Source: Verrucomicrobiales bacterium
Lineage (GTDB): Bacteria; Verrucomicrobiota; Verrucomicrobiia; Verrucomicrobiales; DEV007
Assembly: GCA_029213195.1 (NCBI GenBank)
Contig: JARGNI010000040.1
Coordinates: forward strand, 1-52,392
Direction of reading: 5' to 3'
DNA: 52,392 bases
Position numbers and translations under genes: made by a program. A model generated the notes under the pieces. It did no database searches and was not told the DNA's origin. It saw nothing but the letters and a program-made list of their open reading frames with translations. Shown here in pieces: positions 1-52,392 of this stretch (positions are counted from its first letter, which is position 1; every line of letters starts with the position of its first letter).

Positions 1-457
1 TAAGAAATGCGCTGGTGGTCAGGACCCCTCCGATCAAAAGGAGAACGGTGACTAGCAACTGAACTCGTTGAGAAAGTCCGCCGAGAGGGAAGAGGAGAAA
101 TCCAAAAATCGCGTAGTAGAGCAGCGCTTCACCGGGGTGAAAGAATTGATGAGGAATTCCCAGAAGCAATAGTAGCCAGAGCCGCCTTTTCAGAAGCCGC
201 TTGGCGGGGAGCCCCTTCCTCTCGGCGTTCTCAGTGAACAGGAAAAAACCAATCCCGAACAACAGGGAGAAGATCGGAAAGAAACGTCCTTTAAAGAAGT
301 ATGCCCAGGAATCCCGGATCCATTGATCCTCTGGACTTTCGAGCCACCGGATATCGGCAACCGCAAAGATGTTTGGGAAGAGGATTCCGATCAGGGCGAA
401 TCCGCGCAAGATGTCGAGAAGGGCAATGCGATGTACTATGGAATTTTCGTCACTCAT
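1..457 (-). CDS. DUF418 (YeiB-like) membrane protein, N-terminal part
   Basis: Reading the minus strand from the ATG at 457 gives an open frame running off the window edge (152 codons, C-terminus missing). The N-terminus contains RIALLDILRGFALIGIL followed by an N-I pair, the hallmark start of DUF418/YeiB family inner-membrane proteins. Further hydrophobic stretches with FPIFSLLFGIGFF and a cluster of basic residues between membrane segments fit the same family. Proteins of this family are polytopic and sometimes described as transporters or acyltransferase-like, but their biochemical role is not settled. No clear Shine-Dalgarno precedes the ATG. It is divergent from the MoxR gene. Family assignment is good; function is not inferred. 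Confidence 0.82.
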   Translation of the reverse strand, partial: MSDENSIVHRIALLDILRGFALIGILFPNIFAVADIRWLESPEDQWIRDSWAYFFKGRFFPIFSLLFGIGFFLFTENAERKGLPAKRLLKRRLWLLLLLGIPHQFFHPGEALLYYAIFGFLLFPLGGLSQRVQLLVTVLLLIGGVLTTSAFL

Positions 458-717
458 GGAACTGCGTGAGTGTATTCCTTCTTCAGCAGACATCATGGGG
501 AGGTAGAGCGTTCAGATGGGTCGGAAGGGCCTGTGAAATTTCCGTGGAATCGGAAATACCTCAGGGTTGAGAATCGAATCTGCTGCGTGGCATGCTAGGA
601 CACAAGGAAACGGGTTCGATGTCAATTCCTCGGTTGAAAGGGGTGCGGAGAGGGATCATCTGCGAATTATCCTCTTGCCTGCGAGGCATAGTCTATGCGA
701 TGAACCGAGAGCTCATT
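458..717. promoter_or_regulatory. divergent intergenic region
   Basis: This 260-bp space separates the start of the DUF418 gene (minus) from the chosen MoxR start (plus), so promoters for both must lie here or the MoxR frame must begin earlier. In-frame ATGs at 592 and 700 would extend MoxR upstream, but the added residues do not resemble the family. I see no convincing -35/-10 pair, repeat or RNA. Confidence 0.4.
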
Positions 718-1698
718 ATGGAAGAACAAGCCGCCGCCGATCCCGCTCCGGCCGTCAAGGAAATCCTCGCCAAGGCGAGGAAGGAAGTCGCCAAGGTCAT
801 TATCGGACAAGAAGAGGTCGTCGACCACTCGCTGATCGCCATTTTCACCGGGAATCATATCCTCATCGAGGGCGTGCCTGGAGTCGCCAAAACCCTCCTC
901 GTGCGAACCCTCGCCAAGGTTCTCGGAACCGAGTTTTCGCGGATTCAATTCACTCCGGACTTGATGCCTTCCGACATCACCGGGACCAATGTTTTCAATA
1001 TGCAGGAAGGTTCTTTCCACCTTGTGAAAGGGCCTATTTTCACCTCGTTCCTGCTCGCCGACGAGATCAACCGGGCACCGGCCAAGACTCAGTCTTCGTT
1101 GCTTCAAGCTATGCAGGAGCGGCAGGTTACGATCGATGGAGAAACTCACCAGCTTCCGGACAGCTTTACCGTCTTTGCCACGCAGAACCCGATCGAATAC
1201 GAGGGTACCTACCCATTGCCCGAGGCCCAGAAGGACCGCTTTCTCCTGCGAGTGGAAATGGATTACCCGGGGGCGGACCAGGAGAAACAACTCGCCTTCC
1301 AAAGTCTTGGGAAGGAGACCCCGGAAAAGATTCTCGACAGCGGAGAAGTCGAATCGGTCCTCACCGAAGACCAGATCCTGACGATGCAGGAAGCGCTCGA
1401 AACGATTACGGTGAAAGATGAGCTCGTCTCCTACGTCGTCGACCTCGTCCGGACGTCGAGAGAGCTCGATAGCATTCAAACCGGGGCGGGACCCCGGGCG
1501 ACGCAGGCGCTCCTGCTTTCCAGCCGAGCCTACGCCGCCATCGATGGGAGAGACTACGTCACTCCAGACGACATTCGCTCGATGGCCTATCCGGTGCTCT
1601 CCCATCGGATCGTTTTGAGACCAGAGTATGAGATCGAGGGAATGACCGTCCGAGAGGCGGTCGACAAGTTGTTGGAGGCCGTGGCAGTCCCGCGTTGA
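718..1698 (+). CDS. MoxR-family AAA+ ATPase
   Basis: 326-residue AAA+ ATPase of the MoxR class, a cytoplasmic chaperone-like ATPase usually paired with DUF58 and von Willebrand A proteins. Visible motifs are Walker A GVPGVAKT (about residues 52-59), Walker [11 protein letters not shown], sensor-1 ATQNPIE, and the typical MoxR C-terminal lid ending [14 protein letters not shown] 718 is chosen because it places the conserved core about 20 residues in and follows GAGAG at a sensible spacing; ATG 700 or 592 remain possible. The stop lies 19 nt before the DUF58 start, so the two form an operon. The usual third partners (transglutaminase, VWA/BatA) are not adjacent here. Confidence 0.93.
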
Positions 1699-1717
1699 AC
1701 ATCCGTTAGGATTTCTC

Positions 1718-3121
1718 ATGCGCCCCGTCCCGAATCGACCGCTTCTCTGGCTGGCGCTGTGCATGGTTGTCCCGGCCACCACGATGGTGGTTTACAGCGA
1801 TGGCCTCGCCGGTCAGTTGGGGTGGGGCATCCTCATCGTCTTCGGCGCCGTTTCGGTTTTCGACCTTCTTCGTTCCCGGAATCATCTCGAGGGGGTGCAA
1901 TGCGAAGTTCCTGAACTGCTCAGGGCGACGAAAGGGAGGGAGGTGAGTCTTCCCGTTTCTTTCGTCAACCTGGGAGACGAGCTTCCCCTTTTTCGGTATG
2001 CCTTGGAATCCTTCCCCTGGATGAAACTGGAAGGGGAACCTGTTCGAGATCTGAAGCCGCTCCCCGCAGCGAAGAAAGTGCAAACCGAGATCCCCATGAT
2101 GCTCCTGCAGCGGGGGCAGTTTTTCCTCGAGTCGATTCACTTCGAGACGACCTCTGCGCTTTCCCTTTGGCTCTGGCGGAGAAAGGTCGAGATCCGCACC
2201 GAGGTTCGAGTCTATCCCGATCTCAGTTTCGAGCGTAAGCGCCTTTCCAGTATTTTCCTGATGCGAGGGCATGAAGGCAGTCACCTCGTCCGACAGGTCG
2301 GGAAAGGCCGAGACTTCGAGCAACTTCGGGAATACCAGCCCGGAGATGACTATACCGACATCGACTGGAAGGCGACGGCTCGTCGGCAGATGCCGGTGAC
2401 CAAGACCTACCAGATCGAGAAAACGCAGGAGGTCTATGTCGTGGTGGATCACTCCCGCCTCAGTGGCCGGGAAATTCGAGTTCCAGTCGACCAGGCCCAG
2501 GAAGGTGATTGGCTCTATCGGGAAAGTTCCTCGGGAGGAGAGGAGATGGTCACAACCCAGTTGGAGAAGTTCCTCCACTGCTCGTTGATCCTTGCCTCCG
2601 TGGCCGAGAGGCAGGGAGATCTATTTGGTTTTGTTAGTTTTGCGGACAAAGTGGATCGGCTGATCCGCGGACGAAACGGGAAACAACACTACAACCTGGT
2701 CCGCGACGCGCTCTACACTCTCGAGCCCAAGGAGGTCGCGCCGGATTTCGAGCAACTCATGATCGCCTTGCGACAGAGGTTGACGCGACGCGCCCTGCTG
2801 GTTTTTCTCGTCGACCTGAGCGATCCACTGACTGCCGAGCACTTTTGCGAGACGCTGCCCCTGATCAACAAGCAGCACTTGATTCTCGTTAACATGGTCC
2901 GGCCCGAGGCGGCCTTCCCCTTGTTCTCGGGAAAGGAGGAACCGGAAAGCGCTTCCGAGATCTACGATCGATTGGGAGGGCACTTCCAGTGGCACGACCT
3001 TCGGGAGGTCGGTAACAAGCTTTCGCATCTCGGTGTCGAACTCGGCATTCCCGAGCACGCGGAACTCTGCACCGAGACCGTTACGCAGTATCTCAACGTC
3101 AAGAATCGACAGCTGATCTGA
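1718..3121 (+). CDS. DUF58 domain-containing protein
   Basis: 467-residue membrane-linked protein. Two hydrophobic segments occur in the first 50 residues, followed by a beta-rich region and the DUF58 signature GDDYTDIDWKATARR, then a VWA-like fold starting VYVVVDHS and ending with a Leu-rich nucleotide-binding-type strand (LLVFLVDLSDP). DUF58 proteins accompany MoxR ATPases and are thought to be their membrane-side partners. AGGAT lies just upstream of the ATG. Length and order agree with the family. The substrate of the MoxR/DUF58 pair cannot be read from the sequence. Confidence 0.92.
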   Translation: MRPVPNRPLLWLALCMVVPATTMVVYSDGLAGQLGWGILIVFGAVSVFDLLRSRNHLEGVQCEVPELLRATKGREVSLPVSFVNLGDELPLFRYALESFPWMKLEGEPVRDLKPLPAAKKVQTEIPMMLLQRGQFFLESIHFETTSALSLWLWRRKVEIRTEVRVYPDLSFERKRLSSIFLMRGHEGSHLVRQVGKGRDFEQLREYQPGDDYTDIDWKATARRQMPVTKTYQIEKTQEVYVVVDHSRLSGREIRVPVDQAQEGDWLYRESSSGGEEMVTTQLEKFLHCSLILASVAERQGDLFGFVSFADKVDRLIRGRNGKQHYNLVRDALYTLEPKEVAPDFEQLMIALRQRLTRRALLVFLVDLSDPLTAEHFCETLPLINKQHLILVNMVRPEAAFPLFSGKEEPESASEIYDRLGGHFQWHDLREVGNKLSHLGVELGIPEHAELCTETVTQYLNVKNRQLI

Positions 3122-3145
3122 TGGGCGGGAGCCGAGGCTGGCTTT

Positions 3146-4060
3146 CTATTCCGCGGGTGCGGCGAAGGACTGCTGGTGAAACTTCATCAATTCGAGTCCG
3201 CGCTTTTCGTAGATCCCGGAGGCGGAATGAGCGACTCCTTCAACGATGAGCATTTCATGTGGGATCTCGAGCGTCTTGAGGTGCTCTGAAAACTTGAGAT
3301 TGAACTCGTAGTTGAAACCCTTCGTTCCCACCCAGAGGAGAATGGGCAGCTTGTCCTTGTCCTCGCGTTTTCCGTATTTGTCAGCGAGATCCCAGGCATT
3401 GTATCCGGGAGCAAAAACGACCCTTTCGCTCTCGGCTCCGTTGTTCTCCTGGATTCGCTTCTCCGGCTCGTATCCTGATCCTCCCGGCGCCGCCGAAACG
3501 AACAGCTCGGGATGCTGAAACATGATCCGAGTCGTTCCGCGTCCCCCTTGGCTGAAGCCCTCGATCGCAAGCTCTCGAGTTCGATAGGTCTCCTGGATAT
3601 GCGGGATGAGCTCTTTCACGAAGACATCTTCGCCCTGGCCATGGTCGATCTGCGGGTAGTTGTACCAGCTCATTGGTCCGCCATTGGGGAAAACGTAGAT
3701 GGTCGGCTGGATCTTTCCCGTCTCGATCGCCTTCGCGACATAGCTGGCGAGTTTGATGGATTTCTTCTCACTCCCAGGCCGGCCTCCATGAAGGTGGAAC
3801 ACGACGGGAAGACGACGATCGGGCTGACTTTCGTAAGCGGGAGGAAGGTAGATGAAGTAGCCGACCTCCACTTTCATCGAAGGACTCTGGAACGTCCCGT
3901 GCTGAAGGCCCTTGGGAAGATCTTTTCGGGAATCCAGGTTCTCGATCGAATTGACCCAGGAGAAAGGCGGCGTCTTCTTCTTCGCTTTTGTTTGGGCTGC
4001 GAGAGGTGAGCCGGTGAGAAAGGCAAGGGCGACAAAAAAGGAGGGGGCACTGAGCTTCAT
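3146..4060 (-). CDS. secreted alpha/beta-hydrolase esterase
   Basis: 304-residue exported hydrolase. The start at 4060 gives a clean signal peptide (MKLSAPSFFVALAFL then an A-x-A type site); a frame extension to 4102 adds 14 residues ahead of the signal and is less likely. The fold is shown by the oxyanion-hole strand VVFHLHGGRPG, the nucleophile elbow GFSQGG and a late catalytic His in GVAHSASG. The layout matches the esterase group related to carbohydrate esterase family 1 and feruloyl/acetyl-xylan esterases. It is convergent to the DUF58 gene (24-bp gap). In this sulfatase-rich genome a role in de-esterifying glycans is plausible, but that is inference. Confidence 0.85.
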   Translation of the reverse strand: MKLSAPSFFVALAFLTGSPLAAQTKAKKKTPPFSWVNSIENLDSRKDLPKGLQHGTFQSPSMKVEVGYFIYLPPAYESQPDRRLPVVFHLHGGRPGSEKKSIKLASYVAKAIETGKIQPTIYVFPNGGPMSWYNYPQIDHGQGEDVFVKELIPHIQETYRTRELAIEGFSQGGRGTTRIMFQHPELFVSAAPGGSGYEPEKRIQENNGAESERVVFAPGYNAWDLADKYGKREDKDKLPILLWVGTKGFNYEFNLKFSEHLKTLEIPHEMLIVEGVAHSASGIYEKRGLELMKFHQQSFAAPAE

Positions 4061-4168
4061 GGATGGAAGATCGTAGGGAAAAGGGCGGCGAAGGAAAGAC
4101 ATCTTTCGCCCACGACGAGAGTTGATTTTTCCCGATCGCGACCGGATGATACGGCCCTTCCAAGAGAA

Positions 4169-4251
4169 GCCGACATGGCGGAATCGGTAGACGCAACGGA
4201 CTTAAAATCCGTTGAGCTTTGCTCGTGTGGGTTCAAGTCCCACTGTCGGTA
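4169..4251 (+). tRNA. tRNA-Leu (UAA)
   Basis: Folds as a class II tRNA. Acceptor stem is 4169-4175 with 4244-4250 (first pair G-U) and the discriminator is A at 4251. The anticodon stem 4196-4200/4208-4212 encloses the loop CTTAAAA, giving anticodon TAA. A long variable arm with stem GAGC/GCTC lies at about 4213-4226. The T arm is GTGGG-TTCAAGT-CCCAC. The 3' CCA is not encoded. Confidence 0.96.
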
Positions 4252-4484
4252 TTTCCTGGAGCGGTTCGAAGGCGAAGGGGGCAAACTTCTTCATTCTCCA
4301 GCGCAAGCACCATCGCTTGCCAGCCAGCGCGGATTCCCTTCTCTCAGATCTCTCATAAGTCCCACGGTATCAGGACGGTAAAATACTGCATTTGGTGATT
4401 CCCAGATGCGGTCAGGATGTTACGATCCTGCGCCTGATTTTTTCCCTGGCGAAATCGATCGGGAAGTCAGGTGCGAGATTTCTG

Positions 4485-7400
4485 ATGAAGAGAGCTCAAA
4501 AAACATCCCGGAAAAAGAGACTGCTCGAATTTCCTTTGGTTCTCAGGGACAAGGGAATCGCGCTGATTGTCGTGTTGTTTCTCGTCGCAATGCTGGGACT
4601 CCTGGTGATCGCGATTTTGACGATCAGCACCAATGAGCTGGAAAGCGCTCGAAAGTATGCGGATGGGATCGAAGTCCGGCAGCTGAACGAGACTGCAGTG
4701 AGTCTCGCGGTGAGCCAGATTCGTCTGGGAACGGGGCAATTCGACTCGGTGTCCGGTCGGGAGGTTTGGGCATCCCAGCCCGGAGCCGTGAGAGTCTACA
4801 AGGAGAAAGGAGATTTTCTCCTGGGGGTCAAGCTCTACAGCGACTCGGAAATGACGGTCACGGAGGAGCCTGCCCTGGCGTCGGATGTCCCTCCCGCGAA
4901 CTGGACGAGCGAACGATTCGAGAATCGCTATGTGGACCTAAATGAACCGGTGGTCCGAAAAGAGCAAATCTACTTTCCCATCGTCGATCCGTATGCCTTC
5001 GAATACGGCGTGGAAGGATTCGACTTTGATGCCGGAGCGGTCGATGGGGCCAGGAAAACGGGAGACCGGATGGATTATCGACTCCCGATGCCGGTCGAGT
5101 GGCTCTATGTGTTGCAGGATGGGGAACTGGGGACCCTGGATGAGAATGGCAAGTTTGTGGGGAAGAAGTCCGCAACCGAAGAGAATCCAATCGTCGGCAG
5201 GGTCGCATTCTGGGCGGATGATGAGTCCTCGAAGATCAATGTGAACACCGCCTCCGAACCAACCTTCTGGGATACGCCACGTTGCATCAATCAGAAGGAC
5301 ATGGACTATGGAAAGTTCCAGCCGGGAAGAAACGAGTATCAACGTTATCCTGGCCACCCGGCGACAACCGCTCTCAGCCCGGTCCTGTTTCCCGACAGCA
5401 AGGGGGCATTGACGGCCGCGAGCAAAGAGAAGATCTATGACCTCATTCCCCGCATCGGGTCGGGCGGAACCCGGGGAGGCACGGCGAGACCGGGACAACC
5501 GATTACGACGGATGTGGATCGATTGTTTGCCACGATCGACGAGTTCATTTTTCAACCGGACCGGGAACGAGCCGAGTTGATCTCTCCGGAAGCGTTGAGG
5601 GTGGCGGGATTTTTTCTCACGGCCAATAGTCGCGCTCCCGAACTGAACCCATTGGGGAAACCCAAGATTGCGATGTGGCCACTGGGTGACGAGCCCTACT
5701 ATCCCCGCACCGCTTTCGACAATCTCATGGCTTTTTGTTCCACGAGTGGCGGGCATCTCTATGCCGTGCAGCGGAATGATGCCAAGAGCCCGTCTGCGGA
5801 TTGGGAGAATATCTCAAGGAACCAGGAACTCTACCGCTGGCTGGTCCGAGACTTGAACGAGAATGTCCCCGGATGGGGAGGGACTTTCGCAGACAAGTGG
5901 GAAGAGGATCTACCGCAGGTTGCCCTGGGGGTCTTCGACTACATCCGATCGACGAATCTTCGCGACATGGCTCCGATGATCAATCCCGACGGAAGTCGTC
6001 GGGCGAGACGGTTCTATGCGAGTGGAGGACAGGTGAGCCCGATTCGAAATGAGGAAAAGCTGATGGGCTTTGGCCGTTTCTTCACGTTCAGCGAGTTCGG
6101 GCTCCATTTCATTTGCTGTGGAGATGGCACCGAGGGGATCCAGCCGGAGGGAGGAGATGAGAAGAAGTTGAGAGACGACGAGAAGCTCATCGAAGTCGGA
6201 TTCCTGATGGAGCCTTTTTCGCCCTCGATGGGATGGCCTCCGCTCTACAACGACTTTTCGGTGCGAGTGACTGGGTTGGACGGATTTGAGATCGAGCAGG
6301 TGGAGGTGAGCGATGGAGGCGCTCGGAGTACTTCGACGGAGTCGATGGAGTTTCCGGAAAGGAAGACCTTCCGCCCCGGTGGGCTCAGCCGCTCCTGGCA
6401 TGGAAGAGCGTGGGGTGGTTCGTCGGGAATCCGAACTTTCGTCGCGAGAAACAACTATCCGTTCATCACCAAGCGGCTCCGGGTAAAGGGGGATTCGATC
6501 AAGTTCTCCGGAGGGAGCGTGACAGTAGAGATCTTTCAGGGCACGGAGCCACTCGACGAGAAGAAAATCCAGACGATCGAACTGGAAATACCCGATGGCG
6601 AGTTTCCCATGCCTGAGCTTGTCAAAGGGGGGACGACGCGGTTTCGGGGCACGGGTGGCACGGGGACTTCCTTCTGGTGGAATATCAGAACTCGCTATGC
6701 CAATGCGGCGCAGACTCCGCATGCTCCGGGGAATGAGTATTCCGAAACGAAGAGAAGGTGGCCGAAAGATCGTGGAGGAAATTCGCCCGGATTCAAGAAG
6801 GGCGGGGTGTTTCGCGCGGAAGATGTCGTGAGGAGCTTCGTGCCCTGGCATGGGGACTATCGGCTCGTCGCCGCGAAACATGTCGTGCCGGACACGGTCT
6901 TTCGACCCTTGCCCAACTACGACGATCGCACGACGAACTTCGATCACCTCTTCGCCGATACCCAGGGCACTCACCTTCTCTATGGGTATTCGAACGAGCC
7001 GGGGCTCACATCGAAGGATGAGGATGAGACCCAGCTCACCCCGGCCGTATATCATTACTCGCGCTTGCCGGATGTCCCGCCGGGGACAGGCTCCCGGAAT
7101 CTCTATGGCGATTTCGACAATGGCGTTGCGCAGATCGGGGACGGGGGCTACATCAATCGGCCGGATGAGGGAAACGTGGCGACGCGAGGGCAGTATGCCT
7201 ATTTCGCCTGGAACTACCGAAGCCCGACTTACGTAAATTTCTCCCCGAATCGCATGATTCCTTCTCCCGGAATGCTGGGATCTCTTCCCGCCGGGGTTCT
7301 TCGTGAGCGCCCATGGGAGACGCTGCTGTTCCGTCCCCAGGAGGGGCATCCTGGGAACGAGGATCCACCGGATCACCTCTTCATGGAATATTTCTGGATG

Positions 7401-8153
7401 CCTGTCGTCGAGCCCTACGCGATCTCGGTTCCTTTCGCGACGTCTGGGAAGATCAATATGAACTACCAGATGGTTCCCTTCACCTATATCAAAAGGGCGA
7501 CAGGACTGCATGGCGTACTCAAATCCGAGGAGCCTCTCGCGATCCCCAATGACATGTCACAGATCTACAAATTATGGGATCATGAGACGTCGGATCACCC
7601 GTGGCTTCCGAATCAAAGCCGAGGGAATCTCGATCCCGAGACGAGGAAGAAATGGGATGATGCCGCCAAGGGCAGGGTGGCCATGAGAAAGCCGGTGGAT
7701 CCCGAGGAAACCTTGAAGCAGTTCGAGGAGAAGTTTGCTGCGAATTCCCTCTTCAAATATCCCTCGGAGATTTGCGAGCTTCATCTCGTACGGGATGAGG
7801 AATCTCTCGAGAAGTATCGCGATGGGACATTCTGGCAGGGGCACGTCGTGACCGGTGAGAACGTGAAGGAGAGATCCTATGCCAACATCTATCCCAGGCT
7901 TACCACTCGCAGCAGTGTCTTCCGAGTGCACACGAGGGTGGAGGTCATTCGAAAAGGGAGGCAGTCCGACCCGGGGCAGTTTGACCCTGACATGGATACC
8001 ATCGTCGGGCGCTATCGGGGATCGACCATGATCGAAAGATATGTGAACCCGACGGCGGATCACCCCGACTTCGCCGACCCTGCGAATGAAAAAGAGGATT
8101 TGTCCGATCAATGGCAGTTTCGATTGCTCGAGAACAGGAGGTTTTCTCCATGA
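4485..8153 (+). CDS. Verru_Chthon cassette protein A (GspK-like)
   Basis: About 1222 residues, first gene of a four-gene cassette. After a basic N-terminus comes a single hydrophobic helix (roughly residues 24-47, GIALIVVLFLVAMLG), like the start of GspK/PilX-type minor pseudopilins. An SSKINVNTAS stretch near residue 250 resembles the VNTA motif of GspK. The rest is a long, Gly/Pro/Arg-rich extracytoplasmic region. Size and position match the Verru_Chthon cassette A family described from Verrucomicrobium and Chthoniobacter, of unknown function. ATG 4485 was chosen; upstream the frame only offers a TTG at 4392. The last codons overlap gene B (ATGA). No secretion ATPase or secretin gene is nearby. 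Confidence 0.9.
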   Translation: MKRAQKTSRKKRLLEFPLVLRDKGIALIVVLFLVAMLGLLVIAILTISTNELESARKYADGIEVRQLNETAVSLAVSQIRLGTGQFDSVSGREVWASQPGAVRVYKEKGDFLLGVKLYSDSEMTVTEEPALASDVPPANWTSERFENRYVDLNEPVVRKEQIYFPIVDPYAFEYGVEGFDFDAGAVDGARKTGDRMDYRLPMPVEWLYVLQDGELGTLDENGKFVGKKSATEENPIVGRVAFWADDESSKINVNTASEPTFWDTPRCINQKDMDYGKFQPGRNEYQRYPGHPATTALSPVLFPDSKGALTAASKEKIYDLIPRIGSGGTRGGTARPGQPITTDVDRLFATIDEFIFQPDRERAELISPEALRVAGFFLTANSRAPELNPLGKPKIAMWPLGDEPYYPRTAFDNLMAFCSTSGGHLYAVQRNDAKSPSADWENISRNQELYRWLVRDLNENVPGWGGTFADKWEEDLPQVALGVFDYIRSTNLRDMAPMINPDGSRRARRFYASGGQVSPIRNEEKLMGFGRFFTFSEFGLHFICCGDGTEGIQPEGGDEKKLRDDEKLIEVGFLMEPFSPSMGWPPLYNDFSVRVTGLDGFEIEQVEVSDGGARSTSTESMEFPERKTFRPGGLSRSWHGRAWGGSSGIRTFVARNNYPFITKRLRVKGDSIKFSGGSVTVEIFQGTEPLDEKKIQTIELEIPDGEFPMPELVKGGTTRFRGTGGTGTSFWWNIRTRYANAAQTPHAPGNEYSETKRRWPKDRGGNSPGFKKGGVFRAEDVVRSFVPWHGDYRLVAAKHVVPDTVFRPLPNYDDRTTNFDHLFADTQGTHLLYGYSNEPGLTSKDEDETQLTPAVYHYSRLPDVPPGTGSRNLYGDFDNGVAQIGDGGYINRPDEGNVATRGQYAYFAWNYRSPTYVNFSPNRMIPSPGMLGSLPAGVLRERPWETLLFRPQEGHPGNEDPPDHLFMEYFWMPVVEPYAISVPFATSGKINMNYQMVPFTYIKRATGLHGVLKSEEPLAIPNDMSQIYKLWDHETSDHPWLPNQSRGNLDPETRKKWDDAAKGRVAMRKPVDPEETLKQFEEKFAANSLFKYPSEICELHLVRDEESLEKYRDGTFWQGHVVTGENVKERSYANIYPRLTTRSSVFRVHTRVEVIRKGRQSDPGQFDPDMDTIVGRYRGSTMIERYVNPTADHPDFADPANEKEDLSDQWQFRLLENRRFSP
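8136..8141 (+). promoter_or_regulatory. strong Shine-Dalgarno inside the end of cassette gene A
   Basis: AGGAGG sits 8 nt before the ATG at 8150 and within the coding end of gene A. It decides the start of gene B (against the in-frame ATG at 8111) and indicates translational coupling at the ATGA overlap. Confidence 0.85.
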
Positions 8154-8701
8154 GGAATTTCTCCAGTCGAGAGTCAGGTGGGTTTTCCCTCTTGGAGGTT
8201 CTTTTCGCTCTCGGCATTATCGCGACGGTGGGGATCAGCCTGATCGGGTTGATTCCTTCTGGATTTGATACAGTGAGGCGAGCGGGAGACCTCTCCGTGA
8301 TTGCTCGCATTGTTCAAACGATTTCGAGCGACGCCCTTTCCAGCGACTGGGAGGAATACGCCGAGCAATTCTCCAGCAATGGCACCATGGTTCGCTATTT
8401 TGATGATCAGGGGAATGCCCTCGAGAGGAGCGGTTTGCGGAACCACATCTACACCGCTTCGATCGAATTGGCGGGGGCCTCGACTTCGGCGAGTGCTGCC
8501 TCCGCCACTTCGCTGCCAGGGGATGAGAAAATGCGCATCGATCGATCGCGGGATCTACGCAGGATTCTCATACGAGTGACGAATGTCCCGGGCGAGTTGG
8601 GGGGCGAAGCGCTCAAGGGTGGGGAGAATTCAGGCAGAATCTCGAATCACTTCGTCATCGTTCCGAACTTGAACCCTATCGAGAAGGTTGAAGCCCCCTG
8701 A
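8150..8701 (+). CDS. Verru_Chthon cassette protein B (pseudopilin)
   Basis: 183-residue protein with a prepilin-type N-terminus: a short charged leader, then G|FSLLEVLFALGIIATVGIS with Glu at +5 of the mature protein, as required by type IV prepilin peptidase and methylase. The remainder is a short globular domain without recognised motifs, containing a Ser/Ala-rich stretch. It overlaps gene A by 4 nt. It is the second gene of the cassette and matches cassette protein B by order and size. Likely a pseudopilin subunit at the inner membrane/periplasm; its filament and function are unknown. Confidence 0.9.
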   Translation: MRNFSSRESGGFSLLEVLFALGIIATVGISLIGLIPSGFDTVRRAGDLSVIARIVQTISSDALSSDWEEYAEQFSSNGTMVRYFDDQGNALERSGLRNHIYTASIELAGASTSASAASATSLPGDEKMRIDRSRDLRRILIRVTNVPGELGGEALKGGENSGRISNHFVIVPNLNPIEKVEAP

Positions 8702-8705
8702 CAAA

Positions 8706-9722
8706 ATGAGGTGTGAATGCAAGTCGGCCGATTCGAAGGCATTCTCCCTCGTCGAGTTGCTCATTTCCATGGCGATCCTTTCGCTCATGATCCTGATGGT
8801 GTCGTTCATGCTCGGCGAGGTCGAGAAGGGCTGGTCGAGGGTGCGAGGGGGATCGATCGAGTTTCGGGATGCGCGGAATGCCTTCGAAACGATTGCGAAC
8901 CGGATCTCACAAGCAAGAATCGATACCTATTGGGACTATGAGATGGATGGAGGTCTGCCGGTTCAGTACAGGAAATCGAGCCATCTTCATTTCGTCGCCG
9001 GCCCGGCTGAGGACCTGGTGCCTGATTCCCTGGTGGAAGCTTCAGGAAGCGCGATCTTTTTCGAAGCTCCGTTCGGAATTTCGCGTCAGCAGGACTTGAA
9101 AGGTCTGGCCTCCCTGCTGAATGGATGGGGCTATTTTGCTGGCTTCAGCGGAGATGTCGAGTGGCAGCCTCTGTTCGCGCGAGGGGCGGTGGCGGATCGG
9201 TATCGCTTTCGATTGTTCGAGTATCATCTCCCCACCGAAGAGCTGGTTCTTCATTCCGAAGATACCGTGGTGGAGTATGACTGGATTACCAATCACCTTG
9301 TGAGTGAGAATGTGAGTGTTCTCGCGGAGAATATCATCCTGTTCCTGATCCACCCGGTTGATAGCACGGAACCAGAAGAGGCTCACAAACTCGCTGAGCA
9401 ATACCGTTTTGACTCTCGGGCTTATTCGCTGGCTCCGGAACTCTCGAACGCTGCGAGAACTCAGCATGAAATTCCCCCGATGATCAAGATGACCATGGTC
9501 GCGGTATCAGAGGGAGACTTTGGGAGGTTGCAAGGAGGTCGTGCCAACCGGATTCCAGTGGAGCTTCAGTTCGAGGAAATCGCACCTTTTGAAAAGGCGG
9601 CCGATTTCGAGAAGGACCTGCACGCTCTGGAGGAGCATCTCCAGGAAGAGCGGGTCGACTACCGGGTCTTTTCGACGGTGATCAGTCTTCGGGCGTCGAA
9701 GTGGACGGACGTGAATTTTTGA
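8706..9722 (+). CDS. Verru_Chthon cassette protein C (pseudopilin)
   Basis: 338-residue protein with a prepilin motif A|FSLVELLISMAILSLMILM near residue 13 and Glu at +5. The C-terminal domain of about 300 residues resembles GspJ/PilW-like minor pseudopilins in layout (a WSRVRGG stretch followed by beta-rich sequence) but is assigned mainly by its place in the cassette. ATG 8706 is 4 nt past the gene B stop; the frame also permits a TTG at 8688. It is likely co-transcribed with A, B and D. Confidence 0.88.
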   Translation: MRCECKSADSKAFSLVELLISMAILSLMILMVSFMLGEVEKGWSRVRGGSIEFRDARNAFETIANRISQARIDTYWDYEMDGGLPVQYRKSSHLHFVAGPAEDLVPDSLVEASGSAIFFEAPFGISRQQDLKGLASLLNGWGYFAGFSGDVEWQPLFARGAVADRYRFRLFEYHLPTEELVLHSEDTVVEYDWITNHLVSENVSVLAENIILFLIHPVDSTEPEEAHKLAEQYRFDSRAYSLAPELSNAARTQHEIPPMIKMTMVAVSEGDFGRLQGGRANRIPVELQFEEIAPFEKAADFEKDLHALEEHLQEERVDYRVFSTVISLRASKWTDVNF

Positions 9723-9727
9723 TATGG
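9711..9727 (+). promoter_or_regulatory. near-copy of the GTGGATTTNGGATATGG motif
   Basis: GTGAATTTTTGATATGG spans the end of cassette gene C and the C-D gap. It differs from the best form of the motif (16146) at two positions and ends 22 nt before the gene D start. Because most of it is coding sequence, this may be coincidence; it is listed for comparison with the other four copies. Confidence 0.3.
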
Positions 9728-9749
9728 GGACTTTGAATCGTAATTTCAG

Positions 9750-10355
9750 ATGACAGATAGGTGCGCCAGATCGAGTCCTCGCGGCTTCTCGATTTTTGAA
9801 CTCTTGGTGATTCTTGCTTTGATCACCTTGATCGCGGCGTGGTCTGTCCCTGCGCTCATTCCAACGATTCAATCGCGATCGCTCACTGCGGCCGCTGATC
9901 AGTTCGAGCAAGACATGGGAAGAGCTTGCCAGGTTGCGATGGCTGAGGATGTGGTCGTGGATGTCGAGTTCATTCGGGTTGTCAGGAACGGAGAGCGGGA
10001 TCCGAAATTTGTGGGCTACGCGTTCTGGAAGTGGTTGTCAGATGGAGAGAGGTATCCCTTGGGAAAAACGGAATGGCTGGCCGATGGCTTTGTCTTCGGC
10101 GAATCTCATTCGACTCTCTTGCGAGATGGGGCTTCCGAGAGGGAGACACGGGTCTTCTCAGAGTTGGAGCAAACCGGCGAAGTCGTTCGGTTTTCCATCT
10201 TTCCGAATGGAGAAACGAGTCTTCCCAGTCGTTCCGATCAAGACAATTGGCACGTGACGATCTATCGGGATTCGAATAGGCAGGCGTTGCCTGACAATTT
10301 CGTCGCCTTCCGTATCAACCAGACGAATGCTCACGTGATTAGTTACCAACCCTAG
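9750..10355 (+). CDS. Verru_Chthon cassette protein D (pseudopilin, GspH-like)
   Basis: 201-residue protein starting at ATG 9750, with a prepilin signal G|FSIFELLVILALITLIAAW and Glu at +5. The next segment (helix continuing to ADQFEQDMGRACQVAM) and the following beta-rich domain resemble GspH/FimT-type minor pseudopilins. It is the last gene of the four-gene cassette; the order A-B-C-D is intact. A 27-bp gap separates it from C. The product would sit in the inner membrane until processed and assembled. Function remains unknown. Confidence 0.9.
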   Translation: MTDRCARSSPRGFSIFELLVILALITLIAAWSVPALIPTIQSRSLTAAADQFEQDMGRACQVAMAEDVVVDVEFIRVVRNGERDPKFVGYAFWKWLSDGERYPLGKTEWLADGFVFGESHSTLLRDGASERETRVFSELEQTGEVVRFSIFPNGETSLPSRSDQDNWHVTIYRDSNRQALPDNFVAFRINQTNAHVISYQP

Positions 10356-10458
10356 AGGGAGTTGTGGCGGAGCGTGAGCGGTTCCTGCAGAGCTACGAAG
10401 TTTCCAGGTCTGGAGCGAGACTGGATGGCCTCAAGCCGTCCGGAGGTGGAATCTCGAT

Positions 10459-10475
10459 GTGGATTTTTGCTATGG
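10459..10475 (+). promoter_or_regulatory. 17-bp motif upstream of the PEP-hydrolase-like gene
   Basis: GTGGATTTTTGCTATGG ends 32 nt before the ATG at 10508. A CGATAG hexamer lies 17 nt after the motif. The copy at 42855 shows the same motif, the same 17-nt spacing to CGATAG and the same 32-nt distance to its start codon, suggesting a shared promoter or operator layout. Confidence 0.5.
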
Positions 10476-10507
10476 CAGGTCCAATTTGATTTCGATAGGT
10501 TCCCGGT

Positions 10508-11377
10508 ATGCCAAATCCATGGACCGGAGTCGGAAACCCCTACACGAGGGAAGAAGTTATTGAGCGTCTTCGCGACACGCTAGCAAAAGGCGAATCGATC
10601 ATCGCCGCAGGAGCTGGAACGGGAATCAGTGCCAAGTTCATTGAAAAGGGCGGAGCCGATCTGATCATCATCTACAACTCAGGTCGTTATCGAATGATGG
10701 GACATGGCTCGATCGCCGGGATGATGGGGTATGGCGATGCCAATGGGGTCGCCATGGAAATCGGTGAATACGAAGTGTTGCCGGTCGTGGAAGAGATTCC
10801 GGTCATCTGCGGAGTGCATTGCACCGACCCGCGTCGACGGATGTGGCACTGGCTGCAACAGGTGAAGTCGATGGGATTTTCCGGGATGAACAATTTCCCA
10901 ACTCACTCAATCATTGACGGAGACTTTCGTCAGCAGCTCGAAGAGACAGGGATGGGGACCTACAAGGAGGTTGAGACCGTGGCTCTCGCCCGAAAGATGG
11001 ACATTTTCTCCATCGTCTACGTGGCCTCGCCCCAGGAGGCCAAGGATATGGCCGAAGCGGGAGCCGATGTGATTATCGCGCACGTCGGCTGTACCGTGGG
11101 AGGCTCGATCGGAGTGACGGATGCCGCGATGACTCTCGATGATGCTGCCCAGGCAACACAGGAGATTATCGATGCAGGCAACACAGTTCGTGACGACGTC
11201 ATCTATCTTTCGCACGGCGGTCCCATCGCGACGCCGTCGGATGCGGCCTTTATCAACGAACGAACCGATGCTGTCGGTTTTGTAGGCGCCTCCAGCTTGG
11301 AGCGGATGGCCGTGGAGGAGTCCCTGACCAATTTGACCAAGGAATTCAAAGCAATCCCCCTGAAGCGCACCTCCTGA
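10508..11377 (+). CDS. phosphoenolpyruvate hydrolase-family TIM-barrel protein
   Basis: 289-residue cytosolic protein of the PEP-hydrolase-like TIM-barrel family, which corresponds to the C-terminal half of the plant Tm-1 protein. Family landmarks seen include GAGTGISAKFIEKGGADLI, IYNSGRYRMMG, GVHCTDPRR, GMNNFPTH and IIAHVGCTVGGSIG. Barrel-like spacing of these loop motifs and the length fit the family. The gene ends 4 nt before the Tm-1-like ATP-binding gene, so the pair is an operon. A hydrolase activity has been suggested for the family, but the physiological substrate is not established. Confidence 0.92.
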   Translation: MPNPWTGVGNPYTREEVIERLRDTLAKGESIIAAGAGTGISAKFIEKGGADLIIIYNSGRYRMMGHGSIAGMMGYGDANGVAMEIGEYEVLPVVEEIPVICGVHCTDPRRRMWHWLQQVKSMGFSGMNNFPTHSIIDGDFRQQLEETGMGTYKEVETVALARKMDIFSIVYVASPQEAKDMAEAGADVIIAHVGCTVGGSIGVTDAAMTLDDAAQATQEIIDAGNTVRDDVIYLSHGGPIATPSDAAFINERTDAVGFVGASSLERMAVEESLTNLTKEFKAIPLKRTS

Positions 11378-11381
11378 GAAA

Positions 11382-12599
11382 ATGAGTGAAAGCAACAAGA
11401 TCATCGCCGTCCTGGGAACTCTCGACTCGAAGGGCGAAGAACATGCCTATGTGGCCGAGTTGATTCGCCAAAGAGGACACACCCCACTCCTGATCGATGT
11501 AGGAACGGGCTCCGAGCCGACCGTCGAGCCCGATGTTTCCCGGTTCGAGGTTGCCGCTGCCGGAGGAGTCGATCTCGAAGCCTTGATGGCACGCCAGGAT
11601 CGTGGCGAATGTGTCACGGCGATGAGTGAAGCCGCTCCCAAACTCGTCGCGAAACTCGCGGCAGAAGGGAAGATCGACGGAATCCTCTCGCTCGGTGGAG
11701 GCGGGGGGACCGCACTTGGTTCCGGCGCTATGCGAGGACTTCCCGTCGGTTTTCCGAAGGTCATGGTTTCGACCCTCGCGAGTGGAAATACGGCCCACTA
11801 TGTCGGCTCGAAGGACATTACGATGATTCCCAGTATTGTCGATGTGGCGGGACTGAATCGGATTTCCAAGATCATCTTCGCCCGCGCTGTCGGTGCGATC
11901 TGTGGAATGGTCGAGTCGGAGATTGCCGAAGACGGCGAGGACCGGCCACTGATCGCCGCAAGCATGTTTGGCAATACCACGGATTGTGTCGACGCGGCTC
12001 GGGCGATTCTCGAAGAAGCGGGTTACGAAGTGCTCGTCTTTCACGCCACGGGAACGGGTGGGAAGACGATGGAGACGCTCATCGAGGATGGGATGATTTC
12101 CGGGGTTCTCGACATCACCACGACCGAATGGGCTGACGAACTCGTTGGGGGAACCTTGTCGGCCGGACCCACCCGGCTTGAAGCTGCAGGGAAGGCGGGA
12201 GTTCCTGCCATTGTCACTCCTGGGTGTCTTGATATGGCCAATTTTGGAGCGCGCGAGACCGTGCCCGAGAAATACGAAGGTCGGAATTTTTACATCCACA
12301 ATCCCCAGGTGACACTCATGCGAACGACTCCGGAGGAGTGCGCCGAACTCGGGAAGATTCTCGCCGAGAAGGTCAATGCCTACACTGCGCCGGTCACTGT
12401 GCTCCTTCCGACCAAGGCAATCAGCATCATCAGTGCAGAAGGGCAGGCATTCTATGATGCCGAGGCCGATGCCTCGTTGTTCTCTGCGATCAAGGAGAAC
12501 CTTTCCGACTCTATCGAACTGATCGAAGTCGATGCCGAGATCAACGATCCGGAGTTCTCCCAGGCCTGTGCCGAGGCCCTGTTGAAACATCTCGGCTAG
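11382..12599 (+). CDS. Tm-1-like ATP-binding (UPF0261) protein
   Basis: 405-residue protein of the UPF0261 family, equivalent to the N-terminal ATP-binding half of plant Tm-1. Visible family features are AVLGTLDSKGEEHAYVAELI at the N-terminus, a glycine-rich loop LGGGGGTALGSGAM, VMVSTLASGNTAHYVGSKD, FHATGTGGKTME and the C-terminal LLPTKAISIIS segment. Immediately downstream of the TIM-barrel partner gene. In some organisms the two are one polypeptide, so they probably act as a complex. Substrate unknown. Confidence 0.93.
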   Translation: MSESNKIIAVLGTLDSKGEEHAYVAELIRQRGHTPLLIDVGTGSEPTVEPDVSRFEVAAAGGVDLEALMARQDRGECVTAMSEAAPKLVAKLAAEGKIDGILSLGGGGGTALGSGAMRGLPVGFPKVMVSTLASGNTAHYVGSKDITMIPSIVDVAGLNRISKIIFARAVGAICGMVESEIAEDGEDRPLIAASMFGNTTDCVDAARAILEEAGYEVLVFHATGTGGKTMETLIEDGMISGVLDITTTEWADELVGGTLSAGPTRLEAAGKAGVPAIVTPGCLDMANFGARETVPEKYEGRNFYIHNPQVTLMRTTPEECAELGKILAEKVNAYTAPVTVLLPTKAISIISAEGQAFYDAEADASLFSAIKENLSDSIELIEVDAEINDPEFSQACAEALLKHLG

Positions 12600-12610
12600 G
12601 GGCGAAAGCT

Positions 12611-12653
12611 ATTCGCGCAATTCGCGCCCATTCTTTTCCATTCGCGTTAAGAT
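12611..12653 (+). repeat. TTCGCG-rich dispersed repeat, copy 1 (forward)
   Basis: Contains ATTCGCG three times around a CCATTC core and a TTTTCCATTCGCGTTA end. It sits directly before the GxxExxY start and is mirrored by an inverted copy at 13039-13079. Related copies lie at 13181, 13640-13727, 25296 and 25428. Confidence 0.85.
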
Positions 12654-12660
12654 CTCCTCC

Positions 12661-13059
12661 ATGAAGTTCAACGATGACAGCTACGAAATCATCGGTGCCG
12701 CTATGGAAGTTCACACTGAAATGGGGCCTGGATTGCGAGAAAAGCCGTATGAGAAAGCGATGGTGATCGCTTTGCGTGAAAAGGGGTTTCGTGTCGAACC
12801 GCAAAAGGCGTATCCAATCTATTTCCGCGAACAGATCGTGGGAGACTGTATTCCGGACATCACCATCGACTCTAAGGTCCTGATTGACGCAAAATCGGTC
12901 GAAAAGATCGGTGGAAACGAGATGGCTCAGATGCTCAACTATTTACGGATTGCTGAGCTTGGCTTGGGCTTGGTGATAAATTTTAAGAATCCGAAGCTGG
13001 AATGGAAGCGAGTTGTCATGGAACGGTTTTTGGAGGGGAACGCGAATGAAAAGGAATGA
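12661..13059 (+). CDS. GxxExxY protein (PD-(D/E)XK nuclease-like)
   Basis: 132-residue small protein. The family motif is seen as GAAMEVHTEMGPGLREKPYEKA (split here as G-P-G-L-x-E-x-x-Y, about residues 22-30). A PD-(D/E)XK-like core follows: an Asp in GDCIPDITID and a D-A-K in VLIDAKSVE, then a Gln/Asn-containing helix MAQMLNYLRI. The function of GxxExxY proteins is unknown; a nuclease fold is proposed for the family. The ATG follows TCTCCTCC. The gene is bracketed by 40-bp inverted TTCGCG repeats, the second overlapping its 3' end, which hints that gene plus repeats move or spread as one unit. Confidence 0.9.
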   Translation: MKFNDDSYEIIGAAMEVHTEMGPGLREKPYEKAMVIALREKGFRVEPQKAYPIYFREQIVGDCIPDITIDSKVLIDAKSVEKIGGNEMAQMLNYLRIAELGLGLVINFKNPKLEWKRVVMERFLEGNANEKE

Positions 13060-13079
13060 ACGCGAATGACGCGAATATC
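13039..13079 (-). repeat. TTCGCG-rich dispersed repeat, copy 2 (inverted)
   Basis: Reverse complement resembles copy 1 closely (ATTCGCG, CATTCGCG, CATTCCTTTTCATTCGCG in order). It overlaps the last 21 bp of the GxxExxY gene, so the protein's C-terminus is encoded by the repeat. Confidence 0.85.
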
Positions 13080-13180
13080 CAAACGTGCAGTCGAAGGGGA
13101 ACTGCAATCCGCACTGTCAATGCTCTTTCGCACCTTTGCCCCTGAGAAGGCGACCCAGATCCTTTATCCGCAAACCAAGC

Positions 13181-13220
13181 CATTCGCGAAATTCGCGCCC
13201 ATTCTTTAACATTCGCGTTT
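13181..13220 (+). repeat. TTCGCG-rich dispersed repeat, copy 3 (forward)
   Basis: CATTCGCGAAATTCGCGCCC followed by an ATTCTTTAACATTCGCGTTT end; same orientation as copy 1. It lies about 40 bp upstream of the Dabb gene. Confidence 0.82.
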
Positions 13221-13262
13221 CAGTCGCAGTCACTAATTCTATCAAATCAAACCACCAAAGAT

Positions 13263-13571
13263 ATGCCACAAGTAAAACACTACGGATGCTTTCAATTCAA
13301 AGAAGGAACTTCGCAATCCACGATCGACGAATGCTTCACCGCGATGGAGGGCATGGTCGGATCGATCCCCGGTCTGCTCGATTTTCACTACGGTCCTTAT
13401 GATTCCGCGGAGGGTCTCAATGACGACTACACCCATGGTTTCATCATGACCTTCGAGAGCCCGCAGGCTCGTGACGAGTATCTGCCCCATCCGCATCATG
13501 AGGAGGTGAAGGACGTCGTTGTTCCCAACCTGGAGCGAGTCGTCGTCTTCGACTTCAACATGCCCGAGTGA
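13263..13571 (+). CDS. Dabb family (stress-responsive A/B barrel) protein
   Basis: 102-residue protein matching the dimeric alpha/beta barrel (Dabb) fold: a first strand KHYGCFQFKEG, a helix with ECFTAMEGMVGSIPGL, the FHYGPYDSAEG loop, a second strand GFIMTFES followed by YLPHPHHEEV and a terminal strand VVVFDFNM. Such proteins are small, cytosolic and stress- or metabolism-linked, without a common catalytic activity. It stands alone between two repeat patches and upstream of a sulfatase gene. No promoter could be seen. Confidence 0.9.
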   Translation: MPQVKHYGCFQFKEGTSQSTIDECFTAMEGMVGSIPGLLDFHYGPYDSAEGLNDDYTHGFIMTFESPQARDEYLPHPHHEEVKDVVVPNLERVVVFDFNMPE

Positions 13572-13639
13572 TTTGGCGAAGGAGAGAATGAGGGGGGAGC
13601 TAATTGAAGAGAGTGGCGTCGCCACCGGTCAATTTGCTT

Positions 13640-13727
13640 CATTCTCGAAAATTCTTTTTCATTCGCGTTGAAAGCGAATGGGCCTTTCACGCGAATGCAA
13701 AGAAATAGCCGCGAATTTCGCGAATAG
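13640..13727. repeat. TTCGCG-rich repeats, head-to-head pair with hairpin
   Basis: A forward copy (13640-13675, partly degenerate) is followed by an inverted copy (13689-13727). The middle forms a hairpin, CATTCGC with GCGAATG (about 13660-13680). The pair fills most of the 185-bp space between the Dabb gene and the sulfatase gene. Confidence 0.75.
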
Positions 13728-13756
13728 ATCACAAGATTGAACGAAATTTACTTTAT

Positions 13757-15793
13757 ATGAAGCGCCTCTACCAAACACTCATTCTCCTCACGCTGCTGCT
13801 TTCGTCGTCGTTCGCCTCCGACACCCCTAACATCGTCCTCATTTTTGCCGACGATCTCGGCTATGGCGATCTCAGTTGCTATGGCGCAACAAAGCTAAAG
13901 ACGCCGAATATCGACAGGCTCGCGGAGGAAGGGCGGAAGTTCACGGATGCCCATTCTGCGTCCGCCGTCTGCACACCGTCTCGCTACGCCCTGGTTACGG
14001 GGGAATACCCGCATCGCCGAGGACTGAGCAGACCCGTCTTCCTGAAGACCGGTCTCGTCATCGACACGGAGAGACAGACGATCGCCGATCTCCTGAAAGA
14101 CGCGGGCTATGCAACGGCCTGCATTGGCAAGTGGCATCTCGGCTTTGGCAAACAGACGCCGAACTGGAATGGAGATCTAAAACCTGGACCACTGGAGCTC
14201 GGGTTTGATTACTACTTTGGGGTGCCGGTGGTCAATAGTCACCCTCCTTTCGTGTATGTGGAGAATCACCGGGTTGTCGGGCTCGTGGAAGACGACCCTT
14301 TCGTCTACGGCAAGAAGGCGAAGACACGAGAGTTCTTCGAAAAGATGGGAGCGAACCAGATCGGCGGAGCGGATGCTGCTCACGCGCTCTACGATGACGA
14401 AGCCGTGGGGACGACGCTTACGGAGAAATCGGTCGAGTGGATCAAGGAACGGGGAAAGGATCCGTTCTTCCTTTTTCTCTCCACGACGAACATTCACCAT
14501 CCCTTTACTCCCGCTCCCCGATTCCAGGGGACCAGCGAATGCGGGCCTTACGGAGATTTCGTTCATGAACTCGACTGGATGGTCGGAGAGGTCATGAAGA
14601 CGCTCGAGGAACAGGGCGTGGCGGACAATACCCTCGTCATTTTCACAAGTGATAACGGCGGCATGTTCAATGTTGGCGGGCAGAATGCCTGGGATGCGGG
14701 ACACCGGCTCAACGGCGAGTTGCTGGGCTTCAAGTTCGGTGCCTGGGAGGGGGGACATCGTGTGCCCTTCATCGCGCGATGGCCGGGGCAGATCGAGGCC
14801 GGTAGCACCTCCGATCAACTGATTTCCAATATCGACCTCATGGCTACTTTCGCGGCCCTGGCTGGAGGCGAGCTTAAACAGGGGCAGGGGCCAGACAGCG
14901 TGAATGTTCTGCCCGCTCTTACCGGAGATCCGGAGAACCCTCTCCGCGATCACCTCGTGCTTTCACCCAGCAAGCCGACACATCTCTCGATTCGAAAAGG
15001 AAAATGGATGTATATCGGCGCGCAGGGTAGCGGCGGATTCACCGCAGCGAAGCGGGGTGCCCATGCCTTCGGCGGTCCAGCTGCGATTTCCTATGCCGGC
15101 TACCAGAACAGCGACATCGAGAACGGGAAGATCAAGCCGGGCGCTCCACCAGTGCAACTTTACGATCTCGAAAAAGATCCCCAGCAGACCACCAATCTAT
15201 ACAACGAACACCCGGAAGTCGTCGAGGAACTGCGCACGCTGCTCAAGCAATACGCTCCGACTTCAGCTCAGCGTCAGTCGGGCAGGGCCGTGGCAAAGTA
15301 CGATGAATTCCAACCGCTCGGGAACCTTCGATTCACGTTTGAAACCGGCAAGCTCGAAGGTTGGACCGTGGTTGAGGGGCAGGACGGTCCGACGATTTCG
15401 GGAGAAAAGGCACTCCCGAAGCACACCGGACGTCCTTTCAACCGCCAGGGAAAATTTCATCTCACGACCATCGCGACCCGAAAGGGTTTTACCGATGAAC
15501 ACCAGGCGGTATTTCAATCCCCTCCCTTTGTCATCGAAGGGAGCCAGGCCAGCTTTCTCGCCTCTGGCGGATTCGACCCGGAAAATCTCTATATCGGACT
15601 CGTCGATGGGGAGACGAAAGAAGTGCTGTGTTCCGCGGGCGGTGCCGGAGGACCGCAGATGAAACGAACGACGTGGGATGTGAGTCCGTGGAAAGGAAAG
15701 ACGGTCTATCTCGAGGTCGTCGACCGCAATACGGAAGGCTGGGGGCACCTGACTTTTGACGACTTTTCAGTGAAGGGAAAGCTTGCCGAGTAG
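13757..15793 (+). CDS. secreted S1-type sulfatase with C-terminal beta-sandwich
   Basis: 678 residues. Signal peptide about 1-20. Sulfatase N-terminal metal-binding strand NIVLIFADDLGYGDLSCYG, then the formylglycine motif CTPSRYALVTG with Cys72, the GKWHLG motif, and a late metal-site FTSDNGG. The catalytic domain ends near residue 505. A beta-sandwich of about 165 residues follows (starting LRFTFETGKLEGW, ending WGHLTFDDFSVKG), like the accessory jelly-roll domains of glycosidases. The same domain recurs in the two multi-domain proteins of this window. It releases sulfate from an unknown sulfated glycan in the periplasm or outside. The next gene's first half is a close relative, suggesting tandem duplication. 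Confidence 0.93.
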   Translation: MKRLYQTLILLTLLLSSSFASDTPNIVLIFADDLGYGDLSCYGATKLKTPNIDRLAEEGRKFTDAHSASAVCTPSRYALVTGEYPHRRGLSRPVFLKTGLVIDTERQTIADLLKDAGYATACIGKWHLGFGKQTPNWNGDLKPGPLELGFDYYFGVPVVNSHPPFVYVENHRVVGLVEDDPFVYGKKAKTREFFEKMGANQIGGADAAHALYDDEAVGTTLTEKSVEWIKERGKDPFFLFLSTTNIHHPFTPAPRFQGTSECGPYGDFVHELDWMVGEVMKTLEEQGVADNTLVIFTSDNGGMFNVGGQNAWDAGHRLNGELLGFKFGAWEGGHRVPFIARWPGQIEAGSTSDQLISNIDLMATFAALAGGELKQGQGPDSVNVLPALTGDPENPLRDHLVLSPSKPTHLSIRKGKWMYIGAQGSGGFTAAKRGAHAFGGPAAISYAGYQNSDIENGKIKPGAPPVQLYDLEKDPQQTTNLYNEHPEVVEELRTLLKQYAPTSAQRQSGRAVAKYDEFQPLGNLRFTFETGKLEGWTVVEGQDGPTISGEKALPKHTGRPFNRQGKFHLTTIATRKGFTDEHQAVFQSPPFVIEGSQASFLASGGFDPENLYIGLVDGETKEVLCSAGGAGGPQMKRTTWDVSPWKGKTVYLEVVDRNTEGWGHLTFDDFSVKGKLAE

Positions 15794-16205
15794 AACGAGA
15801 CGGATTTGGTGTCGACGCAACGAAAGCCGGGATTTACCCTATCCGCGTTCAATCGCATCACTTCGCGTATCCGAAGTGAGTTGCTTTCGGGGCTTGCGAG
15901 CGCTGCCTAGACCGCTTCTCAAAAGTCTTTTCGCAAATCGAAGTTTTTTTGGGATGGATGCTAGCTCGCTTCGCTCGAAGTGTGATTTCCATACCGGGCA
16001 GAACTTCCCGTGGCTGCGTTCCTCCTCAGTCGTGGAGCTTGCTCCACTTCTTCGAAGCGCCTTGCCACAGAAAATTCTGACTCGGTCGATTCACGAAAAT
16101 ACTATTGAGAAATGGTCTACATCCGCCAGTTCTCTGAATCCCAAGGTGGATTTTGGATATGGTGTTTTCCGGTGTCTGACCGCACACTGTCTTTCACCTT
16201 CCTAA
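15794..16205. other. 412-bp intergenic region between sulfatase genes
   Basis: No recognisable gene. It holds a small palindrome CTTCGCTCGAAG at about 15969 and, near its right end, a copy of the 17-bp motif (16146). An open frame covers most of it but its translation shows no family features and unusual Arg/Ser content, so it is not called. Confidence 0.5.
16146..16162 (+). promoter_or_regulatory. 17-bp motif upstream of the double sulfatase
   Basis: GTGGATTTTGGATATGG ends 43 nt before the ATG at 16206. It closely matches the copies at 38075 and 42855, which also precede genes for sulfated-glycan breakdown. Confidence 0.5.
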
Positions 16206-19200
16206 ATGCTTATGAAATCCATTGGTCTCGCTCTTTTCCTGGGCGTCTCTCTCTTCTTCGATTCCTTCGTTGTTGGAGAAGAGAATCCGCCTAACATTGT
16301 CCTGATTTTTGCGGATGACTTGGGCTATGGCGATCTTGGTTGCTACGGTGCGACCAAGGTGAAGACGCCGAATATCGATCGGCTCGCGAAAGAGGGGCGG
16401 AAATTCACAGACGCTCACTCTGCCTCCGCCGTTTGCACACCGTCTCGCTATGGATTGCTGACTGGGGAGTATCCTTTCAAAGCCAACAATGGCAAAGGGC
16501 TGTGGGGACCGGCTCCGATCACCTCTCCACTCTTGATTGACCCGGAAACGGTCACGATTGCCGATGTTCTGAAAAAGAGCGGCTACGAAACCGCTGTCTT
16601 CGGCAAGTGGCACCTCGGTTTCAAAGAAGGGAAGAACGATTGGAAGGAGCCACTTCGTCCCGGTCCTCAGGATCTCGGCTTCGACTACTATTTCGGAATG
16701 CCGGTGGTGAACAGTGCTCCGCCGTATGTCTATGTGGAGAACGACAAGGTCGTGGGAGCCGATCCGGACGATCCCCTCGTGTTTGTCGGGAGAAGCGGAA
16801 AGAATGTCACTCCGATCACACCGATTCCTCCGGAAGCAGCGCAGCGCAGCGGGAATCAATTCAGTGGGGCGCTCGAGGCGCACCAACTGTTCAATGACTT
16901 CGAAGTCGGGACCAAGCTGACCGAAAAGGCAACCGAGTGGATCAAGGGGCGAGGGAAAAATCCCTTCTTCGCCTACTTCTCGACCACGAACGTGCACCAC
17001 CCTTTCACGCCAGCAAAGCGATTCCAGGGAACGAGCGAAGCCGGCTGGTATGGAGACTTTGTCCACGAACTCGACTGGATCGTCGGAGAAGTGATGAAAA
17101 GCCTCGAAGACGCGGGCGTCGCTGAGAATACCCTCGTGCTCTTCACGAGTGACAACGGAGGCATGTTCAATCACGGCGGAAGGGAAGCCGCCCGTTTGGG
17201 ACACAAGATCAATGGGGATCTGCTAGGCTCCAAGTTCGGGATCTGGGAGGGCGGGCACCGTGTCCCTTTCATTGCCTGGTGGCCTGGCAAGATCGAAGCC
17301 GGGTCGGTATCCGATCAGCTGTTCTGCAGCGTCGACCTGATTGCTTCCTTCGCGGCATTGACCGGACAGGAACTGGATGACCCGAAGGACAGCATCAACA
17401 TGCTGCCCGCACTGACCGGTGATCCTGAAAAGCCGCTGAGAACGGAGATGTTCATGACCCCGAACAAGGCGACGCACATGGCGCTGAGGAAAGGCAAATG
17501 GATGTTTATCCCGGCGAAGAGCGATGGGGGATTTCGAGGTTCTCAACCGAACCAGCATGCCTGGGGAGGTGCCGCCGTGACAAAACTGGTGGGAACTCCC
17601 AACAGTGATATCGAGAATGGCAAGATCAAGGCGGGGGCGCCACCTGCGCAACTCTATGACCTGGAGGCGGATGTCAATCAGACAAAGAATGTCTACTACG
17701 ATCATCCGGAGCTGACACAGGAACTGGCCGCGGCGATCAAAAAGGCGCGGCAGGATTCGGGTTTCAAAGCGGGAGCCGTATCGAAACCTCGGGCCGCCGG
17801 GGCCGCCAGTGACGGAGGGCCACCTCTCAAAAAATATGATGACTTCAAGCCGGTTGGGAATATCCGCTACAGCTTCGAGTCGGGAACGCTCGACGGTTGG
17901 GAAATCACCGGTGGAAAACTGGGCGAACCCGTGACCGGGCTTCCCGCTCTTGCCGCAAGAAAGGAAGCGCCATTCGCACGGCATGGCAGCCACCATCTTT
18001 CCACGCTCGTGGTCAGCAGGAATAAGCCTCTAGCCGATACGCAAACCGGCGTCGTGAAATCTCCAGCCTTCAAACTGACCGGGGATAAAGTCTCCTTTCT
18101 CGTCGCTGGCGGATTCAACAAAAAGGATCTCTACGTAGCGCTCGTCGATGCAGAATCCAGCCACGTTTTAAAACAATCAGGTGGCTCAAGAGATCACCAG
18201 ATGCGTCGCGTTGTCTGGGACGTGTCAGCGTGGAAAGAACAAACAGTTCGATTCGAAGTCGTCGACCGCATCACTGGCGGCTGGGGCCATCTCAACGTCG
18301 ATGATTTTTCCGCGCAGGGTGAGCTCGTTGCAGCTCCGTCGAAGCCGAAACCGAAAGCTGCTGCGCCACCAGCTCCCGCTCCGAAGAAAGCGGAGAATTT
18401 GCGGGCCGCGACCGACAAGCCCAACTTCATCATCATCTTCGCCGACGACCTCGGCTACGGTGACATCAGTTGCTACAACCCGGACGCGCCCGAAACGCCG
18501 AACCTCGACAAACTCGCCTCCGAAGGTTTCCGCAGCATGGATTTTTTCATTCCCGCCAATGTCTGCAGCCCCTCGCGTGCGGCGCTGTTGACCGGTCGCT
18601 ACCCGATGCGTTGTGGTATGCCCGTCGCTCGGAATGAGGGGCATCCGAAATACAAAAACTACGGATTTTCGTCCGAGGAAATCACCATCCCCGATCTGCT
18701 GGATTCTGCGGATTACCGCTCGCTCATGGTGGGCAAATGGCACATGGGAATGGAAATCGAAGGTTCTCATCCACTCGATGCGGGATTCGACGAGCACCTC
18801 GGAATCCCGAGTAACTACGAAGGCAAACGCGGCCCCACTCACAAGATTCTCTACCGCGGTCGCGAAATCGAAGCGGAAAACGTTCCCTTCACCGCCCTGA
18901 CGAAGCGCTACACCGATGAGGCCGTGAAATTCATCGACGAGCGGAAAGAAGAGCCATTTCTACTGTTTTTCTCCCATCACATTCCGCACACGCCGCACAT
19001 TCCAAGGGAGGAGTTCGCGGGCTCATCCGGGAAAGGGAAATACGGCGACGTAATCCAGGAACTCGATCACAGCACCGGCCGAATCATGAAAGCACTCGCC
19101 TATGCCGGAATCGTTGAGAATACGCTCGTCGTTTTCACCTCCGACAACGGCCCCGGCGGCGCCGGTTCAGCCGGCCCTTTGCGAGGCGGAAAGTTCGGTA

Positions 19201-19730
19201 CCCTGGAAGGCGGTCATCGAGTCCCCGGAATTTTTCGCTGGCCCGGCCAGATTCCTGCGGAGCAAGTCTCCGACGTAACGCTGACCAGCATGGATTTACT
19301 GCCGCTCTTCAGCGGCCTCGCTGGTGTGGACCTTCCCGGCGATCGCAATATCGACGGAGCCAATATTTTTCCAATCCTTCAAGGTAAGGAAACCGAATCC
19401 CCCCACGAATTTCTCTACTACTACAACGGAACCAACCTGCAGGCCGTACGCGAAGGCGATTGGAAACTCCATCTCCCAAGAACCGTTGATGACCAGCCGT
19501 TCTGGAACAAGCGAGTGGGGCGCGCAAAAGGCTTCGTCACTCTCGAGGAAAACAGGCTTTTCAATTTGAAAGAAGACATCGGCGAAAAAACGAATGTCGC
19601 CGATGAGAATCCTGCGGTGGTGGACCGACTGTTGAAGCAGGCCGATGTGATCCGTGCAGAACTGGGAGATGTGGATGTTCGCGGGAGCGATCAGCGCAAG
19701 ATCAATCTGGTTGACCCGCAGGAGCGATAA
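16206..19730 (+). CDS. double sulfatase: S1 sulfatase-beta-sandwich-S1 sulfatase
   Basis: 1174 residues. Signal peptide about 1-24 (start ATG 16206, or ATG 16212 two codons on). Domain 1 is a sulfatase with NIVLIFADDLGYGDLGCYG, formylglycine site CTPSRYGLLTG (Cys77), FGKWHLG and FTSDNGG. A beta-sandwich follows at about residues 550-705 (IRYSFESGTLDGW to [13 protein letters not shown]). Then comes a Lys/Pro/Ala linker (PKPKAAAPPAPAPKK). Domain 2 is a second sulfatase from about residue 735 with [11 protein letters not shown] (Cys787) and GKWHMG. Both active sites look intact. The N-terminal half resembles the upstream 678-residue protein. The second domain lacks a signal peptide of its own, as expected for a real fusion. 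Confidence 0.93.
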   Translation: MLMKSIGLALFLGVSLFFDSFVVGEENPPNIVLIFADDLGYGDLGCYGATKVKTPNIDRLAKEGRKFTDAHSASAVCTPSRYGLLTGEYPFKANNGKGLWGPAPITSPLLIDPETVTIADVLKKSGYETAVFGKWHLGFKEGKNDWKEPLRPGPQDLGFDYYFGMPVVNSAPPYVYVENDKVVGADPDDPLVFVGRSGKNVTPITPIPPEAAQRSGNQFSGALEAHQLFNDFEVGTKLTEKATEWIKGRGKNPFFAYFSTTNVHHPFTPAKRFQGTSEAGWYGDFVHELDWIVGEVMKSLEDAGVAENTLVLFTSDNGGMFNHGGREAARLGHKINGDLLGSKFGIWEGGHRVPFIAWWPGKIEAGSVSDQLFCSVDLIASFAALTGQELDDPKDSINMLPALTGDPEKPLRTEMFMTPNKATHMALRKGKWMFIPAKSDGGFRGSQPNQHAWGGAAVTKLVGTPNSDIENGKIKAGAPPAQLYDLEADVNQTKNVYYDHPELTQELAAAIKKARQDSGFKAGAVSKPRAAGAASDGGPPLKKYDDFKPVGNIRYSFESGTLDGWEITGGKLGEPVTGLPALAARKEAPFARHGSHHLSTLVVSRNKPLADTQTGVVKSPAFKLTGDKVSFLVAGGFNKKDLYVALVDAESSHVLKQSGGSRDHQMRRVVWDVSAWKEQTVRFEVVDRITGGWGHLNVDDFSAQGELVAAPSKPKPKAAAPPAPAPKKAENLRAATDKPNFIIIFADDLGYGDISCYNPDAPETPNLDKLASEGFRSMDFFIPANVCSPSRAALLTGRYPMRCGMPVARNEGHPKYKNYGFSSEEITIPDLLDSADYRSLMVGKWHMGMEIEGSHPLDAGFDEHLGIPSNYEGKRGPTHKILYRGREIEAENVPFTALTKRYTDEAVKFIDERKEEPFLLFFSHHIPHTPHIPREEFAGSSGKGKYGDVIQELDHSTGRIMKALAYAGIVENTLVVFTSDNGPGGAGSAGPLRGGKFGTLEGGHRVPGIFRWPGQIPAEQVSDVTLTSMDLLPLFSGLAGVDLPGDRNIDGANIFPILQGKETESPHEFLYYYNGTNLQAVREGDWKLHLPRTVDDQPFWNKRVGRAKGFVTLEENRLFNLKEDIGEKTNVADENPAVVDRLLKQADVIRAELGDVDVRGSDQRKINLVDPQER

Positions 19731-19763
19731 CCCTTATAGCTCCCTCTGTTACCCGCCTTGTCC

Positions 19764-21359
19764 ATGAAGCTTCTTTTCTTTCTCCGCCTCCTTGCCCTGG
19801 GGATTTTCCTGCCCGCTTCCTTTGCATCCGCATCAGGGAATTGGCCTCAGGCAGCGGGCCCTGAAGGCAATTGGCAGGTCGAGGGCGATCCTCCTACGAA
19901 GTGGAGCGCAACACGAAACGAAGGAATTCGCTGGCGAACGCCGCTCCCCGAGGCCGGAATGAGTGGGGTCACCATCTGGGAGAATCGGGTCTTCGTGACC
20001 ACTCACGTTCCGATCGAGACACAGGAAGAGAAGGCCGGGGTCAAAGACATCCTCGGCTTCTGTCTCGATGCGGATACCGGTGAGATTCTCTGGCAGGTCG
20101 AATTGCCGGGCCACGCGTTCATTTCCCTGGCCGGTGGATTCACGGACGGAACCGTCTTTGCCCCGATCACTGATGGAGAGCACGTCTGGTTCTTCAATCG
20201 CTGTGGTTCGATCGGGTGTTTTGATTTTGCCGGAAAGGAAGCCTGGATGCGCGAATGGACACCTCGCTTCAAGCACAACAACCGGCAGGCCGAACCGTAT
20301 CTGGTGGGGGATGCGATCCTCTACGTCGAAGTCGCCAATAAGGAGGCGGGTGCGAAGATGCGAAAGTGGGACGGGCCCGGGAAGCGGGCTCCGAAGGAAA
20401 GTCTCAACGTCCCCGACGGTGTCGATCCGAAGGAAGTTTGGACCTACCTCCATGGCATCGACAAGAAAACCGGGAAAACGCTCTGGCGGGAAAAGGTGGG
20501 CACGGTGGTCCACAACACGCCCGTGGTCGGCAGAACCGCAGACGGGAAACCGGCTGTGGCTCATGCTCGCGGCGGTCCTCATGGGCCTCTCGAAAGACCA
20601 GCGGGACTCAGTCTCACCAGTCTCGCGCCGGGAGAGGAAGGTACGACCCTTTGGAGCACGGAGTTGGCCGGTTTCGACCCGTCCCACGCCAGCCATTGGA
20701 ATGAAGAATACGTGTTCGGATTTCTGCGTATGAATCACCTCGTTCTCGATGCGGCATCGGGAGAACTGCTTCGAGAACAGCCGGTCGATCGGGATGCGAC
20801 GCTTTGGAAATACGAAGCCGCGAAGAAGACGTGGCGGAAGGAAACGGGAGTGGCCCTGAAAGCCGGCAGGCGTCATCCCAATACGAATCAGTCCAATCTC
20901 GTCATCGGGGACTGGCATTGGTTCCTCGTCCACGATTTTCCCTACCTCGGTAGGGTCCACATCGAGACGGGCGTTGTCGAGTATCTCGAACTCCCTGCCC
21001 AGCTCCTCCCGGATCCCACCGATCCGAAGAACGATGTTCTCCTCTGGGGCAAAGCCCATCCGGAAAACGAACCACTCAATGCGTCAGGCTTCGCCGTCGG
21101 AGACAAAGGGCACAAGAGCGGAGGGTGGGGGCACCTCTCGGCGGCAAGTCCCACTCGAGTCGGGAAGTATCTGATTCTGCCGATGGTCACCGGAACCGTC
21201 CACGTGATCGACAGCGAGGTCGCCGAGCTTTCTCCGAAAGCATTCATCGCCACCAACGATCTCGGCCCGGGTGGGGAAATCTGGACCCTTGCTACGATCA
21301 CTTACGCGAACGGGCGGCTCTACGCGCATACGATGACCGAGATTCTCTGTATCGAGTGA
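19764..21359 (+). CDS. secreted PQQ-like (BamB-like) beta-propeller protein
   Basis: 531 residues from ATG 19764; an upstream TTG at 19758 is less likely. Signal peptide [19 protein letters not shown]. Repeated strands of the type [40 protein letters not shown] and VIDSEV are typical of PQQ-like eight-bladed propellers, with the entry [12 protein letters not shown] resembling the W-x-x-F-R-G-P start of these PVC proteins. No cofactor-binding residues could be confirmed, so it may be structural rather than a dehydrogenase. It begins 33 nt after the double sulfatase and is probably co-transcribed. Confidence 0.87.
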
Positions 21360-21365
21360 GGGGAG

Positions 21366-21657
21366 ATGAAGCCCGAGGAACATACGCTTGCCGAACTCCT
21401 CAAATCGCAGGGTTACCCGACCGGGCATTTCGAAAAGTGGCACCTGGGAACCCTGACCACCGAGATCCAGGATGCCAACCGGGAAAGGGAGAGGGCAGTA
21501 CTGGGCGACGGTCCAAGGTCAGTGGAAGTTGTTAGCGAGTAAAGATCTGGCCCAGGCCCGGCTTTATGACACTGCCAGGGACTACAAGGAAGAAAACGAT
21601 TTGGCCAAAGCCGAGCCAGAGGTCGCCGCCAAGCTCCTGCAAAGCCTGAAAGACTAG
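21366..21657 (+). pseudogene. decayed sulfatase relic
   Basis: The first part reads [20 protein letters not shown] then [14 protein letters not shown], a sulfatase GKWHLG region in which Gly of the motif is replaced by Glu. After a stop at 21540-21542 in that frame, the +1 frame carries [18 protein letters not shown] then YKEENDLAKAEPEVAAKLLQ, the typical end of an arylsulfatase. The N-terminus with the formylglycine site and the whole central part are missing, so an internal deletion and a frame change occurred. Only about 290 bp remain of a gene that should be about 1.4 kb. Confidence 0.85.
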
Positions 21658-21770
21658 CAAGCGACCCTGCCGGAAGAACCTACGGGGGACGTGTTTTCAA
21701 AGCATCGGAGATAGCGGGGGATCTCGGATCTACGGGAGTCCATTCACGCCTATAGTCGGTTTCGGGAGAT

Positions 21771-21929
21771 TTTGGAGTGCGGCGACTCGGCGCCGCTTTG
21801 GGTAGCGTTCCCTTCCGTGATGAATGCCCCCGTCTCCCGCGGCGAGATTTTCGAAGCCCATTGGCATCTCCTTAGCCAGCAATTTTCCGTTTCCCGAACG
21901 AAAGCGGTGTCAGGTCACCGCACTCCAAA
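21771..21929. repeat. REP-pair / MITE-like element, copy 1 (159 bp)
   Basis: Perfect 12-bp terminal inverted repeats TTTGGAGTGCGG / CCGCACTCCAAA. Each end also holds a small hairpin (GGCG...CGCC at the left, GCGGTG...CACCGC at the right). No coding capacity. A second copy of nearly the same length lies at 30468-30625. The rest of the 404-bp gap between the sulfatase relic and the DUF1592 gene shows nothing recognisable. Confidence 0.85.
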
Positions 21930-22061
21930 TGTGATTTTCGTCTCGGGGCGTCAAACCATGTCTGCTGGTTCCTTGGTCCACCCAAGGCGTGCATCGCGCC
22001 GTTGACGGAGAGGTGCGTGGTAGGCAATGGTGGCTAGGCGACCCGTCTTCGAAGACACTCC

Positions 22062-25000
22062 ATGCACCGTTTCATTTCCCTGCTCCTCAGCGCTCTTTGC
22101 TGCCTCGGAATTCTCTCCGGACAGGAGAAGCCTGCGTTCACGGTAGAGTCGGATCAGGAAGCACCTTTCAATGATGAAAACTTGAGCGTGCAGGTTTCGA
22201 ATAATGACTTGCTGGCTGGCGCGGCATTCACTTCGAACCTGCCCACTCCGAAAGGACATCCGAAGAAGCTCACCGATGGTGAGGGGCATGAGTTTATCCA
22301 GGGAAGTTGCACCTATGGTGAGAATTCTACGGAGGACTGGATCGTGACATTCTCGAATCTTCGCATTGAAGAACTTCATGAGATTCGCGTGTTCTCCGCA
22401 AATCGGGATGGCCGTTCGCAGCAGGACTACGACGTCTTTTTCAGCGAGGACCAAGGGAAAACGTTTCGTCCGCTCGCGAAGGACATCCTCGCCAACCAGC
22501 GTGGGGGTTACAATCTCACCCGCGTGCCCGTCAAAGCCGGGCGAGTCACGGATCTTCGGTTCGTGTTTCGGAATCCCAACGAGCGGAAAAGGCCGACCAC
22601 AGAGCTCCACTCCGCGCTCTACGAGATCGATGCGATCGGGATCGGCACCGGAGAATCGAGGGTGGGCCCATCGCTCTCCGAAGCCAGGAAAAAGGGGAGG
22701 GAGCAATCACGCTTTCTCTCCGGTCCGTTGGCGGTCGGCGAGGAGGGTGAGATTCCTCAACCCGACCTCGTCGGTTTCCAGTCGGAGATTCAACCGCTGC
22801 TCGAGACCGCCTGCGTGCAATGCCATGGACCCGAGAAACAGAAAGGCAAGTTTCGCGTCGATACTCTGAATCCGGATCTCCACACCGGCGGGGATGTGGA
22901 CTGGTGGCTCGAAGTTCTCGCTGTCCTCAGCAACCACGAGATGCCACCCGAGGACGACGTCGAGCTTGCCGATGCCGATCGGGCAAAATTGATCGATTGG
23001 TTGTCCCAGGAAGTCCAGATCGCCTCCCTTGTCCGACGGGCCGGGGCGGAGCACACGTCCTTTCGTCGCATGACGCGATACGAGTATACGAACACGCTCC
23101 AGGACCTCCTCGGTTTGCCCTACGAGTTTGGAGCTGACCTGCCACCAGAGACGGCCTCCCGGGATGGGTTTCGGAACAGCTCGGAAATGCTGAAGCTCAC
23201 CGCGATGCAATTTGAGACCTATCGCAACCTTGCGCGGACATCCCTCGAAAAAGCGACGGTTCGTGGGGAACGTCCGCCGACTCAGTGGGTCACTGCGGAG
23301 TTTGATGGATCGGCGGATGCCGTCCTAGCGGATGTGGAGAAGCGCGTCGAGCAGGCGGTGAAGAAGGGCGGCAATCCCAACCTCGATGCGATCCGGAGGC
23401 GGGCCAACCCCAATCAGTATGCCAACTGGTTTCGTTTCACGAAAGACGGACGGGACATCGCTGCCGGAACCGTTCGAACCTCTCCGCCGTCCGAGAAGCA
23501 GGTCGCGCCGCAATCCCAGCCCAAGGTGCAACTTGTCTTGAATGCGGTTCGAAACGGGGGGCGACTTCGCAGTCGCCAGGTGGAGCTGAATCTCGGCAGG
23601 GTGCTGCCGGATGAGGGCCATCTCCGTCTTCGAGTCTGGGCTTCGCGAAGCTCGGCGGACAATCCTCGGGTTCCGGTTCTTCAACCCACCTTTGGATTTG
23701 GAAGAGGAAACAACGGCGTCGTGAATTTTCCCGTGGGAGAAAGCCAGGTCATCGATGCGCGACCGGGCAAACCGCAGATCTACGAATGGACCATCCCTCT
23801 CTCGGAGATTCAGCGGAACCCACTGCGTGGTGAAGTGGTGCCGGGCCGGGATTCCACGGAACGCGTTTCCCTGGCAAATGTGTATCCCACACCGGAGGAT
23901 GTGAAGTTTGCGGACCTGCCCGCGATTCTCATCGATCATGTCGAGATCGCCTGGCCCTTCTACGAGGAGTGGCCTCCGGAGTCGCATCGGCGAGTGTTTC
24001 CCAAAGAGCACCAGTGGAGAGACGAGAAGACTCGTGCGGAATCGGTCCTGGGTGACTTCCTGACACGGGCCTGGCGACAGCCGGTGGAGAAGGCCGCCCT
24101 CGATCGAATGATGGCGCTATTCACCGAGTTCCGTCCCCAATGTGAGGATTTCGAGGAAACCATTCTCGAAGTGCTCGCGGTGGGGCTCGCTTCGCCGAGG
24201 TTTCTCTATCTTGTCCAGGAGTCGGAACCTGGAGATTCCCTGACAAGCTACGAACTGGCGACCCGGCTTTCCTACTTTCTTTGGTGCAGCACGCCGGATG
24301 AGAGGCTCCTGCAGCTTGCCGAGACAGATGCTTTGCAGGATCCCGAGGTTCTCGCCGCACAGACGAAACGCATGCTCAAGGACCCTCGGTCCAAGCGTTT
24401 CGCCGAGCAGTTCGTCCACCAGTGGCTGAGCCTTGAGATGCTCGATATCCTGACGGTCGACAAGAAAGTGCATCCGACCTTCAGCGACGAATTGAAGACA
24501 GCGATGCATGGCGAGATCATTGCCTTCTTTGAAGAGATCCTCTTGAAGAATCGAAGTGTTCTTGATTTCATCGAGTCCGACTATGCTCTCTTGAACGAGC
24601 GGCTCGCGCAGCACTATGGGTTACCCGAGGTGCATGGTCCCGACTACCAGCGTGTCGCCCTGACTCCGAAAGACGGCAGGGGTGGTCTGCTCACGCAGGG
24701 AGGCGTCCTCGCGATGACGTCGAACGGGATCGACTCCAATCCCCTGCGACGTGGCGTCTGGCTCCTCGAGAATCTTCTCCATGATCCGCCGCCACCGCCA
24801 CCTCCAGCCGTGCCCGAGATCGATGTGGCGGATCCGGAAATTGCGAAGATGACGCTCAAGCAGCGCCTTGAGCAACACCGCGACGATGCCGCGTGCCAGT
24901 CCTGCCACGAGCGGATCGATCCCTGGGGGATCGCCTTCGAGAACTTCGATGCGATCGGGAACTGGAGAACCACGGCCAATAATCAGCCGGTCGATTCCCA

Positions 25001-25250
25001 TGCCGTCCTTTTCAATAAGGAGCCTCTCGACGGAATGGAGGGGCTGAAGCGCTACCTGCTCGAAAATCGCCAGGATCAGTTTGTCGAGGCACTCGCTCAC
25101 AAGATGACGACTTTCGCTCTGGGACGACCGCTGAGTTTTGGCGATCGATCTCACATCACTCGCATCGCAGCCGATTTGAGGATGGAAAATGACGGGCTCG
25201 CGACCTTGGTTCACTTGATCGTGCAGAGTGAAATTTTCCGCACAAAATAA
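22062..25250 (+). CDS. DUF1592 planctomycete-type cytochrome c protein
   Basis: 1062 residues with signal peptide (about 1-20). Residues 45-195 look like a discoidin-type (F5/8C-like) beta-sandwich. Then comes a cytochrome c-like segment with CVQCH (residues 251-255), the DUF1587 region starting RRMTRYEYTNTLQDLLGL, DUF1595/1592 regions (TRAWRQPVEK; ELATRLSYFLWCSTPDERLL), DUF1588 with GGLLTQGGVLAMTSNG and a second haem-type CQSCH (Cys945) in ERIDPWGIAFENFD, and DUF1585 at the end (ALAHKMTTFALGRPL). This is the standard large partner of DUF1552 proteins in PVC bacteria. The role is unknown, presumably a periplasmic redox or binding function. The DUF1552 gene follows after a repeat-filled 271-bp gap. 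Confidence 0.94.
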   Translation: MHRFISLLLSALCCLGILSGQEKPAFTVESDQEAPFNDENLSVQVSNNDLLAGAAFTSNLPTPKGHPKKLTDGEGHEFIQGSCTYGENSTEDWIVTFSNLRIEELHEIRVFSANRDGRSQQDYDVFFSEDQGKTFRPLAKDILANQRGGYNLTRVPVKAGRVTDLRFVFRNPNERKRPTTELHSALYEIDAIGIGTGESRVGPSLSEARKKGREQSRFLSGPLAVGEEGEIPQPDLVGFQSEIQPLLETACVQCHGPEKQKGKFRVDTLNPDLHTGGDVDWWLEVLAVLSNHEMPPEDDVELADADRAKLIDWLSQEVQIASLVRRAGAEHTSFRRMTRYEYTNTLQDLLGLPYEFGADLPPETASRDGFRNSSEMLKLTAMQFETYRNLARTSLEKATVRGERPPTQWVTAEFDGSADAVLADVEKRVEQAVKKGGNPNLDAIRRRANPNQYANWFRFTKDGRDIAAGTVRTSPPSEKQVAPQSQPKVQLVLNAVRNGGRLRSRQVELNLGRVLPDEGHLRLRVWASRSSADNPRVPVLQPTFGFGRGNNGVVNFPVGESQVIDARPGKPQIYEWTIPLSEIQRNPLRGEVVPGRDSTERVSLANVYPTPEDVKFADLPAILIDHVEIAWPFYEEWPPESHRRVFPKEHQWRDEKTRAESVLGDFLTRAWRQPVEKAALDRMMALFTEFRPQCEDFEETILEVLAVGLASPRFLYLVQESEPGDSLTSYELATRLSYFLWCSTPDERLLQLAETDALQDPEVLAAQTKRMLKDPRSKRFAEQFVHQWLSLEMLDILTVDKKVHPTFSDELKTAMHGEIIAFFEEILLKNRSVLDFIESDYALLNERLAQHYGLPEVHGPDYQRVALTPKDGRGGLLTQGGVLAMTSNGIDSNPLRRGVWLLENLLHDPPPPPPPAVPEIDVADPEIAKMTLKQRLEQHRDDAACQSCHERIDPWGIAFENFDAIGNWRTTANNQPVDSHAVLFNKEPLDGMEGLKRYLLENRQDQFVEALAHKMTTFALGRPLSFGDRSHITRIAADLRMENDGLATLVHLIVQSEIFRTK

Positions 25251-25295
25251 CTTCAATAGTTAGAGGCGGGCAATGCAATGAGCTCTTTTGTTTTC

Positions 25296-25334
25296 AACGC
25301 GAATGAAAAAGAATTTTCGCGAATGACGCGAATG
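25296..25334 (-). repeat. TTCGCG-rich dispersed repeat, copy 6 (inverted)
   Basis: AACGCGAATGAAAAAGAATT followed by TTCGCGAATGACGCGAAT; same orientation as the copy at 13039. It lies in the gap between the DUF1592 and DUF1552 genes. Confidence 0.82.
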
Positions 25335-25427
25335 TTCCCGCCAGATGAAACTCTGCCGTTCGAAGTTCCCGGAAGGCACTCTGCTGCCCGGTAGATAAAC
25401 AATTCGTCATCCACCCACACCTTTAAA

Positions 25428-25471
25428 ATTTCGCGAAATTCGCGTTCATTCCTTTCCATTCGCGTTAGAAT
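25428..25471 (+). repeat. TTCGCG-rich dispersed repeat, copy 7 (forward)
   Basis: ATTTCGCGAAATTCGCGTTC followed by ATTCCTTTCCATTCGCGTTA, the best-conserved forward copy. It ends 50 bp before the DUF1552 start and forms an outward-facing pair with the inverted copy 92 bp to its left. Confidence 0.85.
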
Positions 25472-25521
25472 ATTCAAACCGACCCGCTTCGCGGACCACG
25501 CCACCTCTCTCCATCCAGCTC

Positions 25522-26901
25522 ATGAACATCGCCAGCCTCGATCGCCGCAAGTTTCTCCGAGGAACCGGAATTGGACTCGCGCTGCCCTGGCTCGAAACCT
25601 TTGCTTCGGCTGCCCCGGCACCAAACAAGAAGCGTTTCGCAGCTTTCTATCTCCCCGATGGCGTTCCCATGCCGACAAAGGAAGATCCCGCGCACAAGGC
25701 CTGGAGCTGGTTCCCATTGCAGTCGGGGCGGGATTACGAATTCACCAATCCACTCAAACCTTTCGCGCCGCTTCGCGACGACCTCACCATCATTGGTGGT
25801 TTGTCCCATCCTGGTGCCCGGAATGTCCACGGCCATTCCAACGCGGATCAGTTTCTCACCGGAGCAGTCACCACCCCGGAGGGCGATGTCTATGGGCCCT
25901 ACCAGAACTCCATTTCGCTCGACCAGGTCTTTGCGAATGAGGTAGGCGATGAAACGCGCTACGCTTCCCTCATTCTATCCACCGATGGAGGCACCGGCGG
26001 ACCTCGGGGCGCGACTACGATGTCCTTTGATCAGAATGGGCGCCACATGCCGGCTGAGCATCGCCCCAAGCGAATCTTCGATCAGCTCTTTGTTACCGGC
26101 AGTGCCGACGAAGCCCGCAAGCTGGCGATGAGCACCAGCGCTCTCGACGCGCTCATGGACGATGCGAAATCGCTGCAACGCAAGCTGTCGAGTCACGACA
26201 GCGAGACGCTCGATGACTACCTTGCTTCCGTACGCGAAACCGAGATTCGAGTCGAGAAGGCCCGTCGCTGGCTCGATATTCCGAGACCGGTAGTGGACAG
26301 CTCGACCCTGAATCTCGAGGTCACACCCGAGATGCCGAAGGAGTATCTTCGCGCGATGTATGATCTCATCTTTCTCGCCTTCCAGACCGATTCGACCCGG
26401 ACTGTGACCTACCAGATCGGGCAGGAGGGACAGAAGGGGATCAGCAACACGCTCTCGAAGTCCGTCTGCAATACCCTCGCCCACCAGCTTTCACACGAGA
26501 CCCGGAATCCGGGCGGATGGGAGCGATTCGGAAACTACATCGCGTTCCTCAACGAGCAGTATGTCTATTTCGCCAATCGCCTGAAGTCGACGCCGGAAGG
26601 CGAGGGGAGCATGCTGGACAATACGCTTCTCTTCTTCGGTTCCGCCTCCAGTGGCTTTCACCTGTCGCGAAACTATCCGCTCATCCTGACAGGAGGAAAG
26701 AACATGGGATTCCAGCACGGCCAGTTTCTCCGCTACGGAGAACCACCGAAAAAGAAAATTCCCATGAGTGATGCAGGCTATCGGACCGAGATGGACTACG
26801 AGGAGCTTCCGTTGTCGAATCTCTACCTGACGATGCTTCACAAGCTTGGCGTCGAGGCCGAGGCTTTTGCGGATAGTGAGAAGACCTTGTCGGAGGTCTG
26901 A
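25522..26901 (+). CDS. DUF1552 domain-containing protein (Tat-exported)
   Basis: 459 residues. The N-terminus SLDRRKFLRGTGIGLALP is a twin-arginine export signal. It is followed by the DUF1552 opening RFAAFYLPDGVPMP, HGHSNADQFLTG, a segment with QIGQEGQKGISN and the C-terminal LILTGGKNMGFQHGQFLRY. DUF1552 proteins pair with DUF1592 cytochromes, as here; they belong to the alkaline-phosphatase-like group related to DUF1501 and have no proven substrate. The gene ends 22 bp before the convergent sulfatase gene. Confidence 0.94.
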   Translation: MNIASLDRRKFLRGTGIGLALPWLETFASAAPAPNKKRFAAFYLPDGVPMPTKEDPAHKAWSWFPLQSGRDYEFTNPLKPFAPLRDDLTIIGGLSHPGARNVHGHSNADQFLTGAVTTPEGDVYGPYQNSISLDQVFANEVGDETRYASLILSTDGGTGGPRGATTMSFDQNGRHMPAEHRPKRIFDQLFVTGSADEARKLAMSTSALDALMDDAKSLQRKLSSHDSETLDDYLASVRETEIRVEKARRWLDIPRPVVDSSTLNLEVTPEMPKEYLRAMYDLIFLAFQTDSTRTVTYQIGQEGQKGISNTLSKSVCNTLAHQLSHETRNPGGWERFGNYIAFLNEQYVYFANRLKSTPEGEGSMLDNTLLFFGSASSGFHLSRNYPLILTGGKNMGFQHGQFLRYGEPPKKKIPMSDAGYRTEMDYEELPLSNLYLTMLHKLGVEAEAFADSEKTLSEV

Positions 26902-26923
26902 CGTCGAGAGTAGACCTCGAGTC

Positions 26924-28351
26924 TCACGGAGCCACAAATCGACTTGCGGCCTTGTAGGCTTTGTGACCGGTGGAGCTGGCCGGCAGCACCTCGGCTTCCT
27001 CGGTGGGCAAGTGCTTGCGATGGTTGTCGATCACCTGCGCCAAGTCCTCGCGTCCTGCCAGGTTGGTCCACTCGTTCGGATCCTCGCGGTGATCGTAGAA
27101 TTCCTCCGAACCATCGAGGTAGCAAATGTAGCGGTAGTGCTCTGATCGAACAGCGTAGTTTCCTTTTCCAAACGACGACAGGGAGACATGAGGCCATTCG
27201 GCTCCCGGGTTCTTCAGCAGGGGCACAAGGGAGTTTCCTTCCTGTGTCTCGTCCTTCGGCAGCCCTGTCAGATCCAGAAGCGTGGGGAAAATGTCGAGAA
27301 GCTGAGCCGGTTTGTTCGACCGCTGCCCTTCCTCGAATCCCGGGGCCGCCACGATCAAGGGGACGCGATCGCCATCTTCCCAGATCGTCCGCTTCGCCCA
27401 GCGTTGCTTTTCCCCGAGGTGAAACCCGTGATCGGAAAAGAGAACCAGGATGGTGTTGTCCTTGTGTGGGGAAGCTTCCACCGCATCCAGCACCAGCCCG
27501 AGGCAGTGATCGGCGAACGCTACCGAGGCGAGGTAGGATTGCACCGCGTGCTCCCACTGTCCGGCGGACTTCACCCAGGAATGCTCGGGTGAGACATGGT
27601 TCTCATTGGTCAGCGCGATCGCATACTCGCTGAGATCTTCGCGATCATTCGCTTTCACTTCGGGAAGTTGAATCTCATCGAGGGGAAACAAGTCGAACCA
27701 CTTCTTCGGAGCATACATCGGCACGTGAGGACGATAGAAACCAACCCCCATGAAAAACGGTTTCTCAAGATCTTCCGGCATCGCCTTCAGCTTCTCGATC
27801 GCCCAGTGGGCAATCTTGTGATCCGGCATGTCTTCGTCGCGCTCCGGAAACGCGCCCCAATCCCAGAGCGGATGGCCATGCGGTTGGGAGATCTTCTTCT
27901 TCGGTCGCGGACCAAATCCTCCCATACTGCCGCCATACTCCTGGAAGAAACGCTTGTCGCCGGTGTGAAAAAGTTTCCCCGCAGCGAGGGTATCGTAGCC
28001 ATGCTTCGCAAAACGCTCCGGCAACGTGTCGAGATCCTGGAGGGCGGGGGCTTTCTTCAAATCCGGCCCGAGGAAATAGACTCCCGACGTATGCGGATGA
28101 CGCCCGGTCATGAGACTGGCCCGCGAGGGGTTGCAGACGGGAGACTGGCAGTGGGCGTTGGCAAACAGTGTTCCCTGTGCAGCGAGCCGATCGATATTCG
28201 GCGTCTTCGCCTGGGGATGTCCACCGAGGCAACCGGTCCAGTCGTTCAGGTCGTCGATCGAGAACAGGATGATGTTGGGTTTCTTCTCCGCTGATTGTGC
28301 AGGGGAGAGTAGGTAGGAAAGAAGGAGAAAGCTGAGAAGGAAAGTTCGCAT
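26924..28351 (-). CDS. secreted iduronate-2-sulfatase-like sulfatase
   Basis: 475 residues starting at ATG 28351, which gives a proper signal peptide (MRTFLLSFLLLSYLLSPAQS); the frame also opens at 28402. The metal-site strand is NIILFSIDDLNDWTGCLGG and the formylglycine motif is CNPSRASLMTG with Cys73. GKLFHTGDKRFF and LFSDHGFHLGE are typical of the iduronate-2-sulfatase/choline-sulfatase-like subgroup rather than of the other sulfatases here, which carry GKWHLG. Length fits the subgroup. It stands alone on the minus strand, convergent with DUF1552. Confidence 0.92.
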   Translation of the reverse strand: MRTFLLSFLLLSYLLSPAQSAEKKPNIILFSIDDLNDWTGCLGGHPQAKTPNIDRLAAQGTLFANAHCQSPVCNPSRASLMTGRHPHTSGVYFLGPDLKKAPALQDLDTLPERFAKHGYDTLAAGKLFHTGDKRFFQEYGGSMGGFGPRPKKKISQPHGHPLWDWGAFPERDEDMPDHKIAHWAIEKLKAMPEDLEKPFFMGVGFYRPHVPMYAPKKWFDLFPLDEIQLPEVKANDREDLSEYAIALTNENHVSPEHSWVKSAGQWEHAVQSYLASVAFADHCLGLVLDAVEASPHKDNTILVLFSDHGFHLGEKQRWAKRTIWEDGDRVPLIVAAPGFEEGQRSNKPAQLLDIFPTLLDLTGLPKDETQEGNSLVPLLKNPGAEWPHVSLSSFGKGNYAVRSEHYRYICYLDGSEEFYDHREDPNEWTNLAGREDLAQVIDNHRKHLPTEEAEVLPASSTGHKAYKAASRFVAP

Positions 28352-28715
28352 GGCGGTGGAATCGATGATCGAGGGTATACGAATGCCAGGTGCTGTGATC
28401 AATCTCTTTTGGCGGAGAAATGCGGGTGGTCAGCGGGCGGGGGAAGGTTCATTGGGCTCGGCAGGCGCCTGCAGGCTCATCAAATGATAACTTCAAAGCT
28501 CTCGCTTGGGATGAGAGAAGGAACTTACTCGTCTCAACGCACGACCGCGGAAGTTTCCCCACTGCGCACTCTGGAAACTCGATCTCTCCGATTGGAGCGA
28601 CAGCTTCCTCTCATGACAGAATGAGAAAAGGAAAAGAGGAATCAGGAGCGTGATATCTCCTCCCAAACTCGAAAAGACGAGCTCGCAAGGCTAACAGGTG
28701 CGATTTCACACGCGT
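28352..28715. other. 364-bp intergenic region
   Basis: Lies between the start of the sulfatase gene and the end of the AbgT gene (both minus strand), so it should contain the sulfatase promoter and the AbgT terminator. A short palindrome (CAGGCGCCTG at about 28465) is present. I see no gene, no RNA and no clear T-tract hairpin. Confidence 0.4.
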
Positions 28716-30317
28716 TCAACCCTTTCCTCCGAGCAACTCGATCCCCATCGGTGCGCCGGGTCCTAACGGAATCCCAAGTGCAATCCAGAGAATCACGAGG
28801 GCGACTCCCGTGATCAGCATCCAGACCGAGTAGGGGATCATCATCGCGGTCAGGGATCCGATTCCAAAATCCTTCTGCCAACGCTGCGCAAAGATCAGGA
28901 TGAGGGGGAAGTAGACCATGAGCGGAGTGACGATGTTGGTCGCGCTGTCACCGACCCGGTAGGCGGCGGTGGCGCCTTCGGGGCTGATGCCCAACAGCAT
29001 GAGCATGGGCACGATCACCGGCGCAAGGAGTGCCCACTTCGCGCTCGCGGATCCAACGAACAAATTCAGCACGGCCGCAAAGAGCACGATCAATCCGAGA
29101 GCGAGGGGCAGAGGCAGGCCACTGGATTCGATGGCGCTGGAACCGTGAACGGCGGTAATGAGGCCGAGATTCGACCAGTTGAACATCGCCACGAAGTGCG
29201 CCGCGGCGAAGGCGAGGACGAGGTAGTAGCCCATGTCCTTCATCGATTCGGTCATCATGGAGACGAGGTCATCGCCGGACTGGATCGTCCCGGCAGCTGC
29301 TCCGTAGGCCCAGCCGGCCGCGAGAAAGAGAACCATAAATCCGCCGACGAGGGATTTGAAAAACGGGGTCGCCGTGACATACCAGGGCTGGCCTTCCGTG
29401 CCCGGACCATCATTCAGTAAGGGAGTGCCGGGCCCAAACGTCATCAGCAACCAGAGCAGGCAGACGCCCAAGATGGCGAGACTCGCGCGACGAAGTCCTA
29501 TTTTCTCGGCCTCGTCCAGCGGTTGGTTCTCCTTACCGAAGGAGTCCTTGTGCTTCTCGCCCGGGATCCATTTACCGAGTCGCGGTTCGATGACCCTGTC
29601 AGTGACATACCAAATCACGGGCAGGTAGATCACGAGCAGGGCGACGATGAAGAACCAGTTTCCGGCGATGTTCATCGTCCAGCTCGATTCCAACTGCGCC
29701 GCTTCAACCGCCGACTCGGTGACGCCAAACAGCAAGGCATCGAGGGTGCCCGGGGTGAAGTTGGCCGAGAATCCTCCCGAAACTCCGGCGAAGGCAGCGG
29801 CAATCCCGCCGAGCGGGTGTCGTCCTGCTGCGGCGAAAATGATGGCCGCCAGGGGAATGACGACGACGTAGCCGGCGTCTGCGGCATGGTTGGAGAGCAT
29901 GGCAACGAGGGCGACCGTGGGAGTCAGGAGCCCTTTCGGCGCATGGCGCATCGTATATTTGATCCCGCTCGCGAAGAGTCCGGCGCGTTCCGCGACCCCG
30001 GCGCCAAGCATTACGACCAGCACGTAGCCGAGCGGATGAAAGTGCGTGAACGTCGCTGGCATGTCCGTCCAGAACTTCTGGATATTCTCGGCCGAAAGCA
30101 GGCTCTGCGCGGACAGAATCAGGGGGCCGGCCCCGTTCTCCGCCAGCTTGGTGGGGTGAGCCGCGGAGACTCCCGCCCAGGCGCAGATCACCGAAATCAC
30201 GATGAGAATCGCAATGAGGTAGAGGAAAATGAAGACTGGATCCGGGAGGCGGTTCCCCGTGCGCTCGATGAACCCGAGAATGCCTTTGGATGTCGAATCG
30301 GTTTCGGGGTCTTTCAT
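28716..30317 (-). CDS. AbgT-family transporter
   Basis: 533-residue polytopic inner-membrane protein of the AbgT family (p-aminobenzoyl-glutamate uptake or sulfonamide efflux). The opening reads GFIERTGNRLPDPVFIFLYL. Further family segments are HPLGYVLVVMLGAGVAERAGL, SNHAADAGYVVVIPLAA, GGFSANFTPGTLDALLFG, a large hydrophilic loop with a WYVTDRVIEPRLG stretch, FAAAHFVAMFNWSNLG and VGDSATNIVTPLMVYFPLI. Length is normal. No neighbouring aminoacyl-glutamate hydrolase is present, so the substrate is open. No Shine-Dalgarno stands out. Confidence 0.94.
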   Translation of the reverse strand: MKDPETDSTSKGILGFIERTGNRLPDPVFIFLYLIAILIVISVICAWAGVSAAHPTKLAENGAGPLILSAQSLLSAENIQKFWTDMPATFTHFHPLGYVLVVMLGAGVAERAGLFASGIKYTMRHAPKGLLTPTVALVAMLSNHAADAGYVVVIPLAAIIFAAAGRHPLGGIAAAFAGVSGGFSANFTPGTLDALLFGVTESAVEAAQLESSWTMNIAGNWFFIVALLVIYLPVIWYVTDRVIEPRLGKWIPGEKHKDSFGKENQPLDEAEKIGLRRASLAILGVCLLWLLMTFGPGTPLLNDGPGTEGQPWYVTATPFFKSLVGGFMVLFLAAGWAYGAAAGTIQSGDDLVSMMTESMKDMGYYLVLAFAAAHFVAMFNWSNLGLITAVHGSSAIESSGLPLPLALGLIVLFAAVLNLFVGSASAKWALLAPVIVPMLMLLGISPEGATAAYRVGDSATNIVTPLMVYFPLILIFAQRWQKDFGIGSLTAMMIPYSVWMLITGVALVILWIALGIPLGPGAPMGIELLGGKG

Positions 30318-30967
30318 GGGAAGAAGGGGAAATGATGAGCCAATAGGGGTGATCTTTTCTTTTTTCCGAGCGAATACAAGCGTGTTCTGGTGTGTCGGAC
30401 TATCACGCTTTCCGCAGTGTGAGATTTGATGTTGGTCAAGAACAGGCGACAGAACCGGTCCATGACTTTTGGAGTGCGGTGCCTCGGCACCGCTTTGAGT
30501 TGCGTTCCACTCAAGGCCAGGACTTCAGAATCCCCCTCAAGCGAGATCGGGAGACTTGAGTCGCAAATTGTAGGCAGGGGACCCGATTCCCCAGCAAAAG
30601 CGGTGTCAAGCCACCGCACTCCAAACTCTCTTGCAGTTCGGTGATGGTTGGAAAGCGATTCGGGTCGATCGTCAAACTCTGACGTTTTCTCATCGACCTT
30701 TGGCGATGACTCTGCAGACCCGGGGAATGGATGTTCTCGTTTCCTTCCCGGGTGTGGTTCTCCGGAGCTTCTCCGATTCGCGGTTGTGCTTGCTTTTGCG
30801 TCGGGCGTCTCATACTGTCATGTTACGGATTCGCCATATTCTTTTTCTGATAAGGAAAATCCAGAATACCACCGTTCCAGAGTATTCACCGTGGGTTGCG
30901 ACGAGTAGAGCAGCATTTTTTCATGCGTCCGGCATGAAGAGGATCGTAGAGACCGGACCATCCTATT
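30318..30967. other. 650-bp divergent intergenic region
   Basis: Upstream of both AbgT (minus) and the nucleotidyltransferase gene (plus). It contains the second REP-pair element (30468-30625). The rest has AT-richer stretches near 30345 and 30835 that could hold promoters, but no motif could be assigned with confidence. No coding sequence was recognised. Confidence 0.5.
30468..30625. repeat. REP-pair / MITE-like element, copy 2 (158 bp)
   Basis: Perfect 14-bp terminal inverted repeats TTTGGAGTGCGGTG / CACCGCACTCCAAA. The left end forms the hairpin GCGGTGC-CTC-GGCACCGC and the right end GCGGTG-TCAAGC-CACCGC. The termini and subtermini match the copy at 21771, while the middle has diverged. 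Confidence 0.87.
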
Positions 30968-31897
30968 ATGAAAAATGTTACCGTTTCGGGGCGCGAAGCT
31001 TCCCCGCCGCTGGACGCTACCCTGTCCTCTGAAAATCTGCCTTTTCCGGCTCCCGGAAGTCTCCCGACCTTCAGTGTCAGCAGGGGTGACCTCCTTCCTC
31101 GTGAGCCGGAATTGAGAATTACCACGGCGCTGCTGCTGGCCGCGGGAACCGGGTCCCGCCTGCAGCCTCTCACGAAAGCGGCGCCCAAGTGCCTCACTGA
31201 GGTGAATGGAATCTCGATCCTGGAACGATTGGTCCGCAATCTCAAGGAGCAGGGATTCAAACGACTCATTGTGGTCATCGGACACCTGGGCGACCAGATC
31301 GAGGAGTTTTTGAAAGATGATACCTGCGATCTTCAGATCGATTTTGTGACCAACCCTGACTACGCCACGACCAACAACCTTTATTCTCTCTGGCTGGCCC
31401 GACACGAGATCACGGAGGCGTTTATGCTGGTTGAAAGCGACCTGGTGTTCCAATCCGAGCTTCTGGATGAAATGCTCTACCCCGACCGAATGGCAATCTC
31501 TCGAATGCTCCCGTGGATGAACGGGACCACCGTGGAGCTCGATGCCTGCGATGGAGTGACGGCCTTCCGGTCCGGTGACGATGCGGCGATCTCTGCGGAA
31601 CAATACAAAACCGTCAATATCTACAGCCTCTCGCTGAATTCCTGGAGGAAGATCGAGGAGAGATTGTTTCGCCATGTATCAGCGGGTGATCGGGGAGTCT
31701 ACTACGAAGTCGTTTTTACCGAGATGATTGCGGACGGGAGTCTCGCTTTTGACGGCATCTTCTTCGATAGCAGCCAGTGGTATGAAATCGACACGGGAGA
31801 AGACTTGCGTGAAGCAGAATGCCTTTTCTTCCAAACGCTGACCAGCTTCGACGGCTCGCAAACGCGTCAGACGGATTCCTACCCGGTCCGTGCCTAG
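30968..31897 (+). CDS. phosphocholine cytidylyltransferase-like nucleotidyltransferase
   Basis: 309 residues. The core starts near residue 52 with ITTALLLAAGTGSRLQPLT and KAAPKCLTEVNG, the nucleotide-binding signature of sugar/choline-phosphate nucleotidyltransferases. NNLYSLWLARHEI and LVESDLVF match LicC-like CTP:phosphocholine cytidylyltransferases, and WYEIDTGEDLREAE is the usual end. The first 50 residues are not part of the fold, so a later start is possible, though only ATG 30968 is well placed. It is followed after 3 nt by a CDP-alcohol phosphatidyltransferase gene. The activated head group would be CDP-choline, CDP-ethanolamine, CDP-inositol or a CDP-phosphonate; which one cannot be told. 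Confidence 0.85.
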   Translation: MKNVTVSGREASPPLDATLSSENLPFPAPGSLPTFSVSRGDLLPREPELRITTALLLAAGTGSRLQPLTKAAPKCLTEVNGISILERLVRNLKEQGFKRLIVVIGHLGDQIEEFLKDDTCDLQIDFVTNPDYATTNNLYSLWLARHEITEAFMLVESDLVFQSELLDEMLYPDRMAISRMLPWMNGTTVELDACDGVTAFRSGDDAAISAEQYKTVNIYSLSLNSWRKIEERLFRHVSAGDRGVYYEVVFTEMIADGSLAFDGIFFDSSQWYEIDTGEDLREAECLFFQTLTSFDGSQTRQTDSYPVRA

Positions 31898-31900
31898 TCT

Positions 31901-32584
31901 ATGGATGAGGTCCAGCGAAATGTCGTCTATCGGAACCTGGCGAACGTGGCCTCCATCCTCGGCGTCCTGCCGATGGCTCTCCTGTTCATGCCGGATGGAT
32001 ATCGCTTCCTCATTCCGTTCATCCTCTATAACAATGTCATGGATGATCTCGACGGGGTCCTCGCGGGAAAGCTGAAGATTCGCAGCCTGTTTGGCGCCAA
32101 CCTCGACAATGTCTGTGACACCGTCGTTCATGTGACCGTGATTCTTCTGGTGAGCGCCCAGTTCGGGGGATTCGTTCTCGCGGCAGGGGTGATCGCGGCA
32201 ACCGCCGTGATCGTTCGGCTCACTTCAAGGCTCGATCCTGAGGCATCAAAGAGCAATGGCTCGCCGACCAATGAACTGATGCGGCAACTGCTGTTTGTCC
32301 TCCTGTTGACGAACCAGTTCGGAGTCGGGCCCGAAATCTATCTCACCATTCTCTTTCTCGTTCATTCGGTGACGATGATCGCCCCCTTCATGATGTCGTT
32401 TCTGATACGTGGAATGGCTCGCAGCGCCACGGCCGTGGCCCTTGTGAATGTTGCTTTGATAGGAGCTTGGCTCTTCCCGTCATTCACGCCGTATATCGCG
32501 GCGATCTTCATTGCGTCCTATTTTTATTCTTTCGCCACCGGATCCCTTGCCTGGCTGCGACGGGGAAACCAGCCTCCGGCCTGA
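31901..32584 (+). CDS. CDP-alcohol phosphatidyltransferase family protein
   Basis: 227-residue membrane protein with several hydrophobic segments. The CDP-alcohol phosphotransferase motif is seen at residues 48-73: D48xxD51-G52xxA55, then G65xxxD69xxxD73. The Arg normally following the Ala is Gly56 here. All four metal-binding Asp are kept, so the enzyme may still be active. It would transfer a phospho-alcohol from a CDP-activated donor, probably the product of the preceding gene, to a lipid or other acceptor. Spacing of 3 nt shows a tight operon. Confidence 0.82.
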   Translation: MDEVQRNVVYRNLANVASILGVLPMALLFMPDGYRFLIPFILYNNVMDDLDGVLAGKLKIRSLFGANLDNVCDTVVHVTVILLVSAQFGGFVLAAGVIAATAVIVRLTSRLDPEASKSNGSPTNELMRQLLFVLLLTNQFGVGPEIYLTILFLVHSVTMIAPFMMSFLIRGMARSATAVALVNVALIGAWLFPSFTPYIAAIFIASYFYSFATGSLAWLRRGNQPPA

Positions 32585-32624
32585 AGCCAGGCTTTGAAGC
32601 CATCAACTCTCCATTCTCCATCGC

Positions 32625-33860
32625 ATGCCACGCATCAACGATCACTTCCTGAAACTCAAGGCGGGATACCTTTTTCCCGAAATTGGCCGCAGAGTCACCC
32701 AGTTCACGGACAGTCATCCCGAGGCTGCCGAGGATCTGATCCGTTGCGGCATTGGCGATGTCACCGAACCGCTTCCCGAAGCCTGTCGCAATGCGATACA
32801 CGAGGCGATTGACGAGCTCGGAACGAGACAGTCCTTCCATGGATACGGTCCCGAGCAAGGCTACGCGTTTTTACGAGAGGCCATTGTCGACCATCAATTT
32901 CCAGGAATCGGAATCGATGCCGATGAGATTTTCATTTCCGACGGAGCCAAATGCGATACCGGGAACATTCTCGATATCTTCGGACCGGGAAACCGGATAG
33001 CGATCACAGACCCGGTCTACCCCGTCTACGTGGACACGAATGTCATGGCTGGAAACACGGGCGACTGTGACAGGGAAGGGAAGTATCAAGGTTTGCTCTA
33101 TCTTCCCTGCACTTCGGCGAATCAGTTCGGTCCCGAAATTCCGGCCAATGAAAAGATCGACCTCATCTATCTTTGCTACCCGAACAATCCAACGGGGGAA
33201 GCGATCTCTCGCGAGCAGCTTACCGCCTGGGTCACCTACGCAAGGAAGAACGATTCCATCATCCTCTACGATGCGGCCTATGAAGCCTTCATCCAGGAAA
33301 GTGATCTGCCCCGATCCATCTTCGAAATCGACGGTGCCCGGGATTGTGCGATCGAGTTCCGCTCCTTTTCGAAAAATGCGGGATTTACGGGAGTTCGATG
33401 CGCTTACACGATCATTCCCAAGAATCTGACCGGTAAAACGGCCACCGGAATGCAGGAGGCCATTCATCCACTCTGGCTGCGAAGACAAAGCACGAAATTC
33501 AACGGGGCCAGCTATCCGGTTCAGCGTGGCGCCGAGGCGGTTTTCAGCCGCAAGGGGAGAGTGCAGGTCAAAGAGCTGACGGATTACTATATGAACAACG
33601 CCTCCCTTCTCCGAACCGCGTGTCAAACCGCGGAGCTCGAAGTGTATGGAGGGATCAATTCACCCTACGTGTGGGTGGCCTGTCCCGAAGGTGTCGACTC
33701 CTGGGCGATGTTTGACCTGATGCTGGAAAAGGCCCATGTCGTCATCACTCCCGGCGCAGGGTTTGGAGCTGCCGGCGAAGGTTACTTCCGCATATCGGCT
33801 TTCAACTCCCTGGAGAATGTAGAAGAGGTTTGCCGCCGAATAGTCCGACATCTTGGATAA
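32625..33860 (+). CDS. dapL: LL-diaminopimelate aminotransferase
   Basis: 411 residues, full length. This PLP enzyme converts tetrahydrodipicolinate to LL-diaminopimelate in lysine and peptidoglycan synthesis. Recognised from [76 protein letters not shown], and the PLP-lysine segment [12 protein letters not shown] with Lys250. DapL in place of the succinylase route is usual in Verrucomicrobiota. It starts 40 nt after the phosphatidyltransferase gene and may share its transcript; a link in function is not apparent. It is convergent with the next gene. Confidence 0.95.
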
Positions 33861-33890
33861 GGCGGCGATGATCCCATCGGCTCGCTTTCA

Positions 33891-35174
33891 TCACTTCGAT
33901 TTCTCCAACGCAAGCAACCGTGTCTGCGTCCGCAGATACATCACTCCATCCAAGACAGCCGGCGTCGCAAAGGTCTTCTCACCGAGATCCACTCTCCCCA
34001 GTTCCTCAAACTCTCTTCCGGCTGCCAACACGACCACTTCGCCGCGCTTGCTGATGCCATACAACCGTCCCTCGATCCAGAGGGGAGAACTGTAGAAATC
34101 CCCGTCGACACGCTCGCGCCAGTGCACCTTGCCGGTCGCGGCATCGAGACAGGTGACGACACCACTGTCGGTCCAGAGGAAGAGAAGGTCATCCTTGACG
34201 ATGAAGCTGGGAACGAGTGGGACGCTCTTGGTGACATCGTAGACGAGCTCGCCGCGTTTGCTGCCGGCCGCTTTGGGACGCACGGCGACGAATCGCTGTC
34301 CGGCGAGCCCTTGACCGAAACTGCCGAAGACCAGGTCACCGTAGAGCTGCGGGGAGGCGACGGTGCGATCGTCCCAGAGCTGGTCGATTTCCCAACTGAT
34401 CTCGCCGGACTGCAAATCCACTGCAGTGATTCCGTGAGCGGTGGATGTAAAGATGGCCTCGGCACGATCCCCGATCCGGCGGATGCAGGGCGTCGCGTAG
34501 CCGGCCAGCTCGGATTTCCGGTCGATCTTCCAGCGGGTCTCGCCGGTCTTCCGATCGAGAGCGATGAGAAAGCTTTTTCCCGGATCCTTGTTCGTGTCGC
34601 GGGGAAGGTAAAATGAAAACCGTTCAGGATCCATCTGGTCATTGGCGAGGAGGACCAGGCCGCCGGCGATGATGGGAGAGCTGGCGGAACCGTGCAGCCC
34701 TTTGAACGGTCCGAGATCCCGTCGCCAGATCTCCTCCCCGTCGAGATCGAGGGCGATCATGAGGACCTGGTCGGGTTCGGAGATCACAAAGATGACGCCG
34801 TCCTCATCGACACAGGGGGTGGCTGAGGCAAAGTCGTTGTCGCGATGGAGGTGGTGATATTCGAACGGATAATCCTGTCGCCATTGGATGTTTCCGGTCT
34901 CGGCATCGATAGAAAGAAGGCTGCGGATCTCGCGTTCGGTATCGTCTCCGGTGAGAAAGATCTGCTTTCCCCAGAGGACGGGAGAGCTGCTTCCCTGAAC
35001 GGGAAGATCAATCTGCCAACGGTAGTCGTCCTCTGTCCAGGTGATGGGAAATCCGGTCGCGTTGCTGATGCCGGACCCATTGGGACCCCGAAAGCGTGTC
35101 CATTCCTCTGCGGTGATCAGGTCGGTAAAGAATGGCACGACGGCGAGGAGCCAAAGGGAGAGAAACCAGCGCAT
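33891..35174 (-). CDS. secreted PQQ-like beta-propeller protein
   Basis: 427 residues from ATG 35174, giving signal peptide MRWFLSLWLLAVVPFFTDLI; an ATG at 35198 is also in frame. After the signal comes EEWTRFRGPNGSGIS, the usual opening of PVC PQQ-like proteins. Repeating blades include LLSIDAETGNIQWRQ, ALDLDGEEIWRRDLG, ALDRKTGETRWKIDR, AVDLQSGEISWEI and CLDAATGKVHWRE. No catalytic residues could be identified. Function unknown. It is divergent from the ECF sigma gene across a tandem-repeat region. Confidence 0.9.
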   Translation of the reverse strand: MRWFLSLWLLAVVPFFTDLITAEEWTRFRGPNGSGISNATGFPITWTEDDYRWQIDLPVQGSSSPVLWGKQIFLTGDDTEREIRSLLSIDAETGNIQWRQDYPFEYHHLHRDNDFASATPCVDEDGVIFVISEPDQVLMIALDLDGEEIWRRDLGPFKGLHGSASSPIIAGGLVLLANDQMDPERFSFYLPRDTNKDPGKSFLIALDRKTGETRWKIDRKSELAGYATPCIRRIGDRAEAIFTSTAHGITAVDLQSGEISWEIDQLWDDRTVASPQLYGDLVFGSFGQGLAGQRFVAVRPKAAGSKRGELVYDVTKSVPLVPSFIVKDDLLFLWTDSGVVTCLDAATGKVHWRERVDGDFYSSPLWIEGRLYGISKRGEVVVLAAGREFEELGRVDLGEKTFATPAVLDGVMYLRTQTRLLALEKSK

Positions 35175-35258
35175 GGTGGAAGGGTAGGCGGTTCCCATAA
35201 GGTCTCAAGACACGCGAATCGATGATGCGATAGGGTAGGGGTTGGATCTTGGAAAGGT

Positions 35259-35384
35259 GGGCTGCGCGCCTCGGACTACGCGCCCCGGGCTACGCGCCCC
35301 GGGCTGCGCGCCTCGGGCTACGCGCCTCGGACTACGCGCCTCGGACTACGCGCCTCGGACTACGCGCCTCGGGCTACGCGCCGA
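35259..35384. repeat. 14-bp tandem repeat, nine units
   Basis: Nine contiguous units of GGRCTRCGCGCCYC fill 126 bp between two divergently transcribed genes. Three adjacent units (35329-35370) are identical GGACTACGCGCCTC; the others vary mostly at positions 3, 6 and 13. Because 14 is not a multiple of 3 and no homologous protein emerges, the array is not coding. Confidence 0.95.
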
Positions 35385-35461
35385 GGACCTCAAACTTTTT
35401 GGCATATTGAGAAAAATAAATGTCAACATCTTGCGATGCCCGGCAAACTAGAGGTGAACCC

Positions 35462-36016
35462 ATGAATCGCCCTTTCGAAATTCTTGCCTCCGAGTACCGA
35501 CCGATGATTGCGGCCTATCTGCGATCGCTGGTCGGTGGGGATTCCTACCTGGCCGAGGACCTGACCCAGGAGACGTTCCTCGCGGCCCATCAGTCGCTGT
35601 CCCAATTCGAGCAGGGAGGGAACTTCGGAGCCTGGCTGCGAGGCATTGCGAAGAACAAGGCTCGAATGCATTGGCGATCGGCTTCCCGCAAACCTCTGGT
35701 TGTCGACAGTCGAGTCGTCGAGGGGATCGACGAGGTCTTCGACGAGGTCTTCGACGAGGTCTTCGACGAACTCGATCGAGAAGAGGAAGAAGGCGATTGG
35801 TGGGGGGATCGTCGTGAGGCCCTGCGGTCGTGTGTGGATCAGCTCAGTCAATCCCTTCGAGCGGCTGTCGAGCAGGTCTACTCGAAAGATCAGTCTCTCG
35901 AAGAAGCGGCCGTGGTCCTCGATTCGACCCGCCTCGCCGTCGGGCAACGTCTTTCGCGGGCCCGCAATCTCATCCGAAAATGTGTCACCACCAAACTGGG
36001 AACGAGCCATGAGTGA
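35462..36016 (+). CDS. ECF RNA polymerase sigma factor
   Basis: 184 residues. Region 2 is EYRPMIAAYLRSLVGGD-SYLAEDLTQETFLAAH with FGAWLRGIAKNKARMHWR; region 4 is LSQSLRAAVEQVYSKDQSLEEAA with an HTH ending QRLSRARNLIRKCV. It resembles the Rhodopirellula/Verrucomicrobium type of small sigma-70 factor. ATG 35462 is preferred over an upstream in-frame start because AGAGGTG precedes it. The sigma2-sigma4 linker is very acidic, with DEVF repeated three times (12-bp DNA repeats). The stop overlaps the next gene's start by 8 nt, so the FecR-serpin protein is its presumed regulator. Confidence 0.93.
   Translation: MNRPFEILASEYRPMIAAYLRSLVGGDSYLAEDLTQETFLAAHQSLSQFEQGGNFGAWLRGIAKNKARMHWRSASRKPLVVDSRVVEGIDEVFDEVFDEVFDELDREEEEGDWWGDRREALRSCVDQLSQSLRAAVEQVYSKDQSLEEAAVVLDSTRLAVGQRLSRARNLIRKCVTTKLGTSHE
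35729..35764 (+). repeat. three 12-bp direct repeats in the sigma-factor linker
   Basis: GACGAGGTCTTC occurs three times in perfect tandem, followed by a partial unit. It encodes DEVF repeats and keeps the frame, so copy number could change without breaking the gene. Confidence 0.95.
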
Positions 36017-37997
36017 TTCCGAGACCGACAACCGAGTTTCTCCACCTGAAGAGGGTGACGGAGAGGAAGCACTTCGAGAATACGGCAGGCAACTTGCCTT
36101 GGATAGTCTTCTCGGGGATGCCTTCTCGGAACCCGCTTCCCAGGTCATCGAGATGCCCCGCCCCCCCCGCCGCCGGTTGGTGAGGTGGGCAGCGACGGCA
36201 GCGGCTGTGTTGGCGGTGTCAGGATTGATCCTCCTTTACCTGGGAACGCGAGGCCCTTCTCTCGATCCACGTTGGACGTTGGTTGATACGGGTGCTTCCC
36301 AATTCGAGATCCTGGCCCCCAACCGAATTCGGCTCATATCCGGGGAGCTGCGATTTGAGTCTCGTGAGCCCGCTGCTCTCACCGTGGAAACTCCGAATGC
36401 AATCGCGAGCGCCAAAGGTACGAAATTTCTCATCGGGCATCATTCTGCTCGACCCTCCTCACCCAATCCAAACCCAAGTGTATCTATGAACCCAAAACAA
36501 ATGACCCGAATGCTGGTCCTGGCCGGAATGGTCAGCCTGACCACCCAACAAGGAACGGTCGACGCCGGTCCTAACGAAGCGGCAATCGCCCTTCCTGGAA
36601 GTGAACCAATGAAGATCTCGGTCCAGGCGAATACGGACTTCGCTTTTGATCTCTACGCTCGATTGGTCGCGGAGAACCCGGAGAGCAACCTGGTATTCTC
36701 TCCTCATTCCATCAGCAACTCGCTGCTGATGGCGGCGGAGGGAGCTCGCGGCCTGACCGCGGATGAGATCGGACAATTGCTCGGATTCCCGGAGTCGCTT
36801 CGACGCATCGGAGAGGATGCCCAGATGATTCCCTGGGAGATGTCTCGTATGCGACTGGGGCAAGCCGAGATCAATGAGTTACTCAACGAGAAGACCGATG
36901 ACTTCGATTTACGAGTCGCCAACTCGATCTGGGGAGATCGATCTTATCCTTTCGACCCGAACTACGAAGAGACAATCAATGAAGCCTACGGAACCGGCGC
37001 GGTTCGGAAAGTCAGTTTCCGGTACAATGATGAGGGAGCGCGAGATGCGATCAATCAATGGGTCAGTAGAGAGACGGAAGGAATGATCACGGACTTGTTG
37101 GGAATGGATTCCCTCAACCCGGATACTCGAGTCGTCCTTGCGAATGCCATCTACCTCAAGGCCGACTGGATGACGCAGTTTGATCCGAATGACACCGATG
37201 GATATGAATTTACGCTCCAGAGCGGAGAGAAGGTTCGCCCATGGACAATGAAGGGGGAGGAGATGGATGAGGTGCGATACGCCGCTTTCGAAGAGGATGG
37301 CTTTGCCATGGTCGAGCTTCCCTACCGCGGGGATCGGCTTTCGATGCTGGTGCTGGCGCCGGATGCTCCGGATGGCCTCGCTGCGCTGGAAAAACAACTC
37401 AGCCCCGCCCGGGTGAAGGCGTGGATTTCTCAACTCAAGAAGACCCCGACGACAGTGATTCTCCCCCGGTTCACCCACCGCACGAGCATCACCCTGAACG
37501 ACACCCTCCGTGCCATGGGGATGGTAAGGGCCTTCGTCGCGCCTGATGAAGATGATGGCGCGGACTTCTCTGGAATCAGTTCGGAAGCAGCGGAGCAGAT
37601 TTTCATCCAGCTGGTGGCCCACCAGGCAGTCATCGAAGTCGGTGAGAAAGGAACGGTTGCCGCTGCTGCCACGGCGGCTGCCGGAGGAGCCCTCGGTCTC
37701 CCGAATCCTGAGTTTCCTATCTTTCGTGCCGATAGTCCCTTCCTCTATCTTATTCGCGACAACAAGAGCGGGGCCGTCCTCTTTCTCGGTCGGGTCATGG
37801 ATCCACGTTCACCGGATTCTGACAGTTCGACTGAGGACCTACTTGTGCCAGGAGATGCCGGTTCGGCAGAGGATCCGTTCGCGCCTCAAGGTGCTGGTTC
37901 GACCGAGGATCCGTTTCTATTTTCGCCACCAGGTGGTGCAGGTTCAGCCGAGGAGCCGTTTTCGGCAGGAGGGAGCCCCGGTGGCGGGGGGCGATGA
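36009..37997 (+). CDS. membrane-anchored FecR-like domain fused to a serpin
   Basis: 662 residues. Cytoplasmic N-terminus about 1-56; one membrane helix about 57-78; FecR-like domain about 95-200 (TVETPNAIASAKGTKF, then LVLAGMVSLTTQQGTVDAGP); a complete serpin about 205-600. Serpin signs are FAFDLYARL, NLVFSPHSISNSLLMAAEGA, VLANAIYLKADW, MVELPYRGDRLSMLVLAPD, LPRFTHRTSITLNDTLRAMGM and the end SPFLYLIRDNKSGAVLFLGRV. The hinge EKGTVAAAATAAAGGALG fits an inhibitory serpin; counting from P15 Gly548 puts P1 at Leu562. A GAGS(T/A)EDPF-like repeat tail follows. The start overlaps the sigma gene by 8 nt. An internal Met160 could mimic a separate start, but FecR sequence runs across it. Inferred role: anti-sigma that senses proteases. 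Confidence 0.9.
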   Translation: MSDSETDNRVSPPEEGDGEEALREYGRQLALDSLLGDAFSEPASQVIEMPRPPRRRLVRWAATAAAVLAVSGLILLYLGTRGPSLDPRWTLVDTGASQFEILAPNRIRLISGELRFESREPAALTVETPNAIASAKGTKFLIGHHSARPSSPNPNPSVSMNPKQMTRMLVLAGMVSLTTQQGTVDAGPNEAAIALPGSEPMKISVQANTDFAFDLYARLVAENPESNLVFSPHSISNSLLMAAEGARGLTADEIGQLLGFPESLRRIGEDAQMIPWEMSRMRLGQAEINELLNEKTDDFDLRVANSIWGDRSYPFDPNYEETINEAYGTGAVRKVSFRYNDEGARDAINQWVSRETEGMITDLLGMDSLNPDTRVVLANAIYLKADWMTQFDPNDTDGYEFTLQSGEKVRPWTMKGEEMDEVRYAAFEEDGFAMVELPYRGDRLSMLVLAPDAPDGLAALEKQLSPARVKAWISQLKKTPTTVILPRFTHRTSITLNDTLRAMGMVRAFVAPDEDDGADFSGISSEAAEQIFIQLVAHQAVIEVGEKGTVAAAATAAAGGALGLPNPEFPIFRADSPFLYLIRDNKSGAVLFLGRVMDPRSPDSDSSTEDLLVPGDAGSAEDPFAPQGAGSTEDPFLFSPPGGAGSAEEPFSAGGSPGGGGR

Positions 37998-38007
37998 AAA
38001 GATCCTG

Positions 38008-38037
38008 CCAAACTGGTTCGCGAGTGAACCAAGTTGG
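38008..38037 (+). terminator. possible hairpin after the FecR-serpin gene
   Basis: CCAA...TTGG and GGTTC-GCGAGT-GAACC pair into an imperfect hairpin starting 11 nt past the stop. No T-run follows, so intrinsic termination is uncertain. Confidence 0.35.
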
Positions 38038-38074
38038 ACTCGTCCGCGTTTCTGATCCAGAATCGAATCCACAG

Positions 38075-38091
38075 GTGGATTGCGGATATGG
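38075..38091 (+). promoter_or_regulatory. 17-bp motif upstream of the sulfatase gene
   Basis: GTGGATTGCGGATATGG ends 74 nt before the ATG at 38166. It is preceded by GAATC, as are the copies at 16146 and 42855. A promoter or operator role is inferred from recurrence only. Confidence 0.48.
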
Positions 38092-38165
38092 AAAAAGCTG
38101 GATTCGTGTCTGTCGTTAGCATTTATAAATCCCCCGAGTAGAAGCAATGATGGGGATTCCATTCC

Positions 38166-40070
38166 ATGAAACGTCATTCTCTCCTATTCCTCGCTGCACT
38201 CCTCGCGGTCTGCTCCTTCTCGACCCTGGCTGCGGAGGAGCGACCGAACTTTATCATCTTCCTCACCGATGACATGGGGTGGGGGGACCTGGGCTGCTAT
38301 GGGCATCCCGTCATGCAGACCCCGAACCTGGATCAGTTCGCGAAGGAAGGCGTGAGGTTCACTCAAGCTTACTCTGCCTGCGGGGTTTGCTCGCCGAGTC
38401 GAGCGTCCATCCTGACAGGACGCACACCGTATCGCAATGGCGTCTGGCGCTGGATTCCAGGAGGGCATCAGACGCACCTCCGGGAGAGCGAGATCACCCT
38501 TCCTGAACTGCTCAAACCACTCGGATATGAGACCATCCACACCGGTAAATGGCACCTCAATGGTCACTTCAACAGCCCCGAGCAACCGCAGCCGAATGAT
38601 CACGGCTTTGACTGGTGGTTCGCGACCCAGAACAATGCGGCACCTTCTCACAAGAATCCGATCAACTTCGTCCGCAATGGCGAGAAAGTTGGAAAGCTCG
38701 AGGGATTCTCTGCCCCCCTGGTCGTCGAAGAAGCCATCCATTGGTTGAACGAGGAACGGGATTCAGAGAAGCCCTTCTTTATGTCCGTGTGGACGCACGA
38801 ACCTCATCTGCCGATCGAGTCCGATCCCAAGTTCATGGAACTGTATTCCGAGCTGGAAGATCCCGATCACCGTCAGCATCACGGGAACATCACCCAGATC
38901 GATTATGCGTTTGGAAAGCTGATGGAAGCTCTCGACGAGAAGGGGCTGCGGGAGAATACCTTCATCATTTTCACCAGCGACAACGGGCCCGAGGGCAGGT
39001 CCGACAAGGGAGGGCGGACCCGTGGTTCGACCGGTGGTCTTCGCGGGCGGAAGCGGGACAGTCACGAAGGCGGGATTCGCGTCCCTACGATTGTTCGTTG
39101 GCCGGGAAAGGTCGAGCCGGGAACCGTGAGCGATATACCCGTGATCGGATCGGATATCTTCTCCACTGTCCTCGATCTCGTCGACGTTCCTCTCCCTGAC
39201 GATCGCACCATCGACGGAGTCAGCCTCGTGCCGGCATTGGCAGGAGAAGAACTGGAACGTCCGGTCCCATTGTTCTGGCGAACCCACATCGCTCCCGATG
39301 CGAGCCATGCCGCGATGCGGATCGACGAGTGGAAGATTGTCGTAAACAAGGATCTAACGAAGTTCCAACTCTACCAGATCGAAGATGATTGGAAGGAAGA
39401 GAACGATCTCGCCGAAGCCAATCCCGAAAAGCTGGCCGAGATGAAAGCAAAATTCCTCGAGGTCTGGAAGGACGTCGAAGAAGAGGGGCCCAGTGACTGG
39501 TGGAAGAGTGAACCCAAGCGAAACACAAGAAAGAAGAGCAGCGGTAAGCTTTCTGCCGGCACCGACAAGAGTGGGGACTGGGATGTCGTGAAAGGTGGGG
39601 CGGTCGAGAAGAGCGAATTTGGCTACGTCCTCGATGCGGGATCCAGCGAAGCCGTCGCGCTGAAGAAGCTCGACACGCCGATTCAGGAGTCGGGCACTTT
39701 CACGCTCCGCTATCGAACCAAGGATGAGACCGCGAAGACGAAGAACGCCTGTTTCTGCTTTGGTTCTTCGACCGAGAACGATGCTCTCTTCAAGGCGGGC
39801 ACGATGATCGGCATGGACCAACATGGGATCTTCGAGGGCGGATGGGGCAACGTTGGATCAGGATCTGGAAAGCGTGCCAAATTCGATCATGCAGCTACGT
39901 TTGAAGCCACGATCACGATCGATCTCGAGCACGGAAAAGCGATCCTCGTGATTGGCGATACCAAGGTCGAACACAAGCTGCCCGACACCCTCGAAAGCGT
40001 CACTCATGTCGGGATCTATGCCAAGGCGACCGAGTCGGAGTTCACGATGCCGGAGTTGAGACAGCCGTGA
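38166..40070 (+). CDS. secreted S1-type sulfatase with C-terminal beta-sandwich
   Basis: 634 residues; signal peptide about 1-22. NFIIFLTDDMGWGDLGCYG supplies metal ligands. The formylglycine motif is CSPSRASILTG with Cys75, then TGKWHLNG and FTSDNGPEG. The sulfatase core ends near residue 450. The last 175 residues (from about DWDVVKGGAVEKSEFGYVL) form a separate beta-rich domain reminiscent of concanavalin-like or DUF1080-like folds and unlike the beta-sandwich of the other sulfatases. First gene of the 38-52 kb cluster; the next gene begins 43 nt downstream. Substrate unknown. Confidence 0.92.
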   Translation: MKRHSLLFLAALLAVCSFSTLAAEERPNFIIFLTDDMGWGDLGCYGHPVMQTPNLDQFAKEGVRFTQAYSACGVCSPSRASILTGRTPYRNGVWRWIPGGHQTHLRESEITLPELLKPLGYETIHTGKWHLNGHFNSPEQPQPNDHGFDWWFATQNNAAPSHKNPINFVRNGEKVGKLEGFSAPLVVEEAIHWLNEERDSEKPFFMSVWTHEPHLPIESDPKFMELYSELEDPDHRQHHGNITQIDYAFGKLMEALDEKGLRENTFIIFTSDNGPEGRSDKGGRTRGSTGGLRGRKRDSHEGGIRVPTIVRWPGKVEPGTVSDIPVIGSDIFSTVLDLVDVPLPDDRTIDGVSLVPALAGEELERPVPLFWRTHIAPDASHAAMRIDEWKIVVNKDLTKFQLYQIEDDWKEENDLAEANPEKLAEMKAKFLEVWKDVEEEGPSDWWKSEPKRNTRKKSSGKLSAGTDKSGDWDVVKGGAVEKSEFGYVLDAGSSEAVALKKLDTPIQESGTFTLRYRTKDETAKTKNACFCFGSSTENDALFKAGTMIGMDQHGIFEGGWGNVGSGSGKRAKFDHAATFEATITIDLEHGKAILVIGDTKVEHKLPDTLESVTHVGIYAKATESEFTMPELRQP

Positions 40071-40113
40071 AGACGAAACTTCTCACTCTAGAAAACTGGC
40101 AAAAGAAAACGAT

Positions 40114-41877
40114 ATGAAATTTCTGATCCCTCAAATTTTCGCCTTGTTGTTGGGCGGGACCCTCCATGCGGGAGAAAGTGAGAAACCCAACGTCATCCTC
40201 GTGATGACCGACGACCAGGGCTACGGCGACCTGAGTTGCCATGGCAATCCCATTCTGAAGACTCCCGAGCTCGATAAGATGCACGCGGAGTCGGTTCGTT
40301 TCACCGACTTCCATGTCAGCCCTTTCTGCACACCGACTCGGGCTGCCTTGATGACGGGCAATCATCCGGGCTACACGGGAGCCTACCGCACCAGTTCGGG
40401 GCGATCGATGATGCATCCTGATGAGAAGACGATCGCGCATCTTTTTGCCGAAGCTGGTTACGCCACGGGGATGGCCGGAAAATGGCACCTCGGGGACAAT
40501 GCGCCTCATCGTCCCCAGGATCGTGGATTCGATGATGTCGTCTGGCATCGCTGCGGAGGCATCGGGCAGGCCTCGGACTACTGGGGCAATGACTACTTCG
40601 ACGACACCTATGAGCGGGTTACGCCAGGAAGCCGGGTTGGAAAGTTCGAAGCCTTTGAGGGCTACTGCACCGATGTGTTCTTCCGGGAGGGGATCCGGTT
40701 TATCGAGGAGAACCGGGAGGATCCCTTCTTTCTCTATCTCGCGCTGAATGCTCCTCACGGTCCCTATCGAGTGCCACCGGAATGGGCCAAACCCTACCAA
40801 GGCAACAAGGATGTCGCCAACGCCAACTTCTATGGCATGATCGCCAACATCGATCACAACATGGGCCTCCTGCGGAGGCGTCTTGAAGAGTTGGGATTGG
40901 CGGAGAATACCGTTCTCATTTTCATGACCGACAATGGAACCTCGGCCGGCGCCAAGTTCCAGGGGCTCGATTCGGAAGCGCTGCTCGGCTACAACGCCGG
41001 GATGCGGGGCAAGAAGTCATCCGTCTATGATGGCGGGCACCGTGTCCCATTTTTCATCCACTGGCCAGGAGGCGGACTGACTGGGGGAAAGGACATCGAC
41101 ACGATGGCGGCGCACATCGATATCTTACCGACCCTGGCTGAGTTGTGCCAAATTCCAGTCGGGCCCGGATACGAACCCGACGGCATTTCGTTGAAACCAC
41201 TGCTGGAGGGTTCGACAGATGAATGGCCTCGCGAGCATCATGTCGTCCAGTATCATGGAGGAGCCTACGGCAAAGCGCTACCGCCCGGGCCATTGGCGTA
41301 TTCCACGGTGATGACGGAGCGCTGGCGACTCGTGAACTCGGATGGGCAGGCACTCTTCGACATCGAGGCGGATCCTGCGCAGCGTGAAGATGTTTCGGCC
41401 AGGCATCCCAAGGTGGTGAAGCGATTGCGGGGTCTCTATGATCCCTTCTGGGAAAAGGTTTCCCCCCGCTTGTCGCCAGTCCGAATCGACCTTGGAAATC
41501 CCGATGAACCAAAGACGCAACTCTGTTCCCAGGATTGGCACATGGAAACTGGGAATCCTCCCTGGAATTTCGGATCGATTCGAAAATTACCGCGAGTGAC
41601 TGGTCCGTGGCTGGTGAACGTGAAACGTCCTGGTCGCTATCGCTTTACCCTGCGCCAGTGGCCTGCCGAAGCAGGAAAACCAGTCATCGCGGAGCGAGCC
41701 AGGATTGAGATTGCGGGGCAGGAGTCTGAGAGCGCGGTCAAGTCTGGGAGCAAAGGCGTCGAGTTCGAGTTGGTTCTCGAGGCAGGGCCGACTTCACTGG
41801 TTACCTACCTCTATGATGCAGAAGGAAAGGCGGGAGGGGCCTATTTCACGGATGTAGAGTGGCTCGGGAACCCGTAG
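40114..41877 (+). CDS. secreted arylsulfatase-type S1 sulfatase
   Basis: 587 residues; signal peptide about 1-19. [19 protein letters not shown]; formylglycine motif CTPTRAALMTG (Cys72, with Thr in place of the usual Ser); AGKWHLGDN; FMTDNGTSAG. A C-terminal beta-sandwich-like region (about residues 475-587, WLVNVKRPGRYRFTLRQWP) follows, a common tail in PVC arylsulfatases. Downstream of and probably co-transcribed with the preceding sulfatase. No own promoter motif in the 43-nt gap. Confidence 0.93.
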   Translation: MKFLIPQIFALLLGGTLHAGESEKPNVILVMTDDQGYGDLSCHGNPILKTPELDKMHAESVRFTDFHVSPFCTPTRAALMTGNHPGYTGAYRTSSGRSMMHPDEKTIAHLFAEAGYATGMAGKWHLGDNAPHRPQDRGFDDVVWHRCGGIGQASDYWGNDYFDDTYERVTPGSRVGKFEAFEGYCTDVFFREGIRFIEENREDPFFLYLALNAPHGPYRVPPEWAKPYQGNKDVANANFYGMIANIDHNMGLLRRRLEELGLAENTVLIFMTDNGTSAGAKFQGLDSEALLGYNAGMRGKKSSVYDGGHRVPFFIHWPGGGLTGGKDIDTMAAHIDILPTLAELCQIPVGPGYEPDGISLKPLLEGSTDEWPREHHVVQYHGGAYGKALPPGPLAYSTVMTERWRLVNSDGQALFDIEADPAQREDVSARHPKVVKRLRGLYDPFWEKVSPRLSPVRIDLGNPDEPKTQLCSQDWHMETGNPPWNFGSIRKLPRVTGPWLVNVKRPGRYRFTLRQWPAEAGKPVIAERARIEIAGQESESAVKSGSKGVEFELVLEAGPTSLVTYLYDAEGKAGGAYFTDVEWLGNP

Positions 41878-41973
41878 GATTTTCTCAGCTCGTTTGTTCC
41901 GGGTGGGAGTTCGGGCCTGTCCGAGGCCCATCGACTCACGGCGGCGGCTACTTTGCGGCGGAGGCCACGTAGC

Positions 41974-41991
41974 CACGCTCGTGAGAGCGCG
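41974..41991. repeat. GC-rich hairpin
   Basis: CACGCTC-GTGA-GAGCGCG can pair with one mismatch, in the 174-bp gap after the arylsulfatase gene. It could be a terminator without T-tract or a REP-like fragment. Confidence 0.35.
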
Positions 41992-42051
41992 GGCTTCTGG
42001 TTCTGTTTGCGCCATTGTTGTCGACCCGTGTGCTGCTATTCTCGGGGAATT

Positions 42052-42783
42052 ATGATTCAATCGATCGATCGCTTTCTTACCGTGCTGGTTCTGTCTCTTT
42101 TGGGGACAGCTTTTCTTTTCTCTCATCATGCCAGGGGAGACGAAGACAAGGAATGGACCAATCTTCTGCAAGGTGACAGCCTCGAGCTTTGGGAGCCAGG
42201 TCCAAGCAAGGCCAAGAATCCTTCCGGAGAGATTGGCGATCGCTGGTCGGTCAAGAATGGAGTGGTGCACCTCGACAGGGATTCGGAAGACGGAAGGGGA
42301 GGTCAGATCTGGACGAAGAGGAACTACTACGACTTCGAACTAAAGTTCGAATTCAAGATCGCTCACGATAGCAACAGTGGTATCAAGTATCGAGCGATCG
42401 ATATCGATGGTCGCGCAATTGGCTGCGAGTATCAGATCATCGATGACGACAACTATCGTGATAACAAGAATCCGACGCACCGGACCGCTTGCCTTTATGA
42501 ACTGGTCGCCGTGCCTGCAGATCGTAAGCTGAATCCGGCAGGTGAGTGGAACACAGGTCGAATTCGAGTCTCCAAGAATCAGTTCGAACACTGGCTCAAT
42601 GGCGAGAAGGTCGTTTCCATCGAGTTCGGATCAGACGATTGGAAAGAGTGCTTTGCGAAGAGCAAGTACAAGGTGCATCCGAACTTCGCGAAAGCAGCCG
42701 GGCCGATCGTGCTGACGGATCACGGAGACACGGTGTCCTATCGGAACCTGTATATCCGTGAATTGGGAGACGAGTCGGAATGA
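42052..42783 (+). CDS. DUF1080 (3-keto-disaccharide hydrolase-like) protein
   Basis: 243 residues from ATG 42052 (GGGGA just upstream; the longer frame from 41953 gives an unlikely Arg/Cys-rich extension). Signal peptide about 1-28. The single domain is DUF1080: WTNLLQGDSLELWEPG, WSVKNGVVHLDRDS, GQIWTKRNYYDFELKFEFKI, GIKYRAIDIDGRAIGCEYQI, and WNTGRIRVSKNQFEHWLNGEK. The family adopts a concanavalin-like fold, and members are linked to hydrolysis of 3-keto-glycosides. The next gene starts with a second DUF1080 module, so the cluster has two. Confidence 0.92.
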   Translation: MIQSIDRFLTVLVLSLLGTAFLFSHHARGDEDKEWTNLLQGDSLELWEPGPSKAKNPSGEIGDRWSVKNGVVHLDRDSEDGRGGQIWTKRNYYDFELKFEFKIAHDSNSGIKYRAIDIDGRAIGCEYQIIDDDNYRDNKNPTHRTACLYELVAVPADRKLNPAGEWNTGRIRVSKNQFEHWLNGEKVVSIEFGSDDWKECFAKSKYKVHPNFAKAAGPIVLTDHGDTVSYRNLYIRELGDESE

Positions 42784-42854
42784 TTCCGATCACGGCGAAC
42801 GGCGACAGGCATTGCCGATCTACCGTTCATCGGTAATTTTTCGGGAATCCGCAT

Positions 42855-42871
42855 GTGGATTTGGGATATGG
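42855..42871 (+). promoter_or_regulatory. 17-bp motif upstream of the 2593-residue gene
   Basis: GTGGATTTGGGATATGG ends 32 nt before the ATG at 42904, with CGATAG 17 nt after it, the same arrangement as upstream of 10508. Confidence 0.52.
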
Positions 42872-42903
42872 CGAAACGTGGGATATCACGATAGCCTTAT
42901 CCT

Positions 42904-45900
42904 ATGAAAATCCCCTTCATCTATGCTTTCCTGGCGGCAAGCTTGCTCTGCCCTGTTCTGGAAGCTCAGCAAGCTTCTCAGGCTGTTTCCCTCTTCGATG
43001 GCAAGACGTTGGAAGACTGGGACTTCGATCCCAAGGTCTGGCGAGTCGAAGACGGATTGATCACGGGAGGTTCGAGAACCGAAAAAATTCCGAAGAATTA
43101 CTTCATCGCGACCAAGCAGAGCTACCAGAACTTCGAGCTGAAACTGACGATCAAATGCAGTGGCGATCCCAAGACCGGATTGATCAACAGTGGGATCCAG
43201 ATCCGCAGCCGGAGGGTGCCGGGCGGTGCTCATGTCGCGGGCTACCAGGTTGATGTTGGTCAGGGCTGGTTTGGAAAAATCTATGATGAGTATCGTCGCC
43301 GTAGAGTGATCGCAGAGCCTGTCGATGCGGAGGCGCTGGCCAAGGTCGTCGATGTTTTTGGATGGAACGAGTATCGCATCCGCGCGGAGGGACCGAGGAT
43401 TCGGGTTTGGATCAATGAGATCCTCGCGACCGACTATACGGAGAAAGATCCTGACATTGCACTCGACGGCGTGATTGCTCCCCAGGTCCACTCGGGAGGT
43501 GTTGCGCTCGTCCAGGTCAAGGATGTGTCCATCGTCGAACTGCCACCCTCACCGGGAGCGCCGACCTGGGAGTCGCTGGGAGGATTGGAAGCGGCTTTGA
43601 AGAAAGCCCCTCCGGCACCGAAGAAGCGGAACCCGAAAGCGAAGGGGACTCCTCAAGCTCGAAATGCCAACAAAATCCCTTCGCCACCCAAGGGGGGCGG
43701 ACGGGTCACCTTTGATTTCGAAAGCGGAGATCTGCAGGGCTGGTATATCGCAGACGGGTGGTTCGGACATCTTATCGCGGACAACAAGACCGTTCGAGCC
43801 GGAGGCGGTCTCTCGAATAAGGAGGGCAAGTATTTCATCGGCACGCTCGAGGCGGCACCTGGAGGAGTGACGGGTGATCCGCAAATCGGGATCGTGGAAT
43901 CTCCCGTGTTTCAACTCACGGGACCTGAAATCCAGTTTGCCGTTTCGGGTGGGAAGCATGCCGATACGTATGTGGGGCTCTACACCCTCGACGGGAAGGA
44001 AGTCCGGAAAGCGTCGGGAAAGAATTCGGAAGAATTTCAACCCGTGACCTGGAACGTGCCGGAGCTGGTTGGGAAACCAGTTTTTGCCCGACTCGTCGAT
44101 AGGAATCAGAAAGGCTGGGGACATGTCACGATGGATGCCTTCTCCGCGGAAGGGAAACTTCTTCCTGATGAAACCAAGAAGCGCCTCGCTTTGGCCAAGC
44201 CGAAGAAACCTTCCGCGAAAGAGCTCGCTGCGGCCAAGGCAAAACAAAAACGTCCCGGCAAGAAAACGCAGTCCGCTCGGACCACGGCAAAGAGCGCTGC
44301 GGAGCAGCTCGCCGGCTTCACTGTGCCTGAGGGCTTTGTGATTGAGCTAGTTGCTTCCGAAGAACACGGTGTCATCAATCCCATCGACCTGACCTTCGAC
44401 GACGCGGGGCGTCTCTGGACCCAGACCGCACAGATGTATCCGCTCGATCCGATCAGTGGAATGAGGTGGCAACAGTTTCTCGACCTGATGAAGGACGAGA
44501 AGACTCAGAACACACATCCCGAGTTCAAGCGGATCAAGGATCTCTACCAGCTCAAGACCAAGGGAGATGACAAGATCTTGATCCTTGAGGACCCCACGAA
44601 ACCTGCCGATGGACCACTTCATGTCTGGGCAGACGGACTCGCCATTCCCCAAAGTATTCTCCCCTACAAGGACGGAGCCTACGTTTGTCACGGGTCGGAG
44701 TTGTTTCTCCTTCGCGACACCGACGGCGATGGAAAATCCGACAAGATGGAGCCAGTCCTGAGTGGCTTCGGCTTTACCGACACGCACACCATGTCGCACC
44801 TGCTCGTGCGGGGACCAGGAAGCTACATCCATTTCTCCCAGGGAGCATTGAACCAGGGATTGGTCACCGCGGTCGAGTCAGGATTCCAGGATCGCATCGA
44901 TGCTGCCTGCCAGGTTCGCTTCGGGCTCGATCACCAGGATTTCGAAGTGCTTAGCGCTGGTCCCAGCAATATGTGGGGACTGCAACTCCGCGCCAACGGG
45001 CAGTGGTATGGAACGGAAGCCAATGACCGCGCCTACTGCGTGATTCCGTGGGAGCATGGCACGGCGGTGACGGGCGCTGCCTTCCGTCCGATGCGCCCCT
45101 ACCAACCGCTCCTGCCTGAATTGCACGATTTTCGGGTCGGAGGAACCGGGATCTCCGGGCTGGAGTTTTCCGAAGACACCGAGGGCGGCTTTCCCTATGA
45201 GGAATGGAAGGATGTCGCGCTACTCGCAAACCCGATCACATCCACGATCAACGCGGTACGGGTACACCGGAATCCCGATGGGACGGTCGAGGCCGAACAC
45301 TTGTCGGATTTTCTCAGTTCGGATGATGACTGGTTCCGCCCAGTGAACCTCGAGTTCGGTCCTGACGGATGCCTCTATATCGCAGACTTCTACAACAAGA
45401 TCGTATCGCACAATGAAGTCACCACCGATCACCCTGACAGGGATAAGGCACATGGTCGCATCTGGCGAATCCGACATGAAAGCCAGGAGCCTCGCAAAAT
45501 CCCGGACGTCACGAAGGCCTCGCCTGAGCAGTTGGTCGTCCATCTCCAGTCGCCAAGTCTCTGGGAAAAACGGGCCGCTTGGCAGCAGATCGCGGATCGG
45601 GAGTTGAGCGATCTCACTCCGGCCCTGGTCGAGCTCGCTGCCGATGAAGAGAAGACGGTCACAACTCGGATTCATGCCCTGTGGTCGTTGGAGGAGTTGG
45701 GACATTTCGACAACAGTTTGCTCGACGCTCTCCTGGCAGCAGAAGATGGGGACCTTCGTCGTGAGGCGGTTCGCTCCCTTGCTTCTTTCGAAATGGATCC
45801 AGCCTCCGCTGCGGCCCTCGCCACGCCCTTTGTCGAAGACGAGAACGCCATGGTTCGATCGCAGGCAATTCGTACGCTGGGAGATCTGCGCTCCACAGAT

Positions 45901-48900
45901 CCGGCGGTTTTCGCGGGTCTGATCGCCGCCTGCAAGCCCAGCCTCGGCAACAATGAACTGGGAGGTGGCTACGAGCGAAACCTGGAGCGTTTTCTCGCTC
46001 GGATGGCTCTCGAGCGGTTCCCTGCGGAACTGAAAAGCTATCTCGACAAATCATCCGGAGATCACCCGGCCGGGAATCTTCTCTGGGCCATCCAGGCGCT
46101 CGGTGATGAAGCCAAGCAGGCTGCCTTTCTCGGAATCTGGAGCAAGGTGAAGTCCGAAACGATGGATGGCGAGACCTTCATCGCCATTTCTGGAATGCTG
46201 AACAACCCGGAAGTCTTTCGGGCGGTGCAGCCAATTTTCCAGGACCCAGGCAAAGCGGAGAATCTTGTCGGTCTTGCCATCGCCAATCAGTCTCGCGTGC
46301 AGTCGAAGAAGCTCAACGAGATGCTGGTGCCGATGGTGCGGCAGTTGCTGACCAATCCGAAGACCGTGGGATTGGGATTGAAAGCCGTCGGCAAATTCCG
46401 GATCGCAGCTCTCGGCGCAGAAGTCGCCAAGATCCCACCGATGACAGATGACCTCGTGACGCTGCGTCTCCTTCTCGGTGCCCAGGCGGTCCAGCCGAAA
46501 CTGAACGCAGACAGTTTCATCCGTGTCGCAGGCAATGCCTCGTTGCCCTTCGATATTCGGATGGAGGCTGCTCATGCGCTCGCCTCGGTGAATCCGAAGG
46601 AAGCGACTCGTCTTTCGAACGAACTCCTTGCGTCTGCAGATTCCTACCAAAAGGGACAACTCGTGAGTCTGTTCTCACAGTCGAAGGCCGGGGGATTGCT
46701 TCTTTGTTCTCTCGCCGCTACGGGTGCAGTTCCGCCAGAAGCGTTTGATCTTTCGGCAGCCGAGCGCGTGGCCCAGTCGCATCCCGCCAACCCCGAAGCA
46801 AAGAAGATTATTGCCTCCGCCAGGAAGCGTATTGCGGAGCAACGCAAACAGGCGCAGGAGCGGATTCATTCCCTCATGTCCTACGTCGAAAAGAACCCGG
46901 GCGATCCGGAGAAAGGGAAGGTCACGTTTGGTTCCTGCCTGACCTGCCACAAGGTTGGAAACGAAGGTCAGGATATCGCGCCGCCCCTAGATGGTTCTGG
47001 CCACCGAGATCTCGAACATCTGCTCACGGCCATCGTGGATCCTGATGCGGCAGTCGAAGGTGGCTACGGACTCTATCGTGTCACCAAAACCGATGGTTCG
47101 GTCTTGGAAGGTTATCTCGACAAGAAAGAAGCCCTGGGTACGACCGTCGCAATGATGGGTGGCTCTCGGATGTTTATTCCCCAGACCGAGATCAAGAGCC
47201 AGAACTTCGTCGGCGGGCGTTCCTTCATGCCACCAGCCTTCGGTCAGTTGCCTGAGGAAACCATGGCCGACCTCGTGGCTTACATTGGGACTCTCAAAGA
47301 GGGCGCAGCGCCGGCGGGTTCCACAGCTGGCAGAGCAGAGGCCCCCGCAGAGAAGCGGCCAGCGGCGAAACCGAAGACAGGGAAACAGCCGAACATCATC
47401 GTGATCTTCACGGACGATCAGGGATACAACGATGTGGGGTGTTTCGGGTCGCCGCTCATCAATACGCCGAACCTGGATCAAATGGCGGCCGAAGGATTGA
47501 AGCTTACCTCGTTCTACGCACAACCTGTCTGCGGGGTGTCTCGGGCGGCCTTGCTGACTGGCTCGTATCCGATTCGTGTGGGTGAACCCGGCAACGTGAA
47601 GAATTTGCACACGGTGCTTCACCCTTCCGAGATCACGATCGCTGAAGTGCTGGGTGATGCGGGCTACGCAACCGGCATGATCGGGAAGTGGCATCTTGCA
47701 GGCGGCGGCCGCGGTGATTCCTGGAATCGTGATCTGCTGCCGAATGCGCAAGGTTTTGATTACTGGTTTGGCTCCCCTTCACACAACGGCACCACCCGGG
47801 TAGTTCCTCCCGGCAAAGGTCACACCGAACTGATGCGAAATGGCGAGATCGTGGATCCCATGGTCGACCAGGAAGAAATGGGGCAATTGACGAAGCAATA
47901 CACCGAAGAAGCGCTCGAGTTCATTCGTCGAGAAAAGGATGAACCATTCTTTCTCTACCTTGCGCACACCATGCCGCATGTGCCGATCAATGCTTCCGAA
48001 GCCTTTCTCGGGAAGAGTAAGCGTGGTCTCTACGGCGATGTCATTGAAGAACTCGACTGGTCCGTGGGGCAGGTGCTTGCTGAAGTGAAGCGCCACAACC
48101 TCGACGACAACACCATTGTCATCTTCACTTCGGACAATGGTCCCTGGGTCGAAGGGCACCTGGAAGGAGAGGGGGGAACTGATTCCCACTATGGTTCGGC
48201 GGATCCCCTTCGTGGATGGAAGATGTCTGCCTGGGAAGGCGGCTGTCGCGTCCCGTTCATCGCGCGCTGGCCCGATAAGATCCCAGCAGGTCGTGTCAGT
48301 GACGAGATTCTCACGACGATGGATTTTCTTCCCACCTTTGCCAGTCTCGCAGGCGTCAGCCCGGCGGCAGATCGCACTCTCGACGGATACGACGCGTCTG
48401 ACTTTCTTTTCGGAGAAACCGAAACCAGTCCCCGTGATACCTATCTCTATTACTCGGGCTGCCTGTTGACCGGGATCCGGGAAGGGAAGTGGAGGCTCGT
48501 CCGACCTCGTGTCAGGAATCCTCAAGGACTCGGCTGGTGGGGACGCATGATCGAAGCGGTCGCCGATTACGAACTCTACGATCTCGATGCCGACCCCGGC
48601 GAAACGAAAAATGTGGCTGACGAACATCCCCAGGTCGTGGAGCGGCTTAAGGGGCTCATCGCTGAGGCGAGGGAGGAACTGGGAGACATCGATCTGGCTG
48701 GATCCGGCGCTCGCTACTTCGAAGAGGGTGAACGTGTCCTCCAGGTTTCCGGCAGGCGCGCAAATGGCAAAGGCCAGACGAGTCCGCCTCAGATCAAATA
48801 CGATGAGTTCAAACCCGTAGGAAATCTCCGCTTCAGTTTCGAGGAGGGAGGTCTCGACGGTTGGCAGGTCATCGAAGGAAAGTTTGCCGAGGCGGTGACC

Positions 48901-50685
48901 GATCGTCCCTCGTTGGCGAAGTGGAGAGACCAGCCGTTTGCCCGACATGGCGGACACCACGTTTCAACCCTCATGGTGCCGGATGATGCCGGGGTTTCTG
49001 ATAAGCAAACGGGGGTGTTGCAATCTCCGGTTTTTGTTCTCGAAGGCGATAAGGCGGCCTTCCTCGTTTCCGGTGGATTCGATGCCGGGAAACTCTATGT
49101 GGCCCTGACCGACGTAGAATCGGGTGATCCATTGATACGAGCAGGGGGAAACAGCGACCACCGCATGCGTCGTGTCGTCTGGGATGTCTCGAAATGGAAA
49201 GGAAAGACAGTGCGCTTTCAGGTCGTCGACCATCATCCTGATGGCTGGGGCCATCTCAATGTCGATGATTTCTCCGTTCAAGGAGAACGAGTCACTGTAG
49301 AGCCTCCAGCTACGCCAACCCCGGCTGACTCCAGGGCAGCAGCGGTAGCAAAGAAGGACGCCGCAAAGAAACCCAACTTCGTCATCATCTTTACGGATGA
49401 TCAGGGCTATGGCGACCTCAGCTGTTTCGGAGGCAAGCATGTCAACACGCCTCGCATTGATCAGATGGCAGCGGAAGGTTCTCGTCTTACCAGTTTCTAC
49501 GTGGCGGCTCCGGTTTGCACACCGTCACGTGCTGCGCTGATGACGGGCAGCTATCCGAAGCGAGTGAATATGGCGACAGGCTCAAACTTCGGAGTTCTTC
49601 TTGCCGGAGATAAGAAGGGGCTGAATCCTGACGAAATCACCATTGCCGAGGTATTGAAGGGAGCCGGATACAAAACCGGGATGTTCGGCAAGTGGCATCT
49701 CGGGGATCAACCTGAGTTTCTCCCGACCCGCCAGGGTTTCGACGAGTTCTTCGGGATTCCCTTCAGCCATGATATTCATCCGTATCATCCTCAGGCGAAA
49801 TGGAATTTCCCTCCCCTGGCACTGCTGGACCAGGAGAAGGTCATTGAGATGGATCCAGACGCGGATTTCCTGACAAAGCGATTCACGGAGAGGGCCGTAG
49901 ACTTTATCAAGGAGAACAGCGACGAGCCGTTTTTCGTGTATCTCCCGCATCCGATCCCACACAAGCCACTGCACGTGTCGCCACCGTTCATGGAAGGAGT
50001 GGATCCGGCGATCATTGAGGCACTCGATGAAGAAGGGGATCGCGTGGACTATAAAACGCGGGACAAGTTGTTCCGTCAGGCCATCAATGAGATCGACTGG
50101 TCCGTCGGACGGATTCTGGACACACTGAAAGAGGAGGGCGTCGACGAGAACACTTTAGTGATTTTCTTTTCTGACAATGGGCCTGCCATCGGGAGTGCGG
50201 GCCCACTCAAAGGAAGAAAGGGCAGCACCTTCGAAGGAGGAATGCGCGAGCCTACCGTGATTCGCTGGCCGGGCCAGATTCCTGCTGGCAAGGACAATGG
50301 CGAATTGATGACGGCGATGGATCTGTTGCCGACCTTTGCGAAGTTGGCCGGGGCTGAGGTGCCAAAGGATCGAGTCATCGATGGCAAGGATGTCTGGCCC
50401 GTGCTGGCAGGCAAGGCGAAGACACCCCACAAGAGCTTTTTCTATCACGGTGGAAACAATCTCAAGGCAGTTCGTTCGGGAGACTGGAAGCTTCACGTCA
50501 ATGGCAAGAAGCCGGTGGCCCTTTTCAACCTCGCAACCGACATTGGCGAGAAGAAGAATGTTTTGGCGGAGAACAGGGAGGTCGCCCAGCAACTTCTCGG
50601 TGAGATCGCGAAGTTTCAGAGAGACATCGCAGAGAACAGTCGACCTGCTGCGTTCGTTGAGAATCCCAAGCCCTTGGAGAAATGA
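42904..50685 (+). CDS. giant multi-enzyme protein: DUF1080, dehydrogenase, cytochrome c, two sulfatases
   Basis: 2593 residues, one frame, with a single signal peptide (about 1-21). Order: DUF1080 (24-215; [14 protein letters not shown]); beta-sandwich 1 (270-420; [13 protein letters not shown]); Lys/Ala linker; PVC-type dehydrogenase-like propeller (470-865; [16 protein letters not shown]); HEAT-like helical repeats (875-1130); cytochrome c-type module with CLTCH (1345-1349) ending in the IGTLKE helix; Ala/Pro/Lys linker; sulfatase 1 (1495-1960) whose active site reads CGVSR (Cys1543) instead of CxPSR; beta-sandwich 2 (1971-2135); linker [10 protein letters not shown]; sulfatase 2 (2156-2580) with a normal CTPSR (Cys2205). 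It would combine sugar oxidation, 3-keto-glycoside cleavage and desulfation in the periplasm. It overlaps the next sulfatase gene by 4 nt. Confidence 0.92.
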
Positions 50686-52103
50686 TGCATCGCTTTCTCC
50701 TTTGTCTTCTCCTGTTGGTTTGGTTGGTGTTTTCCGGGCCGAGGGCATTCGCCGAGTCCCTCGAGGACAAACCCAATCTGATCATCATCTTCACCGATGA
50801 CCAGGGCTATGGCGATCTGAGCTGCTTTGGCGGGAAGCATGTCTACACGCCGAACATCGACCAGATGGCAAAGGAGGGCGCGCGACTGACCAGCTTCTAC
50901 GTGGCGGCACCGCTCTGCACCCCCTCGAGGGCTGCATTGATGACAGGTTGTTACCCGGCCAGGATTGATATGGATGTGCCGTCTTCGCTCGAGATCAAGA
51001 TGAAGCATATTCCGCCAGGCAGAAAAATGCCTGTGTGTTTGGAAGGGGATGGAAGGGGTCTGAATCCAAAGGAACTGACCATTGCCGAAGTGGCCCAATC
51101 CGCTGGTTACAAGACCGGGATGTTTGGGAAGTGGCACTTGGGGGATCAACCCGAGTTCCTTCCGACACGGCAGGGCTTTGAAGAGTTTTTTGGGATTCCC
51201 TACAGTCACGACATGCAACCGAAGCACCCAAGGCAGAAGTTCTTTCATTTCCCGCCCCTGCCAGTGCTAGAAGGCGAGAAGGTGATCGAGTTGAAACCCG
51301 ATGCCGACCTCCTGACCCGCCGGATCACGGAGCGTGCGGTCGACTTTATCGAGCGAAACAAAGACGATCCCTTTTTTCTCTACGTTGCTCACCCTTTGCC
51401 ACATGGCCCTCTTGCGGCCTCTCCCCAGATCAAGAAGGAGTATGCGGAGCAGTTGAAAGTGAACGGAGCCGGCAAACCGGGGATCTTCCCGACGACGATC
51501 TATGAGATCGATTGGTCCGTCGGCGAGGTTCTGAAGACGCTCAAGGAGCAGGGGATCGATGAGAACACCATCGTGTGGTTCACCACCGACAACGGTCCCG
51601 CGGGCGGAAAGGGTTCCGCCAAACCGCTGAGCGGAAAGAAGGGATCTACCCTCGAGGGCGGCCAGCGCGTGCCCACCGTGATCCGCTGGCCCCGGGGCAT
51701 CCCGGCTGGGAGTGACAGCGATAAGCTGACAACGGCGATGGATATCCTCCCGACCTTCGCCAAGCTCGCGGGAGCGCAGCTTCCCGAAGATCTCGTGATC
51801 GACGGAAAAGACATTCTCCCGACGCTCGTAGAAGGGGCGCAGAGTCCCCACGAGTATTTCTTCTATGCTCACTGGGGAATTCTCGAAGCCGTGCGCTGGA
51901 GGTCCTGGAAGCTACGTATTGTCGATGGCAAGGAGGCGCTCTATGACTTGGACAAAGACATCGGTGAGAAGAAGAATGTCGCGGCCAACCACCCGGAGAT
52001 CGTAGAGGAGTTGAAAGCTGCGATGCGTGGGTTTGAAGAGGAGATGGAAGCCAGTGTCCGTCCAGCGGGGATGGTCGAAAACCCGGTTCCGCTGACGAAG
52101 TAG
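50682..52103 (+). CDS. secreted S1-type sulfatase
   Basis: 473 residues; signal peptide about 1-24. [20 protein letters not shown], formylglycine motif [11 protein letters not shown] with Cys79, [40 protein letters not shown] and [10 protein letters not shown]. It is closely similar through most of its length to the last sulfatase module of the preceding giant protein, including the [18 protein letters not shown] and [13 protein letters not shown] stretches, so one arose from the other by tandem duplication. Start and previous stop overlap as ATGA; the following ATG (50685) is an alternative start. Confidence 0.94.
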
Positions 52104-52168
52104 CTCGGATTTCGTGGCGGCGGCGCCTTATACCGATCGGAGGAATGAGGTGGTAGAATGGCTGAGTT

Positions 52169-52255
52169 GGACCTTTTCAAATGCAAGGCGTGATCGAGGA
52201 GCGGGGCGGCCGTCCGCATCGTGACAAGCTCAGAACGAAGCAGTTGGGAAGGTCC
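52169..52255. repeat. 87-bp palindrome-ended element
   Basis: Ends GGACCTTTTCAA and TTGGGAAGGTCC form 12-bp inverted termini with two mismatches. The interior is GC-rich (GGGGCGGCCGTCC) with no reading frame of note. It occupies the 289-bp end region after the last sulfatase; the remaining 137 bp to the window edge are AT-richer and show nothing recognisable. Confidence 0.6.
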
Positions 52256-52392
52256 GGCCAGCTTTCCAATCCAATCCGCGAAGCGCTGATCCTCCCCCCA
52301 AAAAACAATTTCATTTTACCAGATCATTCATCCGGTTGGTATTAGGGTGCGTTCGAAAATTCAATAAATGGCTTGTACTAACGTTAGGGTAA

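What the first reader, a model, noticed from the sequence alone, without database searches (positions are those of the whole stretch)
35462..37997. ECF sigma factor coupled to a FecR-serpin transmembrane protein: a possible protease-sensing switch
Seen: the sigma gene overlaps by 8 nt a gene for a cytoplasmic tail, one membrane helix, a FecR-like domain and a full-length serpin with an inhibitory-type hinge. Known: FecR-type proteins act as anti-sigma or signal-transfer partners of ECF factors, and serpins undergo a large irreversible change when a protease cuts the reactive loop. Inference: an external protease cutting the loop (predicted P1 Leu562) could alter the FecR domain and release or activate the sigma factor, making the serpin a one-shot sensor instead of, or besides, an inhibitor. 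I am not aware of this architecture being described.
Basis: partly seen in the sequence, partly recalled or inferred. Interest (0 to 1): 0.92.

Follow-up and report, generated by a model that had tools for sequence, protein, structure and literature searches.

The report
Protease-trap sensor wired to sigma factor
A bacterial gene switch (an ECF sigma factor) is paired with a membrane protein whose outer part is a single-use protease trap (a serpin), so the cell can probably sense a protease attack and respond by making more of the trap.

Summary
An ECF sigma gene (35462-36016) overlaps by 8 nt a gene (36009-37997) for a cytoplasmic tail, one membrane helix, a FecR domain and a full serpin. It is a rare but recurrent family: 16 of 16 loci with an intact 5' end, in Verrucomicrobiota and Planctomycetota, have the overlapping sigma gene. 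The FecR part has the PupR fold (Z 14.2), with the serpin in place of PupR's second periplasmic subdomain. Sigma and tail co-vary independently of the serpin. Other serpin lineages joined ECF sigma factors at least twice. Two further features: (1) sigma genes of this subtype share a promoter-like element, TGTCAA-N14-CGGCAA or variants (8 of 8), suggesting autoregulation; (2) a conserved internal ATG opens a signal-peptide-like stretch inside FecR, with a Shine-Dalgarno in Planctomycete-type members and little RNA structure in Verrucomicrobial ones: possibly a second, secreted serpin. Best reading: a protease-consumption sensor that resupplies its own inhibitor. Architecture and pairing rest on comparison; sensing, signal path, autoregulation and dual product are inferred. 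No description was found in the papers searched.

The parts
35420..35446 (+). promoter-like element: ATGTCAA (-35-like, TGTCAA 35421-35426), 14-nt spacer, CGGCAA (-10-like, 35441-35446)
   Evidence: element or variants upstream of 8 of 8 subtype-A sigma genes, 15-23 nt before the start codon; only exact copy found in the held genome
35450..35456 (+). Shine-Dalgarno of the sigma gene (AGAGGTG)
   Evidence: sequence; duplex energy -10.1 for start 35462
35462..36016 (+). ECF sigma factor, 'subtype A' of this report, near the Rhodopirellula/Verrucomicrobium family TIGR02989
   Evidence: Pfam Sigma70_r2 E 1.9e-16; TIGR02989 120.1 bits, cut-off 124.55
36009..37997 (+). FecR-serpin transmembrane protein, 662 aa; overlaps the sigma gene by 8 nt
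36009..36188 (+). cytoplasmic tail (residues 1-60), predicted helix 19-39, motif EEALREYGRQLALDSLL
   Evidence: co-varies with sigma
36189..36245 (+). single membrane helix (residues about 61-79)
   Evidence: hydropathy
36270..36593 (+). FecR domain (residues about 88-195), interrupted by a variable insert at about 146-164
   Evidence: AF2 mean pLDDT 89, PupR fold Z 14.2; Pfam FecR
36486..36554 (+). internal ATG (Met160; second at Met165, 36501) and signal-peptide-like stretch that also forms a FecR strand
36615..37808 (+). serpin domain (residues 203-600)
   Evidence: Pfam E 7.9e-103; Z 52.9
37644..37739 (+). hinge and reactive loop (residues 546-577; Leu562 is P1 by count only)
   Evidence: alignment A4
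37818..37994 (+). C-terminal extension (residues 604-662) with GS[AT]E[DE]PF repeats, absent from the 10 relatives aligned, predicted disordered
   Evidence: alignment, pLDDT mostly under 50

Best explanation
A cell-surface signalling switch whose sensor is a suicide protease inhibitor. Shown by comparison: (1) the operon encodes an ECF sigma factor and, with overlapping start and stop codons, its FecR-type regulator; (2) the regulator has a cytoplasmic tail, a membrane helix, a PupR-like FecR domain and, in place of PupR's second periplasmic subdomain, a serpin with an inhibitory-type hinge. Inferred: (3) in the resting state the tail holds or tunes sigma; (4) a foreign or misplaced protease cuts the reactive loop, and the serpin's irreversible refolding, with or without the trapped protease, destabilises the neighbouring FecR domain; (5) stepwise proteolysis, ending with a site-2 protease, frees tail and sigma; (6) sigma transcribes its own operon from TGTCAA-N14-CGGCAA; (7) this resupplies the sensor and, by initiation at the internal ATG, a secreted free serpin. 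The device would thus measure consumption of a single-use inhibitor and replace it.
For: Overlapping sigma gene (1, 4 or 8 nt) in 16 of 16 intact loci across two phyla. Sigma and tail similarity correlate with serpin similarity held constant (partial rho 0.43, p 0.001), tail and serpin do not with sigma held constant (0.00, p 0.49), n = 15 loci. FecR fold = PupR, Z 14.2; apart from a second anti-sigma factor (Z 13.2) all other rows are at or below 4.3. In the same genome 11 of 12 FecR hits lie beside a sigma hit (by coordinates); of 10 FecR proteins scanned 5 carry LamG and 2 CBM96, so the C-terminus looks like a swappable sensor slot. Other serpin couplings: tail-TM-serpin in Acidimicrobiia (3 of the 20 loci read, which came from 36 matching genomes of 247) and one sigma-TM-serpin single chain; their serpins lie outside the clade that holds all 17 FecR-serpins (SH-aLRT 99). 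Hinge E.G[TS].AAA[AVI]T in 16 of 17 members with different loop centres. Promoter-like element or variants in 8 of 8 subtype-A loci; the one exact copy in each of G000, G049, G688 and G689 is at this operon. Internal ATG in 17 of 18 members; Shine-Dalgarno at 10 of 11 Planctomycete-type sites against 39 of 175 other Met codons, and stronger than in all 400 synonymous recodings; strand charge-free in 18 of 18, charged in the serpin-less FecR L053; little structure around the start in 6 Verrucomicrobial members. Peptidase M50 in 6 open frames of the genome, one of 534 aa with the strongest match.
Against: Nothing here is experimental. L076 has a degenerate hinge (ESGSTAFAHT) and several loops are rich in Pro/Gly, so not all members need be inhibitors. 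L053 keeps sigma and FecR without a serpin, so the pair can exist without it. The internal-start tests were partly post hoc: over all 18 sites the effect is weaker (9 of 18 at or below -5 against 20% of 306 other Met codons, p 0.003); the Planctomycete-type subset and the rule 'first Met of the cluster' were set after that. L075 lacks the internal ATG and the window's own internal ATGs have no Shine-Dalgarno; low RNA structure there may only reflect A/C-rich codons. Between L072 and L073 the insert-plus-strand segment is the least constrained (dN/dS 0.67; serpin 0.11). Both promoter hexamers are exact in only 4 of 8 loci, three of them close relatives (L071-L073). One-mismatch sites away from the operon are more numerous than in the reversed-pattern control (26 against 10 over 7 genomes), so other targets are not excluded. 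The family is rare: the phylum-wide draw of 387 genomes gave a FecR-containing match only in the window's own genome. Whether the tail inhibits or activates sigma is open.
Confidence: 0.55

Rival explanations
1. Cis-guard: the serpin inhibits the very protease that would cut the FecR domain (site-1). Sigma is released only when protease exceeds the serpin capacity; the serpin sets a threshold rather than transmitting its own refolding.
For: E. coli FecR is processed stepwise with a site-2 protease last (PMC8144685 abstract); inhibitory-type hinge in 16 of 17; the serpin is in cis with the substrate.
Against: Loop centres differ widely between members, which fits varied outside proteases better than one conserved processing protease. 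Neighbouring genes of the loci were not compared for a protease.
Confidence: 0.17
2. Ligand sensor: the serpin is a binding domain (as in hormone-binding serpins, recalled), used like LamG/CBM96 in the paralogues; proteolysis plays no part.
For: 7 of 10 scanned paralogues carry LamG or CBM96 domains; L076 hinge degenerate; some loops Pro/Gly-rich.
Against: Inhibitory-type hinge kept in 16 of 17 although the window's serpin is only 37-52% identical to the nine others compared.
Confidence: 0.13
3. Anchored shield: FecR and membrane helix only tether a protease inhibitor to the surface; sigma controls its expression but receives no signal from it.
For: Promoter-like element at the operon; some other serpins of these phyla look like lipoproteins (by eye) or are OmpA fusions.
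Against: Sigma-tail co-variation independent of the serpin; PupR fold; serpin-less sigma-FecR pair L053.
Confidence: 0.12
4. The internal ATG and signal-peptide-like strand are only a fossil of the secreted serpin gene that was fused to FecR; no short product is made. (Rival to step 7 only.)
For: Secreted or lipoprotein-like serpins sit in the same clade (15 of 32 rows); the segment does fold as a FecR strand; L075 lacks the ATG; the tests were partly post hoc.
Against: Shine-Dalgarno kept beyond synonymous expectation in a hypervariable insert (0 of 400); strand charge-free in 18 of 18 members but charged in the 9 paralogues examined and in L053.
Confidence: 0.4

Closest known systems
FecI/FecR and PupI/PupR cell-surface signalling (E. 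coli, Pseudomonas)
   Same: ECF sigma factor plus single-pass regulator with an N-terminal sigma-binding part and a FecR domain; PupR fold Z 14.2. PMC9249621 (passages seen): the PupR periplasmic part has subdomains 110-238 and 250-324, and both bind the PupB signalling domain.
   Different: The second subdomain is absent: only about 8 residues separate the last FecR strand from the first serpin helix. Neighbours were not systematically searched for a TonB receptor.
SigV/RsiV lysozyme receptor (Bacillus subtilis), PMC4183432, abstract seen
   Same: Anti-sigma factor that itself binds an attacking enzyme, then is degraded by regulated intramembrane proteolysis; the nearest functional precedent I know.
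   Different: Other enzyme class; a binder rather than a suicide substrate with built-in refolding; different domain (recalled).
ECF sigma plus FecR-LamG/CBM96 pairs in this genome (11 sigma-FecR pairs, the window's included)
   Same: Sigma hits to the same family, FecR protein next to them, varied ectodomain.
   Different: Serpin ectodomain; hydrophobic, charge-free FecR strand with an internal ATG.
Free prokaryotic serpins such as chloropin (8gxv)
   Same: Serpin fold.
   Different: Not coupled to a sigma factor (recalled). Spence et al. 2021 (PMC8233489): none of the terms fused, fusion, multidomain, N-terminal domain or Planctomyc occurs in its text, and transmembrane only in a reference title.
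IutY of Pseudomonas putida (sigma and periplasmic anti-sigma part in one chain; PMC9249621 passage)
   Same: Model for the single-chain sigma-TM-serpin of L062.
   Different: No serpin.
Bifidobacterial serpin controlled by the two-component system MprAB and induced by proteases (recalled, nothing seen)
   Same: Protease-induced serpin expression.
   Different: The serpin is the output there, not the sensor.

Membership tests
FecR-type sigma regulators (PF04773) | FecR domain by sequence | tested here: met
   25.6 bits on the segment, cut-off 24; whole protein 21.8, below cut-off; 10 of 11 family segments match at E 0.1 or better
FecR-type sigma regulators (PF04773) | FecR fold | tested here: met
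   PupR 6ovk Z 14.2, rmsd 2.2, 107 aligned; BDI_1681 Z 13.2; next 4.3
FecR-type sigma regulators (PF04773) | single membrane helix, N-terminus inside | tested here: met
   hydrophobic segment 61-79 with net +5 on the tail side; hydropathy only, no dedicated topology program
FecR-type sigma regulators (PF04773) | cognate ECF sigma gene adjacent | tested here: met
   overlap in 16 of 16 intact loci
FecR-type sigma regulators (PF04773) | tail binds sigma | not testable with these tools
   only indirect: co-variation
TonB-linked cell-surface signalling (FecR/PupR subclass) | second periplasmic subdomain as in PupR 250-324 | tested here: not met
   last FecR strand ends at 194 and the first serpin helix begins at 203
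TonB-linked cell-surface signalling (FecR/PupR subclass) | TonB-dependent receptor gene in the operon | not tested
   only some neighbouring ORFs of the window were scanned
Serpins (PF00079) | complete serpin domain and fold | tested here: met
   Pfam 1-370/370; Z 52.9
Inhibitory serpins | hinge P17-P8 consensus | tested here: met
   EKGTVAAAAT; 16 of 17 members fit E.G[TS].AAA[AVI]T; consensus recalled
Inhibitory serpins | covalent protease trapping | not testable with these tools
   needs assay
ECF sigma family TIGR02989 | score over curated cut-off | tested here: inconclusive
   120.1 against 124.55 bits; region 2 clear, region 4_2 24.5 against 25.7 bits

The most novel reading that the evidence does not exclude
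One gene makes two proteins: a membrane-bound FecR-serpin that reports its own destruction by a protease, and, from an internal start whose signal peptide doubles as a beta-strand of the FecR domain in the long form, a secreted free serpin. The sigma factor it releases acts first of all on this one operon, so the device is a closed loop that measures how much single-use inhibitor has been consumed and replaces it.
Probability: 0.35. Interest if true: 0.95.

Novelty: new variant of a known kind. Interest (0 to 1): 0.86.

Why it matters
It would be a case of a serpin used as a signalling receptor in bacteria, and would give a concrete answer to what some membrane-tethered bacterial serpins are for. 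It would extend the RsiV idea (an anti-sigma factor that senses an attacking enzyme) to suicide inhibitors, whose irreversible refolding is a natural memory. It offers a specific promoter and internal start to test, and three separate sigma-serpin layouts suggest that the solution is reachable repeatedly. As a tool, a cleavable-loop sensor with a swappable specificity could be useful for detecting proteases.

Tried and rejected
Frameshift or assembly artefact: rejected; the architecture recurs in independent genomes, one of them on a 7.1-Mb contig (G834).

Insert after GHH as the end of FecR: rejected; the part after it folds as FecR strands.

Viral or plasmid origin: in viral contigs 38 stretches matched a pattern and none encodes a relative; plasmids gave 18 records, none covering 80% of the query, the 10 shown annotated 'serpin family protein'.

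The first genome-contig scan, with the single protein, found no relative (118 pattern matches); the alignment query then worked.

Phylum-wide draw: of 387 genomes 65 match the FecR-plus-serpin-start profile, but only the window's own genome reaches the first FecR half; the others match from profile position 84 or later.

Regulon search: ATGTCAA-N14-CGGCAA with up to one mismatch gave 31 sites in 7 genomes: 4 exact (all at the operon) and 27 with one mismatch, one of which is the sigma promoter of G386. The reversed-pattern control gave 10. The excess is not explained. Of 14 one-mismatch loci read (none of the 12 of G946), 13 lie inside an open frame of 150 codons or more on one strand or the other, which is weak evidence in G+C-rich DNA, and one (L271) does not. 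A site shared by G049 and G689 lies in one conserved open frame. No second target was accepted. G350 and G946 have no exact copy even at the operon.

Other sigma subtypes: subtype-B upstream regions share another element (GCAAAC, CGGAAA, TTGTA at fixed spacing in L252, L253 and L254; looser in L079; only GCAAAC in L257). Subtype C and the two singles showed none by eye.

Solved-structure search by sequence with the FecR profile gave no match, although the fold search did.

FecR-serpin monophyly: not shown; the tree needs 6 changes, and one origin with losses is not excluded (quick method, SH-aLRT only).

GT self-cleavage as in FoxR (recalled): the GT pair is not conserved (GS, NT, GG, SA in members), so not adopted.

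Literature, all in one PMC library: serpin+FecR+sigma factor (0); serpin+FecR (7, none bacterial by title); serpin+Planctomycetes+sigma factor (0); two of prokaryotic serpin/bacterial serpin/domain architecture (7); ECF sigma factor+FecR+Planctomycetes+anti-sigma (1); three of FecR/ECF/LamG/Planctomycetes/extracytoplasmic function (60, 20 listed); two of serpin/Verrucomicrobia/membrane-anchored (455, 12 listed); ECF classification (3); FecR+serine protease inhibitor+sigma factor (0); anti-sigma+serpin (13, 12 listed). I judged the listed ones by title and abstract start and saw passages of PMC8233489, PMC7406223, PMC9249621, PMC6718151, PMC8103513 and PMC10059941, and abstracts of PMC4183432 and PMC8144685; no paper was read whole. 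Most subscription papers are not held, so absence is weak. Jogler 2012 was not held.
Full report
What is there. The sigma gene runs 35462-36016 and the second gene 36009-37997, overlapping by 8 nt. Pfam and NCBIfam identify an ECF sigma factor near TIGR02989 (120.1 bits, cut-off 124.55) and a complete serpin. FecR is weak by Pfam in the whole protein (21.8 bits, cut-off 24) and over the cut-off as a segment (25.6). AlphaFold2 on 34 aligned sequences gave a mean pLDDT of 77 with FecR strands on both sides of a variable insert; FecR alone, 11 sequences, reached 89. The FecR model matches PupR (Z 14.2) and a Parabacteroides anti-sigma factor (Z 13.2); all other rows shown are at 4.3 or less. The aligned PupR stretch, 127-242, is essentially the first of its two periplasmic subdomains (110-238 and 250-324; PMC9249621, passages); the serpin stands where the second would be. 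According to that passage both subdomains bind the receptor's signalling domain. For the serpin, the best row is Z 52.9, and several of the closest rows are cleaved or loop-inserted serpins, which says nothing about its state in the cell.

It is a family, and a rare one. A FecR-plus-serpin-start profile found relatives in named MAGs of Verrucomicrobiota and Planctomycetota (171 of 218 pattern matches encode relatives, the best 80 kept; the first eleven, L071-L081, carry FecR sequence). Surveys, all lower bounds because at most a few candidates per genome were scored and lists are capped: 3 of 384 genomes of the window's class show a full FecR-serpin (G000, G296, G350), with G386 keeping the FecR part only; G049 among 56 relatives; 1 of 387 in a phylum draw, the window's own; 7 of 347 in the class of a Blastopirellula MAG match both the FecR and the serpin part, out of 155 with any match. 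Of the loci read, 16 have an intact 5' end and a serpin (window, L071-L076, L078, L079, L081, L250-L255); in 16 of 16 an ECF sigma gene overlaps upstream by 1, 4 or 8 nt (one search prints 7 for L253 because no start was set, the GTG at 3190 gives 4). L072 and L073 are close relatives. Left out of this count: L077 (contig starts inside the gene), L257 (contig ends inside FecR, sigma present), L080 (broken gene) and L053 (no serpin). L079 is labelled Nealsonbacteria, but its assembly is 9.1 Mb, so the label is doubtful; I group it and L257, from the same assembly, with the Planctomycete-type members by similarity.

Sigma and tail belong together. Sigma factors fall into subtypes A (window, L071, L072, L073, L076, L250, L251), B (L079, L252, L253, L254), C (L075, L078, L255) and two singles (L074, L081). 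Tails follow: clearly in A (weakly for L251, 0.12-0.16) and B (0.28-0.50), partly in C (L078-L255 0.21, L075-L078 0.14, but L075-L255 0.06). Serpins do not: the L079 serpin is like those of L075 and L078 (0.68, 0.63), while its sigma and tail are like L252-L254. Partial Mantel, 15 loci (L073 dropped as near-copy): sigma-tail given serpin 0.43, p 0.001; tail-serpin given sigma 0.00, p 0.49; sigma-serpin given tail 0.25, p 0.007; sigma-FecR given serpin 0.22, p 0.02. L053 (G386) keeps a subtype-A sigma and tail with a FecR that ends about where the serpin would begin; a serpin-like scrap follows (tblastn E 1.2, weak).

The sensor slot. This genome has 12 FecR matches, of which 11 lie within about 1.2 kb of a TIGR02989-type sigma hit (compared by coordinates). 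Ten of the other FecR proteins were scanned (L182, without a sigma neighbour, was not): 5 have LamG, 2 CBM96, 3 no named ectodomain. The window is the one with a serpin. Serpins were coupled to ECF sigma factors elsewhere too: tail-TM-serpin without FecR in L082, L090 and L300, that is 3 of 20 loci read (36 of 247 genomes of that class have a match; only 20 loci were returned; the other 17 show no sigma match, and many look like lipoproteins by eye), and a single sigma-TM-serpin chain in L062. The serpins of L082, L090 and the L062 protein lie outside the clade that holds the 17 FecR-serpins and 15 others (SH-aLRT 99; quick tree of 64 rows).

Hinge and loop. The pattern E.G[TS].AAA[AVI]T is kept in 16 of 17 members; L076 is degenerate. 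Residues at the P1 position by count differ (Leu, Ala, Phe, Glu, Val, Lys, Arg and others; read), and several loops are rich in Pro and Gly. This fits different target proteases but is no proof of inhibition.

Promoter. Both hexamers are exact in 4 of 8 (window and the relatives L071-L073). In the last 120 nt of 7 loci the best shared 6-mer occurs in 6; the maximum in 500 mononucleotide shuffles was 5, reached 3 times. For ATGTCAA-N14-CGGCAA the one exact copy in each of G000, G049, G688 and G689 is at the operon; one-mismatch sites elsewhere number 26 in 7 genomes against 10 for the reversed-pattern control, an excess I cannot explain, so further targets are possible. The sigma therefore probably drives its own operon. 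The window's ATG at 35420 lies inside this element.

Internal start. A Met lies just before the FecR strand [TS]R.L.LAG in 17 of 18 FecR-serpin frames (L257 counted; L075 lacks it), and in L053. Over all 18 sites with a Met (L053 included) 9 have a Shine-Dalgarno energy at or below -5, against 20% of 306 other internal Met codons (p 0.003). After seeing this I restricted the test to the 11 Planctomycete-type genes, whose real starts mostly have a Shine-Dalgarno, and took the first Met of the cluster: 10 of 11 at or below -5, against 39 of 175 others (p 4e-6); observed mean -7.10, synonymous recodings -4.83, 0 of 400 as low. The strand has no charge in 18 of 18, but 1-4 charges in the 13 candidate stretches from 9 paralogues (L188 gave none; not every stretch need be the equivalent strand), and 3 in L053. 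In the window only 3 of 20 presumed ORF starts have a strong Shine-Dalgarno; there the six Verrucomicrobial internal starts are nearly unstructured (0 to -2.2 kcal/mol; median of 104 other Met codons -11.5; p 4e-5), which may also reflect codon composition. Between L072 and L073 the insert-plus-strand segment has the highest dN/dS (0.67; 12 and 6 changes), against 0.16 for the whole gene. A second secreted product is thus plausible in both groups, but the fossil reading stays open.

How it most likely works. Protease cuts the loop, the serpin refolds or traps, FecR is disturbed, proteolysis by steps frees the tail, sigma transcribes the operon, and inhibitor is resupplied. FecR of E. coli is processed in steps with RseP last (PMC8144685, abstract), and RsiV shows that an anti-sigma factor can itself be the receptor for an attacking enzyme (PMC4183432, abstract). 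The genome has site-2-protease-type genes (9 matches in 6 frames), as did all 14 control genomes, so this is permissive only. That the 59 N-terminal residues of E. coli FecR are essential for sigma activity (PMC7406223, passage) means the tail may be pro- rather than anti-sigma.

Novelty. Kind known (ECF sigma with FecR-type regulator), sensor new as far as the searches show (most subscription papers not held). Hence new variant of a known kind, of high interest because each step is testable.

Noticed in passing
L082 4246-6167, L090 744-2653, L300 818-2949: Actinomycetota/Acidimicrobiia loci with an ECF sigma gene overlapping (1, 1 and 4 nt) a short tail-TM-serpin protein without FecR: a separate sigma-serpin coupling.
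   Followed up: partly
L062 3204-5312: ECF sigma domain, membrane helix and serpin in one open frame of 703 aa (genome G388, same class as the window).
   Followed up: partly
L053 2742-3928: Sigma and FecR pair without a serpin, with a possible serpin relic downstream; its FecR strand is charged.
   Followed up: partly
L158 225-2622, L163 538-2890: Serpin gene directly downstream of, and same strand as, a larger sigma-70-like gene (weak match to the ECF profile) in two genomes of one genus.
   Followed up: no
L023 630-2643, L024 1489-3714, L032 622-2628: Serpin genes with an ECF-like sigma gene on the opposite strand at their 5' side.
   Followed up: no
L006 1495-3153, L007 964-2682: OmpA-domain plus serpin fusions in two genomes of the window's genus.
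   Followed up: no
L117 3543-6155, L143 4599-5909: Serpins preceded by ankyrin-like repeats (recognised by eye, no family scan).
   Followed up: no
L079, L252, L253, L254 upstream of sigma: A different upstream element (GCAAAC, CGGAAA, TTGTA at fixed spacing in three) for subtype-B sigma genes.
   Followed up: partly
window 35729-35770: In-frame repeat GACGAGGTCTTC encoding DEVFDEVFDEVFDE in the sigma linker; the close relatives L071-L073 have one copy.
   Followed up: no
window 35260-35385: Tandem G+C-rich repeat (gggctacgcgcctcgg type, by eye) just upstream of the promoter-like element.
   Followed up: no
window 37818-37994: C-terminal GS[AT]E[DE]PF repeats, not in the 10 relatives aligned.
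   Followed up: no
L080 3851-5093: Broken FecR-serpin-like gene in a Verrucomicrobial MAG; described only.
   Followed up: no
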